IMG/VR virus record: IMGVR_UViG_3300025174_000850
Coordinates: 1 to 47,813 of that record
Direction: 5' to 3' (one strand)
DNA length: 47,813 nucleotides
DNA from: a virus
Part shown: positions 1 to 47,813 of the stretch, piece by piece
Numbering within the stretch: position 1 is the first letter of the stretch
Layout of the letters: every line of letters starts with the position of its first letter
Position numbers and translations under genes: made by a program
The notes under the pieces: model-generated
What the model saw: the letters and a program-made list of their open reading frames with translations, nothing else
What the model was told of the DNA's origin: nothing
The model's database searches: none

Positions 1-1107
1 AATCAACTCTCGATTAGATTTATCCTTGAATTGCTCTACTGATTTAATTCCATTAAGCACAAGTTCCCTGGAGTAAATAGCGCCAATACCATTCAACCTA
101 CAAAGATCGGCTTCTTCCCAGGATACTCCATATTTAATTCGATAAAGCAATTTATCAAAATAATACCCAGGATTTCCTTTTAAAATACGAATATAAATTT
201 TAGTAATACAAGAAATAATCCTGTTGGCATCGGTAATATAAGGAATGACCAAGGAATAAAATTTTCTAGTAACCTCCTCATCGCCATTCATTCTCATCCA
301 AAGCACTGTACCAAGAGTAAGAGCTCCTTCTGAAATAGAATGTAATTGTTTAGGTGAAGTACAGGCCATGAATGAATTCGAATAAGGCTTTAAATCTTTA
401 GGCACGTATCCACCAAGCATTGATCTAATATTAGCGATAGCCCAAGCGATAGCCGCAGTATCCTGTAAAAGCTGCCTATCCATGATGATTTTTAAATTAT
501 TCTTCCACGATACTACATCAAGTGGATCGAAATAATGATAAGCTGCTAGCTTGCCAAGATAGGTGCAAACATATTGGATATCCTTATCAGTATTATCAAA
601 ATCTAACGGTTGAGTAATATCCGGCTTGATCAATCCATAAAAACTAAACTCTTCAAACATGGATTCTGCCGTTGTTGAAGAAAAGAAATCCTGCTTGACA
701 GCTAACGTACGGTTAGACCAGGAAGATATTTCATTGATTGTAGTAACCCTTTTCTCAGCAATCTCGCCAATAAGATGAAAACCAATTTTAGGAACGATAG
801 TTGATTTCACTATCGGAGGACGTGTTAAAAGATCTCTCCACCTAGGTAACTTAGCTTCATCGACAATAAGAGTCGCATCACCTTCCGTATCGTACTTAGG
901 CCTACCAGCTCGACCACACTCTTGAATAATATCTAATGGATCAACCTCATTAAGACCTCTATCCGTACCTAGAATAGCCACTCTTCTAGCTGGCAAATTA
1001 CAATTATGCGTAAGGATACCGTTAGCAAAAAAATTATGATTTTTATTTATCTGAAGATCGTAATGAATCGTACCGGCCAATTGTCTTTTTATAGATTTTA
1101 TTTTCAT
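1..1107 (-). CDS. Hel308/Ski2-like helicase, C-terminal half, led by split-intein C fragment (partial)
   Basis: This frame is open from an ATG at 1107 to the window edge, so the 3' end is missing. The first 35 codons are a split-intein C fragment (listed separately) ending THN. The next residue is Cys, followed by NLPARRVAILGT, the sequence that normally follows the TLAYG motif of Ski2/Hel308 superfamily 2 helicases. Motif VI is seen as QECGRAGRP. Further down come a winged-helix-like stretch and a helix-hairpin-helix-like segment (LCRLNGIGAIYSRELV), as in Hel308. The matching N-terminal half is 1842-3089, in another frame. The predicted role is a 3'-5' DNA helicase in replication or repair, active only after trans-splicing. 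The ATG has a weak AAGAG 6-7 nt upstream and overlaps the end of the endonuclease gene. Function is by family; splicing is inferred. Confidence 0.85.
   Translation of the reverse strand, partial: MKIKSIKRQLAGTIHYDLQINKNHNFFANGILTHNCNLPARRVAILGTDRGLNEVDPLDIIQECGRAGRPKYDTEGDATLIVDEAKLPRWRDLLTRPPIVKSTIVPKIGFHLIGEIAEKRVTTINEISSWSNRTLAVKQDFFSSTTAESMFEEFSFYGLIKPDITQPLDFDNTDKDIQYVCTYLGKLAAYHYFDPLDVVSWKNNLKIIMDRQLLQDTAAIAWAIANIRSMLGGYVPKDLKPYSNSFMACTSPKQLHSISEGALTLGTVLWMRMNGDEEVTRKFYSLVIPYITDANRIISCITKIYIRILKGNPGYYFDKLLYRIKYGVSWEEADLCRLNGIGAIYSRELVLNGIKSVEQFKDKSNRELI
1003..1107 (-). other. Split intein C fragment (Int-C, 35 aa)
   Basis: Thirty-five codons starting at its own ATG. Block F is visible (HYDLQINKNHNFFANG), then block G ILTHN with penultimate His34 and terminal Asn35. 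The +1 extein residue is Cys, the nucleophile needed for trans-esterification. The length and the MKIKSIKRQ-type start resemble the C fragments of naturally split inteins such as NrdJ-1 and gp41-1. An in-frame TGA directly precedes the ATG and TAA codons lie further upstream, so it cannot be read through from the N half. Confidence 0.88.
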
Positions 1108-1828
1108 TCAATACTCTTAAAATTTTAGAGATTAAATTAATTCTTGAAATATTATTTTCCAAAAAAATTCTTATAATTTTCCAACCTAGACCGCTAAGGT
1201 ATAAATCCTTTCTCATATCTCTTATTTTACTTTTTAAATGTAATTTAGAATCAAGTTCAATACCTAACTTATTTTTTAATAAAGCAAAATCTACTGTATA
1301 ACAACCTAATTTAAACGGTATTTTATAATTATAAATAAACCCATACAGAATTAACAATTCATTGACAATTTTTTCAAATCGACTCATTCCTTTACCGTTA
1401 CCGAGATAACTTAAAGGCGATACTCTTTTTCCAGTTCGGTATTCGTTTAAAAGTCTTTCTCTAGTTAAACAACTCAATCTATTCTTAGTTTCTTCTGTAT
1501 GTTTTTTTCTATAAAATGGATTTCCAGAACCGATAAATTTTCCACTAGAATGAATCCTATGTAATTCAAAATCTGGGCTAGCATATACTTTCCTCATTGA
1601 TAATCGTATACGTTCGATTGTCTCTTTTGTTTGAGGCAATCTATTTTTAGCCGATATACTCAATTTAATTTTAGTCGATTCACACGTTAATTCAGCATCT
1701 GGAAAACGTAATTTATATTCTTTTATTTTTATTTTATGCATACCCAAATGCCCAGTACTTATTTGCTTACCTTTCCAACCGCAAATTTTACATTCGACAA
1801 AATCTTCCATAAAATAATCATAGACCAT
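1043..1828 (-). CDS. Free-standing homing endonuclease, ROS/MucR zinc finger + NUMOD3 + EDxHD (Vsr-like) nuclease
   Basis: A protein of about 261 aa if started at ATG 1828; the frame is open to 1906, and ATG 1810 is another option. Visible parts in order: a zinc-finger-like unit CKIC...HLGMH (Cys13, Cys16, His27, His31) resembling the ROS/MucR finger; a NUMOD3-like DNA-binding motif (NPFYRKKHTEETKNRLS, about 104-120), with a second weaker one before it; then a very-short-patch-repair-like nuclease core with Glu152 (FEK), Asp180 (TVDF), Glu191-Asp193-His197 (IELDSKLH), Asp204/Asp208 and GWKIIRI. This is the EDxHD family first described beside split inteins in fractured genes. It sits in frame 2 between the two helicase halves and overlaps both intein fragments' ends. 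The presumed role is cutting intein-less helicase alleles so that the element spreads by homing. Confidence 0.82.
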   Translation of the reverse strand: MVYDYFMEDFVECKICGWKGKQISTGHLGMHKIKIKEYKLRFPDAELTCESTKIKLSISAKNRLPQTKETIERIRLSMRKVYASPDFELHRIHSSGKFIGSGNPFYRKKHTEETKNRLSCLTRERLLNEYRTGKRVSPLSYLGNGKGMSRFEKIVNELLILYGFIYNYKIPFKLGCYTVDFALLKNKLGIELDSKLHLKSKIRDMRKDLYLSGLGWKIIRIFLENNISRINLISKILRVLNENKIYKKTIGRYDSLRSSDK

Positions 1829-1841
1829 AGGCCATTGTAGG

Positions 1842-2147
1842 TCAACATAATTCTTCTTGCAGCACAACATCATCATCAACCAGTAGATTTTGAGCCATTT
1901 TTTCAATTAAACCGTTCGGAGTTCTAACGTAAAAAGGATGTTTCCAATCAACTCTAACTATTCTCCCATCCATCAATTCTAACTCAAATTCATGTGTAGG
2001 ATCATATACCATCGAAGTCACAACATTATCGCTCTCAATTTTTTTAGTGAGCTCATTAAACGACCAAACATTATCTCCAGGACGAATATCTTGAACTTCT
2101 TTTACATCCCCATTCGACAAACTAATTTTTGTTCCGTAAGCAACCGA
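1842..2147 (-). other. Split intein N fragment (Int-N, 101 aa)
   Basis: The last 101 codons of the helicase N half. Block A begins at Ser1 (SVAYGTKISLSNG) instead of the more common Cys. The Hint pattern continues with VQDIRPGDNVWSF and block B DGRIVRVDWKHPFYV, whose His is kept but whose usual Thr three residues earlier is Asp. It ends in a typical LLVDDDVVL tail just before the stop, the point where natural split inteins break. Ser1 and the Asp at the TxxH position are unusual and could slow or alter splicing. Confidence 0.87.
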
Positions 2148-3089
2148 ACCATAAGCTAAAGTTGATGTGGCTACTAAATATTGGATCTTCTTATCCTTGA
2201 AATTAGTCTCTATCGTAGCCCTACTATCTTTATCAAGATCGGCATTATGAATAGCCGTTATTTTATCGAAACGATTATCCAACCACTCATAGGCTTTCTT
2301 TTGAATGGCCTTGGAATGGGCAAATATTAGCCACTGATCGTCTGGATTGCGGGTGATGATATCAAGTAGCCTATCCAGAATAAGCCGCTCGGATATGGCA
2401 TGATATTCATAACGTTTGTAATACGACGGCATGACGAATGGCTCATAGGAGATATTTAATTTACATGGTCTGTAAGTTGAGAAAACAACCTCAGTAGGCT
2501 TCTTATTGAGATCGGTTAACCATTCGGCCAATTGCCGGTAATTTTCCATTGTAGCAGAGAGAAAAACAATACGAGCTGTAGGATTCCTCCGAGTAAAAAG
2601 GATAAGGCTATTCTCCAGATGGTCACCCCTACCAAGAGAACCAATAAAATGAGCCTCATCAATAATAAGCGTACCGATCTCATTAATATACTTAGAACGC
2701 TCAATAGAAAAACGTCTACATCTGACTGCAAACATTTCATAGGTGGATACAATTATTTTAGCTTTCTGAAGTAATGCTTCTCTCTCCTCAGTAAGCTTAT
2801 AATCTCCTGTAAGCACAATCATTGAATAGTTCTGAAAATAATGCCCATTAGACCAGTCCTGGCACTTCTCCTCGGTCAAGGCTTTGAGTGGAGTAAGATA
2901 AGCTACACGCTTACCATCGCATAAAGATTTAGCCGCTATTAGCTCCGCTGCGATGGTCTTACCGGAAGATGTCGGGGCCGCTATCGAAACATTACAGTCC
3001 TTCTCGATATGAGGAAACACTTCAGATTGTACGGGATTCAGATATTTGAAAGGATAAGAACCGTATTTAAACTCAGTTGTTTTAATCAT
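1842..3089 (-). CDS. Hel308/Ski2-like helicase, N-terminal half, ending in split-intein N fragment
   Basis: A 415-aa reading frame. Residues 1-314 are the N-terminal part of a superfamily 2 DNA/RNA helicase: Walker A PTSSGKT (39-45), motif Ia LTPLKAL, DEAH box (144-147), SAT (178-180), the start of the second RecA-like domain (DQWLIFAHSK) and motif V LVATSTLAYG (305-314). Residues 315-415 are an intein N fragment. The chain stops at 1842, far short of motif VI; the rest of the helicase (CNLPARR..., QECGRAGRP) is in 1-1002. Splicing would join TLAYG to CNLPARR, giving the continuous motif found in intact relatives. It starts at ATG 3089, overlapping the upstream gene by 8 bp. It is the last replication gene seen in the leftward operon. 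Confidence 0.88.
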   Translation of the reverse strand: MIKTTEFKYGSYPFKYLNPVQSEVFPHIEKDCNVSIAAPTSSGKTIAAELIAAKSLCDGKRVAYLTPLKALTEEKCQDWSNGHYFQNYSMIVLTGDYKLTEEREALLQKAKIIVSTYEMFAVRCRRFSIERSKYINEIGTLIIDEAHFIGSLGRGDHLENSLILFTRRNPTARIVFLSATMENYRQLAEWLTDLNKKPTEVVFSTYRPCKLNISYEPFVMPSYYKRYEYHAISERLILDRLLDIITRNPDDQWLIFAHSKAIQKKAYEWLDNRFDKITAIHNADLDKDSRATIETNFKDKKIQYLVATSTLAYGSVAYGTKISLSNGDVKEVQDIRPGDNVWSFNELTKKIESDNVVTSMVYDPTHEFELELMDGRIVRVDWKHPFYVRTPNGLIEKMAQNLLVDDDVVLQEELC

Positions 3090-3345
3090 AAATAGATTTT
3101 TTCAATTCTTCTTCCGATAAGCTTTCAAAATTAATTACCCATTCATAGTAATAATCACCATCGATAACATTCAAGAATTTATAAGCACAAAAAGGTACAC
3201 AAACAATCTTTTCTATTACTTGCTGTGTTGTATCGGTACCACTAATAACCACCGGTTTATCGACAATAATATACTTTAGATTAATCGAATTGACTTCAGT
3301 TTCATACCCGTCATACGGTCCATTACGCAAAATCAATTTGCTCAT
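3082..3345 (-). CDS. Small hypothetical protein (87 aa)
   Basis: I do not recognise a family. The protein is acidic, begins MSKLILRNGPYDGYE and carries many aromatic residues near its C terminus (DYYYEWVINFE). No membrane segment or cysteine cluster is visible. The start at ATG 3345 lies inside the end of the upstream gene (23-bp overlap), and its end overlaps the helicase start by 8 bp, so it is probably translationally coupled in the replication operon. The RNGPYDG start recalls small phage proteins of unknown function that begin with a similar phrase, but this is not a functional assignment. Confidence 0.6.
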   Translation of the reverse strand: MSKLILRNGPYDGYETEVNSINLKYIIVDKPVVISGTDTTQQVIEKIVCVPFCAYKFLNVIDGDYYYEWVINFESLSEEELKKSIYD

Positions 3346-3664
3346 CTTTTACATTCTCAATAATTTCTAATTCCTCATTGAATGGTGTCGAGTTAAGTAT
3401 TTCCTCATAGGCTTTCTCACCACATGCCCGTTTAAATTCTTCGGCCCATCTTGGATAACGCTTACCCATTTTGATAAGCGGTACAAACTGGCCTGGTTCG
3501 ATCTTCATGTTAGCTTTGAGAGCTCGCATGATAATTTCTTTACAACGATCTTCTTCCTTTTTTATACCCCTGGAAGCTTCATCGTAGGATAGACGCTTGC
3601 TGCGGTAATCTCTATATTGCCTAATTATTTCTTGAGCTAATTGATGAAATTCTTTCTTCGCCAT
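3323..3664 (-). CDS. Hypothetical protein (113 aa), replication operon
   Basis: Unrecognised. The composition is highly charged and largely helical (many Glu/Lys/Arg): the N-terminal part is basic (QYRDYRSKRLSYDEASRG) and the C terminus acidic (ELEIIENVKDEQIDFA). The acidic tail ending in hydrophobic residues could act as a protein-interaction tail, as in DNA-replication accessory proteins, but this is only a guess. It starts at ATG 3664 and overlaps the CHC2 zinc-finger gene by 44 bp upstream and the next gene by 23 bp, consistent with tight operon packing. Confidence 0.6.
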   Translation of the reverse strand: MAKKEFHQLAQEIIRQYRDYRSKRLSYDEASRGIKKEEDRCKEIIMRALKANMKIEPGQFVPLIKMGKRYPRWAEEFKRACGEKAYEEILNSTPFNEELEIIENVKDEQIDFA

Positions 3665-4208
3665 AACGTATCTCCAATAAAAATCTAAGTTTATTTATGA
3701 TGTAATCAACGACATGCTGGGAACATTGTTCGAGATATTTTATATCTTGCCTTTCCTCAGCTAGTTGCCAGTAAGTATCAATAATTTCACAAAGATGATC
3801 CAACCAATCGTTATAAAGATTCTCAAAAAACCATGGAGGAAGATTATCTAGAACTCTCCATACACGACTAGTAAGAGTTCTTTCCCACGAATCAAGAATC
3901 TCTTTAGGGATAACAGAATCTATTTTTCTAGGTCGAAGAATAAGCACTGACCTGGACAACTTAAAAATAGTCATCAATGCTTTAATCGCGTCCTTCATAG
4001 AACATCGCTTATACAGCATGTAAAATCGGATTACTCCACCGCCTTCACCACATTGATAGCATTTAAATCTATTATCGGTAAAATAAAGTTTGAGCGATGG
4101 AGTTCTATCTGAATGTCCAGGACAAGATATGAACCCAGCATGATTAGGCTTGAACCCTAAATGATTTACCAATTGCTCTAACTTGATTTTAGATTCAATT
4201 AAACTCAT
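3621..4208 (-). CDS. CHC2 zinc-finger (primase-type) protein
   Basis: A 195-aa protein with an N-terminal DnaG/CHC2-type zinc-binding module: FISCPGH, then FTDNRFKCYQCGEGGGVI, giving the Cys-x2-His...Cys-x2-Cys arrangement at about residues 29-57. Downstream of the finger the helix SMKDAIKALMTI is also typical of the CHC2 domain. The protein ends soon after and I see no TOPRIM catalytic motifs (no Glu...DxD pattern), so it is either a stand-alone template-recognition subunit or a truncated primase. It lies directly after a coiled-coil protein and the DnaB-type helicase, the expected place for a primase component. Its ATG overlaps the upstream stop by 4 bp. Confidence 0.75.
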   Translation of the reverse strand: MSLIESKIKLEQLVNHLGFKPNHAGFISCPGHSDRTPSLKLYFTDNRFKCYQCGEGGGVIRFYMLYKRCSMKDAIKALMTIFKLSRSVLILRPRKIDSVIPKEILDSWERTLTSRVWRVLDNLPPWFFENLYNDWLDHLCEIIDTYWQLAEERQDIKYLEQCSQHVVDYIINKLRFLLEIRYGEERISSISSRNN

Positions 4209-4591
4209 GATGGGTAAAACATCCTTTCAGATAATTTAATGATAATATCTTTTAGCCGATTATTTTCAGTTTCTAAAAGATCGTACCTTGCCTGCCAATT
4301 TTCACAGTTATTTTTTAGCTGTTTATTCTCATCTTGTAATTTAGTCATGTCACTGATGGTATATGCGGGTTCATTGAAATGCGATGAGATTATCGGAGTA
4401 GTTGTACCGATAAAATTAGACAAAGGAACTCCAGTAATCCCCAACTTCTTTTTCCGCTTAATTTCCTTACGACATCGGTAGTACCAAGCCGAAGAAATCT
4501 TCGCTTTAACACAACATTCTCCGGTAGTCAATGTCGGATATTCAGCTTTAATTTTTTCTACTTTTGCAACAACTTTTTCAGCGTTAGTCAT
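4205..4591 (-). CDS. HTH-like plus coiled-coil protein (128 aa)
   Basis: No family recognised with confidence. The N-terminal 45 residues (KIKAEYPTLTTGECCVKAKIS, then SAWYYRCRKEIKRKKK) look like a helix-turn-helix of the kind found in transposase-like or phage DNA-binding proteins, ending in a basic stretch. Residues about 83-123 form a heptad-rich coiled coil (LQDENKQLKNN, LLETENNRLKDIIIKL). It is likely a dimeric DNA-binding or adaptor protein of the replication operon. It is preceded by AGGAG 5 nt before ATG 4591 and by a copy of the 30-bp dispersed repeat. Confidence 0.6.
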   Translation of the reverse strand: MTNAEKVVAKVEKIKAEYPTLTTGECCVKAKISSAWYYRCRKEIKRKKKLGITGVPLSNFIGTTTPIISSHFNEPAYTISDMTKLQDENKQLKNNCENWQARYDLLETENNRLKDIIIKLSERMFYPS

Positions 4592-4601
4592 GTTTCTCCT
4601 A

Positions 4602-4631
4602 TTAACCTTTGGAATATTCCAATGGAATATT
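4602..4631 (-). repeat. 30-bp dispersed hairpin repeat, copy 1
   Basis: Consensus-like copy between the DnaB-type helicase stop and the next gene. In the transcribed (minus) sense it reads as AATATTCC-ATT-GGAATATT (8-bp stem, 3-nt loop) and ends CCAAAGGTTAA. Confidence 0.9.
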
Positions 4632-5999
4632 TTAACTCAAAGCATCAAAATCTTCTTCAGATACTACATCATCATCAAACACAACCTCCTCTCTTACTGG
4701 GTTAGATGAGAACAACCCTATTGAAGGATTGACGGCAATAAAATGTTGAGAACCCTCGATAGACGAATTCCTGGATTTAGCTAAGCCTATTTTAACTTCC
4801 TTGGTTTTACGCATTTTATCGGTGTATAACGACCAACACACCACATTTGCTGCTTGCTCTGATCCAGATGACCCAGATAAAGCCCATAAGTCGTAATGCC
4901 CTTTCTCTTCAGCCTTTTTACGGCCATCTCGACTTGTTTGGTATCCAGAAACAATCCAGACTCCCTTACCGGATTTAGACTCCATGGCAAGATTTTTACA
5001 AGCTTCGAGCAATTCCGAGACTTCGACATGATATTCCTTTCTATGCCTCTCAGCTTTTATTTTTTGGATATAGTCCAAAATAAGTATTTCAGTATCTATT
5101 TCCCTAATCGACAAGTCCAATTGTCGTGCTACCTCATTGATAGTAGCTCTCCTGTTAGGTATCCAAAGCCTAAGCTTTCCGTAAGCAGGATTCATTTCTA
5201 AATCATTTTTAATATTCGCGAACAATTCTTTTTTATCTTCTGGAATACCTCGATAGGCAACATCATCGAAAAGAATTTCAATACCCATATAAAGAGCGTG
5301 CTTGACAAATAATCTCCGCTGTACTTCATCCTTATCCATCTCGCATGAAGCAAAAAGAACATTGCGTTTATCCAGGAGAGACGCATGAAGAATAGCAATC
5401 AAAGCAGTCGATTTGAATTCTCCTGTATAAGCTGCCCATAGCCAAAGTTCACCGGCTCTACCACCTCCTGTAAGCGTATCTATCTTGGTTATTCCCGTTC
5501 TGAATCGAGTCGATTGCTTATCAGGTTCAAATTTAGAAAGATCCCGTAAATTGAAAGTAGATTCAGTTGAAATAGCTAAACGAGAAGTACCGGAAGAAAT
5601 AGACTTTAAGAGTTCTTCTGCTGAATCAATCTGATTTCTTGAAAGTGCCTCGCCGACATACTCAAGTTGCTTATAGAGATATTCTCTTCTAGATTCATAA
5701 GAAATCGAAGTAAGGGCATAATCAAAATCAGTTTCAAGGACAGTTCCAGTATTAGCCAAATCACCGAATATCCGATAAATAATCTCTCTAGCCGCATCTT
5801 TTAAAGGGATATTATCGAGCCTTGCCTTGAGTTGGGTAAGAGTTATCGCCCCTTTAACGCCATTAAGACCACAAATAAAATTAAACAGATAACGATACCC
5901 ATGAGAAATAAAATGCTCAGGAAGAAGAATAGTTTTAGCCTTATCCCTGGAAGACTTGTCATCAAGCATTCTTCTAATGATAATTACTTCACTATTCAT
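4632..5999 (-). CDS. DnaB-type replicative helicase (455 aa)
   Basis: It has the full length of a replicative DNA helicase. The N-terminal domain (residues 1-130) resembles DnaB-N (IIIRRMLDD..., LLPEHFISHGYRYLF). The RecA-like domain starts at FRTGITKIDTLTGGG (166-180). The P-loop region is AAYTGEFKSTAL (189-200): the canonical second glycine before Lys196 is replaced by Phe195. Walker B is ILILDYIQKI, followed by VSGYQTSRDG and ALSGSSGSEQAANVV, which match the DnaB motifs H3/H4. The presumed role is fork unwinding, loaded by the neighbouring product (5996-6493). The Gly-to-Phe change is odd and could affect ATP handling. It starts at ATG 5999, overlapping the upstream gene by 4 bp. Confidence 0.85.
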   Translation of the reverse strand: MNSEVIIIRRMLDDKSSRDKAKTILLPEHFISHGYRYLFNFICGLNGVKGAITLTQLKARLDNIPLKDAAREIIYRIFGDLANTGTVLETDFDYALTSISYESRREYLYKQLEYVGEALSRNQIDSAEELLKSISSGTSRLAISTESTFNLRDLSKFEPDKQSTRFRTGITKIDTLTGGGRAGELWLWAAYTGEFKSTALIAILHASLLDKRNVLFASCEMDKDEVQRRLFVKHALYMGIEILFDDVAYRGIPEDKKELFANIKNDLEMNPAYGKLRLWIPNRRATINEVARQLDLSIREIDTEILILDYIQKIKAERHRKEYHVEVSELLEACKNLAMESKSGKGVWIVSGYQTSRDGRKKAEEKGHYDLWALSGSSGSEQAANVVCWSLYTDKMRKTKEVKIGLAKSRNSSIEGSQHFIAVNPSIGLFSSNPVREEVVFDDDVVSEEDFDALS

Positions 6000-6493
6000 A
6001 GATGTATTACCTTGAAAGGAACATTCAATTTCAAATCGTTTTGAGCTGTAAGGATCGTTACCTTATCGGATCTATCGTGCAGCAATTCATTAAGCAACGG
6101 AACATTCCATTTATGGCCTTTAACAAAATCTAAAGTCATCCATAAACAATCGACTGTACAGGCAATATTCTTTAATTGATCATCCTCGAAATGGGCTTGA
6201 ATAAAATCTGAAAGACGGATAGCAAAAATAGATTCATCACGTTTAAAAAATACCTTCAAAATTGAAATGGCAATTTTCCATCTTTTTAGTCCTGTATCTC
6301 CTGAAATTAATAAAACCGTTCCATCCCGTAACTTCGACACTAATCCAGTAACTATGTACTTCGATTTCCATAACACTTCAGGTATCCTACATTCTCTCAT
6401 TAATTCCTTAAAACGAAGTATCTTTATGCACCCACAAGCTATCCACTTCCCTTTCATCAACACATGCTTTCTGCCATGGCAATAAGGGCACAT
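5996..6493 (-). CDS. Putative helicase loader-like protein with degenerate P-loop
   Basis: A 165-aa protein. The N terminus carries a zinc-ribbon-like Cys cluster (CPYC...CGC, residues 2-22) followed by MRECRIPEVLW, an arrangement typical of DnaC/IstB-type loaders. The segment VLLISGDTGLKRWKIAI (60-76) aligns with an AAA+ Walker A, but the GKT/GKS core is replaced by RWK. ACTVDCLWMTLDFV is at the expected Walker B position but lacks clear acidic residues. Its position between polymerase and replicative helicase supports a loader or helicase-partner role without normal ATPase activity. The 5' end overlaps the polymerase gene by 86 bp. Confidence in the coding status is high, in the function moderate. 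Confidence 0.65.
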   Translation of the reverse strand: MCPYCHGRKHVLMKGKWIACGCIKILRFKELMRECRIPEVLWKSKYIVTGLVSKLRDGTVLLISGDTGLKRWKIAISILKVFFKRDESIFAIRLSDFIQAHFEDDQLKNIACTVDCLWMTLDFVKGHKWNVPLLNELLHDRSDKVTILTAQNDLKLNVPFKVIHL

Positions 6494-8405
6494 TTGAATC
6501 GTATCTCCTCTCTATTCCAGTGCAGAATATCTCAAGCATTTCCTTGAATCCTACTTCTTTTTTATTTGCCCAACTACCATTACATACGCCAACCGAAACG
6601 GTAATCGGCACTCTGAACATCGGTTTATTATCGAGGACGAATCCCTCCATACGTTGAATGATCGGGGTAATGATATCCCCATCGCATTTATGCCAATTAA
6701 TAACTAATTCATCGTGAACTGGAAAAAGTAACTTAGACTGTTTATCAACAAGAAATTTATGTGCTCTGTTTATCGCTATCTTAAGAATATCCGCTGCTGT
6801 CGATTGAATCAGCGAATTTGTAGCGATATAAGCTAACGACTTCGGTATAGTTCTCCATCTACCAAAAGGATTGCGAATACCTCCATGTTGAATACAATAC
6901 CCAGTTACCTTTGAAATAAACTCAGGAACATTAGGAAATTTAATTTCATACTCGGCAATAATCTTTTTGACTTTAGCTAAAGAAATCTTTAATTTAGCCG
7001 AAAGAGAAGCAGCCGATGCGCCGTATAATTTGGCAAAATTAAAAGTTTTTCCGACGGAACGTTTGACCCCAAGTAAATCCGCAATATACTGATGAAAATC
7101 CCCTCCCTCATTAAATAACTTAACGAGTGCCGGTTCATTAGAAAAATGAGCTAACAATCTGTATTCGATGCCCCCGTAATCTATTGAAACAAGTTGGCAA
7201 TCATCGCCTAGTGGAATAATAGCTTTACGAATAGTGTAGGAATCTTTTTCATCATCCTTATCCACTCGCTTGAGTGTATTAAAAATACCCATTGACATAC
7301 GCCCTGTACGAGCTGCTTCAGCCTTTATTGATGGATGAGTAAATTCTCCGGCAGCAAGTAGCGGTTTAACATAGGTTCCAAGGATCTTAACTCTGTCCCT
7401 GTACTCAAGGATATCTTTAACAATCGGGAAGGAATCTTGAGCGTGCTCAAGAGTTGTTCCATCATAAGACGGTGTTTCTTCTCTTGTTCCATCCAGTTTT
7501 TTTCTTCGTCTGAATTCAGGTTTAAGACCGATAGATTTGAACAATTCTTTAAGGGCCAAATTCGAATTGACATTAAAAACTTTACCTGCCTTATCGTAAA
7601 TTTTTTGTTCTAAATTTCTAATTTCTTCTTCAAGTAAAGGAGATACAGATTGAAGATACCCGATATCGAGTCGAATACCATTAGTTTCCATTACCTTGAC
7701 GGCTTCGATTAATGGTTTCTCGACAAACTTATAGAGGTTAAGTAACGGCTTATTTTTCGGATGATTCAATTCCTTGACATACTTGAGAAATAATCTAAGA
7801 GTCCAATACACATCCTTACCACAATACCTTGACACAATATCTATAGGAGCTTTGGCAAAAGCATATTCCTCTACTTCTTTCTGGGTAATACTTACTTTAG
7901 CTTTCCTTCCCCATGCTTGTAATTCCTGCCATTCCTCATGTTTGGAATCGAATTCTTTTTCAACCAATTTATCCAATCCAACTGTTATATAATCGGTCCG
8001 AAGCAACCTGGCCATTACCTGCACATCATGGAGTGGTTGTAATTTATAACCAGCAGCTTCGATAAAATGTGCATCGAATTTAATATTAGCCCCTACTTTA
8101 TAAATACTACTATTACTCATTACTTTAGATAATAGTTCTAAAGTTTCTTTATAGTTTAAATTTTCTTGAGATAAATTCTTAGAAGATAATTTTTTTCTAT
8201 GTAATAACGGTAAGTAATATGTATAGATAGTATTTAATTTATCGTAATACCCTAATCCAATACCTACTATTTTATTATCACCCCACCAAATTAACCCTTC
8301 TGTTTCTAAATCAAAACTAACAATAGATTGATTTGAAATAACATTCAATATATCTTTTAAATCATCTACATGATCAATAGTTGTATGAATATGCTTAGTA
8401 TTCAT
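6408..8405 (-). CDS. Family A DNA polymerase with 3'-5' exonuclease domain
   Basis: A 665-aa PolA-type enzyme without a 5' nuclease domain, as usual for phages. Exonuclease motifs: FDLETEG (Asp32, Glu34), NIKFD (Asn107-Asp111) and YCGKD (Tyr194-Asp198). Polymerase motif A is SIDYGGIEYR (Asp409), with GG in place of the more usual SQ. Motif B/O-helix is RSVGKTFNFAKLYG (Arg449, Lys453, Phe457, Tyr461); the Phe at the position equivalent to E. coli Phe762 predicts discrimination against dideoxynucleotides. Motif C is PVHDELV (His564-Glu566). It should be the replicative polymerase. The C terminus runs about 45 residues past the usual end and overlaps the loader-like gene by 86 bp. The start ATG 8405 overlaps the upstream stop by 4 bp. 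Confidence 0.93.
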   Translation of the reverse strand: MNTKHIHTTIDHVDDLKDILNVISNQSIVSFDLETEGLIWWGDNKIVGIGLGYYDKLNTIYTYYLPLLHRKKLSSKNLSQENLNYKETLELLSKVMSNSSIYKVGANIKFDAHFIEAAGYKLQPLHDVQVMARLLRTDYITVGLDKLVEKEFDSKHEEWQELQAWGRKAKVSITQKEVEEYAFAKAPIDIVSRYCGKDVYWTLRLFLKYVKELNHPKNKPLLNLYKFVEKPLIEAVKVMETNGIRLDIGYLQSVSPLLEEEIRNLEQKIYDKAGKVFNVNSNLALKELFKSIGLKPEFRRRKKLDGTREETPSYDGTTLEHAQDSFPIVKDILEYRDRVKILGTYVKPLLAAGEFTHPSIKAEAARTGRMSMGIFNTLKRVDKDDEKDSYTIRKAIIPLGDDCQLVSIDYGGIEYRLLAHFSNEPALVKLFNEGGDFHQYIADLLGVKRSVGKTFNFAKLYGASAASLSAKLKISLAKVKKIIAEYEIKFPNVPEFISKVTGYCIQHGGIRNPFGRWRTIPKSLAYIATNSLIQSTAADILKIAINRAHKFLVDKQSKLLFPVHDELVINWHKCDGDIITPIIQRMEGFVLDNKPMFRVPITVSVGVCNGSWANKKEVGFKEMLEIFCTGIERRYDSNVPLLPWQKACVDEREVDSLWVHKDTSF

Positions 8406-8614
8406 TTATTTTTAAGTTCTTTATAAACAAAATAAATAAGCGATACAACAACTACTAATATCATGAATATAAATGTTATCCAAAATGGAGATAATACCCA
8501 CCACCAAGACCAATCTATAACATCGCATAATTTAAGAGTAATAAAAATACAACCTAAAATAGCCGGTAAAGGAAATATTTGGTTCGATGCTTGGCCAACA
8601 GACTTATCCGACAT
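8402..8614 (-). CDS. Small membrane protein (70 aa, two TM segments)
   Basis: Unrecognised. Two hydrophobic segments are visible: residues about 18-30 (PAILGCIFITLKL) and a stronger one about 38-63 (WWWVLSPFWITFIFMILVV onward), ending in a basic KELKNK tail. Such small membrane proteins in phage early operons are often host-takeover or superinfection-exclusion factors, but nothing in the sequence proves this. ATG 8614 is preceded by AGGAG 7 nt upstream, just after copy 2 of the 30-bp repeat; its stop overlaps the polymerase start by 4 bp. Confidence 0.6.
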   Translation of the reverse strand: MSDKSVGQASNQIFPLPAILGCIFITLKLCDVIDWSWWWVLSPFWITFIFMILVVVVSLIYFVYKELKNK

Positions 8615-8625
8615 TATTTCTCCTA

Positions 8626-8655
8626 TTAACCTTTGGAATATGCCAATGGAATAAA
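8626..8655 (-). repeat. 30-bp dispersed hairpin repeat, copy 2
   Basis: Same orientation as copy 1. One stem position is mismatched (GGCATATT arm), and the last two bases differ from the consensus. It precedes the AGGAG of the small membrane protein gene. Confidence 0.85.
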
Positions 8656-8832
8656 TCTATCGGCTTCCTGGTTTGATCCAGTCGGGCCACCGATAGACCA
8701 AGTGCTTGAAATGAAATGGAAAGAAGAGGGTGCCCTCTTCCATGGATATTGCTCTCATGGCTTACACCGCAAAATAATGCGGGCACGTGTCTATAACAAC
8801 ATCAATTATTTTTTCTTTCTTGAATATATTTC
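8656..8832 (-). other. Structured non-coding spacer (three hairpins)
   Basis: There is no convincing gene between the methyltransferase and the small membrane protein; a 60-codon frame starting at a GTG (8786) runs through repeat copy 2 and looks accidental. The spacer holds three inverted repeats: CCGCA/TGCGG (8767-8771 and 8778-8782), a perfect 18-bp palindrome with arms GAAGAGGG/CCCTCTTC (8723-8740), and CTATCGG/CCGATAG (8657-8663 and 8690-8696) enclosing CTGG/CCAG (8668-8671 and 8678-8681). It may be a structured 5' leader or a processing/termination region. Confidence 0.45.
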
Positions 8833-9456
8833 CTATATTGAATTGATACGATTTCTTGCTATTTCACAATATTTTTCGTCTATCTCAATACCTATGAAGC
8901 TTCGATTAAGTTTTTTACAAGCTACAGCAACAGTACCTGAACCAATAAAAGGATCAAGGACGACATCTCCGGGAACGGTCAATTTCTCAATATAATATAG
9001 ACACCAATCCAAGTCCTGCTCCCACTCATGATTAGCTTTTTTCTGTCCCGCTTTACCTTCAATCTTAATACCATCTCGCAGGAACCCACGACCAGCCGGA
9101 TAAGATTCTTTAACATACCAAAGGATCGGCTTCCACATAACTTCGATGCCCATAGCCATTCTAGAATGAGATCCTTCGAATTGATTCATGCATATGATCC
9201 ATCTATATTTAAGTTTTCCATCAAAATATTTAATAATCTGTGGAATAGCAAAATGACCCGCTATTGCAAGAAGCGATGCTCCCCTTCTCATGATCCTTGG
9301 GCATTCATTAGCTAAATATTTATATGTATGTAGAAACTCTTTACGATAAGGCGGATCAGTCATTACCAAGTCAATACAATCAGGCGACATTTGTTGCATA
9401 ATATCTGAACAATTACCATGAATAATAGTGTTAACAAGGTTATTTTCTAGCAACAT
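8833..9456 (-). CDS. DNA methyltransferase (N6-adenine/N4-cytosine class)
   Basis: A 207-aa SAM-dependent methyltransferase of the N6/N4 (D12/N6_N4_Mtase) family. Catalytic motif IV is TDPPY (about 33-37). The SAM-binding motif I is DPFIGSGTVAVA (about 168-179) near the C terminus, followed by GIEIDEKYCEIA, so the motif order is IV then I, as in beta-class enzymes. It begins with the typical NTIIHGNCSDIM phrase. No cognate restriction endonuclease is seen next to it, so it more likely protects phage DNA or regulates than forms a restriction pair. ATG 9456; 11 bp after the SNF2-type gene. Confidence 0.88.
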   Translation of the reverse strand: MLLENNLVNTIIHGNCSDIMQQMSPDCIDLVMTDPPYRKEFLHTYKYLANECPRIMRRGASLLAIAGHFAIPQIIKYFDGKLKYRWIICMNQFEGSHSRMAMGIEVMWKPILWYVKESYPAGRGFLRDGIKIEGKAGQKKANHEWEQDLDWCLYYIEKLTVPGDVVLDPFIGSGTVAVACKKLNRSFIGIEIDEKYCEIARNRINSI

Positions 9457-9467
9457 ATTTTTTTCTG

Positions 9468-11132
9468 TTATAACAATTTAATCAGCTCTTCCGGTTTAAA
9501 CATATCACCAAGATCAATTTGATCTTGGCCAAATAACTTAGAAAAAAGATTTACTTTGTATTGGATTTTTTCGATAACCTTCTCCTCTATGGTATTCCTG
9601 GCCAAAATATTAACTACTAATATCCTTCGACCCTCGCCTCCTAAATAAGGACGTACTCGACCAATACGTTGCTTCAACCGTTCCGCATTATAAGGTAGAT
9701 CTAGATTGACTACTATATTTGCAGCCTGTAAATTCAGACCGGTCTCTCCAGCAGCCGTACATAAAAGAACCCTTACGTTAGAAGTTTCAGAAAATTCCCC
9801 TTTTATTCGTTCACGATCTTTATTCGTCACTTCACTAGAAATAATTCTTGTTTTAACACCTAACTTATAAAGATAATTAAATACGGCTTCTAAATACATT
9901 TTCGATTCGCTAAATACAACTATCTTCTCATCTGGAACTTCATTGAGCACAAAACTCTTTAACTCGATAAATTTCACAGTGTTATCGATTGGATTAGAAG
10001 AATCGAATAAACATACTATTTTAGTCCGAACTATCTTGGCCAAACCATCTAACTCTCGGCTATTTCTTATACTGTTATAAGCACATCGTTGCTCTTTAGA
10101 TAATTCAACCCACCTATTAGTCGTAACTAATTGAGGTGTTTTCCAACCCATTTGTTTTGGAATACGACGTAATGAAAAACTTGCCATACGTCTTTTCAGA
10201 TCATTAATATTCTTATACCCAGTAATCTGTAAAATAGGCCTGGTCATACCAGCAAATTTACCCCGCTTGATGATTGGATATTGCGCCATGGATGTAACAC
10301 AATAACGATCTTTAAAATTTCTCCATGAAACAAAAATAGCCGGATCAATAAGATCAACAGGACCGAATAACTCAGTATAATTATTGCCGATTGGCGAAGC
10401 ATTCAATCCAAAACGATATAGAGTATCTCGAAATATTTGTTTGAGTGTTCTCCAAGTTTTAGTTTTCCAATTCTTGATCTTCCATTGTTCATCGGTAACA
10501 ACACAATCAAGAGCTGGGGAAAACTCAAACGGAAAGGTTCTAACTAGAGACTCATAACCGATAATATTTATAGCTTGAAGATTGCTCAACGCTTGAATTC
10601 TTTCAGCTCTAGATCCTTCAATAATCTGAATCGGGTATAAGCTATGATATTCTTCTTTAAGAAATTTTCTGATTTCAAGCTTCCACTGATAAATCGTTGA
10701 AGCAGTCGTCACAATCAAAACATTTTTAATCTTTTGCTTGGCAAATAAAATCATCAGTGCGCCGAGAGTCGAAGCTGATTTTCCGAGCCCACATAAATCT
10801 AGGATAATAAATCTGCCAGCATAAGCCATTACCGAAGCGGCATGCTTCTGACTTTCCCATAATGGGATTGCAAACATCTTATCGAACACATCAGTAGAAT
10901 AAACAGCCCCCTCCTGAAGAATTCGAGTTGTGGAAAGGAATTTCTTCTCGAAGGGGGCTAACTCAGGAATAGAAATAGAAATATTCAAAGATTTTCTAAT
11001 ATCATCGAGCCAATAAAAAGAGCTGTAATACCAATCTGATTTCTTCGATTTTTTAAGAAACGATAATCCAGGATCTTGAGTGAGACCTTTAATAAATACC
11101 ATCTTATCTTTATTTATCCTGGCTTCGATCAT
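9468..11132 (-). CDS. SNF2-type superfamily 2 helicase/translocase
   Basis: A 554-aa protein with a two-lobed helicase core. Walker A is DLCGLGKSAST (112-122; the usual form is DEMGLGKT). Motif Ia is VTTASTIYQWKLEI, and the motif II position is TDEQWKIKN (DEQW instead of DEAH). Motif III falls around GLNASPIGNN, motif V TAAGETGLNLQAA, motif VI RLKQRIGRVRPYL. This matches phage SNF2/DEAD-like helicases found beside recombinases. The likely role is remodelling of DNA during replication-recombination together with RecA and the nuclease downstream in coordinates. The start ATG 11132 overlaps the recA stop by 4 bp, so the two are coupled. Confidence 0.85.
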   Translation of the reverse strand: MIEARINKDKMVFIKGLTQDPGLSFLKKSKKSDWYYSSFYWLDDIRKSLNISISIPELAPFEKKFLSTTRILQEGAVYSTDVFDKMFAIPLWESQKHAASVMAYAGRFIILDLCGLGKSASTLGALMILFAKQKIKNVLIVTTASTIYQWKLEIRKFLKEEYHSLYPIQIIEGSRAERIQALSNLQAINIIGYESLVRTFPFEFSPALDCVVTDEQWKIKNWKTKTWRTLKQIFRDTLYRFGLNASPIGNNYTELFGPVDLIDPAIFVSWRNFKDRYCVTSMAQYPIIKRGKFAGMTRPILQITGYKNINDLKRRMASFSLRRIPKQMGWKTPQLVTTNRWVELSKEQRCAYNSIRNSRELDGLAKIVRTKIVCLFDSSNPIDNTVKFIELKSFVLNEVPDEKIVVFSESKMYLEAVFNYLYKLGVKTRIISSEVTNKDRERIKGEFSETSNVRVLLCTAAGETGLNLQAANIVVNLDLPYNAERLKQRIGRVRPYLGGEGRRILVVNILARNTIEEKVIEKIQYKVNLFSKLFGQDQIDLGDMFKPEELIKLL

Positions 11133-12097
11133 ACAAAAAGCAGTTGCTTATTCCAGATTTTAAATAATTTAGAAATCAGAATTTCACGCTTCTTGGAATT
11201 CTCATCCAAGAATTGGATAAAATCCTCAGTATTACCGGCAAGCAATTCTTTTGAATTTGCATCGATGTACTTACCTGCCTCAGTCTTTTTAACCACCTGA
11301 AGATTCTCAAGACAACGGATCAAATGATCCAATCTACGGATACCTAATTTATCTATGGCAAACTCAATCGTACCGCTCATAAGCGGTCCAGTCTTTTGCT
11401 TCTTGAGTGTCATCCGATGAACCGAGGAACCATCTTCTTCTTTAGAAACCAATCTCATTTCAAGTCTCACCGAAGCATAAAACTTGAGTGCCTTACCACC
11501 TGGGGTAAAGGTCTTATTGTACATGGAATCATAACCAATATTCTGCCGGAGTTGGTTAAGAAATAATGCCGTACATTTCTTTTTCTTTAAAAGCCCTGTA
11601 AGCTTACGGAACATTTTACCCATTTGTCTAGCTTGAAGAGCAACAGTCGAATCCCCCATGTCGCCTTTCAACTCAGCTTCAGGGACCATCGCTGCTACTG
11701 AATCGACAATAAGTAATCCTACTTTACCGGTCTTGATCAAGGATAAAGCAGCATCAATACCTAGTTCTAAAGAAAACGGTTGATCAAATAAAATGTCATC
11801 CAAATTTAGCCCAATAGACCGTGCATAGGCTAGATCAACAGAGTGCTCAAAGTCCAGGTAAACAACCCTACTACCAAGCTGCTGGAAGGCCTTGGCGACC
11901 TCAATGGCAAAGGTTGTCTTGCCTGCTTGGATATCCCCGTAGACCTCAACGATACGCCCCTCTGGTACACCACCACCCATCAAGTAATCAACACCAACAA
12001 TACCAGTCTTGATACGCTCTATATCGACTTTACCGATACAGAACATCCCCTTCTTCTTCAGATAATTCAGCACTTGTTGATACGATTGCTTTTCCAT
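11129..12097 (-). CDS. recA: RecA-family recombinase
   Basis: A 322-aa RecA/UvsX-type strand-exchange protein. Walker A is GDIQAGKTT (54-62), followed by VVYLDFEH, Walker B GLLIVDSVAAMVPEAEL, the L1/L2 region around ARQMGKMFRKLTGLL and FLNQLRQNIG, then FTPGGKALKFYASVRLEM, all classic RecA signatures. It is slightly shorter than bacterial RecA and has lysine-rich stretches. It acts with the SNF2-type protein, SSB and nuclease encoded around it. The N-terminal coding region overlaps the nuclease gene by 68 bp in another frame; ATG 12097 is the only reasonable start before the conserved domain. Confidence 0.95.
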   Translation of the reverse strand: MEKQSYQQVLNYLKKKGMFCIGKVDIERIKTGIVGVDYLMGGGVPEGRIVEVYGDIQAGKTTFAIEVAKAFQQLGSRVVYLDFEHSVDLAYARSIGLNLDDILFDQPFSLELGIDAALSLIKTGKVGLLIVDSVAAMVPEAELKGDMGDSTVALQARQMGKMFRKLTGLLKKKKCTALFLNQLRQNIGYDSMYNKTFTPGGKALKFYASVRLEMRLVSKEEDGSSVHRMTLKKQKTGPLMSGTIEFAIDKLGIRRLDHLIRCLENLQVVKKTEAGKYIDANSKELLAGNTEDFIQFLDENSKKREILISKLFKIWNKQLLFV

Positions 12098-12593
12098 CTC
12101 TTTCCCTGATTTTTCTTACCAATTTAGAATACGTATCCCTAGTAGATAAAGCAAAAATACCTTTTCGATTATGATATCTGAAACAAATGAGTGTACTAGA
12201 TTTTCCTTCTACAGCCGCTAGCGCTACAGATCTAAAAAACAACTTGACGGTAGGACAATTACGCTTGATAAGCGAGATATTAAAAAGTTTTTTATACTTG
12301 AAAAGATCATTAAAAAGAGCGGTCAACTCATAAACATAAAGAAAATATCTATTCTCGAAACAAAAGTTACAAATACCAAATGCATTGATCGCATCATAAT
12401 ATTTTATCTTTTTTAAGAAAGGCAAGTACTTCTTATCACGCTTACACTCTACAAAGAGTTCCTTGAACCAGGAGATATTCATCACATCAGCAGCAGTATC
12501 ATGCTTCGAATTCCTCCCAGAAAGGGGTACTCGTTGCCCACCGAATAATTTAGCGACTTCTCGCTCAAACGATTTCCAAGTCGAACTTGCCAT
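12030..12593 (-). CDS. PD-(D/E)XK nuclease, Holliday-junction-resolvase-like
   Basis: A 187-aa protein whose N-terminal 55 residues carry the pattern of Hjc-like or VRR-type nucleases: FEREVAKLFGG with a conserved Glu, RVPLSG, then an Asp (AADV) and LFVECKR, the E-x-K of the PD-(D/E)XK site. The rest is less conserved. Phage relatives resolve branched DNA made by recombination, and the location just upstream of recA supports that. Translation starts at ATG 12593, placed immediately after repeat copy 3, whose AAAGG supplies the ribosome-binding site with a 3-nt gap (AAAGG-TTA-ATG). Confidence 0.75.
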   Translation of the reverse strand: MASSTWKSFEREVAKLFGGQRVPLSGRNSKHDTAADVMNISWFKELFVECKRDKKYLPFLKKIKYYDAINAFGICNFCFENRYFLYVYELTALFNDLFKYKKLFNISLIKRNCPTVKLFFRSVALAAVEGKSSTLICFRYHNRKGIFALSTRDTYSKLVRKIRERDGKAIVSTSAELSEEEGDVLYR

Positions 12594-12622
12594 TAACCTT
12601 TGGAATATTCCAATGGAATATT
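12593..12622 (-). repeat. 30-bp dispersed hairpin repeat, copy 3
   Basis: Perfect consensus copy filling the entire gap between SSB and nuclease. The SSB stop codon overlaps one end and the nuclease ATG overlaps the other. Its AAAGG is the apparent Shine-Dalgarno of the nuclease gene. Confidence 0.93.
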
Positions 12623-13466
12623 ACTCGAAATTTTCGAATGGATTAACTTCATTATCGGACTTCTCATCGGCTGCGACAGTATCTTCACTCGATTCTAAGG
12701 ACTGTTCTTTCTTTGGTCTTCCTTTATTACTCTTTGGTTTTTCTTCAACTTTAACCTTTGGTTTTTCTTCAAAGTCATCGGCGGATAATTCTTCTTTATT
12801 CTCAGTAAAATTTTCCGTCTCAAACGAAGTTTCTTCATCTTCTTTTTTAAACCATTTAGCAATGTCTTCGTACGAAGGAAGATATAACTTACGGATAAGT
12901 TCTTTATTCTCAGCCGAAAGTTCCTTGGCAACTTGATTCATATTCACCTTGATCGCGGTATCGTACTTTTGAATACGAAGCTTCTGAAATTTTTCTGCGG
13001 TAGCGGAATCTTTATCATCTCCAACAAGAATCTTGACACTCAGATTAATCTTCATCAAATTACCGCCGCACAACTCATTCTCTTCAAGAAGCTGAATCTT
13101 CTTATCATCCCCGAAACGCCAAGCCAAAAGCTTACCGATAAACTTCGGGTTACCTTCAGGGGCTTGTCGATAAAGATGCAAAACAGAAGTCGCAAACATA
13201 AGAGAACGCTTATGCTCTTCAAGCTTATGTTGCATCTCACAAACTGGGCATTTATCCCCCTTTTTACGCTCGGTACAAATCATCGACATGAAGCGTTTAT
13301 TGACGATATAGTTATGCACCCAAATAGGAAAAGACCTATCGGCAATACGAATGATATCCCTATACCCATATTTGGCCCGATACCAATTGGAATACCGAGA
13401 TGACATTGCCTTGAACTTTTCATCGCTCCACTCATAACCTTGACCACCATAATCATCATCTGACAT
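12621..13466 (-). CDS. Single-stranded DNA-binding protein (gp32-like)
   Basis: A protein of 281 aa from ATG 13466, chosen because AGGAG lies 7 nt upstream; the frame stays open further upstream but would overlap the preceding gene. The central domain (PIWVHNYIVNKRFMSMI..., MFATSVLHLYRQ, KFIGKLLAWRFGD) fits a phage OB-fold SSB. A Cys cluster (CTERKKGDKCPVCEMQH) suggests a zinc site, as in T4 gp32. The C-terminal third is low-complexity Lys/Glu-rich, and the last residues are acidic with phenylalanines (NPFENFE), the classical tail that recruits polymerase, helicase and recombinase. It is the first protein of the core recombination block. Confidence 0.8.
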   Translation of the reverse strand: MSDDDYGGQGYEWSDEKFKAMSSRYSNWYRAKYGYRDIIRIADRSFPIWVHNYIVNKRFMSMICTERKKGDKCPVCEMQHKLEEHKRSLMFATSVLHLYRQAPEGNPKFIGKLLAWRFGDDKKIQLLEENELCGGNLMKINLSVKILVGDDKDSATAEKFQKLRIQKYDTAIKVNMNQVAKELSAENKELIRKLYLPSYEDIAKWFKKEDEETSFETENFTENKEELSADDFEEKPKVKVEEKPKSNKGRPKKEQSLESSEDTVAADEKSDNEVNPFENFE

Positions 13467-13479
13467 AATGTTTCTCCTA

Positions 13480-13917
13480 TTAAATTTCCTTGATATCCTT
13501 CTGGATATCCAAAAGCTTGATACGCCTGCCAATATCCTCTCGCGTATGTTTCACTACCGAAAGAAGCTTATTGACACAATCAATAAAAATAGTAATCGAA
13601 TCAACCCGTTGTTTAGCTTCCGATTTAGCTTCCAACTCTACATCGCAGTCATCACCATGCTTATCTCGGATCTTAAATTTCAAATCGCATTCCTTTAAAA
13701 CTTGTTTAGCTAGAACCAAATGCGATGACATTTTGATATAAACACTAGTAAGACAATTCTCCGCTTTCCTACAACTAATAAGTGCATCGCCGAAAGAATC
13801 GAGAGTATCTTCCGGTTGTTTTATCGTCTTTGCTACTTTATCTAAATCGGAATAGAGTTTTGCCCAATTAAAAAGACTGCTTCCACTGTCTGTCAATGGC
13901 TGCTGCAAGTTCATCAT
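13480..13917 (-). CDS. Hypothetical helical protein (about 145 aa)
   Basis: Unrecognised. It is mostly helical, with two acidic/leucine heptad stretches. Residues KIRDKHGDDCDVELEAKSEA in the middle are strongly charged. The position between a ParB-like protein and SSB suggests a replication accessory role. The frame can begin at TTG 13923, but ATG 13917 or ATG 13914 follows GGAG and is preferred. It overlaps the end of the ParB-like gene by about 50 bp, implying coupled translation. Confidence 0.6.
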   Translation of the reverse strand: MMNLQQPLTDSGSSLFNWAKLYSDLDKVAKTIKQPEDTLDSFGDALISCRKAENCLTSVYIKMSSHLVLAKQVLKECDLKFKIRDKHGDDCDVELEAKSEAKQRVDSITIFIDCVNKLLSVVKHTREDIGRRIKLLDIQKDIKEI

Positions 13918-14692
13918 CTCCAATCAAAGCTAGTTCTTCTTCACAACGCTTGAGAATTCCATTTTTAACTAGACCCTTATTCTTGAGCACGAAAGTAATC
14001 TCAGATACTTCTTTGCCAACAAGAACCTTGATTGTATCAATCGGACCTTTAGCATTCTCTGGAATAAGTGCAGAACGATGAATCTTGACAAACTTATTTT
14101 TCTTACTTTCCTTTATCTCATCAGAAACATCATCGGCCGTCGGCTTAGCCTTTTTCTTCTTCGCTAGCTTGGTAGCCTTGACAGCTTCACCGACAGTAAT
14201 CTCTTCATCCTCGATCTCTTCCTTGATTTCCTCAGGCAAGTCTTCTCTGATCTCAAGTTCGGAAAGCATTTTTGAAATGTTCGGTTGCGTTGTCCCAAGA
14301 GCAGCAGCAATATCCTTCTGATCCTTATACACTTTCGCTTCGAGCATCTCTTGAACCCATTTAGCCCTGGCAAGCTTATTAGGCGGAGCATAAGCCATGT
14401 TATCGGCAAGGACAGCCGTGGAATCCTTGATGTCCTTCAGATCAACAATAATGGCTTTAATCTCTTTCATACCAATTTGTCTAGCAGCCGCTACACGCCG
14501 TTTACCTTGAATCACTTTATACTTTGCGTCCCCATCCTCAATTACCCTGATCGGATCGAATTGCCCATGCAACTTAAACGAATTAGCTAGGAATCCAATC
14601 TTCGTCATATCCTCTTCTGTTCTATCCGGATAAGCACAAACCAAATCTTTAATCGCTAACTCAACAATTTCCGTAGCAAGTTCAACTGGCAT
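13868..14692 (-). CDS. ParB/Spo0J-like nuclease-domain protein
   Basis: A 274-aa protein. The N-terminal ParB/Srx domain shows FKLHGQFDPIRVIEDG and the arginine patch QGKRRVAAARQIG (about 73-85), where canonical ParB has GERR. A HTH follows (QKDIAAALGTTQPNISKML), typical of the ParB DNA-binding core. The middle is Lys/Glu-rich and the C-terminal ~90 residues form a separate small domain. No ParA partner is visible in the window, so it may be a phage regulator or nuclease-type ParB rather than a plasmid partition system. It starts at ATG 14692 with GGAG upstream, 7 bp after the HTH gene, so both are likely transcribed from the promoter at 14958-14986. Confidence 0.83.
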   Translation of the reverse strand: MPVELATEIVELAIKDLVCAYPDRTEEDMTKIGFLANSFKLHGQFDPIRVIEDGDAKYKVIQGKRRVAAARQIGMKEIKAIIVDLKDIKDSTAVLADNMAYAPPNKLARAKWVQEMLEAKVYKDQKDIAAALGTTQPNISKMLSELEIREDLPEEIKEEIEDEEITVGEAVKATKLAKKKKAKPTADDVSDEIKESKKNKFVKIHRSALIPENAKGPIDTIKVLVGKEVSEITFVLKNKGLVKNGILKRCEEELALIGDDELAAAIDRQWKQSF

Positions 14693-14699
14693 AATTCTC

Positions 14700-14951
14700 C
14701 TATTTAAATTTTTTCTCCAAGAGATTCATCTTATGTTTATACACAGCTTTTTTAGCTGCGACATAATCTAAAGTAAACACTTCACAAACATGTTTAAGAA
14801 GTTTTAACGATGGTGGCACCTCCGAACTTTCTAATCGCCAAATTAAATTTTTCGATACACCGATCATCCCAGCAAGTTGTTCGAGAGTAACATTTTTGTC
14901 ACATCTAAGCTTTTTAAAGGCAATCTGAAAACCAATCCAATCTGAATTCAT
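14700..14951 (-). CDS. Cro/CI-type HTH regulator (83 aa), probably leaderless mRNA
   Basis: A small DNA-binding protein with a clear HTH_3 motif: VTLEQLAGMIGVSKNLIWRLE (residues 21-41), then PSLKLLKHVCEVF, as in CI/Cro/XRE repressors. It has no dimerisation or protease domain beyond the HTH, so it is more Cro-like in size. It is a strong candidate for a genetic-switch regulator of the leftward early genes. There is no Shine-Dalgarno; the -10 box of a strong promoter ends 6 bp before the ATG, predicting a transcript that begins at the start codon, as for lambda cI from PRM. A 50-bp spacer separates it from the upstream gene. Confidence 0.82.
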   Translation of the reverse strand: MNSDWIGFQIAFKKLRCDKNVTLEQLAGMIGVSKNLIWRLESSEVPPSLKLLKHVCEVFTLDYVAAKKAVYKHKMNLLEKKFK

Positions 14952-14957
14952 GAAACG

Positions 14958-14986
14958 GTTATACCACAGAGAGAACCAATAGTCAA
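14958..14986 (-). promoter_or_regulatory. Sigma-70-type promoter of the HTH regulator
   Basis: On the minus strand: -35 TTGACT (14986-14981), 17-bp spacer, extended -10 TG-G-TATAAC (hexamer 14963-14958). The start point should fall at or next to the ATG at 14951. Upstream it carries TTAAAATTTTTG, shared with the promoter at 43973. Confidence 0.75.
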
Positions 14987-15001
14987 CAAAAATTTTAAGA
15001 A

Positions 15002-15487
15002 TTATCCAGATTTTTTAGGAAGACGCCGTAAAATCACTGCTTCATCATCTGGGTAAAGATGCTTCAAACCACCTCTAGTACGAAGCAATAAGGTAGGATA
15101 AGGATTATTTTTCTTGTATACCGCAACTACCGTGCCCTTAATTGTAGCCTCAACCTCATCATTCGGTTTTAAATCAAGCCATCGTTTAATGATATCATCA
15201 TTAACCTTTGGAATATTCCGTTGGAATATTTCTTCTTTAGTTGTTACAGCGATTTTATTTATTTGATCTTGAAGAAGCTCATTATTTATATTGGCTACTA
15301 CAGGTACGGAACATTCGTGCACAAGTTGCTTAGGAACTTCCAATACACCAGAAATAGTACTGTTCGGAAACTCAGCAACTCCACCGGAAGAAATTGCCAA
15401 ACGATTCATATCTTCCAAAGATAATTCTTTCTTCGGAAGCGGCTCGTCAAAATCATCAAAATCTTCATTTTGATTTTTAGTCTTCAT
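15002..15487 (-). CDS. Hypothetical protein (161 aa) with in-frame dispersed repeat
   Basis: No family recognised. The N terminus is acidic (NEDFDDFDEPLPKKELSLED). The C-terminal ~65 residues (LKPNDEVEATIKGTVVAVY, then TLLLRTRGGLKHLYP) look like a small beta-barrel domain. Residues about 85-96 are encoded by copy 4 of the 30-bp repeat (EEIFQRNIPKVN), inserted in frame between the two parts and so acting as a linker. It starts at ATG 15487 with AGGAG. It is the last gene before the regulator promoter, downstream of the receptor-binding genes; its link to either module is unclear. Confidence 0.6.
   Translation of the reverse strand: MKTKNQNEDFDDFDEPLPKKELSLEDMNRLAISSGGVAEFPNSTISGVLEVPKQLVHECSVPVVANINNELLQDQINKIAVTTKEEIFQRNIPKVNDDIIKRWLDLKPNDEVEATIKGTVVAVYKKNNPYPTLLLRTRGGLKHLYPDDEAVILRRLPKKSG
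15201..15230 (-). repeat. 30-bp dispersed hairpin repeat, copy 4 (inside a gene)
   Basis: One-base variant of the consensus lying wholly inside a coding frame. Thirty bp equals ten codons, so the frame is kept. Same orientation as copies 1-3. Confidence 0.9.
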
Positions 15488-15497
15488 GTTTCTCCTA

Positions 15498-15812
15498 TTA
15501 AAGTACCGCTCTTATCGCTTTTTGAAACGGAATACGATTCTGATGAAAAGCTTTAGCTCCAGCGTCTATTACCAACCATTCATAGTAAATATTCCCTGCT
15601 GCTGAAAGTTCTCCAACTCCTACACCATATTCTGCTTTACCGTTAGGCCCATCGGTAATAGTTGCCGATTGTTCTATTGTTACAGCGATATTAATCTTGA
15701 ACCTGAATTTAACCGTAGAGCCAGTTAAATTTACAACTTGACTGGTAACGCTATCGCGAACAATAACCCTAAAAGTTGGACGATCTCCAACAACTAAAAG
15801 AGAATCGGCCAT
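15498..15812 (-). CDS. BppU-N-like beta-sandwich structural protein (104 aa)
   Basis: A short all-beta protein. The pattern DRPTFRVIVRDSVTSQVVNL, TGSTVKFRFK, YGVGVGELSAAGNIYYEW resembles the N-terminal immunoglobulin-like domain of baseplate/tail upper proteins (BppU_N) found in many siphophages. It probably decorates the tail or anchors adhesins. It starts at ATG 15812, sharing bases with the stop of the gene before it, so the pair is translationally coupled. Confidence 0.55.
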   Translation of the reverse strand: MADSLLVVGDRPTFRVIVRDSVTSQVVNLTGSTVKFRFKINIAVTIEQSATITDGPNGKAEYGVGVGELSAAGNIYYEWLVIDAGAKAFHQNRIPFQKAIRAVL

Positions 15813-16249
15813 TAGTAACTCGCTTGAAAATACCCATTAGTTGGTTTATTCACCGTAACGGTACCACCATCGGCCGTCACATTAGCTGAAAATTGACAGT
15901 AACAAAAAATTGGGCACGAAGTAGTTTGCGCAGCGGAAGACTTGAAAACTACAATACCACCGCACTTCAAACCAGTAGTTACCGTCGGGTAAGTAAGTGT
16001 GGCCACACCATCAAAAAATTGTTTATTTGCTGTTGCCGATAAGGTAACGACCCTGGAACCAATCAATTTAAAAGTACTGGATGCCCTATCTCCAGCCGGA
16101 ACATCATTAAGAAAATCGTGCGTATCAGCATTAATTGTCGTGTTATACGAACTCTTTACTAGCACCGCCCTGATAGCCGAAAGAGTATCCCAATCCATTG
16201 TTCCATCATTAACCTTTTTGATCGCAATACCGAAAAATTGACTGGCCAT
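15812..16249 (-). CDS. Phage virion-associated protein (145 aa)
   Basis: The start (GTMDWDTLSAIRAVLVKSSYN, then THDFLNDVPAGDR) fits a widespread family of phage structural proteins of unknown function that begin with a small segment describing a 'value' domain, followed by a beta-rich body (SRVVTLSATANKQFFDG, GGIVVFKSSAAQTTSCPIF). No enzymatic motif is seen. It lies among receptor-binding genes and is coupled to the BppU-like gene, so it is probably a tail-tip or capsid decoration protein. AGGAG precedes ATG 16249. Confidence 0.6.
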   Translation of the reverse strand: MASQFFGIAIKKVNDGTMDWDTLSAIRAVLVKSSYNTTINADTHDFLNDVPAGDRASSTFKLIGSRVVTLSATANKQFFDGVATLTYPTVTTGLKCGGIVVFKSSAAQTTSCPIFCYCQFSANVTADGGTVTVNKPTNGYFQASY

Positions 16250-16257
16250 ATAAACTC

Positions 16258-17427
16258 CTATCTATAAGCTATAACCAAATAATAATCATCAATCACATGG
16301 ATTTCTTTTAAAAACGGAGTAATTTCCGTGATATGCCTCTCCGTATAAACTCTCCTATGTTCTTTCTCCAATCCCGGAGGAAGACAATTTTCAGGTACAG
16401 TGTAAACCACGCAATCAGTATGTTCAAAGAAATTTTCAAGCATTTCTTTATCATTATCGAGATGCTCTAAAACTTCAGTACAAACAATTATATCCCATTT
16501 TGAATCTGTAACAACTGTTGCAACATGCCCAGGCATATTACGTTGATGGACAATTTCAATTGCCGAAGATGAAATATCAATACCATAAACAGATTTTGAA
16601 GTTGCCTTGATATACTCCATCAAATCGCCACGACCACAACCAAAATCGAGCACTGATTTATTTACTGTCAAATCCTTGATCTTATCAAACCAAGGATATT
16701 TTCTTTCAGCTCGACTACCCCATTGTTCATCCCAATATTCCTTGGTATTGATATTTGGAGCTTCTCCATTAGAAATATCTCTGTAAGTAAGAAGTGCCAA
16801 AATTTCAGCCAAATTTAATTCCTTATAATGTCCGCAAATATAATCATAATGCGCCCAAACAGTAAATCCTAAATCCTTGGCCCGTTTACAAAACAAATAA
16901 TCAGATCCATGGGTAACTATACCGTTCTCATCATATAACCGAATAAACCACGGTCGAACCTTTTCAAGTACCCGTCTAGCAATCATCACACAACCTGTAC
17001 CACCGGCATCAATCTCTGTTAAACCTTTTCTAGGACGATGCTCTTTCCAACCGTTATTCTCAGGAGAATAATCCATGGCATTCCAATAAATAGGAATTTT
17101 GCCAATATGAATCTTTTCAGATACTTTACTTGTCCAAATCGGTGTAGGAAAAATAAGAATATCCTTATCTAATGCAACTAACTCAAGCGGATTTTTTTGT
17201 GGCGGATTATCATGATCAATCATCAACAAATAATCTGCTTCCATTTTAAGCGTATCCAGACAAATGATATTCCGAGAATTATCAATAGGACAATCGGTAA
17301 TAAAATTAAACATCAAATCATATTTTTGTTGATGTTGGGCGAACATCTCCATCAAGGAAATAGTTACGTGCTTCGACAACCAACCTTGATTAGGTACGGC
17401 AATATGAATTTTTAATTTTTTATCCAT
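16258..17427 (-). CDS. Glycosyltransferase (GT-A) - SAM methyltransferase fusion
   Basis: A 389-aa two-domain protein. Residues 1-205 look like a GT-A glycosyltransferase: IHIAVPNQGWLSK at the start, the metal-binding MIDHDN (Asp71-x-Asp73), EIDAGGTGCVMI and a later GSDYLFCKRA. Residues 230-389 are a class I methyltransferase: VLDFGCGRGDL (259-269), YGIDIS, then WDIIVCTEVLEHLDND. Together they could add and methylate a sugar on a phage structural protein, on DNA, or on host surface glycans. The start ATG 17427 overlaps by 8 bp (ATGGATAA) the end of a short frame that begins inside repeat copy 5. A separate GT-like/methyltransferase pair lies at 44477-45657. Confidence 0.8.
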   Translation of the reverse strand: MDKKLKIHIAVPNQGWLSKHVTISLMEMFAQHQQKYDLMFNFITDCPIDNSRNIICLDTLKMEADYLLMIDHDNPPQKNPLELVALDKDILIFPTPIWTSKVSEKIHIGKIPIYWNAMDYSPENNGWKEHRPRKGLTEIDAGGTGCVMIARRVLEKVRPWFIRLYDENGIVTHGSDYLFCKRAKDLGFTVWAHYDYICGHYKELNLAEILALLTYRDISNGEAPNINTKEYWDEQWGSRAERKYPWFDKIKDLTVNKSVLDFGCGRGDLMEYIKATSKSVYGIDISSSAIEIVHQRNMPGHVATVVTDSKWDIIVCTEVLEHLDNDKEMLENFFEHTDCVVYTVPENCLPPGLEKEHRRVYTERHITEITPFLKEIHVIDDYYLVIAYR

Positions 17428-17430
17428 CTA

Positions 17431-17460
17431 AATATTCCATTGGCATATTCCAAAGGTTAA
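17431..17460 (+). repeat. 30-bp dispersed hairpin repeat, copy 5
   Basis: Opposite orientation to copies 1-4. In the transcribed (minus) sense it supplies ATG-CCA-ATG-GAA-TAT, the start of an 8-codon frame (MPMEYLDG) ending within the start of the next gene. Confidence 0.92.
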
Positions 17461-17465
17461 TGAAA

Positions 17466-17495
17466 AATATTCCATTGGCATATTCCAAAGGTTAA
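17466..17495 (+). repeat. 30-bp dispersed hairpin repeat, copy 6 (tandem with copy 5)
   Basis: Identical to copy 5 and separated from it by 5 bp. It starts directly after the adhesin stop codon. This is the only tandem pair in the window. Confidence 0.92.
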
Positions 17496-20400
17496 TCAAA
17501 TAACTGTAATTATATCGTCAATAGTTTGATTTATTCCAACTTCAGATTCAATCGAATTATCAATGTAAACAGTATTATCTATGTAAAGTACCAAACCACC
17601 AACTGAAGCATCAAGCGCCTTGAACGCAATCTTAGCAATTTGAGCAGTAGCTTTTACTTCGAGTTGGGCTGAAGCCGGAAATACTTTAAATGAAAATAAT
17701 GCGATTGTTAATTCTGCAACTTCAGAAATAACACTAGCTGAAGCTACATTTGAAATTAATTCTACTGAAGCTAACTGGACTGTACCAGACTCAACTGTAT
17801 TAGCCGATGTAGCATTTAGGGCAATTAACCTAATAGAAGCTACAAGACAATTTCCAGCATTTCCTATCGACGCCGATGCATCTAAAGCGTTAAATCTGAT
17901 AGGAGCTATCTGGACAGTACCAGATTCGACTGTGTTAGCCGATGTAGCATCTAACCCAATTAACCTAATAGAAGCTATTTGAACTGTCCCAGATTCAACC
18001 GTAAGTGCCGCTGATGCTTGATTTGCTTGAAATCTAACGGAAGCTATAAGGCAATTTCCAGCATTAGCTATTGATGCCGATGCATTCAGGGCACTGAACT
18101 TGATGGAAGCTATTTGGACTGTCCCAGATTCGACTACGCTAGAAGCTGAAGCATCTAACCCAATCAGCTTGATGGAAGCTATTTGAACTGTACCAGACTC
18201 AACCGTATTAGAAGCTGATGCTTGGTTTGCTTGAAATTTAACCGAAGCTATCTGGACAGTACCGGACTCAACTGTATTGGTTGCTGTAGCATCTAACCCA
18301 ATCAGCTTGATGGAAGCTATAAGGCAATTTCCAGCATTAGCTATTGATGCCGATGCATTCAGAGCAATAAATTTAATTAAAGCAAGCTGAACTGTACCAG
18401 ACTCAACTGTATTGGCTGATGTAGCAGCTAACCCAATTAATTTAATAGAAGCTATTTGAGCCGTACCAGATTCGACTGTATTGGCAGATGTAGCATCTAA
18501 CCCAATCAGCTTGATGGGAGCTATTTGGACTGTCCCAGACTCGACCGTATTGGCTGATGTGGCATTTAGAGCATTAAACCTGATAGAAGCTATCTGAGCT
18601 GTTCCAGACTCAACTGTAAGTGAAGCCGATGCTTGATTTGCTTGAAACCTGATAGAAGCTATCTGAGCTGTTCCAGATTCAACCGTATTAGCTGATGTGG
18701 CAGCTAATCCAATCAGCTTGATGGAAGCTATTTGAGCAGTACCGGTTACACCACTAACCGCTGAAGCAGTATTTACTTGAAATTTAACCGAAGCTATTTG
18801 GACAGTACCAGACTCAACCGTGTTATCGGCTGTAACATTTAAAGCACTAAGCTTAACAAGAGCTATTTGAACTGTCCCAGATTCAGCAGTCAAAGAAGCT
18901 GACGATGCTAGCCCGGCAAACTTTACTGTTGCAATTGTGGCTGTACCCGTAACTCCAGTACTAGCTTCTTTAAACGCCGCGCCATGGGTAATATGCGCCT
19001 GGGCAGATGAATGAGTAAAGGTTGCATCAACCGATCCAGCAGATGCCAAATTCCTCGACTCTGTTTTACAAATACTAGTCCCAGCACTGCCGCGCATTTT
19101 AAAATTGGTACCCTCGGTAATCACCCCAGAACCTGGAGTAGCTTGAGAGGTATTTTGAGTGGCTCCAACAACCAGATCGTTGGCAGCGTTGGTAGTAAAC
19201 GCTGTAGAATTTACCGCATCAGTCCCGGTTCCGGGAGCTGATTCATATTGCACCGCGCTGGCGTCTAATGGTGCGGTGGTATCCAGGCCCGAGTACTCAT
19301 CAATTATTATCCGGCGAGCAGTTTCGGTTACCGAAATAGTGGCAGTTACCGTACAAGCGCCGCCAGTGATGTTTTTGGCGTAAAACATCCAGCCTTTTTG
19401 ACCGTTGACTGAATCGAAAGCGCTATTGACTTCGGTGTAGGTGTTGCTGAGAGTATCCGCAACCGTGACCGTAGTACCTGAAGCCGATTCATGCCCAACA
19501 TGGACAACAATCAAATTCCCTGCCGTGACATTGGCGACAAAGGTAGCGGCGATGGTTGTCGAGGTTGCAACATCATCAATAGTTGATCTGGTCTGGACAA
19601 ATTTCCATGCACCGGCCACTGGTGCATCACCAAAAGTTACCCCAATAAATTTTCTCGCCGTCGCTGGAGCAGTGCCCCAATTGATGGTGTACCCGTTAGC
19701 ATCGAGTGAAACTGGTGAAGCTTGCGCCGCTAGCGTTGATGGATTAGTAGCAACCGTAATGCAATTCGTGACGCTGTTGTATTTGTTGGCGTCAGTATTG
19801 ATTACATCGTCTTCGCTGGACCAAACCGAAGATCCAGCCAAGGTCGGATTGCCCATTCCGCCGAAACACATGTGCCGTTCGCTACCGAGAGTTAAATCGG
19901 CAGTGGTTTGACCAGTGCCAAGAAAAAATACACCAGCCGGTAAATGCCCGGACGGGATAAATTGATTTCCAGTAGCGGTAGGACTGTTGAAGAGAGACAC
20001 ATCATAGCTACCACCCTTTAACACGATAGAATAAAAAAGATAAGCACCGGCAGCGAGATTGGTCCAGTTGAGCCTGAATCCATTCGAAAGAAATTGCACA
20101 AAATCTGCATCAGCATCATGAGCATTTCCATTGGCCACCGAAAACACCAGACAGTGCGCCCCACTCTGAACATGCTTTGAGTATGCGGCGGCGGTTCTCG
20201 CATCACGTCCACCACCCCAGAAAGAAGCCCTTGCCGAGGAAGATGTGGCGGCACCAAGAGCGACACCGCGAACGCCAGTTAGACTACTTGATAACGCGGT
20301 GTTGGCAATTCCAAGAAACATCACACAATCGCCTTGAACTCCGACCGTCGTATAGTCTATGTTTCCAGTCGCCAGGCTGGCCGCATGCTGGGTGATAACC

Positions 20401-20822
20401 ACATCGGTGAGATCAGTTCCACCAAGGCAAATATAATGAATGGTCCAGGCGCTTGCAGGTGCATCAGACCAATTAATTGTGAACTTGCCGGCATTAGCGC
20501 CAGTCCCGAACGACACAAAATTTGCTACCGCATCGACTGTCGGAGTGCCGTTAGAAAACATTCGAACGGTTTCCGCCTGAAAACTACATGCAGCATTATT
20601 GGTTGCAACATTGTCATCAGATGCCCAAGCTGAACAAATACGCGCCGTAGAGGATTGTGAAAAACTAACGAAGCCAGATTCACCGGCAGCAAAACCAGTC
20701 CCGGCCTGCAAAGTAGCATACAAAATCAATAATTTCATATCTACGCCGCTACCAGTGTCAACAACCTGATCCCCAGGTGATGTGGCAGCGGCAAATGTTC
20801 CGGTTCGATAGGCTAGAGCCAT
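17496..20822 (-). CDS. Large repeat-containing tail adhesin (1108 aa)
   Basis: A Gly/Ala/Ser/Thr-rich secreted-type virion protein with no signal peptide. Residues 1 to about 420 contain two or more related beta-rich domains (motifs such as GFVSFSQSSTARICSAWASD and FTINWSDAPASAWTIHYICLGG recur in divergent form: GFRLNWTNLAAGAYLFYSIVLKGG, GYTINWGTAPATARKFIGVTFG). Residues 420-620 form another all-beta domain of the kind seen in extracellular proteins (TAGNLIVVHVGH...IDEYSGLD). Residues about 620-1080 are 20 tandem units of 23 residues. A short C-terminal segment follows. It lies among tail fibre, spike and lysis genes, so a role as a long receptor-binding or surface-decoration fibre is likely. 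The base composition of the 5' part is more GC-rich than its neighbours. Confidence 0.8.
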   Translation of the reverse strand: MALAYRTGTFAAATSPGDQVVDTGSGVDMKLLILYATLQAGTGFAAGESGFVSFSQSSTARICSAWASDDNVATNNAACSFQAETVRMFSNGTPTVDAVANFVSFGTGANAGKFTINWSDAPASAWTIHYICLGGTDLTDVVITQHAASLATGNIDYTTVGVQGDCVMFLGIANTALSSSLTGVRGVALGAATSSSARASFWGGGRDARTAAAYSKHVQSGAHCLVFSVANGNAHDADADFVQFLSNGFRLNWTNLAAGAYLFYSIVLKGGSYDVSLFNSPTATGNQFIPSGHLPAGVFFLGTGQTTADLTLGSERHMCFGGMGNPTLAGSSVWSSEDDVINTDANKYNSVTNCITVATNPSTLAAQASPVSLDANGYTINWGTAPATARKFIGVTFGDAPVAGAWKFVQTRSTIDDVATSTTIAATFVANVTAGNLIVVHVGHESASGTTVTVADTLSNTYTEVNSAFDSVNGQKGWMFYAKNITGGACTVTATISVTETARRIIIDEYSGLDTTAPLDASAVQYESAPGTGTDAVNSTAFTTNAANDLVVGATQNTSQATPGSGVITEGTNFKMRGSAGTSICKTESRNLASAGSVDATFTHSSAQAHITHGAAFKEASTGVTGTATIATVKFAGLASSASLTAESGTVQIALVKLSALNVTADNTVESGTVQIASVKFQVNTASAVSGVTGTAQIASIKLIGLAATSANTVESGTAQIASIRFQANQASASLTVESGTAQIASIRFNALNATSANTVESGTVQIAPIKLIGLDATSANTVESGTAQIASIKLIGLAATSANTVESGTVQLALIKFIALNASASIANAGNCLIASIKLIGLDATATNTVESGTVQIASVKFQANQASASNTVESGTVQIASIKLIGLDASASSVVESGTVQIASIKFSALNASASIANAGNCLIASVRFQANQASAALTVESGTVQIASIRLIGLDATSANTVESGTVQIAPIRFNALDASASIGNAGNCLVASIRLIALNATSANTVESGTVQLASVELISNVASASVISEVAELTIALFSFKVFPASAQLEVKATAQIAKIAFKALDASVGGLVLYIDNTVYIDNSIESEVGINQTIDDIITVI
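17590..18962 (-). repeat. 20 tandem 69-bp units (23-residue protein repeat)
   Basis: Within the adhesin. The core unit reads NTVESGTVQIASIKLIGLDA plus TSA, with period 23 residues (69 bp). Three units carry a variant core (IANAGNC or IGNAGNC in place of the VESG box), and other units alternate endings such as FQANQASAS, FNALNATSA and LIGLDATSA. The mosaic pattern implies unit-level duplication and shuffling. Each unit looks like two short beta strands, suggesting a beta-solenoid or repeated-strand shaft. Confidence 0.9.
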
Positions 20823-20847
20823 TACTTCTTCTTAGTTTCAATCCATG

Positions 20848-21081
20848 TCATGATTTTTCCTTTTTAACTTCTATACCGGCGTCAATCTTAAGCTTTGTAG
20901 CGGATTTATTTACATCAGCAATTCCCTGCGATACGAGGTAACCACCAGTAAGGATCTCCAAAGCCTGTATCTGCTCACTATTAAGATCAAAGTAATCCTT
21001 GAAGATAACAAGCAAGCTAGCCACAATAAATACCATCAACTTTTTTGAATTTCCAGTTACCAAAGATTTTAAAATATTCAT
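20848..21081 (-). CDS. Putative holin-like membrane protein (77 aa)
   Basis: A hydrophobic segment (KLMVFIVASLLVIFKDYFDL, about 14-33) is followed by a second less hydrophobic helix (ALEILTGGYLVSQGIADV) and a charged Lys/Glu tail. The arrangement and the phrase ending in Y-x-(V/I)-x-x-G-I-A-D resemble small phage holins and holin-like proteins. It sits in a cluster with a lipoprotein and an XhlA-like membrane protein, which supports a lysis role. No endolysin is recognised in the window. The ATG overlaps the stop of the lipoprotein gene by 4 bp. Confidence 0.6.
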   Translation of the reverse strand: MNILKSLVTGNSKKLMVFIVASLLVIFKDYFDLNSEQIQALEILTGGYLVSQGIADVNKSATKLKIDAGIEVKKEKS

Positions 21082-21398
21082 ATTACCATCTTTCCAAATT
21101 TATCAGCAGCCAATTTTAGACTACCTGTAACAATACCCAGAATAGTTAAAAGCAACAATTGTTTATTGCTAGTCTCTTCTCCAGCAAACTTCCTGACTTC
21201 TTCTCGTTCTTTTCTAAGGGCTTCTAGATCGACCTGAATCTCAAGTACTCTTCCTGTATCTCCAGCCTTTTGGGCTTTTGTAAGTAAAATACCGGTCGTA
21301 TCGATCTGTGCATCGAGAGATTGTAATCGTTTAGCATGCAGACCGACACAACCGGGCATCAAAAGAAAAATGAAAAAAATACCTATAAAAAATTTCAT
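21078..21398 (-). CDS. Small lipoprotein with C-terminal TM: candidate u-spanin
   Basis: A 106-aa protein. The signal sequence and lipobox are clear (FIFLLMPGC, Cys17). The middle (about 22-70) is a charged helical coiled coil (QSLDAQIDTTG, VDLEALRKEREEVRKF). Residues about 81-99 are hydrophobic (LLLLTILGIVTGSLKLAA), i.e. a C-terminal membrane segment. An outer-membrane lipid anchor, periplasmic helix and inner-membrane TM in one chain is the architecture of unimolecular spanins (as in phage T1 gp11), which fuse inner and outer membranes at lysis. The neighbours are holin- and XhlA-like. The TM is moderate in strength, so a simple lipoprotein remains possible. A well-placed GGAG precedes ATG 21398. 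Confidence 0.6.
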   Translation of the reverse strand: MKFFIGIFFIFLLMPGCVGLHAKRLQSLDAQIDTTGILLTKAQKAGDTGRVLEIQVDLEALRKEREEVRKFAGEETSNKQLLLLTILGIVTGSLKLAADKFGKMVI

Positions 21399-21414
21399 CC
21401 GATCTCCTGAAAAT

Positions 21415-21657
21415 TTATCCTAATAATTTAATAAAAATCGAACTTGCTCCGCCGCTTGCAGTTGCTAAGATAAAAATAATAATCCATAAACGCAAGTCGA
21501 ACTTATGCAATCTATCTCCTTGAATTTCAAACATCTTCTTGAATTCATGAAGACATTCTTCTATTCTGGTTTCGAGTTTGATAAAAGCTTTTTCTTGAGA
21601 TGCCGATCTTTCTTCAAGAACGGCAACTTGTTTAGCCAACTGCATAATTTCATCCAT
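21415..21657 (-). CDS. XhlA-like membrane protein (80 aa)
   Basis: The N-terminal 50 residues form a coiled coil (LAKQVAVLEERSASQEKAF, LETRIEECLHEFKKMF). A single C-terminal TM follows (LWIIIFILATASGGASSIFI). This matches the haemolysin XhlA family found in phage lysis cassettes, where it works with a holin. It starts at ATG 21657 and overlaps the 3' end of the upstream gene by about 97 bp in another frame. It could also be a membrane anchor of another process. Confidence 0.6.
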   Translation of the reverse strand: MDEIMQLAKQVAVLEERSASQEKAFIKLETRIEECLHEFKKMFEIQGDRLHKFDLRLWIIIFILATASGGASSIFIKLLG

Positions 21658-21797
21658 TTACTTCGTCTCTCCATGCAAAGAGTTTTATGCTCTTCAACCA
21701 TATCGGTTAAACGTATCGTGCCTAACTCAATACGATTATACACATCTCTTACTTGCTTCAAATTAAACTGTGTCGCATCAAACAGTTGTTTATCCAT
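21561..21797 (-). CDS. Small basic hypothetical protein (78 aa)
   Basis: Unrecognised. A helical N-terminal half (TQFNLKQVRDVYNRIELG) and a strongly basic C-terminal half (KLPFLKKDRHLKKKLL). The last 97 bp overlap the XhlA-like gene, so the basic tail may be constrained by the other frame. Its ATG 21797 overlaps the stop of the 54-aa gene upstream as ATGGATAA, a coupling arrangement also seen at 17427, which supports its being translated. Confidence 0.5.
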   Translation of the reverse strand: MDKQLFDATQFNLKQVRDVYNRIELGTIRLTDMVEEHKTLCMERRSKWMKLCSWLNKLPFLKKDRHLKKKLLSNSKPE

Positions 21798-21954
21798 TTT
21801 TCACTTTGGTAAGCTTCTCCTGTAAAGAACGAACTAGTTTAATCATCGGCTCAACCTGATCTATTGTACCACCAAATTGAGCTGAAGATAAACACTTGAT
21901 CAATAATTCTAATTCTTGAACTGTAATTTCTATTTTAAAATTAACTTCCGTCAT
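21790..21954 (-). CDS. Small helical protein (54 aa) starting inside a repeat
   Basis: Reads MTEVNFKIEITVQELELL and ends SLQEKLTKVKNG; amphipathic helices, no recognised family. The ATG at 21954 lies within the divergent repeat copy 7, so the repeat provides the first four codons. The stop overlaps the next gene's start by 8 bp. The small size and start inside a repeat make it easy to miss; coupling and length support a real gene. Confidence 0.5.
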   Translation of the reverse strand: MTEVNFKIEITVQELELLIKCLSSAQFGGTIDQVEPMIKLVRSLQEKLTKVKNG

Positions 21955-21970
21955 ATTCCACCGTTATATT
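21941..21970 (-). repeat. 30-bp dispersed hairpin repeat, copy 7 (divergent)
   Basis: Matches the family only in part (TTAAC start, CATATTCC core, TTATATT-like end) but has the same length and the same position at a gene border. It abuts the tail-spike stop codon and encodes the start of the 54-aa protein. Confidence 0.6.
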
Positions 21971-23866
21971 TTAAGTCTCAATTTCAACACTTGCCTTCAA
22001 ATCTCCAGCAGTAGGAGTTAGACCGGCAGTAGTATACTGCAACTTAATTCTATCTCCAGCAACAAAGGTATCCGCATCCTTGGCCTGTGTTGCTGGTTTA
22101 AAAACCGTATCAGTAGTATTTAATTGGGCTATCAACCCAGTTGCAGCTCCATTTTTATAAACTTCTACATCGATAGTTCCTGCCGTTACCGTGGAAGTAT
22201 ATCTTGTGCAAACACCGGTAATTGAACCGGCTCTAATCATAACAATCTCATCTATGAACGCAGCAGCACCGGGATCATGATTCATATCAGCAGGACCGAC
22301 ACCACCAGATAAATTATTTATGTACCACGGTTCAAGTATGGTTCTAAATCCTCCGGCAGCTTCAATATCCCCAGAAAAAGACACATTACCAGTAGCACCA
22401 ATTTTTAAATGATCCCCACCACCATAACCAACAAATACATAATCATTAACTGGATGGAAAGCAAACGATGCTTTAAGCGTTCCAGAAGAATTATGTAAAT
22501 TTAAACTGGTGTTACTGGTGTTAGTCGTTTGAACTTTAATCGTTGCACCAGCGGCCTGTACTTCCAATGGAGTAGATGGAGTAAATGTTCCACCGATACC
22601 AACAAAACCAGAAACAATTAAACTGCCATCGGTTCCTAAAACATTGACCGCCGACCTGTAAATATTCGTGTCTTTATTGAACTCGATTACCCCATTAGGT
22701 AAAATGTGTACTATTCCACCAGAACTTCCCCCCAACGTACCGATGGCTGTAATGCCAGCCGGGATCTTGTTGCCGGCAACAAAACACCCTAGAACATTAA
22801 CCGGATCGACAAAAATAGATCCACCGATCGCCCCAACATTATTTCCTGTAACTGAGACACCAAGAAGTTGAGCAACTGTACCTAATTTTATAAGCGAGTA
22901 TGCAGCACTACCACCGCCTAAAGTATTTCCACAAATAGAAACACCAGCCCCTTGGCCTATGTCTATACATGGAGTGCTATCAGTTTGCTCGAAGTAATTC
23001 CCACTAACCACCAGACCAGTAACAGAGTTGAATAACAGAGCTGTCCCAGGACCAGATTCTAGATCATTACCAGTAATATTCCAATTATCAACATTAACAG
23101 TCGTCTTGATTTGATGGCCCGTTGCTAGTGCTCCCCTTAATCGGCAATTTGTGATAGAAACATGGTTATTCGTACCATTAAAAGCCGGATCGACAAGAAT
23201 GTTATCGAGATTTTCCTGAATTTGGCATTCATCGATTGAAACTGAAACCACCGGATTTGTCGCGGTGCCAATAAAATTAATCCCGCATACCGCCCAGTCG
23301 TCTATATGGACCCTATTGAACTGAACATTCGAAACCCCCAATAGTCTGATTGCTCTCGTTCCAATAACCGTCTGTAATCGCAAATCTGAAATGGATGCTT
23401 GCCAGTCCTCACCGCCAACTCCTACGAAATCAATGCCAACTCCAGCGGCGGTGCAAAACAAAATAGTTGCACCTTCGCCAGATCCGATCATCCTGATTTT
23501 CTTTTTGAAAGCAAGTGTCGTGAAATTATACGTCCCAGGCGGGAAATAGACCAGGCCGCCATTTACCTCCGCTGCATCCAGCGCCGCCTGAATAGCTACC
23601 GTATCATTTGTTGATCCATCGCCTTTAGCGCCATAACCTGTAACATCAAATAAACGTAACGATCCTTGGGTCGCTACCAGCCCATTAGCTCCGATGGTAG
23701 CCACGACCGATGTTCCTACCTGAAATTGATGTACACCACCACCCTGTGTCTTATAGAGGGCATTCTTGGTGGTAACCGGAGCAACCGTAGTAGCCCCATC
23801 CGACTCAATACGTACCGCTCCTCCACTACGCTGAATCTCAGTAAGTATAACGGATTCTCCAGCCAT
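21971..23866 (-). CDS. Tail spike with pectate-lyase-like beta-helix (631 aa)
   Basis: The N-terminal ~70 residues form a short virion-attachment module. Then DVTGYGAKGDGSTNDTVAIQ and GGLVYFPPGTY (about 73-112) are the standard entry of a right-handed parallel beta-helix (pectate lyase 3 type), and many short Gly/Asn repeats follow (SNVQFNRVHIDDWAVCGINF, VVSGNYFEQ, GVSVTGNNVG) to about residue 390. A LEVQ...TSNTSLNLHNSSG segment (about 435-470) resembles the motif seen near C-terminal fibre domains, and the end is a beta-sandwich. It is likely a receptor-binding protein that may degrade capsule or LPS. Catalytic residues cannot be assigned. The start ATG 23866 uses GAAGG supplied by repeat copy 8. 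Confidence 0.82.
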   Translation of the reverse strand: MAGESVILTEIQRSGGAVRIESDGATTVAPVTTKNALYKTQGGGVHQFQVGTSVVATIGANGLVATQGSLRLFDVTGYGAKGDGSTNDTVAIQAALDAAEVNGGLVYFPPGTYNFTTLAFKKKIRMIGSGEGATILFCTAAGVGIDFVGVGGEDWQASISDLRLQTVIGTRAIRLLGVSNVQFNRVHIDDWAVCGINFIGTATNPVVSVSIDECQIQENLDNILVDPAFNGTNNHVSITNCRLRGALATGHQIKTTVNVDNWNITGNDLESGPGTALLFNSVTGLVVSGNYFEQTDSTPCIDIGQGAGVSICGNTLGGGSAAYSLIKLGTVAQLLGVSVTGNNVGAIGGSIFVDPVNVLGCFVAGNKIPAGITAIGTLGGSSGGIVHILPNGVIEFNKDTNIYRSAVNVLGTDGSLIVSGFVGIGGTFTPSTPLEVQAAGATIKVQTTNTSNTSLNLHNSSGTLKASFAFHPVNDYVFVGYGGGDHLKIGATGNVSFSGDIEAAGGFRTILEPWYINNLSGGVGPADMNHDPGAAAFIDEIVMIRAGSITGVCTRYTSTVTAGTIDVEVYKNGAATGLIAQLNTTDTVFKPATQAKDADTFVAGDRIKLQYTTAGLTPTAGDLKASVEIET

Positions 23867-23869
23867 ATA

Positions 23870-23899
23870 TTAACCTTCGGAATATTCCATTGTTATATT
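23870..23899 (-). repeat. 30-bp dispersed hairpin repeat, copy 8
   Basis: Slightly divergent copy (TTCGG, TTATATT end) filling the gap between the tail-fibre stop and the tail-spike start. Its GAAGG is the apparent ribosome-binding site of the spike. Confidence 0.85.
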
Positions 23900-24877
23900 T
23901 CAAGTTGTTGCAATCGTAGCCGTTCTGTACGTTCCATCCGATTTACGTATCCGGATGGTCAGATTGTTTGTAGATTCATTCATCCAAATATTCAGATGCG
24001 AGTTGGCTATATCTCCATCGGTTGGCGCAGTAGAACGTTGTTTTATGAATAGCCGCCCAGTACTGGTATCTATAACTAGAGTCGCGGTATTATCTGTTTG
24101 CCCACCAAATACCTGCCATAGCCCATCGCTACTGAGCCCAACATACCCAAGACCGCCAACAGTATCTAATAGTATGAATGGCCCTGTCAATGACGATATA
24201 TGGAACTGAGCCCTGCCAGTAGCATTGGCATTATTAAACCGCGCAATAGTTGAAATACCGGCAACCGAGTGCTCAATATGTAGTGGATTTACTGGCGTAA
24301 CAATTCCAACCCCTAAATTACCGGTAGTAGTAACAGCAACCCCAACAGCACCTCCCAAAGTACTGGCAGGTTGAATCTTGAAAGCATCGGAATCGGAATC
24401 ATCTATACCGAGAGACCATGTAGCCCCTGAAGGGATAACAAATTGATGTATTGGATCTCCAGCAACACCAAGATTAGTTATAAGAGTTCCAGTTATAGTA
24501 TCCCCGACCTTGAGAACTCTTAAATCGACTGTAGCCTTGGTTGCTGCATCGGAAGATCCAGTAGGAGTAGCAAGATTAGTTATTCTGAAAGCACCTACAT
24601 TCCAATCTGCTGTAAGCGGTATCGTCCCATCCTTACGAAGATGCCCGAGATTAGACACCCCCCAATCACCAATTTCAAAGGTAACCCCAGACGCTCTGCC
24701 TTTCAGCTTTGCCGTCACCGTCGTATTTGGCCAAATCATTCCATCTTCGAGAATAGATGTAGGATCGGAACTACCGATAAAATTAGTTTGAAGTGCATCG
24801 AACGCATCATTTATTGGCGTCAATGAATCGGAAAGAGTAGTACCAACCACTATGGGGGGACTAAAGACTTGGCTCAT
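23900..24877 (-). CDS. Tail-fibre-like protein (325 aa)
   Basis: The N-terminal part contains LEDGMIWPNTTVTAKL and a tail-fibre-like block (RKDGTIPLTADWNVGAF, ITNLATPTGSSDAATK, residues about 80-115) found in many phage tail fibres that pack into trimeric shafts. A later segment is GVGIVTPVNPLHIEHS, a phrase common in fibre and S-layer-associated phage proteins. The C terminus includes a repeated MNESTNNLTIRI element. It is coupled in order with the tail spike and probably provides a second host-binding module. ATG 24877; the AAAGG of repeat copy 9 lies 6 nt upstream. Confidence 0.78.
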   Translation of the reverse strand: MSQVFSPPIVVGTTLSDSLTPINDAFDALQTNFIGSSDPTSILEDGMIWPNTTVTAKLKGRASGVTFEIGDWGVSNLGHLRKDGTIPLTADWNVGAFRITNLATPTGSSDAATKATVDLRVLKVGDTITGTLITNLGVAGDPIHQFVIPSGATWSLGIDDSDSDAFKIQPASTLGGAVGVAVTTTGNLGVGIVTPVNPLHIEHSVAGISTIARFNNANATGRAQFHISSLTGPFILLDTVGGLGYVGLSSDGLWQVFGGQTDNTATLVIDTSTGRLFIKQRSTAPTDGDIANSHLNIWMNESTNNLTIRIRKSDGTYRTATIATT

Positions 24878-24879
24878 AA

Positions 24880-24909
24880 TTAACCTTTGGAATATTCCAA
24901 TGGAATATT
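24880..24909 (-). repeat. 30-bp dispersed hairpin repeat, copy 9
   Basis: Consensus copy between the tail-tip gene stop and the fibre gene ATG. Its AAAGG serves as the fibre gene's Shine-Dalgarno (6-nt spacing). Confidence 0.93.
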
Positions 24910-24925
24910 TTCATTTGTAATACTC

Positions 24926-27900
24926 CTAGAAACCCGAAGCAACATAATCAATCGTCCTGGTTCCAGAAGTCAATAATACATCTGATGAGTTCCTAAATTC
25001 AATCACAAAATTAGTTAATGTCTTAGAAGTAATCTTGAAACGCTCTCCATTACCGAGATCCTGGCAAGTTATTGTCAAAGAGTAATTTGGAATTCCTCCA
25101 GAATCATTATGAAAGACCGCCGAAGTATTAAATGAAACAGTAGCTGGATTAGCAGTTGCCATATTCAAAGCAACATTCTTCTTCGAATCGAATATTTCAA
25201 TGGCATCCAAATTCATTTTAAAATCAGTAATCTTACCGGAAAAAGATATGTCCTTCGTACTAAGCAGTAACTTGAATTGCGCGTATCTAAAAGTAAGTTC
25301 CTCAAACACAAAATTATTATAAGCAACAGCCGAAAGATCGGCTGTATTACCGTAACGAGCTTGAATAATAGCAAAAAAGTTAAATTGCCCAATTGTACCC
25401 TCCCATGTCCTATTTTTCGCCGTATCCGAATCCCATGTAAAAGTAGCATTAGCCCAAGTTAGAGAAGTATCTATTTGTTGGGATTGCATAAACACGGCTA
25501 CTCTCGAACGGGCTAAAACACCTTGATCAATTACCGCCGTTTCGTAAATACCGTTTTGCTGCCCTGAATCAAGCTTAAGCTCTCCAGTAACAACAGAGAC
25601 ATTAGTTTTGGTTCCCGGCCATCCAAGCGCATCTTCATCCCTCGAAACAAAAGATTCGATGCCAAATCCAGGTTCCACGGATACTGTAACGATAGCTTCC
25701 GTTACGGAATAATTACCGGAAGTATCCTTGGCTTTAATTAAAAATTTCTGCGATACCGAAGCAGTTGGATCGGCAAAGAAAAGCGTTGTTTGATAACGAG
25801 TCGAAAAAATATTTGTTGCAACAATAACCGCACTCTGCCAGTTCGATCCTGTTCTTATTTCATACCCAAATAAATCCTCATCTGGAACACCATCCCAAGT
25901 AAAAGTTAAAACATCCAGATGACGGGTAACTCTGAAAGTAGACACGTTGGCTGGATTAGTTAGCTTGCCGGTAATACTCACAAAAATATTTGCTACACTT
26001 GCCGGTAATCGTCTAGCCCCAAAAATTGAAACGGGCGTCACCGCAACATAAACAATCATACCAGGAAAAAACGGTCCAGAAATAAACGCATTACCACCTT
26101 TAACTTGAGTTACAGCAGGTATCGCCGACCAGTTTATTACAGTGCTATTATTGACCTTCAGCCCAACCCAAACATCAGAATAGGCAAAAACCGAACTCAC
26201 TGGAACTTCGAAAAATACATCTATTCCACTAACAATAGTTCCATCAATTTGAGTAACCAAAACTTCATTGGCAGTTAAGTTTGTTACATCCGCTGGAAAT
26301 TCTTTTGGAGTAAACCCAGGTTTAGAGACAAATGGATCAAGGGTAGTGATCGTATCCAAATACACATTAGGATCGTATTGCAACCCAAAAATCTTTACCG
26401 TCAAATCATTCTGCAACTGCATATCCACAACTTTGAATTGCTTAACAATATTCGCCGTTTCACCGATTGAATAAGGTGTGTATTTATCAAAAGCAGAAGA
26501 CGCTGTGGTAGACAAGGTTATCTCGCCATACGTCCCAGGGGAATTCACCGTAAAAAATTCCTCAAACGTTCCATCCTTACGGAACAACCTGATTTTATAT
26601 GTCTTACCAGAATCTAGTGTAACTACATGATCTAAGATAATAATTGTTGTAGTTGAGCTAGAAACTAATCCAGTCGAATGCCCCCAAAAAACCGATTCAG
26701 AAGCATACTCAACAACATCATTCGGTTCGCACCTGATCGCTCCAACATCAGCTTCCCAAGTAGCATAACGAACCAAAAGTTTATTAAAATTAACTTTATA
26801 GGTGCCTAAACGTAAAGCCTGTCCACGTCTTGTAACCCCAATAAGTTCCGTGGATTCTTTTACGTATTTCCCTGTTTCTGTAACACTTTCATCGAGAGCT
26901 ACAGCAATATCTTCAATATAATTATCTGCTTCATTAAGATAGGTGCTCTCTACATAATTAATTTTTCTTGCAGGATCAGCATACCCACAAACAAAATTCT
27001 TGGAATTACCAGCATTAAAAAGCATTATCGGAGATCCAGCTTGATCCGGTTTAACCCGGTATTTTCCTCCCGCCCTGAAAATAGAAATAGGTACCGTTTG
27101 GGCAACAGCAAACGCCCATTCATAAGCTTCCTTAACATTGTCGATAACCCCATTCCAAGTTGCCCGTACATGAGTCCCACCAGCACCATTAGAAACTGAA
27201 GTGTCACAATAATCTTCCGTGTCGATAAAAGACTGAATGAAAAGATCATTAACCGAAATAATATCTCCTAAACCAGAACGAGCATTAGAAAGTAAATAAA
27301 AAATAACCCATGCCGGATTATTGGTATATTTAAGTGCATAGACAAAATCATCCGAAGAAGCGGCATAAGCCCCATTACCCGTAGTACCAACTAATTCAAA
27401 TGTAGTCGAAGTCACATTGGCAATAACCCAAGTTCCATTTGCCGCTGTATTTCCAAGAACACCTAAAACAGTAGCGCTATCACCATTAATAAACCCATGT
27501 GCTTTTGAAGTGGTAATTACAATAGGTGCGGCATTCGTAGCATTAGTAATATCGCGATAAACTCTAAGCCTTTGCGACTCGGTAATAACATTTACCTCGG
27601 GAGGACCGCCATGTATCTGTTCCGTCGGTATAAATGACAAAGCCAATAAAGCTTTATTTGGATAAGCAAATCCACGATTAATATTTTCAGTAATTTCAGT
27701 AAGCTTGATTTTAGCTATCGGGCCATAAAGTTCATTCCCAATCAAAGAAAGCAACACAAGATAATACAATTCCACAATTTGAGGATTTGTTGCATTATAG
27801 GCACCCAAAATAGATGCTGTTGCAGTAAAAAAAGAAGTCTTAACTTCATCTGGAGTTGGAATAGGTTTTAGATCATCATCTTCTGCCACTACTAGCCCAT

Positions 27901-29077
27901 ATAATTTTTGTTTAATTAAATAATTAACAACATAAGAATCTGCCTCAGCTAAGGTGAGCGGCGCATATTGCCTTTCTACACGAACACGAACATCAATTTT
28001 CCGTGAATTTAAATTTTCGATTCTATGTGGAACTAATTTCTCTACTCTTATAGGCCCATAAGCAAGATGAATAGTTTCTGTATTCGCCCAAGTTGTTGTT
28101 CCAGAAACACGCCAGTCTATCGTCAAATATAATCCAGCACCAACTGGATGTGTATGATTAAAAAGATTATATAAATACTCAATCGAAAATACTAAATCAA
28201 TCGAATCAACTTCAAATGTTCCATTATAAATTACTTCGCTGGACGGAAGCGTATTAAGATTGATTGTCGCCATTTTGAATTGAAAACGATAACCAAAATT
28301 AATATGCGAAAAACCTGAAAAATCATAATCCATCAAAAGACTTGAAGTAGGAGTTATCAAAAGAGCGGTTTCATTGAAATTTGGAATAATTGATTGATGC
28401 TTCCTACCAAAACGAATAGATACTTTGATTCCCTGTAACAAACTAGCTTGATTATTATTAATAAATAATTGGTCGCTAAAACTAGAAATATCTAATTCAT
28501 CAGGATCGGTATAGCCGTCATTATAAATACCGGCTATCGAGTTCCATCCTTCTTCCCCCCCTTCCCCCAAACCAATCAACATGAAAAGCTTATCATCTTG
28601 AGTCTGGTCAGGAAGAATTTTTCTCTCAACTCTATTTTGAAGAAGGTGCCCACTAATTTTTATTTTACCAAAAACAAGATTTATCGGTGTCCCATTTTTT
28701 GTGGTCATCTGCGGAGTATCAAAACCATACTGCGAAGATTCCAAACGATCTGGACGAATCTTTTTCGGTTTACCGACAATCGCACTGATAGCTAATTGAA
28801 GAACTAAACCAACAGCAATTGAAATTAGAATTGGAGTGACCACCGGATCTTTTGGTACAACCCGGAAAGAAATTTTATCCCCATCCTTGAGATAAATCTC
28901 TTTCAACTGCTTATCATCTAATTCAATCCCATTCCTGACAACCTGCACCACAACATCCGATTCTCGAATATGCTCTGGAATCAAATCATAAATTGTCTTG
29001 GATTCCAACCCACTATAAGGAATAAGAATAGTTTCTTCACTTTTTAATGGATTGTATTTCTCGATAAGCGTTATCAC
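24926..29077 (-). CDS. Tail tip attachment protein (lambda gpJ-like, 1383 aa)
   Basis: The largest gene of the window. Residues 1-75 resemble the ubiquitin/MoaD-like N domain of tip proteins. A hydrophobic stretch (PILISIAVGLVLQLAISAI, about 80-98) is the membrane-like segment typical of gpJ/TipJ. Next come the gpJ core signatures GTPINLVFGKIKISGHLL (about 129-146) and GLGEGGEEGWNSIAGIYN, a large central beta-rich region, then fibronectin-III-like and adhesion domains up to the C terminus. It forms the tail tip and contacts the receptor. The start is GTG 29077, overlapping the NlpC/P60 stop as GTGA; no ATG fits better. Confidence 0.88.
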   Translation of the reverse strand: MITLIEKYNPLKSEETILIPYSGLESKTIYDLIPEHIRESDVVVQVVRNGIELDDKQLKEIYLKDGDKISFRVVPKDPVVTPILISIAVGLVLQLAISAIVGKPKKIRPDRLESSQYGFDTPQMTTKNGTPINLVFGKIKISGHLLQNRVERKILPDQTQDDKLFMLIGLGEGGEEGWNSIAGIYNDGYTDPDELDISSFSDQLFINNNQASLLQGIKVSIRFGRKHQSIIPNFNETALLITPTSSLLMDYDFSGFSHINFGYRFQFKMATINLNTLPSSEVIYNGTFEVDSIDLVFSIEYLYNLFNHTHPVGAGLYLTIDWRVSGTTTWANTETIHLAYGPIRVEKLVPHRIENLNSRKIDVRVRVERQYAPLTLAEADSYVVNYLIKQKLYGLVVAEDDDLKPIPTPDEVKTSFFTATASILGAYNATNPQIVELYYLVLLSLIGNELYGPIAKIKLTEITENINRGFAYPNKALLALSFIPTEQIHGGPPEVNVITESQRLRVYRDITNATNAAPIVITTSKAHGFINGDSATVLGVLGNTAANGTWVIANVTSTTFELVGTTGNGAYAASSDDFVYALKYTNNPAWVIFYLLSNARSGLGDIISVNDLFIQSFIDTEDYCDTSVSNGAGGTHVRATWNGVIDNVKEAYEWAFAVAQTVPISIFRAGGKYRVKPDQAGSPIMLFNAGNSKNFVCGYADPARKINYVESTYLNEADNYIEDIAVALDESVTETGKYVKESTELIGVTRRGQALRLGTYKVNFNKLLVRYATWEADVGAIRCEPNDVVEYASESVFWGHSTGLVSSSTTTIIILDHVVTLDSGKTYKIRLFRKDGTFEEFFTVNSPGTYGEITLSTTASSAFDKYTPYSIGETANIVKQFKVVDMQLQNDLTVKIFGLQYDPNVYLDTITTLDPFVSKPGFTPKEFPADVTNLTANEVLVTQIDGTIVSGIDVFFEVPVSSVFAYSDVWVGLKVNNSTVINWSAIPAVTQVKGGNAFISGPFFPGMIVYVAVTPVSIFGARRLPASVANIFVSITGKLTNPANVSTFRVTRHLDVLTFTWDGVPDEDLFGYEIRTGSNWQSAVIVATNIFSTRYQTTLFFADPTASVSQKFLIKAKDTSGNYSVTEAIVTVSVEPGFGIESFVSRDEDALGWPGTKTNVSVVTGELKLDSGQQNGIYETAVIDQGVLARSRVAVFMQSQQIDTSLTWANATFTWDSDTAKNRTWEGTIGQFNFFAIIQARYGNTADLSAVAYNNFVFEELTFRYAQFKLLLSTKDISFSGKITDFKMNLDAIEIFDSKKNVALNMATANPATVSFNTSAVFHNDSGGIPNYSLTITCQDLGNGERFKITSKTLTNFVIEFRNSSDVLLTSGTRTIDYVASGF

Positions 29078-29496
29078 GCTACCAATTCTACATCACGGCA
29101 ACGATAGACACCAGCAACAATATTTTTTATGGCATAATAATAAAGTAAATGCGTTCCGACAATCTGATCGACATTCAAAATAAATTTATTATCCAAATAA
29201 ATTGCCGCATGATTTGGAACTTTCGATTCACGGACGCAAACTAAAAGCACATCCCCACATTGTGGAGATTCCACCTGAAAAAAATTAGTCGTTGCATATT
29301 GCGTCATGTAATCGTGACTACTCCACCAATCAGGATCGTAATGAACTGGATCGGCTATTTTCAACCCAATAAGATCAAAAAATGTAATCACCAAACCAAA
29401 ACAATCTAATCCTTTCAAATCCCGCCCATAATACTTGTATGGCACGCCAATAAGTGACTTAGCAATAGAATTCAAATAAACTGCAGTTATCTTCAT
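29074..29496 (-). CDS. NlpC/P60 tail tip peptidase (lambda gpK-like)
   Basis: A 140-aa protein from ATG 29496; the frame also stays open to 29541 through repeat copy 10 (adding MPLEY and more), so the start could be the ATG at 29511 within the repeat. The NlpC/P60 signature is GLDCFGLVITFFDLIG (Cys nucleophile in DCFG), with the catalytic His in PNHAAIYL. It encodes a tail-tip peptidoglycan hydrolase that helps DNA entry, placed between the L- and J-type genes as in lambdoid phages. Confidence 0.85.
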   Translation of the reverse strand: MKITAVYLNSIAKSLIGVPYKYYGRDLKGLDCFGLVITFFDLIGLKIADPVHYDPDWWSSHDYMTQYATTNFFQVESPQCGDVLLVCVRESKVPNHAAIYLDNKFILNVDQIVGTHLLYYYAIKNIVAGVYRCRDVELVA

Positions 29497-29525
29497 ATAT
29501 TCCAATGGCATATTCCAAAAGTTAA
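29496..29525 (+). repeat. 30-bp dispersed hairpin repeat, copy 10
   Basis: Inverted relative to copies 1-4. In the transcribed sense it holds ATG-CCA-TTG-GAA-TAT joined in frame to the ATG of the NlpC/P60 gene, so it may encode its first residues (MPLEY). Confidence 0.88.
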
Positions 29526-29537
29526 AACTTATACCAA

Positions 29538-30815
29538 TCAAAAAGAAAACGGTCCGTGGAGGATGCCAACGGCAGCTCCAAGACGATTAATATTATCATG
29601 AAGAACACAATCGCCTGGTGTTCTAAGGCAAGTTAATTTTCCACCAGAAAGCAATCTCCAATAATCGAATCTAGCTTGCAAAGCAGTAGAACGGGCAGCA
29701 GAATATGTTTCTGCCGTTAACCCAGCCCTTAACTGCACTCCATTCAAATCATTTCTAGTAACCGAAGCAATGGCAGCGCCGTAAACAACATTTTCATTAG
29801 CTCTAACAAATAATTCAAACAAACCGGCAGTCTTTTTAATTTTAAAAATAGATTCAGTCCTGGCCACATCATAAATCGATGCATACGAATTATCATCCAT
29901 CGAAAGCAATTGAACCCTGTCAACTCCGGAAAAACGTCTTCTACCAGCTAACACCCAATCTTGAGTAGTATCCGAATCGGTACAAAAAAGCATTGCCAAG
30001 GTTTCATTGTCCTCATCCCCAGATGAATTAAACTTAACTTCCACTTCAAAATTAGTAAAATCTGCTGAAGGAAAAAGACGATAAAGAAAAGGACCGGTAC
30101 GCGTTGAAACATTCCATTGTGTATTGACCGTAGCCTCGACTTTTATTAATAACTCATCTAAATAATCGTTATCAATACTCATCAAGCTGGCATTGGAAGC
30201 ATTCATAATCTTCCAACCATGAATAACGTCTTTCCCATTAGCCTTGGAAGTATTAATTCTTACCTTCGATATCCCTTTAAACTCATCCCTACCATAATCG
30301 CAAAATCCAATCGACTTATACACCCATTCACAGCGCGAATCCTGCCATCGATTTTTAGGTAATTTAACCTCAAAAAGATTCGCCTGCCCAACTTCAAAAT
30401 TTACCGAGGCCGAAGTATCGTTAATCTCAGCTGAAATAATCTGATAGACTTCATCAAAAGCATAAATTACCGTCGCATCCTGCTTCAAAAATACCCAAGT
30501 TATCTTCAGAGAATTACCAAGAATCTTTCCAGATTCAAGATACAGCGCTATAGCTTTATCTATATTCGCCACGGTAATAACAAAAGAAATTTGTTCTGGT
30601 TTGGAAGTTTGAGGAATCGCATCATGGACGATAGGAAACGGTCGATAATTTTTAGTGGCATAGGTTATTTGTTTTGGATAATCAGTAAGATATTCGTTAG
30701 AAGCATCACCGAACGCTGTATTAGCATTAATTTGAACTTCATAGAGATGCGCCCATGTACCTTTCTGATTCATCTCAAACACAGCATCTTTTATGTCAGA
30801 CGATAAAGTTCTCAT
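29538..30815 (-). CDS. Minor tail protein, lambda gpL-like, with ConA-like domain inserted in the Fe-S region
   Basis: A 425-aa protein. Residues 1-160 are the gpL-type N domain (PIVHDAIPQTSKPEQISFVI...). Then RCEWVYKSIGFCDYG (Cys162, Cys172) and LTCLRTPGDCVLHDN with RLGAAVGI (Cys396, Cys403) are the four cysteines that in gpL coordinate an iron-sulfur cluster. In lambda these two pairs are close together; here about 220 residues separate them. That insertion (about 195-390) is beta-rich and resembles a DUF1349/concanavalin-like lectin domain (SADFTNFEVEVKFN, WVLAGRRRFSGVDRVQLLSM, FDYWRLLSGG). It belongs to the tail tip, coupled to the M-like and NlpC genes (4-bp overlap ATGA upstream). Confidence 0.82.
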   Translation of the reverse strand: MRTLSSDIKDAVFEMNQKGTWAHLYEVQINANTAFGDASNEYLTDYPKQITYATKNYRPFPIVHDAIPQTSKPEQISFVITVANIDKAIALYLESGKILGNSLKITWVFLKQDATVIYAFDEVYQIISAEINDTSASVNFEVGQANLFEVKLPKNRWQDSRCEWVYKSIGFCDYGRDEFKGISKVRINTSKANGKDVIHGWKIMNASNASLMSIDNDYLDELLIKVEATVNTQWNVSTRTGPFLYRLFPSADFTNFEVEVKFNSSGDEDNETLAMLFCTDSDTTQDWVLAGRRRFSGVDRVQLLSMDDNSYASIYDVARTESIFKIKKTAGLFELFVRANENVVYGAAIASVTRNDLNGVQLRAGLTAETYSAARSTALQARFDYWRLLSGGKLTCLRTPGDCVLHDNINRLGAAVGILHGPFSF

Positions 30816-31486
30816 AAAACCTCTTCAAACTTCAATTCACCGGAATAAACACCAGCATGATTTTTACTCAACGGTATCGCGTCATCCATCAAATGCACCA
30901 GCGCTGTTACCGAAGCTGTATTAGTCAATGGCGCAAACGCACCAAGAGCCGTATAACCAGATGTCGGTTCAGTAAATGTTACCCCTGAAACCGTACTTGT
31001 CCCCTCAAGATGCCCTATACCAGGAAAATCTTGTCCAACATACAAATTAACCGAAGTTACATAGGCGGGAAATCTAGGAACAGTAATTGAAAATAAATTA
31101 TTTACTGAAATTGCAATCGAACGCTCGACCGATTGTCTTGTTTCACCGGCCGAAGTAAGCCAAGATATTCCATAATAATACGTCCTGGAACCAAGTGCTC
31201 CACCAGCTACTTGAACTGCCGAACCAGGATAATCCGGTGTAGCGATGGGATCTGGAAGAAGATAATTAAATGAACCGGCCGCACCTACTTGATTAATAAA
31301 AAAAGACTCAATATATTCCTTTTCAACTTGATTAAGAGATTGCCAGCGAAGAACGAATATACGTTTAGCAAAAGGCCATCTAGCTCTAGTTTGAACATAC
31401 CCCAAATCGAATGGTGTTTGGAGCGTATTCCAATTAAGCACATAATCGAAAGCATACTCAGGAATAAGCGTAAATATTTCAGCCAT
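30812..31486 (-). CDS. Minor tail protein (DUF2460/gpM-like), 224 aa
   Basis: The N-terminal ~85 residues (FTLIPEYAFDYVLNWNTL, TPFDLGYVQTRARWPFAKR, GAAGSFNYLLPDP) follow the conserved pattern of DUF2460-type tail proteins adjacent to gpL. A ~100-residue beta-rich insert, probably an FN3-like sugar-binding or spacer domain, follows (LGSRTYYYGISWLTSAGETR, VPRFPAYVTSVNLYVG). It then returns to a C-terminal tail-protein segment (VYSGELKFEEVL). It lies between the tape measure and the L-like gene, consistent with distal tail assembly. Confidence 0.75.
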   Translation of the reverse strand: MAEIFTLIPEYAFDYVLNWNTLQTPFDLGYVQTRARWPFAKRIFVLRWQSLNQVEKEYIESFFINQVGAAGSFNYLLPDPIATPDYPGSAVQVAGGALGSRTYYYGISWLTSAGETRQSVERSIAISVNNLFSITVPRFPAYVTSVNLYVGQDFPGIGHLEGTSTVSGVTFTEPTSGYTALGAFAPLTNTASVTALVHLMDDAIPLSKNHAGVYSGELKFEEVL

Positions 31487-31487
31487 A

Positions 31488-33257
31488 TCAACTCAAATTA
31501 AAAGCTTGTCGAACTTCAGTATCCTCGCCTTTAGCCGCAGAAATCATAATTTTCTTTATAGTATCTTTTTCTTTTTTAAACCAAGATTGTACCGATTGCG
31601 AATCAATGGCTTGAATATTAAAAGTCACATTAACCGCTTTACCGCCACCAGATAATTGCACTGGTATTTTACCACCACGAAGCGGTATTATTGCTTCCGG
31701 ACCTGCTTCACCTAAAATTCTTTGTTGACGACCAAAAAATACCCCGCCATGTTGAGAAATAGGCGGGTCATGAACTACAGGAGATGTAGGTGTAGATGGT
31801 GTAAACCAACCACCTATAGCTTTACCTAAAGCACTTGAAGCAATCGTTGTTAATAATCCAGTAACAAGTTTTTGTGCTGCAAATTTAGCCAAAGCGCTCT
31901 GAATATCACCTAGAAAACTTACTACCACATCTTTAAGATCCTTAAGCTTGCCCTGCATTATTTTAAGAAAAGTATCGCCTAGATTATTTTCAAACGCATC
32001 TAACAATCCTTTGGCTAAGGTTGCCCCCATCTCCCTTCCCTTACGCTTCGCAAAACTATCAAAAACTTTTTCTAATTCATCGGCATTTACAATAGCCGCA
32101 GCAATACCGTTATCTTTTCCAGAAAAAATAGCTTTGATCTTCTTGGCAACATTAATAAGGGCAATCGTTAAATTTTTCGTTAACTTTTCCTCAAAAGAAC
32201 CACCAAACAAATCTTCAATCCCAAAACTTAACGCGTTAATAAAAGAAAGAAAAGAAATTTTAACCGATTCAGCATTACGTTCAGCATTCCTACTCATCTC
32301 ATTAAAATCCATTTCAGCTAAATGAATCGCCCTCCGAATATTCTCAAGTGCCGATTTAACCGCTTCTTCACTACTATCCTGCATCTGCGCAAATGTTGCC
32401 GATGCTTTGTTACGAACCTTATCCATGATTTCACCGAAAGAACGGTCAAACTTGGTAGGTTGCATCTGATTCCAAAATTCTTTGATACCCGAAGCAATAG
32501 CTTCAAAAGAATTGTTAAAACTTTCAGCTTTAGGTATTGCTTTAACAACTAGCGCAATACCCTCAAGAACATTTAAAACAAGCGATTGAATCAATATTCT
32601 AAACCCTTTAATCGATAAATTCATACTTGCAAAAGTAGCCGCAAAAGCTGTCCCTATAATCCTGGCTGCATCGACACCGGCAATCCCTGCACTAACAATA
32701 CCTCTAGACATATCCTCTATAAGTTTTTTATTATCAAGTAAACCATTCGCTAATTGAAGTAAAAATTCTTCGAATGCAGAAACTACTTGCTGAATAACCG
32801 GTAAAAGTTCTTGTGATAAAGATATCCTGAACGCCTGCCAACGTTCGTTAAATCCTAAAAACGCACGTTGCGCTTGCGCACTACCATCCATCATCGCCTT
32901 GAAAAAATTAAGAATCGGACGTACCGCAAAAACCGTAATAAGTAAGAAAAAAGTAGTTCTTAACCGCGCTATAGCCCTGACGACTCTACCAATATTATTA
33001 ACAAACTGATTTAGCGGTCTATCAACTTCACCAAATGATTCCCTGAACTTGAATACCGAAGCCGATGTATCTCTGATAGCTTTCCCACCAAATTGCACTT
33101 GTTTAAGCCAATTAAAAATACCTTGAGAAGCACGATTAGCTTTGATATCAGAAGCAACAATAGCCGATTGAAATGTTCTAAATGAATTAGTAATTTTGGC
33201 AAGAGCTCCAGATACCAAATCTCTAAGAACAGCTTGTATTTCAAATTTTTCAGCCAT
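31488..33257 (-). CDS. Tail tape measure protein (589 aa)
   Basis: Long helical protein starting MAEKFEIQAVLRDLV, a typical tape-measure start. Multiple hydrophobic helices (LRTTFFLLITVFAVRPIL, about 100-117) alternate with long coiled-coil stretches. The C-terminal ~100 residues carry GPEAIIPLRGG and the tail tip-like VQLSGGGKAVNVTFNIQAIDS, a conserved C-terminal motif of tape-measure proteins. At ~589 residues it predicts a short tail shaft (roughly 90 nm by the usual 1.5 angstrom per residue rule). It follows the frameshifted chaperone genes, as expected. ATG 33257. Confidence 0.88.
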   Translation of the reverse strand: MAEKFEIQAVLRDLVSGALAKITNSFRTFQSAIVASDIKANRASQGIFNWLKQVQFGGKAIRDTSASVFKFRESFGEVDRPLNQFVNNIGRVVRAIARLRTTFFLLITVFAVRPILNFFKAMMDGSAQAQRAFLGFNERWQAFRISLSQELLPVIQQVVSAFEEFLLQLANGLLDNKKLIEDMSRGIVSAGIAGVDAARIIGTAFAATFASMNLSIKGFRILIQSLVLNVLEGIALVVKAIPKAESFNNSFEAIASGIKEFWNQMQPTKFDRSFGEIMDKVRNKASATFAQMQDSSEEAVKSALENIRRAIHLAEMDFNEMSRNAERNAESVKISFLSFINALSFGIEDLFGGSFEEKLTKNLTIALINVAKKIKAIFSGKDNGIAAAIVNADELEKVFDSFAKRKGREMGATLAKGLLDAFENNLGDTFLKIMQGKLKDLKDVVVSFLGDIQSALAKFAAQKLVTGLLTTIASSALGKAIGGWFTPSTPTSPVVHDPPISQHGGVFFGRQQRILGEAGPEAIIPLRGGKIPVQLSGGGKAVNVTFNIQAIDSQSVQSWFKKEKDTIKKIMISAAKGEDTEVRQAFNLS

Positions 33258-33274
33258 TTTTACTCTCTTTTTTG

Positions 33275-33954
33275 TTAGCCATCTTTGCCTTCCTCTTGCT
33301 CCAAGATCACTTGCTCAATAATGGCTATAGCCGCCAAAAAAGTAGCACTCTGGTCAAGAATACCCCCTTGAACAGGCAATGCATTGAACTTCTTGCACAA
33401 GGAATACATCATGAGAATCTCTCTAGTGTCATCGGTAACAAATTTACCAGGGCATTCATAAAGCTTGATATCCCCATATTCCAAAATAGGCACGGGTAAA
33501 GGTTCATCACAGCCTTTTAATCTTCTTTGTTCTTTTGACCATTTGGGGCATTTATCACATTGAACCTTGTAATACCCACCGTAGACAAACGCCCCAACGA
33601 TCAGTTTTTTCTTTCTTCCCCACTGATTATGTTAAACTCCAAAATCGCTTTTGAAAGTTCGGTTATTTGTGGGAGCGTTAAACAATCCCAATTATCAGTA
33701 AGAGAATTTTCTTTAAACAAAATATTCTCCCCATCCTGGTCCCTTAAATTTTCCCAACCGGTAACACAAGAATTGAGCAACACATAAACCTTATCAAAAT
33801 CCAAAGACTCTGGAGCATATCCAGAAATTAATTCCTTATATTGACTTGCTCTTACCGGTTTGATAAGAAAAACCGTTTGATCTTTTTTGGCAAGTTTCCT
33901 ATCGCTTTCAAGGATATACCTGAAACATTTGTTGGGATTGATCCCCACGGCCAT
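33275..33954 (-). CDS. Tail assembly chaperone GT product, -1 frameshift fusion (226 aa)
   Basis: The 117-aa upstream protein (33954-33601) ends with AGA-AAA-AAC-TGA. The heptamer AAAAAAC (33610-33604) is the canonical X-XXY-YYZ -1 slippery site in the right register, directly before the stop. After a -1 slip, the frame is open for 109 codons from CTG 33604 to a stop at 33275. It reads LIVGAFVYGGYYKVQCDKC, then CPKWSKEQRRLKGC with a zinc-like Cys set, and continues into the segment PILEYGDIKLYEC through TFLAAIAIIEQ. This matches the lambda G/GT arrangement upstream of the tape measure. The downstream frame has no Shine-Dalgarno, so expression should depend on slippage. Confidence 0.82.
33601..33954 (-). 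CDS. Tail assembly chaperone G-like protein (117 aa)
   Basis: The unshifted product of the chaperone locus. Acidic, helical; starts MAVGINPNKCFRYILES, with no enzymatic motif. It lies between the major tail protein and the tape measure, where the G-type chaperone occurs in lambda-like tails; it is expected to coat the tape measure during tail assembly while the longer frameshift product recruits tube subunits. It starts at ATG 33954. AGGAG is found upstream, after repeat copy 11. Confidence 0.75.
   Translation of the reverse strand: MAVGINPNKCFRYILESDRKLAKKDQTVFLIKPVRASQYKELISGYAPESLDFDKVYVLLNSCVTGWENLRDQDGENILFKENSLTDNWDCLTLPQITELSKAILEFNIISGEERKN
33604..33610 (-). promoter_or_regulatory. 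Programmed -1 ribosomal slippery site AAAAAAC
   Basis: On the minus strand, codons AAA-AAC are decoded in the 0 frame with an A before them, then TGA follows. A single -1 shift converts the 0 frame into the open T frame. The stop codon right after the site and a GGGG tract 5' of it may add to pausing. Classical for siphophage tail chaperone genes. Confidence 0.85.
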
Positions 33955-33969
33955 GGCTATTTCTCCTAT

Positions 33970-33999
33970 TTAACTTTTGGAATATTCCAATGGAATATT
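33970..33999 (-). repeat. 30-bp dispersed hairpin repeat, copy 11
   Basis: Near-consensus copy (CTTTTGG variant) between the tail tube gene stop and the chaperone gene's AGGAG. Same orientation as copy 1. Confidence 0.92.
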
Positions 34000-35013
34000 T
34001 TACGTCAAAGACAATTGAATATCATCATCAGCAGTCGAAGCATCCGATTCATTCATCGGAGCATTGAACGCAAAAGTAAGTGTATCAGCACGGATAGAAT
34101 CTCGATCTCCCTCAGATACATCAGTTACTTGCGCTAGAGCAGAAGGAGAACTGAAAGCTAATCTATTACCGGCTATACCTCCGACTGTAACCGCAAAAGC
34201 ACCCACAGTACCGGCAATCAATCTCCCTACAGATCCAATTGTCCACTCCGCGAGTAATGGCGTCTCAGGATCTACCGTGGCAGTCGATTTCCTATCGGTA
34301 ATGAGAACCGATCTAAGCCCAGTAGAAGCATTTGCATCGAATCTAGGTGATAATACATTACCAAGATCGAAATTCCACGTCCTCAAAAGAATAACCGAAG
34401 CACTAAGGCCATGCCATGCAGCCGAAGCTGATTCAAAAATAGGTGGTTGTTGATTATCGAACCCAGTGGAGAGAACCGGGTAAGCTGCATCGGCCTCACC
34501 GTTGTAAATACCCATAAACTCCCAGTCAATATAAGCCAAAGAACCGGCTTCTCCGGTTATTCTGAATGTACCACGACAATCTCTAGCAGACCGAACCAGA
34601 CCATCCTCATGCACCTCAATCGAGAGCACCGTATTACCATTAGCACCGGTATTATCGTAAGCCAAGGATGATGGTACCGTCGGATTGTAAGTATTGGACA
34701 CGGAAGCAACCGTCGTCGTCTTGAACCCACAAGCCTTAATAAATCTCGACCATTTAGGCTCAGTACCAGCGGCACCGGAGCCCATTATCTCGGTCCTGAA
34801 AGTAATCCTAGCTAATTTATTAGTATTCGCAGCCGGTCCCTTGGCAGCAAACGATTGACCAATAAAATCTCTGACAATAATTGTTGGTTCGGCCTTGAAA
34901 ACCACATCTTGCACCAGAAACAAGGTATCCGTGGCATCAGCAGGATTAGTAAATGTTCCTTCAGCGGCCTGAAAAGCAGCGGCAATAACAGTACGTTTCT
35001 TTAACCTAGGCAA
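34000..35013 (-). CDS. Major tail tube protein (337 aa)
   Basis: Tail tube family pattern: MPRLKKRTVIAAAFQAAEGTF at the start with an AEGTFTNP phrase common in siphophage tube subunits, a central beta-sandwich (GLVRSARDCRGTFRITGEAG, IDWEFMGIYNGEADA), and TLTFAFNAPMNESD near the end. Its position between tail terminator-type genes and the chaperones fits. The start codon is TTG 35013 (AGGAG 6 nt upstream); no ATG fits without losing the conserved N terminus. Confidence 0.83.
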   Translation of the reverse strand: MPRLKKRTVIAAAFQAAEGTFTNPADATDTLFLVQDVVFKAEPTIIVRDFIGQSFAAKGPAANTNKLARITFRTEIMGSGAAGTEPKWSRFIKACGFKTTTVASVSNTYNPTVPSSLAYDNTGANGNTVLSIEVHEDGLVRSARDCRGTFRITGEAGSLAYIDWEFMGIYNGEADAAYPVLSTGFDNQQPPIFESASAAWHGLSASVILLRTWNFDLGNVLSPRFDANASTGLRSVLITDRKSTATVDPETPLLAEWTIGSVGRLIAGTVGAFAVTVGGIAGNRLAFSSPSALAQVTDVSEGDRDSIRADTLTFAFNAPMNESDASTADDDIQLSLT

Positions 35014-35025
35014 GTTAGACTCCTT

Positions 35026-35478
35026 TTATAATAAATCGGGGAAACCGATTCGATAGCGAAAATGGATATCCACTCCAATATTTAATCCGCCATACGGCAT
35101 TGTTTCAGAAGAAAGAATAGTTTCATTCGATATTAATTCGGTGTAATAAGCATTTCCGCCCCTGGTAATATCAAGCTTCAAGGCTTTTTCAATCATCGCC
35201 AAAGCCGACATCAATTGCTCAAATAAATCGTGATGCTCGAACGCCAGATACTGAAGCACAAGATGAGATTTACAATTTGTTTTAGTTACCGGAGAATCCT
35301 CATTCATATCCTCAGAAATAGAAAGAAATTGAATGATCGGAAGTACCGCATATTCAGAAAACGATTTAGGCACATTCGACACTTCGCCCATATTGAAATC
35401 ATACCCATTAGCGACGGTAATAGATTCCAATACCGTTTTTACATTATCAAATATTTTTTTTCTTACGCTATCTGCCAT
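35026..35478 (-). CDS. Tail terminator/completion-like protein (150 aa)
   Basis: Reads MADSVRKKIFDNVKTVLESI, a start common to phage minor tail proteins that finish the tail tube. A central FSEYAVLPIIQFLSISED and C-terminal IGVDIHFRYRIGFPDLL complete the pattern. No catalytic residues. It lies between the gp10-like protein and the tube gene, the place of tail terminator proteins (gpU-like). It overlaps the upstream gene by 11 bp. Function by position and fold pattern only. Confidence 0.65.
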   Translation of the reverse strand: MADSVRKKIFDNVKTVLESITVANGYDFNMGEVSNVPKSFSEYAVLPIIQFLSISEDMNEDSPVTKTNCKSHLVLQYLAFEHHDLFEQLMSALAMIEKALKLDITRGGNAYYTELISNETILSSETMPYGGLNIGVDIHFRYRIGFPDLL

Positions 35479-36064
35479 TACGATTCAAAATTCTATTAAT
35501 TCCCAATTTGTATTGCCCATGAATAGTCGGTAAATATTTACGAATGGTTTCCAGGGCTTTCAACCTTGCCGGAATATACACGGAATAACGTAAGGTATGA
35601 GAAAATTTACTGAAAACCGTATCAAAAAGAAATGCCCCTCCACCCTTGGGTTTAACAACTTTAAATCGATTCGGGTAATTAGTATCAACATGCGGTTGAA
35701 ACATGTGATACCCACCCGGTCTAGCCCAAGAAAATGGAATTGCTAGAGAAGCCCGCTCTTTTGCTACAATCATTCTACCATGTTCATGAATAAATGCATA
35801 AGGACTTCGAGAATAAACTACCATACCGAATCTATCCTTGGTTAACCAAGTAGAATACTTAAAAGAAGCCGCTAATCTGCCTGTCCTAGAAGTTAATCCA
35901 GGTGGACCAGATAACCGTTTCTCAACAATTCTATCGCGCATCTTTCTAGCAAAACGACTGGCAAATCTCTTATTATAGGTATTCAAAGAAGTAATTTTAC
36001 GTTTAAAAGAAGCTTCTATTTTTTTAACGTCAGAATTAACTGAAAAAGTTCCTGGTAATGCCAT
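35468..36064 (-). CDS. HK97 gp10-like head-tail connector (198 aa)
   Basis: Basic protein: SRFARKMRDRIVEKRLSGPPGL, SRTGRLAASFKYS and YAFIHEHG are the pattern of HK97 gp10/Phage_HK97_TLTM-like tail-completion proteins. Its C-terminal half is positively charged and ends LGINRILNRNGR. It is expected to bridge the head connector and tail terminator. It shares a base with the upstream stop (ATG overlaps TAATG), so the two are translated together. Confidence 0.75.
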   Translation of the reverse strand: MALPGTFSVNSDVKKIEASFKRKITSLNTYNKRFASRFARKMRDRIVEKRLSGPPGLTSRTGRLAASFKYSTWLTKDRFGMVVYSRSPYAFIHEHGRMIVAKERASLAIPFSWARPGGYHMFQPHVDTNYPNRFKVVKPKGGGAFLFDTVFSKFSHTLRYSVYIPARLKALETIRKYLPTIHGQYKLGINRILNRNGR

Positions 36065-36639
36065 TAACCTAAATTCCTATGAAGATCGAGCACCTGCTCG
36101 ACTGAAGGAAGAAATTGTTGTTTGAGTCCGACTGTCATACTTCCCCCTCCTAAAGCAGCAGAAACGATACCTAATTGCCCTCGATGTTGATACCTGAAGG
36201 CTACCTCCGTAGCACAAGCAGACACAATATCTGGAAAAGCTGTCTCAAAAGCATCAGTGTTAGCAGCCATACCACCAGTATAAGAAATCTTCAATACCCC
36301 AGGACCAGCAAAAACAAATATTTTATCGAAAGTAAACACGCCATTAGTTAAATCGGCGTAATAATCCGCCGTAGAAATAATCGAAGAAGCAGCAAACTCT
36401 CTCGATGTATCGTTCCAAACATTGGTAATGATAGTTATCGGGAAGGCACGAATTCTAAATCTTCTCTGCCCAAGATCGACATCAAAAATTTCCGTTCTAG
36501 CGATAGCTTGGGTATTTCTATCTAAATACGATTCAATTTCAGCCGAAACATTCCCGATGAGTTCCTGAATGATATCATCATCCCGGACATCTTTTACCCC
36601 CAAAATATTCTTGACATCATCGAATGTGCACAGATCCAC
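36064..36639 (-). CDS. Head-tail connector, gp6-like (191 aa)
   Basis: Helical N terminus (TFDDVKNILGVKDVRDDDII, ELIGNVSAEIESYLDRN) characteristic of the DUF3199/gp6 head-tail adaptor family, then a beta region and a helix near the end (IVSACATEVAFRYQHR). It forms the ring between portal and tail. The start is GTG 36639; the short 5' frame MPLEYDES inside repeat copy 12 lies just upstream. Confidence 0.72.
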   Translation of the reverse strand: MDLCTFDDVKNILGVKDVRDDDIIQELIGNVSAEIESYLDRNTQAIARTEIFDVDLGQRRFRIRAFPITIITNVWNDTSREFAASSIISTADYYADLTNGVFTFDKIFVFAGPGVLKISYTGGMAANTDAFETAFPDIVSACATEVAFRYQHRGQLGIVSAALGGGSMTVGLKQQFLPSVEQVLDLHRNLG

Positions 36640-36642
36640 AAA

Positions 36643-36672
36643 TTAACTTTCGTCGTATTCCAAAGGCATAAA
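36643..36672 (-). repeat. 30-bp dispersed hairpin repeat, copy 12 (divergent)
   Basis: Keeps TTAAC, the TATTCC core and an overall 30-bp length but has several changes. In the transcribed sense it carries an ATG-initiated 8-codon frame (MPLEYDES) that ends 4 nt before the gp6-like GTG. Confidence 0.65.
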
Positions 36673-36673
36673 G

Positions 36674-36706
36674 TATAGGGGAGACCATCAGTTTATCTCC
36701 CCTATA
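36674..36706. terminator. Strong stem-loop between capsid-decoration and connector genes
   Basis: A perfect 11-bp stem TATAGGGGAGA/TCTCCCCTATA with an 11-nt loop. The run of T after it on the minus strand is weak, so it is more likely an attenuator or mRNA-processing/stability element than a full terminator: it would set higher expression of the capsid genes relative to the tail genes. Confidence 0.7.
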
Positions 36707-36745
36707 CCAATAGAAGAAACACCGAGTGAAGACCAGGCACTACTC

Positions 36746-37150
36746 TTAATTCGCGCTAAGAGAAGCAAAACCTCCGTAAAGCAAAACCACGCTGATAAGA
36801 AGTGATGGAGACGTTCCTGAAATCGTCGTCACCGCACGAACATATTTCTTTCTGCCACTAAGGCTGAAAGGAATCATCAAAATCGTATTATCGCTTGTTT
36901 CGCTAATTGATGCCGACACCGCGCCAGCAACATCAGCAGTATCTGAAGCAAAATTCGATACACCAGATTCATTAATCTGGACAGTAGCAACAACGGTAGT
37001 ACCGGTAATAGCGCCAAGAACGACAATTGCCAATCCCCTACCGGTAGATCCAGTAAGTTCTACCCCGGCAGTAGGAGTATTGGTTGCAGTAATCGTCTGC
37101 GGGGCTAGCAAAATCCCCTGTTTAACTTGAGATTTAATATCCAAATTCAT
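36746..37150 (-). CDS. Capsid-associated small structural protein (134 aa)
   Basis: A Gly/Ala/Thr/Val-rich protein with no charged enzyme motifs: GVELTGSTGRGLAIVVLGA, ISETSDNTILMIPFSLSGRKKYVRA. Placed directly after the major capsid gene, it is likely a head decoration or capsid-stabilising protein. The fold looks all-beta. It starts at ATG 37150 with GGAG upstream. Confidence 0.6.
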   Translation of the reverse strand: MNLDIKSQVKQGILLAPQTITATNTPTAGVELTGSTGRGLAIVVLGAITGTTVVATVQINESGVSNFASDTADVAGAVSASISETSDNTILMIPFSLSGRKKYVRAVTTISGTSPSLLISVVLLYGGFASLSAN

Positions 37151-37162
37151 GTTAACTCCTGA

Positions 37163-38353
37163 TTAATTCAATGACTTCTGAATGTAAAAACTACCTTCAT
37201 GCCTTGGGCCGCAATCAGCATAAAGAATAGCTCTGATCCAGAGCTCATTTTTCTCAAACGCCGTAGAAGTCTCAGTTGAAGCGGCAATCTCCAAAACATT
37301 CCACATGGCCAAAATAAAATCATCCCAACTACCAAAATAAGCATCATCAGTAGCTGCAGGAGATACCAAAGTTGAACGTACAACTGGATATCCCAACAAA
37401 GTAGTTGGAGTAGAACCAGAAAGACCACTTTGATCGGAAGTCTGAAGAATCGAACGCTTATTCGCATCAACAATACCGGCTAGCTTCCAATAAGAAGTTG
37501 GGTTCATTGCCCACTTCGCATTGTCAAGCGAAGCATTAGCATTCTCAACAGATTTTGCCGCCAAAACCAATTCGGCCAATGCCGTTCCAGCATCGGTTGC
37601 GTCAAAATCCGCATCTGAAGTAATTGCCGGAGTCCAGTTAAGCAAACCAAGCGGTTGACCAAGAATCCCGGTACCTTGAAAAATAGCCTTATCCAAAGTT
37701 TCACGAAGCACATTTACCAGATCGTCACGGACACCCTGTTCAACCGAAGGATTACTCAAAAGTACAAGATTATTTGAGATTTTGGTCAAAGCACCGGCCA
37801 TATGCGGCGTCAAATTAAGTTGCCCAGTAATTTGATCCGAAGCAGTGATCGAAGTTCCTTCGGGCGCAATCCAAGTACCGGTAACACCGGTCTTGATCTT
37901 CGGGTAAATAACCGGAGATCCGGTAAGCCCGGTAAGCATACGCACGCCAAGCGCTTGAGCTACCAATTTAGGCCGTAGAAGACCAATCAACTCAGCAATA
38001 TACTGCGGAGGAATAAGCGCCCCACCAGCAGTAAAATCCCCAGCAGTCATAGTCTTCATAATCATATCGCGATGCTTATCGCACTCTTCTTTTTCAAAAG
38101 GCGCAAAAGTCCAATCCTTTTTAGCTACCGCAAAAGCAAAACGTGCCCAGCCCCATTTCTTTTTGGAGATGGTCCCATCGGTAGCCCGCTCTTTATCACG
38201 CAAACCGATCTGCTCACGAAGAGCTGATTCAAGACTTTTAATCCGCTCTTCATAAAGTTTGAACTGTGAATCAACTTTCACCGTTCCATCATTAAAATTT
38301 TTACCAAGAGTCGTAATTGACTCCTTGATATCTTCGAGAAGTTTTTGAGACAT
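37163..38353 (-). CDS. Major capsid protein, HK97 fold (396 aa)
   Basis: The N-terminal ~90 residues are helical and charged (LLEDIKESITTLGKNFND, LYEERIKSLESALREQIG), like the delta/scaffold region of HK97-fold capsids. Then the P-domain/A-domain hallmarks follow: GGALIPPQYIAELIGLLRP, VIYPKIKTGVTGTWIAPEG, TKISNNLVLLSNPSVEQ, ILGQPLGLLN, WAMNPTSYWKLAGI, and the final DCGPRHEGSFYIQKS. It forms the shell; the N arm is probably removed by the protease upstream. It starts at ATG 38353, 9 bp after the protease gene. Confidence 0.9.
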   Translation of the reverse strand: MSQKLLEDIKESITTLGKNFNDGTVKVDSQFKLYEERIKSLESALREQIGLRDKERATDGTISKKKWGWARFAFAVAKKDWTFAPFEKEECDKHRDMIMKTMTAGDFTAGGALIPPQYIAELIGLLRPKLVAQALGVRMLTGLTGSPVIYPKIKTGVTGTWIAPEGTSITASDQITGQLNLTPHMAGALTKISNNLVLLSNPSVEQGVRDDLVNVLRETLDKAIFQGTGILGQPLGLLNWTPAITSDADFDATDAGTALAELVLAAKSVENANASLDNAKWAMNPTSYWKLAGIVDANKRSILQTSDQSGLSGSTPTTLLGYPVVRSTLVSPAATDDAYFGSWDDFILAMWNVLEIAASTETSTAFEKNELWIRAILYADCGPRHEGSFYIQKSLN

Positions 38354-38361
38354 AATTAATC

Positions 38362-39513
38362 CTATTTTATAACCAGCGATTTAGAAACTTGCTCGATCTC
38401 CGATTGAATTTGTTTCAAGTAACTCTCAGTCATATCTTCCACTGGCAATTTGCCGGAAGCAGACAAGTCATTCGGCATAAATTCAGCTAGAGACGCCAAG
38501 TTTTTTACTACAGAAGACAACTCCACAATCGCTTTGGAATTATCACTGAATGAACTTTTCAATTCTGCTACAAAGGTTTTAAGCTCTAAAATAAAAACTC
38601 CCATATTTTTTTCAAGCGATTCGATTGAACGTTGCAGCACTTTCTTGAGTTTACCGATAACCGCTTGAACCCCTTCGGCAATATCAATCGTCTTGAATGA
38701 ATTTTGATCGAACTCCAAAGGATCTTTCTGCCTGAATCTCAAAGAATCTTCCTTTTCATCGACCTTTTCAAAAGAATAATCGTGCTCAGAAAGCCACTTC
38801 TTGGCTTCCTCCACAGTAAACTTTTCTTTATCGAAAATAAGCGTTTGCACGGTAGTTGATAGAGCTGCCTTCTCATCTTCTTCATCCTCATCATCCTCAT
38901 CATCATCCATCATCGGATCATGTGGCTCATCTTCATCATCATGCCGCCCTTTTCCAGGCGATTTTTTTTGGAGCAAGGCAAAATTCTTACTCTCAAGCAA
39001 ACGCGCTTCAAAAGAATTTAAAACACGAAGAGCATCTTGATGCATCGGCACCGATACCACTGAAATTTCAATAAGTTCTTGTTTCTTGTAACGAATCGGC
39101 GGAAACCAAGAATCCTTGAGATGCTCTGGAAGCATTTCCTCTTCCACCTCATCATATTCCATTGGCATAAACCCAACTGATACACCCTTAATAAAACCTT
39201 TATCCACCAACTTGGAAATAACTCCGGCAAACGGGTAAGTTTTATCATCGGCAAATTCCACATCCACCATCATTCGCTTACCCGGTATGTCAAGAAAAAC
39301 TTCCCCCTTGCCAATAGGCGGTTGCCCATGATCATGCCCCCAAAGAATCACTGGATTATTGAGATAATTATCTATTTTCCATCCATCGACTTCGATAATA
39401 TCCCCACCTCTATCCGGAGTATCGGCTGAAGCTACAAACCGAAATTTATTAGAGTTATCATTAGCTTTTGTAACAGTGCAGAGCAATTCTTTAAATACCG
39501 GTTTCTTTTTCAT
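38362..39513 (-). CDS. Prohead serine protease (S78-like) fused to an acidic coiled-coil scaffold
   Basis: Residues 1-165 form the HK97-type protease: PDRGGDIIEVDGW, NPVILWGHDHGQPPIGK with catalytic His60/62, GVSVGFMPMEY with Ser112, and the terminal ELIEISVVSVPMHQDALRV. Residues about 190-225 are Asp/Glu-rich, followed by a 150-residue charged coiled coil ending IQSEIEQVSKSLVIK. Such a C-terminal extension acts as an internal scaffold in protease-scaffold fusions. It lies between portal and capsid genes and should cut the capsid N arm and itself. ATG 39513 overlaps the portal stop by 4 bp. Confidence 0.86.
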   Translation of the reverse strand: MKKKPVFKELLCTVTKANDNSNKFRFVASADTPDRGGDIIEVDGWKIDNYLNNPVILWGHDHGQPPIGKGEVFLDIPGKRMMVDVEFADDKTYPFAGVISKLVDKGFIKGVSVGFMPMEYDEVEEEMLPEHLKDSWFPPIRYKKQELIEISVVSVPMHQDALRVLNSFEARLLESKNFALLQKKSPGKGRHDDEDEPHDPMMDDDEDDEDEEDEKAALSTTVQTLIFDKEKFTVEEAKKWLSEHDYSFEKVDEKEDSLRFRQKDPLEFDQNSFKTIDIAEGVQAVIGKLKKVLQRSIESLEKNMGVFILELKTFVAELKSSFSDNSKAIVELSSVVKNLASLAEFMPNDLSASGKLPVEDMTESYLKQIQSEIEQVSKSLVIK

Positions 39514-41369
39514 GCCGATCTCCGTTTTAAACCGTTCTGAATGGTCATCAATATCTCCATGCGAGCAATTTTCGCTAACTTTTCTTCAGAAGTCAACTCA
39601 TTGAAAAATATTTTAACATTTTTCATTTTTTCTTCAGTAGTAGTACACGTACTAAATCGTTCCGACAAAGTATCATTAATTGATTTATTCAATTCAAAAT
39701 TAACTTTCTCAAATTTATCCGGCAAGCTTATCGGTAATACAGCTTTTAACGAACGGAATATTCCATTGTAATATTTTTCAAGCCGTCTAACTAGCTTCGT
39801 TTCCCATTCCGGAATAGAAAACAAAGTTCCATCCTTGACTAATCTAGCCAATTGATACGAACGCAAACGCCACAAATAATTTTTTAATTCCTTCCGGATA
39901 GCCAAATCGACTTGTTTGAATGGATTAAGTTTAGCCAAACGTAAAAACGCTCGACGATTCTCATCGTCCGATGGATTTGTCGGCTCATTGGGCGTTTCCC
40001 CATCGGGTTGCTCTTCATCCCCAGGAGTGATCGTATCATTGCCTGTTGGTGTCTCAGCAGGACCACTAGGCTTAACCGATGGAGATACCTTGCCGGACAT
40101 GATATCAAGAATCGAAGCCACTGAAGCATTCGGCCACCAAATATCGCCCCATTCCTCAGTTGGCATACCCAATTGCAATCTGGTATTGATATGATTAATC
40201 GGATAGCCCATTCGATACATCAATTCAGCATTCTTGATCTTCTCTGAAAGCGAATCTTGAAGAGCTGGAACCGTATCAAAATCGAAAAATACCCGTAACC
40301 CCTTGGCAATATTAGGTGCAATACCCCTGACAAACATGCCCATGAGGACGGCAATAATGTTCTTACCGATAGGAATTAGCGTCTTTTGCCAGTAAGAACG
40401 ATCCTGGGATACCGCCGTGGCATGGGCAATTTCCTCATAAAGCGACAACTCGGACTTGGGAACCTTGAGCACGGCCAGAATTTCATCTCTGGTCCACTTC
40501 TTTTGCTGGATAAATTCCATTTCTTTTTGCGATTGCCCAGTTGGTTGGTACTTGGTACCAGAATGGAGCATGGCAACTCGATGGGCATTGCCCGAACCAC
40601 GATGACGTTCTTCCCACAGGTCAATTTGCTGCCTTGCCTGCATCGTCGTCATACGCTTATCGGTGGTAAGGATACCAGATGGGATACCGCCATTCTGAAA
40701 AAACGAATAAGTATAATTGCCAATCGCGTAATCAACCGAAATACCACGCATGGCCGCTTGAATCGGTGACAACCCTCGGATCGGATCATAAGGGTTAAAA
40801 AATCTGAAAGTAAGCACTTGATCAAATCGTAATGGGATCGCTTCACCAGTAAAATCAGCTCGATAAACCCAACCTAAAAACTTTCCGGCACCATAATCAA
40901 TAATTGGCTCCATGAAAGATGCGCCAACTGGTGTCATCGAACGGGGAATTTCATTGATCGACTCACGGTCCAACACCCAATGAGCCACCCCGTCCAGATT
41001 CAAATAAGCCGTGGTGTACTCGATAAGCTGGTAAGAAGTAACCAGATCATTAGGCCGTTGAAACAATTCATACAGTTGTAATTGAGCCCCGGTACTGAAT
41101 TCATCAATATCTTGCGGCTGATCCTTTGGCCCATGTTGCCAACGTAACGAAACACAAGATAAATTTTGCGCTATTGACCTGATTGCCCCATACACCCACG
41201 CATTGGTACGATAGACATCAGAGGAAGAAGGCTGATACCAGTCCTTCGGATAAGTAAAAGCACTATCGGCAATCAAACCTACAGGCCCATGAACAGCAAT
41301 CGAAGCCCCAATACTTTTTTTGATGGATTTTTTAGCTACAACGACAGATGAACCGTTTTTCCTGGCCAT
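39510..41369 (-). CDS. Portal protein (HK97-type, long C-terminal extension)
   Basis: A 619-aa protein from ATG 41369; the frame is open to GTG 41387 but that would place the -10 box within the gene. Typical portal blocks: DVYRTNAWVYGAIRSIAQNL, VLTFRFFNPYDPIRGLSPI, FFQNGGIPSGILTTDKRM, and KVPKSELSLYEEIAHATAVSQ. HK97-like portals usually end near residue 420-450; here a proline/threonine linker (about 440-480, GPAETPTGNDTITPGDEEQP) leads to a 140-residue helical domain (NPFKQVDLAIRKELKNYLW...) that resembles MuF-like head-morphogenesis extensions. Repeat copy 13 lies in frame inside that domain. Confidence 0.87.
   Translation of the reverse strand: MARKNGSSVVVAKKSIKKSIGASIAVHGPVGLIADSAFTYPKDWYQPSSSDVYRTNAWVYGAIRSIAQNLSCVSLRWQHGPKDQPQDIDEFSTGAQLQLYELFQRPNDLVTSYQLIEYTTAYLNLDGVAHWVLDRESINEIPRSMTPVGASFMEPIIDYGAGKFLGWVYRADFTGEAIPLRFDQVLTFRFFNPYDPIRGLSPIQAAMRGISVDYAIGNYTYSFFQNGGIPSGILTTDKRMTTMQARQQIDLWEERHRGSGNAHRVAMLHSGTKYQPTGQSQKEMEFIQQKKWTRDEILAVLKVPKSELSLYEEIAHATAVSQDRSYWQKTLIPIGKNIIAVLMGMFVRGIAPNIAKGLRVFFDFDTVPALQDSLSEKIKNAELMYRMGYPINHINTRLQLGMPTEEWGDIWWPNASVASILDIMSGKVSPSVKPSGPAETPTGNDTITPGDEEQPDGETPNEPTNPSDDENRRAFLRLAKLNPFKQVDLAIRKELKNYLWRLRSYQLARLVKDGTLFSIPEWETKLVRRLEKYYNGIFRSLKAVLPISLPDKFEKVNFELNKSINDTLSERFSTCTTTEEKMKNVKIFFNELTSEEKLAKIARMEILMTIQNGLKRRSA
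39746..39775 (-). repeat. 30-bp dispersed hairpin repeat, copy 13 (inside portal gene)
   Basis: A divergent copy (GAACGG at the SD-like end) that is read in frame as KYYNGIFRSLKA in the portal's C-terminal helical domain. Only two copies (4 and 13) are wholly internal to long genes. Confidence 0.75.
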
Positions 41370-41375
41370 GGCGCG

Positions 41376-41404
41376 ATTATATCGCACTGTGAATACTAGC
41401 CCAA
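41376..41404 (-). promoter_or_regulatory. Promoter of the head operon, leaderless arrangement
   Basis: Minus strand: -10 TATAAT (41381-41376), 17-bp spacer, -35 TTGGGC (41404-41399, weak). Only six bases separate the -10 from the portal ATG, so the transcript would begin at the ATG. No Shine-Dalgarno is present before the ATG. It sits just after the terminase terminator. Confidence 0.6.
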
Positions 41405-41440
41405 AAAAAATCCCAGATAATTTTCATTACCTGGGATAAA
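41403..41440 (-). terminator. Intrinsic terminator after the large terminase gene
   Basis: On the minus strand the stem TCCCAG/CTGGGA (plus an inner TAA/TTA part with one mismatch) is followed by eight T. It closes the terminase transcription unit and separates it from the head promoter. Confidence 0.82.
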
Positions 41441-41458
41441 AGGAAAAAGATGAATCAG

Positions 41459-41488
41459 TTAACCTTTGGAATATTCCAATGGAATATT
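41459..41488 (-). repeat. 30-bp dispersed hairpin repeat, copy 14
   Basis: Consensus copy overlapping the last base of the terminase stop codon, ahead of the terminator. Same orientation as copy 1. Confidence 0.93.
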
Positions 41489-42966
41489 TAAAACTCAACT
41501 CCGACAGCCGTCATTTCCTCTTCGTAAAGCTTATCATTGATAGTCGCAATCACGTCAGTAAAATCATCGTGCCCACCAATTGCATGAGTTACGGTCATCT
41601 GCCCAGAAGCTAAATATTTCACTTGAAGTGTACGAAATTCATCAATCATATCTTCGTTATACGGTAACGAAATGAGCTCTTGCTTGATAGTCGAACGAAG
41701 CTTACCGTACTTCTGCTTATGCATGGACGCTGTCCATACCTCCACAATCACGTTCATACCCTTGGCTTCAAGAGTCTTAGAAAAGGCATCGGACTCATAT
41801 TGATCGGCAATAATTTCAAAAATATCGTACGCCTTATATAAGTAAGCCAATTTTGCCACGGCTTCGTCATGAATGTCCCTATCGTAGGTAGGCTCAATTG
41901 CCTCAAGAACGTCGATTACTACCCTGTTTCTGTCATTTGCAGCCGGTTCTGAATGGCCGACCCCAATAACAAACCTATCCCGATCTCCGAAGGCAGTATC
42001 AATCGCCATAACATACTGAAATTCCTTCTTTGGTAATAGATTTTCATTATCTTCTCTACATACCCTACGGACATCTCGTTCTGGTACCAAGGGCGACAAA
42101 GCTTCACCAAACTCAGCTCCATACTCCTGATAGTAAGCTAACGGTGAAAGACGTTTATGTTTCTCCAATTCCTCTTTAGGAAAATCAGGCCGCATTTTCC
42201 AGGTGGGGGATTTGATCACCGTGTAATACTCACGATTCTTCAGGCGATCCCTGTACCGCTCCCAAAGAAAACCTCGTTTCTCCCCTGGAGAGGAAAATAT
42301 AACCCGCTTCGCTAACGAACCAAATTTAATTTGCGATGGAAGAATCGCATTATAAATATCCCAATCAGTCACCATATCCTTCGATTCTTTAGCATAATAA
42401 GCAATTTCGTCAAGAAGCGCGCAACCTATTCCATATCCTCGCCCAACCCTGGCTGAACAAGGGAGAGCAGTAATTGCTGCACCAGTTTTGAGTACCATAA
42501 CGCCAGTCTTTGAATAAGGAAACTCCGAACGTTGCGCCATGGAAGGCGAATCAACAATCAGCGAACGTAAATGCGGCGAACGATGGATTTTAGAAAAAAT
42601 CATATTCCTGCCGATATCAATAGCGTGTTTCTCGCGCACGGAGATAGCAAATACCCAAGCCATCTCACTACCTTTATTGTAATCCGCCCAAGGATTGCAA
42701 CAGGCTTCATAAGCGGCAATAATCGAAGCTAGAGTAGACTTGGAAGACTGACGACCTAGAATAAAAATAATCTCTTGAAATTCTTTACCCCGCCATTTAG
42801 GCATCGAGGAACCAATGATCGTCCGAAAAGTCTGTTTCTCCTCCAGATCCATTGGTATCTGGTAAATCCACTTGAGCACCGCTACTTGGGTAGGCAGCAA
42901 CTGGAAGTTCATCAATACCGGATCGCTCGCAAACTCGATTATGTTTATCTTCTCCCGTAGATTCAT
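41488..42966 (-). CDS. terL: Terminase large subunit
   Basis: A 492-aa packaging ATPase-nuclease. Q-motif-like LLPTQ (25-29 by this start), Walker A GRQSSKST (71-78), Walker B CALLDEIAYY (Asp186, Glu187), coupling motif FSSPGEKRG. The nuclease domain has AIDTAFGD (Asp323), IIADQYESD (Asp388) and GGHDDFTD (about 465-471). The start is ATG 42966 (GAGG 3 nt upstream); the frame is also open from TTG 42975. The first ~57 codons overlap the upstream small-subunit gene in another frame. A later ATG at 42804 would avoid the overlap but would remove the Q motif, so it is disfavoured. Confidence 0.93.
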   Translation of the reverse strand: MNLREKINIIEFASDPVLMNFQLLPTQVAVLKWIYQIPMDLEEKQTFRTIIGSSMPKWRGKEFQEIIFILGRQSSKSTLASIIAAYEACCNPWADYNKGSEMAWVFAISVREKHAIDIGRNMIFSKIHRSPHLRSLIVDSPSMAQRSEFPYSKTGVMVLKTGAAITALPCSARVGRGYGIGCALLDEIAYYAKESKDMVTDWDIYNAILPSQIKFGSLAKRVIFSSPGEKRGFLWERYRDRLKNREYYTVIKSPTWKMRPDFPKEELEKHKRLSPLAYYQEYGAEFGEALSPLVPERDVRRVCREDNENLLPKKEFQYVMAIDTAFGDRDRFVIGVGHSEPAANDRNRVVIDVLEAIEPTYDRDIHDEAVAKLAYLYKAYDIFEIIADQYESDAFSKTLEAKGMNVIVEVWTASMHKQKYGKLRSTIKQELISLPYNEDMIDEFRTLQVKYLASGQMTVTHAIGGHDDFTDVIATINDKLYEEEMTAVGVEF

Positions 42967-43579
42967 TTTCCTCAAAATTCACATCAACAGGTTTTCCAGG
43001 TTTCTTCATTACTGCCTTGGCTTCAATGTAACGGGCAAAAGCAGTATTGTCCAGAGAATTAGAAGAACTGCCCTTGAGCGACGCTCTGATTAACTCTCTT
43101 CCCTTGGGGTTCAATCCATACATGGCTAGTTGAAGTTGGTATAAAGAAAGCAATCTAGGGTATTCCTTGGCTAGATCCGGAAGAAAATGAAAGATTTCTT
43201 CCCCTTTACCAATACCCTCATGAATATACCCATACTGGTTGAAATACATCTCGAATAACACAATAACCCCGTGCAAGGAAGCTAACGCCCTCAAACCCAT
43301 ATCATCACCACGTTCAGGATTGATAAACTCTGAACGCATGGCATTCAGAATGAATTGCTCAGTGGCTACCGCCATGGCACGACAAGTCGAATCAGTATCG
43401 TTAGCATAAGAACAAGATTCACGAAGGAAACACCTAGAACAATCACCAATATGTACGGTAGTCTGGAGAACCTTCCGTTCCCTGGCCAAAACTGAAATAA
43501 TATTTTCTTCTTTATGTTTACGTTTGACTACTGAAATAGATTTTTTCTCGGCAACTAACTTATATTTATTTTTCGCCAT
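42797..43579 (-). CDS. Probable terminase small subunit or packaging partner (260 aa)
   Basis: A protein upstream of terL with no strong family signature. It has a Lys/Arg-rich N terminus (KRKHKEENIISVLARERKV), a Cys cluster (CSRCFLRESCSYA, perhaps zinc), a helical middle, and an acidic Gly/Ser/Asp-rich tail (PDTNGSGGETDFSDDHWFL). Position and size suit a DNA-recognition terminase subunit, but a different accessory protein is possible. The last ~170 bp overlap terL in another frame. The start overlaps the upstream zinc-ribbon gene by 14 bp. Confidence 0.6.
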   Translation of the reverse strand: MAKNKYKLVAEKKSISVVKRKHKEENIISVLARERKVLQTTVHIGDCSRCFLRESCSYANDTDSTCRAMAVATEQFILNAMRSEFINPERGDDMGLRALASLHGVIVLFEMYFNQYGYIHEGIGKGEEIFHFLPDLAKEYPRLLSLYQLQLAMYGLNPKGRELIRASLKGSSSNSLDNTAFARYIEAKAVMKKPGKPVDVNFEENESTGEDKHNRVCERSGIDELPVAAYPSSGAQVDLPDTNGSGGETDFSDDHWFLDA

Positions 43580-43778
43580 GAATCTTCTTCCGTAAAATCT
43601 TTTTCCATTTCAATTCCGGCACCTCATACCAGTTATCAGTCTGACCAGAACGCTCATCACTTGAACAATGGTAACATAGCCAATACTCTGGTTGAGTTAC
43701 AACAAATTTAATCTTCCTACCGTGAGTAGTAAAGATCCCACAAAGAAGACATTGATGTAACTGACGCTTTTCTTCCAT
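43566..43778 (-). CDS. Small zinc-ribbon protein (70 aa)
   Basis: Two CxxC knuckles are visible: HQCLLCGIFTTHGRK and YWLCYHCSSDER, spaced by about 25 residues, typical of a zinc ribbon or HNH-like zinc cradle without the His-Asn-His catalytic part. It is encoded first in the terminase unit, where phages often carry HNH proteins that assist packaging; here the HNH residues are not evident. Basic C terminus (KWKKILRKKIHGEK). ATG 43778. Confidence 0.6.
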   Translation of the reverse strand: MEEKRQLHQCLLCGIFTTHGRKIKFVVTQPEYWLCYHCSSDERSGQTDNWYEVPELKWKKILRKKIHGEK

Positions 43779-43792
43779 TTTTATAGTTTGTA

Positions 43793-43822
43793 TTTATTCC
43801 ATTGGAATATTCCAAAGGTTAA
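43793..43822 (+). repeat. 30-bp dispersed hairpin repeat, copy 15
   Basis: Inverted orientation, near consensus. It overlaps the stop codon of the 32-aa membrane peptide, whose TAA is part of the repeat's TTAA end. Confidence 0.85.
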
Positions 43823-43917
43823 TAATAAACATACCATCTGACGAAGAAGAATATGATAACTGCCCATACGGCAACAGAAAACAAAATCCAACTTAAAATT
43901 CGATAATCTTTTTCCAT
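43819..43917 (-). CDS. 32-aa single-span membrane peptide, leaderless mRNA
   Basis: Begins MEKDYRILSWILFSVA, followed by a strongly hydrophobic run through AVIIFFFVRW and ending in YVYY; one TM with a charged N terminus. It is the first gene of the leftward unit. Its ATG at 43917 lies 7 bp after the -10 TAGTAT with no Shine-Dalgarno. Too short to assign a function; small membrane peptides at this site could act in early lysis control or exclusion. Confidence 0.55.
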   Translation of the reverse strand: MEKDYRILSWILFSVAVWAVIIFFFVRWYVYY

Positions 43918-43924
43918 AGCCCTG

Positions 43925-43952
43925 ATACTACCATAGATTAAAAAATAATCAA
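43925..43952 (-). promoter_or_regulatory. Leftward promoter of the terminase unit
   Basis: Minus strand: -35 TTGATT (43952-43947), 16-bp spacer, extended -10 TG-G-TAGTAT (43930-43925). The 7-bp distance to ATG 43917 predicts a leaderless transcript. It is back-to-back with the rightward promoter at 43973-44000. Confidence 0.65.
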
Positions 43953-43972
43953 CCAGATTTTTAAAATTTTTG

Positions 43973-44000
43973 TTGACAATTTTGTTGGGTATGATAAGAT
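43973..44000 (+). promoter_or_regulatory. Rightward promoter
   Basis: -35 TTGACA (43973-43978), 16-bp spacer, extended -10 TG-A-TAAGAT (43995-44000). The preceding TTAAAATTTTTG (from 43961) is shared with the HTH-gene promoter and partly with 45724-45751. Confidence 0.7.
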
Positions 44001-44012
44001 ATGGGTACTGTT

Positions 44013-44067
44013 AAGGCGTTACTAGATTGTTTCAGACTAACCGTTTCCATGGTAACGCCTTTTATTT
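44013..44067 (+). promoter_or_regulatory. Terminator-like leader hairpin before the rightward genes
   Basis: A perfect 10-bp stem AAGGCGTTAC/GTAACGCCTT (44013-44022 and 44052-44061) with a 29-nt loop, followed by TTATTT. It lies between promoter and ATG 44101, so it could end a ~60-nt RNA or attenuate the downstream genes. Confidence 0.7.
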
Positions 44068-44100
44068 CAAACCAATGACTTACTTTTTATAGGAGACATA

Positions 44101-44484
44101 ATGGAAGAGAACTATTTTCCAAAATTCGCGGACATGATGACTAACGCTATCAAAACTAAATTTTCCAAGGATATTATGGAATGCTGGGACAAAAGAGAGA
44201 TTGGGCAACTTGATCATCTTCACTCATCAGTAAATATTCCGTTAACCATAGAAGCAAAAATGATGCACGATAAAGGACTGGGGGCTTTTATTGTCGAAGC
44301 TAGAATAAAAAACAAAGAATTTCCAGAAGATGGCAGTTGTATCGCACGACAAGTATTTACTGATAAAACCTTAGATTCAGCAAGCCTCTCAATCATACTA
44401 GCTCAGGTATTTCATGGACTCTATGACGATATAATAAATGCCTTCATCGAAAAAAAATTAATCAAGGGAATTAGAAATGACTAG
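44101..44484 (+). CDS. Hypothetical protein (127 aa), rightward unit
   Basis: Unrecognised. Mixed alpha/beta: MEENYFPKFADMMTNAI, then IEAKMMHDKGLGAFIVEARIK and an Asp/Ser-rich end SLSIILAQVFHGLYDDII. No zinc, membrane or enzyme motifs. It is the first gene of the rightward unit, preceded by AGGAG 6 nt before ATG and by the leader hairpin. It overlaps the next gene by 8 bp, so it is probably co-translated with the glycosyltransferase-like protein. Confidence 0.6.
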   Translation: MEENYFPKFADMMTNAIKTKFSKDIMECWDKREIGQLDHLHSSVNIPLTIEAKMMHDKGLGAFIVEARIKNKEFPEDGSCIARQVFTDKTLDSASLSIILAQVFHGLYDDIINAFIEKKLIKGIRND

Positions 44485-45085
44485 TGTGTTTATTCGCTAC
44501 AACCCACAAAACAAACTTCGTTACCATCTTGCCATGGCCTGTTTAGAACGCTGGGCAATGGAACCGGAAGCAGACATCGTTTTATGTGTTGACAAAAACT
44601 GTCCTTACTTCCCACATACCGATTTATCCCATTGGAGAAGAATGTTTTTACCCTCAGAATACTTCTGGATCGAAGCCAAGAAATACGCCGAGGAATGGAC
44701 TCAATCGAATATCTACGTAGTCGCCGATGACGATCAACTACTTCTAGGTACGAACTGGATTAAAAAAGGCGTAGAAGTACTAGAGGATAACGAAGAATAC
44801 GGTATGGTAGCAGCCTGGAGTAAAAACGAAGAACATAAATTCAATTCAATGGATAGTCCTACTAGTGAAATTAACGATTTAACTAATTTTTCCATCGGTT
44901 GCCCTTATTTCATTAAGAAAGGAACGATAAAGAAATTCGCTGAAGCACCCATCATGAAACAGGATTCGGTACTATCCCAACATATCAGAGAACAAGGATT
45001 GAAACTAGGATTCGTAAAGTGTTTGAGATACAACCATCTCGGTACTGGATTCTCTACCGCCGATAAGAACCATTGGCTAGCGTAA
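44477..45085 (+). CDS. Glycosyltransferase-like protein (202 aa)
   Basis: A GT-A-like fold is suggested by the start MTSVFIRYNPQNKLRYHLAM, a nucleotide-sugar site with DADE-like acidic residues (IYVVADDDQLLLG, Asp cluster at about 83-85), and FSIGCPYFIKKGTIKKF with a later HLGTG. It is much shorter than full GT2 enzymes. Together with the adjacent methyltransferase it parallels the GT-methyltransferase fusion at 16258-17427. The substrate is unknown; it may modify a phage structural protein or a host glycan. Confidence 0.6.
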   Translation: MTSVFIRYNPQNKLRYHLAMACLERWAMEPEADIVLCVDKNCPYFPHTDLSHWRRMFLPSEYFWIEAKKYAEEWTQSNIYVVADDDQLLLGTNWIKKGVEVLEDNEEYGMVAAWSKNEEHKFNSMDSPTSEINDLTNFSIGCPYFIKKGTIKKFAEAPIMKQDSVLSQHIREQGLKLGFVKCLRYNHLGTGFSTADKNHWLA

Positions 45086-45115
45086 AATATTCCAAAGGCA
45101 TATTCCATTAGTTAA
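45086..45115 (+). repeat. 30-bp dispersed hairpin repeat, copy 16
   Basis: Begins directly after the glycosyltransferase-like stop codon. The two core words are swapped relative to most copies (TTCCAAAGG precedes TTCCATTAG). Confidence 0.8.
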
Positions 45116-45135
45116 TTTAAAAAACAAGGCATAAC

Positions 45136-45657
45136 ATGGATAAACTAGAAAAACCTAAATGGACTGAATTTGATGGAACCAGTAGTGAACTGGAAATGAG
45201 TGAACTGCTCTATGGACTGGTAAGAATGTTAAAACCAAAATTACTAGTTGAAACTGGAACCTACAAAGGTTTCACAACAGCATGGCTAGCTGACGCGATA
45301 AAAGAAAATAATTACGGAGAATTTATCTCCTGCGATATTAACGAAGAATATATCACGCTAGCCCAAAAATATCTTAGCAGTTTAGAATTATCTAAATTCG
45401 TAGAATTAAGATGTATTTCCAGCTATCTCGTGGAAGAGTTAAAAGAAGCAGACTTTATTTATTCCGACAGCGATTACCAATGTAGAGCAAAGGAAATAGA
45501 ACTAGCTAAAAAAGGCTGTATTATAGTTATTCACGATACTTCTCTAGAGAGCTGGAGGAAGTATTCCCCAACTTCAAAATATTTAGGGGATACACTAGCC
45601 ACCTATGATGGACTAACATTCGGTGTCTCTAGAGGGTTCTCCATCATCCGAAAATAA
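45136..45657 (+). CDS. Class I SAM methyltransferase-like protein (173 aa)
   Basis: Motif I is LLVETGTYKGFTTAWLA (about 35-51), with the E-x-G-x-x-x-G pattern of CmcI/macrocin-O-methyltransferase-like enzymes; then FISCDINEEYI for the acidic ribose-binding residue, ADFIYSDSDY, and IIVIHDTS near the end. It probably O-methylates a sugar or small molecule produced by the preceding glycosyltransferase-like protein. It starts at ATG 45136 with AAGG 7 nt upstream and is followed directly by a terminator. Confidence 0.7.
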   Translation: MDKLEKPKWTEFDGTSSELEMSELLYGLVRMLKPKLLVETGTYKGFTTAWLADAIKENNYGEFISCDINEEYITLAQKYLSSLELSKFVELRCISSYLVEELKEADFIYSDSDYQCRAKEIELAKKGCIIVIHDTSLESWRKYSPTSKYLGDTLATYDGLTFGVSRGFSIIRK

Positions 45658-45658
45658 T

Positions 45659-45690
45659 AAAAGCCGGATATTTCTATCCGACTTTCTTTG
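45659..45690. terminator. Bidirectional intrinsic terminator
   Basis: Stem AGCCGGATA/TATCCGACT with one G-T type pairing, flanked by AAAA on one side and TTTCTTTG on the other, so it can stop both the rightward unit and any leftward transcript from 45724-45751. Confidence 0.7.
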
Positions 45691-45698
45691 TTCGACTA

Positions 45699-45740
45699 GT
45701 ATGGGGGTACCAACTAGATCAGTAGTATACCACCCATACT
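45699..45740. other. Inverted repeat around a leftward promoter
   Basis: Arms AGTATGGG and CCCATACT (45699-45706 and 45733-45740), with additional imperfect pairing inward. It overlaps the -10 of the promoter at 45724-45751 and so could be an operator for a dimeric repressor such as the HTH protein. Confidence 0.45.
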
Positions 45741-45751
45741 TATTTAGCCAA
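45724..45751 (-). promoter_or_regulatory. Leftward promoter for a short RNA
   Basis: Minus strand: -35 TTGGCT (45751-45746), 16-bp spacer, extended -10 TG-G-TATACT (45729-45724), preceded by TTAAAATTTTT. It has no gene downstream before the terminator at 45659-45690, so it would yield an RNA of roughly 60 nt. Confidence 0.5.
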
Positions 45752-45760
45752 TAAAAATTT

Positions 45761-45805
45761 TAAAATAAAAAAACATACCACTCGCATTTCTGCAAGCAGT
45801 ATGTT
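45761..45805 (-). terminator. Intrinsic terminator for a leftward transcript
   Basis: On the minus strand, arms AACATACTGCTTGC and GCGAGTGGTATGTT (two mismatches) form a long hairpin followed by a T-rich tract (TTTTTTTATTTT). A second small hairpin AACCC/GGGTT lies just before it (45824-45836). No minus-strand gene precedes it, which suggests a non-coding RNA. Confidence 0.75.
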
Positions 45806-46381
45806 ATATCGAATAATATGAAAAACCCGATGGGTTCTCATCTTGACACCACCTACGGAAAAGTCAAGGATATTTTTTGCCTAGCCCAACCAGTAGACAA
45901 GCATCATAAACTTGTAGGGCGAGATACTAAGCAGACAAGCACAAGAGCAGGCGCTGTCTCCCCTGACAACCTGCAACTGAACTCCCAAAAGGATTACTTG
46001 CTTGGATCGTTGTATCGTGGATCGGGTATTTCAGTCTACGGGAAGACACATCCCTATCTGAATTTAGAAGATTTGGTCTTCTACATTCAAGGCAGTAATA
46101 GTTACCTTAAAAGAAATAATTCAGCTTGGAAGCGGATTAGCCCGATTGCTAATTATTTTGATTCTGGTAACGAAAATAATTTGTTGAATATTAGTGATAG
46201 CCGACAATTACTCTTACTACCCTTGATTGTTAGTATTTCTAGTATTTCTAGTTATTTAGGTTTAGAACACTAGTACGTTCCCGCTCGCTTCACTCGCTAA
46301 ACACAGAAATACAGAAATACAGAGAAGACCGGATACGCCAGCTCGACGACTCGCTGCCCACTTCTAAGTTCAGTAGGTAAA
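45806..46381 (-). ncRNA. Candidate large structured non-coding RNA (about 610 nt with its terminator)
   Basis: This stretch has no minus-strand reading frame of note but has a promoter at one end (46388-46417) and intrinsic terminators at the other. It contains many local stems, including GTTTAG/CTAAAC, ATTAGC/GCTAAT, TAGAAGA/TCTTCTA, TTCAG/CTGAA enclosing GGGA/TCCC (46030-46062), GCAGG/CCTGC enclosing GTC/GAC, ACAAG/CTTGT and CTTGAC/GTCAAG. The plus strand carries a 151-codon frame (45818-46273) with no ribosome-binding site and no recognisable family; a protein there cannot be excluded. Size and setting recall phage large ornate RNAs (GOLLD, ROOL), but I cannot match it to any. Confidence 0.4.
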
Positions 46382-46387
46382 GGGGAT

Positions 46388-46417
46388 GATATATCTAGAT
46401 AATGAAATAATAGTCAA
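46388..46417 (-). promoter_or_regulatory. Promoter for the leftward non-coding region
   Basis: Minus strand: -35 TTGACT (46417-46412), the same hexamer as in the HTH promoter, 18-bp spacer, -10 TATATC (46393-46388). It directly adjoins repeat copy 17. The long spacer and imperfect -10 make it moderate. Confidence 0.45.
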
Positions 46418-46447
46418 TTAACTTATGGAATATGCTAATTGAATAAA
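46418..46447 (+). repeat. 30-bp dispersed hairpin repeat, copy 17 (variant)
   Basis: Variant with CTTATGG in place of CCTTTGG and a divergent right half. It precedes the outer membrane protein gene; the variant CTTATGG is shared only with copy 18. Confidence 0.75.
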
Positions 46448-46490
46448 TACCCAACACCTAGTTGATGTTGTTGGAGTATCAAGGTTACCA

Positions 46491-47471
46491 TTGATAATGA
46501 TGTCACTAATTCTTACTCAGTCTTTATTTAGTCAGACCCTTACTACCCACGGGATTGTAGAGGTGGGGACCGTATTTAGCGACTTAAAGCGTCTCGCTGG
46601 TCATGAAGTATCCATCGGAGACTTCTTCGCCAATTTTAGGTTTGAAATCAGCTATGGCAGTACCAATATCTACTTTGACTGGATTCCAAAAGAAACAACT
46701 TTGGATTCTACAGATTGGAAATATTCAGATGCGTATGTTGCACGACCATATTTCCTTCCCGGTATAAATGTACACTGGTATGATTTGCAATTGACATTTG
46801 GTGCATTTATAGCAAGTGGACTAGAACCTATTTCATCTGTACCTACTAGTTATTATCTATCTGGTCCTCTCCCATTATTATTATCGAGACGCTACGATAA
46901 GGGGGTAAAAGCAAAATATCATCCAAATGATGTGATAACATTTGAGTTAGCCGTGGTGGATGGGGATTGGACTCTTGGAGATTCCGATGTTTTTGCATCT
47001 CGCACTGATTCCAACAACTCCTATCCGTCATACGCTATAGGATTTGAGGTAACTCCGACTCGATATATTTATTTTGGTACAACCAACACAACTGGTGATA
47101 CTGGCAGTTATCCCGGAGATAAGAGGCGAGAGGATGATATTATCGTCTATACTGGTTTTCGCCACTCCTTAGCATCAGCACGTACCTTTATCTCTTTCAT
47201 GGGGCGCAACCAAACTGGAGACGGAAGTGGGAGACATACTGATGCCGTGCATACGGGAGCCGTGGGATTGGAGGTATCTTATTGGATTTTTTATGGTAGT
47301 GTTTGGTATATGAAGAATTTTAGCAATCAACCAGATGGGGAGATTTGGTTTAACTATACAGATAATCTATTAGGATGGTCTATTGGAGCAAAATGGAAAA
47401 TGGTAGGCGTTCAATACGAAAGACTAGGTATGGATAACATAATTGTAACTAGTATTCAATTAAACTGGTAA
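46491..47471 (+). CDS. Outer-membrane beta-barrel (porin-like) protein
   Basis: About 326 aa from TTG 46491 (AAGG 6 nt upstream); ATG 46497 is the alternative. A short signal peptide (MMSLILTQSLFSQ) is followed by alternating-hydrophobicity strands with many aromatic residues (IYFDWIPKE, HWYDLQLTFGAFIASG, WIFYGSVWYMKNF) and a C-terminal strand ending QLNW, the BAM-type signature with a terminal aromatic residue. The family resembles porins but cannot be named. As part of a phage it could be a lysogenic-conversion protein altering the host surface, or the window may pass into host DNA here. Repeats flank it on both sides. Confidence 0.72.
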   Translation: MIMMSLILTQSLFSQTLTTHGIVEVGTVFSDLKRLAGHEVSIGDFFANFRFEISYGSTNIYFDWIPKETTLDSTDWKYSDAYVARPYFLPGINVHWYDLQLTFGAFIASGLEPISSVPTSYYLSGPLPLLLSRRYDKGVKAKYHPNDVITFELAVVDGDWTLGDSDVFASRTDSNNSYPSYAIGFEVTPTRYIYFGTTNTTGDTGSYPGDKRREDDIIVYTGFRHSLASARTFISFMGRNQTGDGSGRHTDAVHTGAVGLEVSYWIFYGSVWYMKNFSNQPDGEIWFNYTDNLLGWSIGAKWKMVGVQYERLGMDNIIVTSIQLNW

Positions 47472-47501
47472 AAATCGATGTAATTAATAAATAATATCCA
47501 A

Positions 47502-47531
47502 TTAACTTATGGAATATGCCGATGGAATATA
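47502..47531 (+). repeat. 30-bp dispersed hairpin repeat, copy 18 (variant)
   Basis: Same CTTATGG variant as copy 17. It carries ATG-CCG-ATG-GAA-TAT in the sense of the next gene and is in frame with it. Confidence 0.82.
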
Positions 47532-47803
47532 AATCTATGGAAACACTAGCCAACCAAACTAATCGTGCCTTCTTCAAAAAGATTTTAGATGACTTGAATC
47601 GTAAGTTATACGACTTAGATATCCGTCTAGAACAAGTAGAAAAGAAAATAGAAAATATCGAAATAGTTAGAATAACAGATAGAGATGATGCAGTTGTTAC
47701 CATTGATGATTTACATACCGTCAGAGATGACTTGACAAGTAGGATAGATGATATCTGGAAAGCAGTTAAAGAAATTTTGAAAAATAGTGAAAAAGGTTCT
47801 TGA
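47516..47803 (+). CDS. Small coiled-coil protein (95 aa or shorter)
   Basis: Heptad-rich throughout (LDDLNRKLYDLDIRLEQVEK, VRDDLTSRIDDIWKAVKEIL), with no membrane segment or cysteines. The first ATG (47516) and second (47522) are inside repeat copy 18, giving MPMEY at the start; ATG 47537 (METLANQ) is an alternative outside the repeat. No family recognised. It may be an accessory to the outer membrane protein gene before it. Confidence 0.6.
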   Translation: MPMEYKSMETLANQTNRAFFKKILDDLNRKLYDLDIRLEQVEKKIENIEIVRITDRDDAVVTIDDLHTVRDDLTSRIDDIWKAVKEILKNSEKGS

Positions 47804-47813
47804 CATTTGTTAA

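What the first reader, a model, noticed from the sequence alone, without database searches (positions are those of the whole stretch)
1..3089. Fractured Hel308-like helicase: natural split intein with a free-standing EDxHD homing endonuclease between the halves
Seen directly: helicase N half ends ...TLAYG followed by a Hint N fragment (Ser1, DGRI...WKH block B) and a stop at 1842. A separate ATG at 1107 begins a 35-codon fragment ending ILTHN followed by Cys and the helicase continuation NLPARRVAILG...QECGRAGRP. An endonuclease with ROS/MucR finger, NUMOD3 and EDxHD residues lies between. The three parts are in three frames, each with its own start and stop, so this is not one frameshifted gene. 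Known: fractured genes with split inteins and EDxHD nucleases were found in phage metagenomes for DnaB-type helicase, IMPDH and ribonucleotide reductase. Inference: I know of no case in a Ski2/Hel308 helicase, and the motif V/VI insertion point would inactivate the unspliced enzyme.
Basis: partly seen in the sequence, partly recalled or inferred. Interest (0 to 1): 0.95.

Follow-up and report, generated by a model that had tools for sequence, protein, structure and literature searches.

The report
Phage helicase gene broken by split intein
A bacterial virus carries a DNA helicase gene broken into two separate genes, each bearing half of a self-splicing protein element (intein) and with a DNA-cutting homing gene parked between them; the arrangement is a known kind of mobile element, but this helicase had not been reported to carry it as far as could be checked.

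Summary
On the minus strand of a 47.8-kb IMG/VR phage contig, a Hel308-like (Ski2-type SF2) helicase is broken in motif V, TSTLAYG|CNLPARR. The N half ends in a 101-aa Int-N, the C half begins with a 35-aa Int-C, and a nuclease gene in a third frame lies between. Int-N and Int-C score 58 and 40 bits against profiles built without the window; the best shuffles score about 5. Joined, the exteins align without a gap at the junction to 26 uninterrupted relatives. The nuclease domain's best structural match is I-Bth0305I (3R3P), the EDxHD reference structure (Z 11.6). The same layout occurs in UvsW, UvsX and NrdA of phage isolates, so a sequencing error is unlikely. New here: the same motif V junction holds continuous inteins (LAGLIDADG where scanned) in about ten other viral Hel308 genes, yet the window's intein resembles phage split inteins more than those. 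So an intein in viral Hel308 is not unique, but the split form with an EDxHD nuclease was seen only here. Splicing and homing are inferred. Verdict: new member of the fractured-gene class, host gene apparently unreported.

The parts
2148..3089 (-). N-extein: Hel308-like helicase, RecA1 and part of RecA2, motifs I (TSSGKT), II (DEAH), to the first half of motif V (TSTLAYG)
   Evidence: DEAD 4.7e-32, Helicase_C 1.8e-7; PRK02362/Hel308 8.8e-36
1842..2147 (-). Int-N, 101 aa, Ser1 nucleophile, block B VDWKH (His present, usual Thr is Asp), stop TGA
   Evidence: PF14890 2.1e-6; leave-one-out profile 58.5 bits
1043..1828 (-). free-standing homing endonuclease gene (ATG 1828 or 1810), own frame, overlaps the Int-C start by 65 nt
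1085..1390 (-). EDxHD/Vsr-like catalytic domain; invariant E, D, H, D over five homologues
   Evidence: profile hits 3R3P 3.8e-6; AF2 model pLDDT 82 matches 3R3P Z 11.6, Vsr 1CW0 Z 9.7
1472..1531 (-). NUMOD3 DNA-binding motif of the nuclease
   Evidence: PF07460 1.9e-4
1003..1107 (-). Int-C, 35 aa, blocks F and G (YDLQINKNHNFFANG, ILTHN), own ATG
   Evidence: PF14890 1.4e-5; TIGR01443 32.1 bits; leave-one-out profile 40.5 bits
1..1002 (-). C-extein: Cys+1, NLPARR (second half of motif V), motif VI QECGRAGRP and Hel308-like C-terminal part; cut by the contig end
   Evidence: PRK02362 9.3e-12; aligns with LR756511 helicase

Best explanation
A mobile 'fractured gene' element sits in motif V of a phage Hel308-like helicase. 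The phage makes two helicase fragments from two adjacent genes; Int-N and Int-C associate, Ser1 and Cys+1 carry out class 1 protein trans-splicing, the Int-C terminal Asn cyclises, and an intact helicase with TSTLAYGCNLPARR results. The nuclease encoded between the halves is an EDxHD homing endonuclease expected to cut the empty helicase site in co-infecting phages, so that repair copies Int-N, nuclease and Int-C together. Shown: anatomy, motifs, gapless joined extein, nuclease fold, same layout in isolates. Inferred: splicing, cleavage and its target, mobility.
For: Intein halves recognised by Pfam, TIGR and leave-one-out profiles. Joined exteins align without a gap at the junction to 26 continuous relatives; the site lies in the most conserved ~0.5-0.8% of the protein. 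Continuous helicases without any insert at this site: LR756511 and most of L006-L036. Nuclease domain: EDxHD residues invariant, profile hit to I-Bth0305I, top structural match Z 11.6, NUMOD3. Low GC of the insert. Int-N/ORF/Int-C layout in UvsW of S16 and PM2 and, with another intervening ORF type, in UvsX of SEA1. Motif V is a repeated intein site in viral Hel308.
Against: Only one example of the split form at this site, on one metagenomic contig; the C half is cut by the contig end. The block B Thr is replaced by Asp, which could slow splicing, although the cis-intein of L047 has Asp there too. No close relative with an empty site to show mobility. No experiment.
Confidence: 0.9

Rival explanations
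1. A continuous intein with an in-frame endonuclease, broken by sequencing or assembly errors.
For: Continuous LAGLIDADG inteins exist at exactly this site in other viral Hel308 genes.
Against: The nuclease here is EDxHD, not LAGLIDADG, with its own ATG, stop and frame; at least two precise errors would be needed. The catalytic domain of homologues ends just before the Int-C ATG. Similar start/stop overlaps occur in S16 and PM2 isolate genomes. The split site is the canonical one between blocks B and F.
Confidence: 0.03
2. A dead element: the halves no longer splice, and the helicase works as two polypeptides or is lost.
For: Block B Thr to Asp; a gene-in-pieces reductase made by a homing endonuclease insertion is described for another phage (cited in PMC10448857).
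Against: All other splicing residues are kept (Ser1, block B His, HN, Cys+1), both extein parts are open and conserved; the break falls in motif V, where an unspliced two-piece enzyme would be unlikely to work (inference).
Confidence: 0.06
3. Within the main reading, a different origin: the split form descends from the resident LAGLIDADG cis-intein at the same site by loss of its endonuclease and fracture.
For: Exactly the same junction, Cys+1 in both; a tree puts the window next to L055, but with support 0.135.
Against: Splicing-domain scores: 82, 73, 70, 65 bits to the UvsW, NrdA, UvsW, UvsX split inteins, 39 or less to every cis-intein at this site; Ser1 instead of Cys1.
Confidence: 0.2
4. 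A group I or II intron with an encoded homing endonuclease, not an intein.
For: EDxHD-type nucleases also occur in introns (PMC12350094, PMC3943268).
Against: No Rfam match at gathering threshold in 1-4000; both ends are coding intein domains ending in the splicing residues.
Confidence: 0.01

Closest known systems
Fractured genes with split inteins and EDxHD nucleases (Dassa et al. 2009, doi 10.1093/nar/gkp095; paper not held, content recalled; cited through PMC7090010, PMC12350094)
   Same: conserved enzyme interrupted by Int-N, free-standing EDxHD gene, Int-C; canonical split position
   Different: host genes recalled for that set are gp41/DnaB-type helicase, IMPDH, NrdA/NrdJ and others; a Hel308/Ski2 helicase is not among those I recall
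Fractured UvsW of Salmonella phage S16 and Proteus phage PM2
   Same: SF2 helicase, same three-gene layout and overlaps, closest split intein found (82 bits)
   Different: different helicase family, break in motif II (DE|CH), intervening ORF matches NUMOD3 and weakly a TnsA-like nuclease; Cys1 instead of Ser1
Continuous inteins in viral Hel308-like helicases (L028/L045, L046-L049, L051-L053, L055)
   Same: identical insertion point TST(L/V/I)A(W/Y)G|CN(L/F)PARR
   Different: one continuous frame, mostly ~430 aa, LAGLIDADG_3 domain in those scanned, Cys1; low similarity to the window's intein
I-Bth0305I (PDB 3R3P)
   Same: catalytic domain fold, Z 11.6, rmsd 2.6 over 92 residues
   Different: about 21% identity; intron-encoded
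Inteins in archaeal aLhr2 RecA2 domains (PMC8301817)
   Same: SF2 helicase RecA2 domain as an intein site
   Different: cellular, continuous, LAGLIDADG

Membership tests
Natural split intein (class 1) | Int-N with nucleophile at position 1 and block B His on one protein, Int-C with blocks F/G ending His-Asn on another, Cys/Ser/Thr +1 | tested here: met
   Ser1, VDWKH, THN, Cys+1; profiles. Block B Thr is Asp
Natural split intein (class 1) | protein trans-splicing activity | not testable with these tools
   needs co-expression
Fractured gene (Dassa type) | free-standing nuclease gene between Int-N and Int-C, separate start and stop | tested here: met
EDxHD homing endonuclease | E, D, H, D active-site residues and Vsr-like fold | tested here: met
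EDxHD homing endonuclease | site-specific cleavage of the intein-less allele | not testable with these tools
   needs purified nuclease and target DNA
Hel308/Ski2-like SF2 helicase | best match of both halves to Hel308 models, motifs I-VI | tested here: met
   scores stay below the equivalog cut-off, so Hel308-like, not Hel308 proper
LAGLIDADG cis-intein | continuous frame with LAGLIDADG domain | tested here: not met
   present instead in L028, L046, L055
Group I/II intron | catalytic RNA structure | tested here: inconclusive
   no Rfam match at the gathering threshold

The most novel reading that the evidence does not exclude
Two unrelated intein mobility systems, continuous LAGLIDADG inteins and a split intein with an EDxHD nuclease, have independently homed to the same motif V codon boundary of viral Hel308-like helicases, so that they compete for one site.
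Probability: 0.6. Interest if true: 0.6.

Novelty: new member of a known kind. Interest (0 to 1): 0.5.

Why it matters
It extends the fractured-gene class to a Ski2-type helicase and gives one protein site that is found empty, filled by a continuous LAGLIDADG intein, and filled by a split intein with an EDxHD nuclease. That makes the questions of how split inteins arise and why homing elements choose motif V directly comparable, and adds a Ser1/Cys+1 natural split intein that could be tested as a protein-ligation tool.

Tried and rejected
No close relative of the N half or of the C-half junction was found in IMG/VR outside this record (the tool may leave out very near records). A contig from another metagenome with an identical terminase, L071, gave no match to the N half and is only 11.6 kb. 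Continuation of the C half at the other contig end: the open frame there is not in register and its sequence does not look like a helicase tail. A whole-nuclease AlphaFold model was poor (pLDDT 45) and was not used; only the catalytic domain was. The genome contigs pattern scan gave only two chance hits, which does not exclude cellular Hel308 inteins at other sites or with other +1 residues. A wider pattern allowing Ser or Thr at +1 gave no further contigs. The intein tree did not resolve the origin of the window's intein. Dassa 2009 is not held. No held paper found describes a Hel308 intein or a split UvsW.

Full report
What is there. The window is a linear IMG/VR virus record of 47,813 bases from a tailed phage: family A DNA polymerase, CHC2 primase domain, DnaB-like helicase, RecA, portal, terminase and J-like tail protein. 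At its left end, on the minus strand, three genes follow one another: 3089-1842, 1828-1043 and 1107-1, the last two overlapping. They lie in three different frames.

The helicase. The first 314 residues of the N half and the 334 residues of the C half after Int-C both match Hel308 models best (PRK02362 8.8e-36 and 9.3e-12), below the equivalog cut-off, so Hel308-like. Joined in silico, the exteins align over their length with a continuous 675-aa helicase in a 595-kb uncultured phage, LR756511 (35% identity), and with about 30 further viral helicases. Around the junction there is no gap in any of 26 continuous relatives, and the site falls in the most conserved ~0.5-0.8% of the protein, inside motif V. 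Cys at the +1 position also occurs in relatives without an intein (L006, L008, L032).

The intein. Int-N is 101 aa and Int-C 35 aa, the canonical split between blocks B and F. Pfam Intein_splicing matches both, TIGR01443 matches Int-C above its cut-off, and profiles built from four other phage split inteins without the window find Int-N at 58.5 bits and Int-C at 40.5 bits; 400 shuffled proteins reach at most 5.2 and 4.5. Ser1, the block B His, the terminal His-Asn and Cys+1 are present. The block B Thr is Asp; the cis-intein in L047 shares this. The joined splicing domain also finds solved inteins, among them NrdJ-1 and gp41-1.

The nuclease. NUMOD3 and DUF559 match; a zinc-finger match is weak. 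Its relatives include free-standing homing endonuclease genes in Rhizobium phage TM61 and other phages. A four-sequence profile of the catalytic domain hits PDB 3HRL (6e-9) and 3R3P, I-Bth0305I (3.8e-6). Five homologues share invariant E, D, H and D. The AlphaFold2 model of the domain (pLDDT 82) has 3R3P as best structural match, Z 11.6, rmsd 2.6 over 92 residues, followed by 3HRL, with Vsr at Z 9.7. This is an EDxHD/Vsr-type domain. The insert is AT-rich: 27.6% GC in the nuclease against 40 and 37% in the exteins.

Comparison. The same layout exists in deposited phage isolates: UvsW of Salmonella phage S16 and Proteus phage PM2, broken in motif II; UvsX of Salmonella phage SEA1; NrdA of Campylobacter phage CC_R7. 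These are annotated as separate enzyme pieces and hypothetical genes. They make a sequencing-error reading of the window unlikely. A DNA pattern for an intein end followed by CN(x)PARR, blind to cis or trans, found 11 viral contigs: all are Hel308-like helicases with an intein at exactly the window's junction. Nine could be read through both junctions (one intein sequence occurs in two contigs): lengths 302-433 aa, one frame, with a LAGLIDADG_3 domain in the three scanned. So motif V of viral Hel308-like helicases is a repeated intein site, and the window is the only split case seen. A different relative, L022, has a continuous intein at Walker A.

Origin. The window's splicing domain scores 65-82 bits against the phage split inteins and 39 or less against the cis-inteins at its own site. 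This favours independent arrival at the same site over fracture of the resident intein; the tree does not settle it (support 0.135).

Mechanism and limits. The most likely course is trans-splicing of the two halves into an active helicase, with the nuclease spreading the whole insert to empty sites in co-infecting phages. Splicing, cleavage and mobility are inferred from the families; none could be tested. The C half is cut by the contig end, and there is a single copy with no close relative to compare. In the papers searched, no fractured or intein-bearing Hel308 is described, but the founding paper (Dassa et al. 2009) is not held, so novelty of the host gene rests partly on memory.

Noticed in passing
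L022:3825-5001: Viral Hel308-like helicase with a continuous intein at Walker A (TSSGK|AQSDD...THN|TVVAEM).
   Followed up: partly
L037/L038/L039:1222-7761: A 2180-aa ORF, possibly a terminase-like protein, with three intein-like C-termini; one of its middle parts is low-complexity and odd.
   Followed up: no
L014:7787-9100: A further intein-like ORF (CGDTLIIID...ILVHN|C) in a small gene close to a Hel308-like helicase.
   Followed up: no
L061:1865-4200: UvsX of Salmonella phage SEA1 is fractured by a split intein; the ORF between has NUMOD3 but no EDxHD-type match.
   Followed up: partly
L062:1184-5252: NrdA of Campylobacter phage CC_R7 is fractured by a split intein with two small ORFs between, and its C half seems to hold a second intein.
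   Followed up: no
L071: 11.6-kb IMG/VR contig with a terminase identical to the window's, so this phage seems to recur in another assembly.
   Followed up: partly

Follow-up and report, generated by a model that had tools for sequence, protein, structure and literature searches.

An intergenic stretch of about 650 bases, lying near one contig end of a tailed phage record, is tentatively interpreted here as an orphan structured-RNA element, the core of which (Domain B, 46058-46373) would most probably be carried in a plus-strand transcript, likely as a leader or spacer. The window, by which we mean the whole stretch of DNA analysed, is this 47.8-kb record (47,813 nt). A preliminary description had placed a minus-strand structured RNA at the locus; the 3' terminators have stood up to analysis and a structured non-coding element is still the best reading, but the strand of the main domain and the promoter are not supported.

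The minus-strand genes of the phage include those for DNA polymerase A, a DnaB-like helicase, a RecA-like protein, terminase, portal and prohead protease, and plus-strand accessory genes fill the final 3.7 kb of the window. The accessory block begins with two unknowns and a methyltransferase (45136-45657), and continues to the right of the element with a porin-like gene (46491-47471, plus strand; weak BBP2 match, under the Pfam cut-off) and a 95-aa gene (47516-47803, plus strand). The earlier view that the interval has no convincing gene was upheld, in that none was found between 45657 and 46491; the minus strand of the region has no ORF longer than 40 aa and the plus strand a single one, of 151 codons (45818-46273), which provides the competing reading. 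A replication origin was considered because of a shallow cumulative GC skew minimum at 44-46 kb, but was rejected as the skew tracks gene orientation. At the opposite end of the window, a DEAD-box helicase gene (1-3089, minus strand) is split over several frames: the ORF at 1842-3089 (minus) carries the N-terminal part and ends in an intein N-domain, that at 1043-1906 (minus) encodes NUMOD3 and a DUF559/VSR-like nuclease, and the frame at 1-1107 (minus) starts with an apparent intein C-domain (...NHNFFANGILTHNC) followed by the remaining helicase, an arrangement suggestive of a 'fractured gene' in which a split intein is accompanied by a homing endonuclease.

Relatives were sought with distant blastn searches (phages, plasmids), peptide-pattern scans (IMG/VR, GTDB genomes), and searches with exact 16-21-nt patterns taken from conserved pieces. 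The sole relative found was IMGVR_UViG_3300025312_001127 (hereafter the sibling), with 99.3% identity over 11.3 kb; no others were found in phages, plasmids, IMG/VR or GTDB genomes, and the pattern and blastn searches otherwise returned chance matches only. Scans with other phage genes recovered the same sibling (terminase), a remote match only (polymerase) or nothing (porin gene). The interpretation is accordingly based on the window and the sibling, two sequences in all. The two contigs end within 3 nt of each other at the right (47813), which suggests that the genome ends here or that both assemblies broke at the same place.

The differences between the two genomes are unevenly distributed. 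The leftmost 10.4 kb of the overlap contains one base difference, divergence begins at 45531, and 45531-45761 is strongly different. A stretch at 45689-45718 (GTTCGACTAGTATGGGGGTACCAACTAGA) is the same in the sibling despite heavy differences to its right, and no second copy of it occurs in the window. Block A (45762-46028), to which no strand of action is assigned, shows 0 differences over 267 nt, the rest of the tract differing by 6-12%. The chance of such an identity would be ~2e-8 if divergence were uniform at 6.4%, so that it points to either constraint or a recombination patch. Except for a terminator at its left end, this block has no significant folding. Further right, 14 of 219 positions differ in 46029-46247, 46248-46302 is replaced in the sibling, and the right-hand block (46303-46391, plus strand), which contributes the 3' strand of the basal stem described below, differs at 1 of 89 nt. 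The next gene to the right is porin-like in the window and a 95-aa gene in the sibling.

Relative to shuffled controls, the 648-nt region folds more stably than expected on both strands (z -4.04 minus, z -4.62 plus). In a 300-nt scan, 45601-45900 on the minus strand was the most extreme of 318 segments (z -7.3), mostly because of the terminators it contains. Domain B, on the plus strand, is predicted to be a closed unit of 316 nt in which a 25-bp basal stem (46058-46082 with 46323-46334 and 46361-46373), broken by one 26-nt hairpin-bearing bulge, leads to a three-way junction and two arms (46087-46226 and 46233-46320). The segment 46056-46375 has a plus-strand energy of -91.1 kcal/mol, against -63.8 +/- 4.7 in shuffles (z -5.78), and z -4.32 on the minus strand. 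Among all 320-nt segments of a whole-window scan, its plus-strand energy gain of about -27 to -29 kcal/mol was beaten only by a terminator segment (45601-45920, minus), a comparison biased toward Domain B since its frame was chosen. Minimum free energy (MFE) structures computed separately for the plus strand of each genome share one common architecture. The seven local stems of 5-7 bp previously reported were an understatement of the structure, the main feature being the long-range 25-bp stem of the plus strand.

The substitutions in the sibling were used as a test of strand, with pairs counted on a structure predicted from the window sequence alone and across two near-identical phages. On the plus strand, seven changed pairs are kept, six via G-U exchange and one via a C-G to U-A double change, and two are broken, compared with expectations of 5.5 and 6.7; on the minus strand two are kept and eight broken. 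When the same substitutions were placed at random 20,000 times, 0.3% of the trials gave no more than two plus-strand breaks (P = 0.003, to be doubled because both strands were tested), and the minus-strand break count was ordinary (P = 0.44). The basal stem is paired at 25 of 25 positions on the plus strand in both genomes, since the odd pairs in it read as G-U there and would read as A-C on the minus strand. Set against random placements, the two-sequence alifold energy also ranked higher on the plus strand (1/500) than on the minus (14/500); the MFE of the sibling, taken over a 483-nt segment without the right arm, gave 1/500 on the minus strand and 111/500 on the plus. Paired cells in the two rows amounted to 95.3% (plus) and 94.1% (minus), and shuffling was non-significant, as expected for two sequences. 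Covariation in relatives, proposed as a check on the minus-strand RNA, amounts here to this one relative and a single double change: most changed pairs are kept on the plus strand, and those of the minus strand outside the terminators are mostly broken. As far as two sequences allow, the substitutions speak for plus-strand pairing in the main folded domain, and such G-U asymmetry can challenge a strand call that is based on a terminator alone.

Strong intrinsic terminators on the minus strand had been described, and two strong matches were indeed recovered, both kept in the sibling. The one at 45805-45772 (minus), reading leftward, has 15 pairs, a GAAA loop and a TTTTTATTTT tail, with three G-U pairs that are present on the minus strand only. 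The other, a terminator-like hairpin at 45686-45659 (minus) of 12 pairs, also with a GAAA loop, adjoins the methyltransferase stop codon and may act bidirectionally; both sibling substitutions within it retain the minus-strand pairs. In total, seven terminator-like sites were identified in 44800-47813, against 2.0 +/- 1.2 in shuffles, and the main ones recur in the sibling.

The supposed TTGACT promoter (46419-46414) fared less well, being absent among the sigma-70-like sites and having a -10 region that is altered in the sibling. This hexamer lies at the edge of a dispersed repeat of ~28 bp (consensus TTAACCTTTGGAATATTCCAATGGAATA) that recurs in numerous intergenic gaps; the local copy (46405-46445) contains or borders the supposed -35 box. 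The repeat occurs at about 15-18 sites across the whole window (for example, 4602, 8626, 12593, 15201, 17433, 17468, 23870, 24880, 33970, 41459, 43795, 45088, 46418 and 47502), in either orientation, mainly between genes and often just upstream of a ribosome-binding site, and its copies may serve a phage regulator as operators or promoters. Two direct copies flank the porin-like gene, the whole spanning 46405-47529, and the sibling, in which this gene is absent, has one copy left; from this comparison, the porin-like gene appears to have been gained or lost as a cassette at the repeat.

Three other explanations of the locus were weighed. A free-standing minus-strand non-coding RNA of ~250-640 nt, ending at the terminator at 45805-45772, is considered rather unlikely, though it would account for the strong conserved tandem terminators with their GAAA loops, the lack of a notable minus-strand ORF upstream of them, the minus-strand fold (z -4.0) and the sibling minus-strand MFE, which beats 499 of 500 random placements; the repeat copy at the right end is, moreover, oriented as most copies are with respect to the adjacent transcription unit. 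However, pairs outside the terminators are broken rather than kept by the substitutions, and the -10 region of the proposed promoter is changed in the sibling. We also regard as unlikely an element acting at the DNA level or a remnant, such as an inverted-repeat insertion or decayed mobile element with palindromic arms and no functional RNA. The excess of folding on both strands is consistent with such an origin, as are the replaced apical arm in the sibling and the character of the tract as a mosaic hot spot of recombination or insertion, beside a gene that is present or absent, with a single sibling difference in the 10.4 kb to its left. Against this, the pair-preserving substitutions and G-U asymmetry suggest an RNA, no other copy exists in the window or the searched collections, and no target-site duplication was seen by eye.

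That the plus-strand frame at 45818-46273 encodes a real 151-aa protein, with the folding incidental, is judged improbable. The frame is open in the sibling despite 14 substitutions, yet 42% of neutral simulations likewise created no stop. Its changes comprise eight non-synonymous and five synonymous codons, spread 5/5/4 over the codon positions with no third-position excess, as opposed to the adjacent methyltransferase tail, where eight of the 12 codon changes are synonymous; at least five synonymous changes arose in about a quarter of neutral trials. The protein-like pattern that was to have argued against a non-coding RNA is thus not seen, but the result is not decisive. The C-terminus of the frame is replaced in the sibling, no ribosome-binding site was seen upstream of its ATG, and no homologues were found in Pfam, PHROGs, phages, PDB or genomes, the only PDB match being a homing endonuclease at E 0.78. 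A LAGLIDADG remnant was entertained because the frame contains DYLLGSLYRGSG, which resembles the motif, but was dropped as a chance likeness, there being no LAGLIDADG_2 match. An AF2 model from the two sequences had a mean pLDDT of 30 and counts as weak evidence. A coding role is not excluded by codon use, because the low codon score of the frame is shared by the real methyltransferase next door.

Under the preferred reading of a plus-strand structured element, the 316-nt domain would fold within the plus-strand transcript through its long basal stem and three-way junction, and the tandem minus-strand terminators to its left would stop convergent transcription. The mRNA of the downstream accessory gene would then carry the element as a long, structured leader or spacer, an arrangement which we infer from the position of the element and regard as the likeliest because no plus-strand terminator follows. 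The stable closed domain could shield or punctuate the accessory-gene mRNA; alternatively, the structured leader might be processed into a free RNA. Several observations pull the other way: the comparison involves two sequences from near-identical phages and one double substitution, the sibling MFE over the 483-nt segment is notable on the minus strand and not on the plus, the strong terminators indicate a minus-strand transcript, no plus-strand promoter or terminator is recognisable for the element, and the 151-codon frame is open in both genomes. A role as regulator of a single gene is weakened by the domain having been kept though the downstream gene differs.

With regard to known RNA classes, the resemblance to GOLLD and ROOL previously raised did not extend to membership, no family reaching the Rfam gathering threshold in the window; neither of the two was among the Rfam matches up to E 5-10, and group II intron families were also lacking among the matches. 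A group I intron, which the candidate recalls as a large plus-strand RNA fold overlapped by an ORF, was rejected since RF00028 gave no match at E <= 10 and the element sits between genes rather than within one. Long structured mRNA leaders and intercistronic spacers are similar in presenting, ahead of an accessory gene, a plus-strand fold that no terminator follows, but here the downstream gene varies between genomes and no aptamer or known leader family was recognised. ROOL is an RNA-only multimeric cage. The present locus resembles it as a candidate structured non-coding RNA of ~600 nt in a phage, but differs from ROOL in lacking an Rfam match, in the absence of a tRNA from the window and in a core domain that is not minus-favoured; ROOL is often near tRNA islands (PMC12286853). 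GOLLD is comparable as a large structured phage RNA with no role assigned, and many of its members are longer than 800 nt and often lie close to tRNA islands of phages or prophages (PMC12286853), whereas the candidate has no Rfam match and its 47.8-kb record, which is probably incomplete, has no tRNA. It is quite unlikely, in our estimation, that the locus represents a new large phage RNA class outside Rfam, combining a plus-strand three-way-junction domain with a fully conserved companion block that is transcribed from the opposite strand and ends at tandem GAAA-loop terminators. Phage genomes have few unused bases. If the structured-RNA interpretation is correct, this region of ~0.6 kb, structured, with substitutions that preserve pairs and belonging to no family, would join GOLLD and ROOL among the few large phage RNAs.
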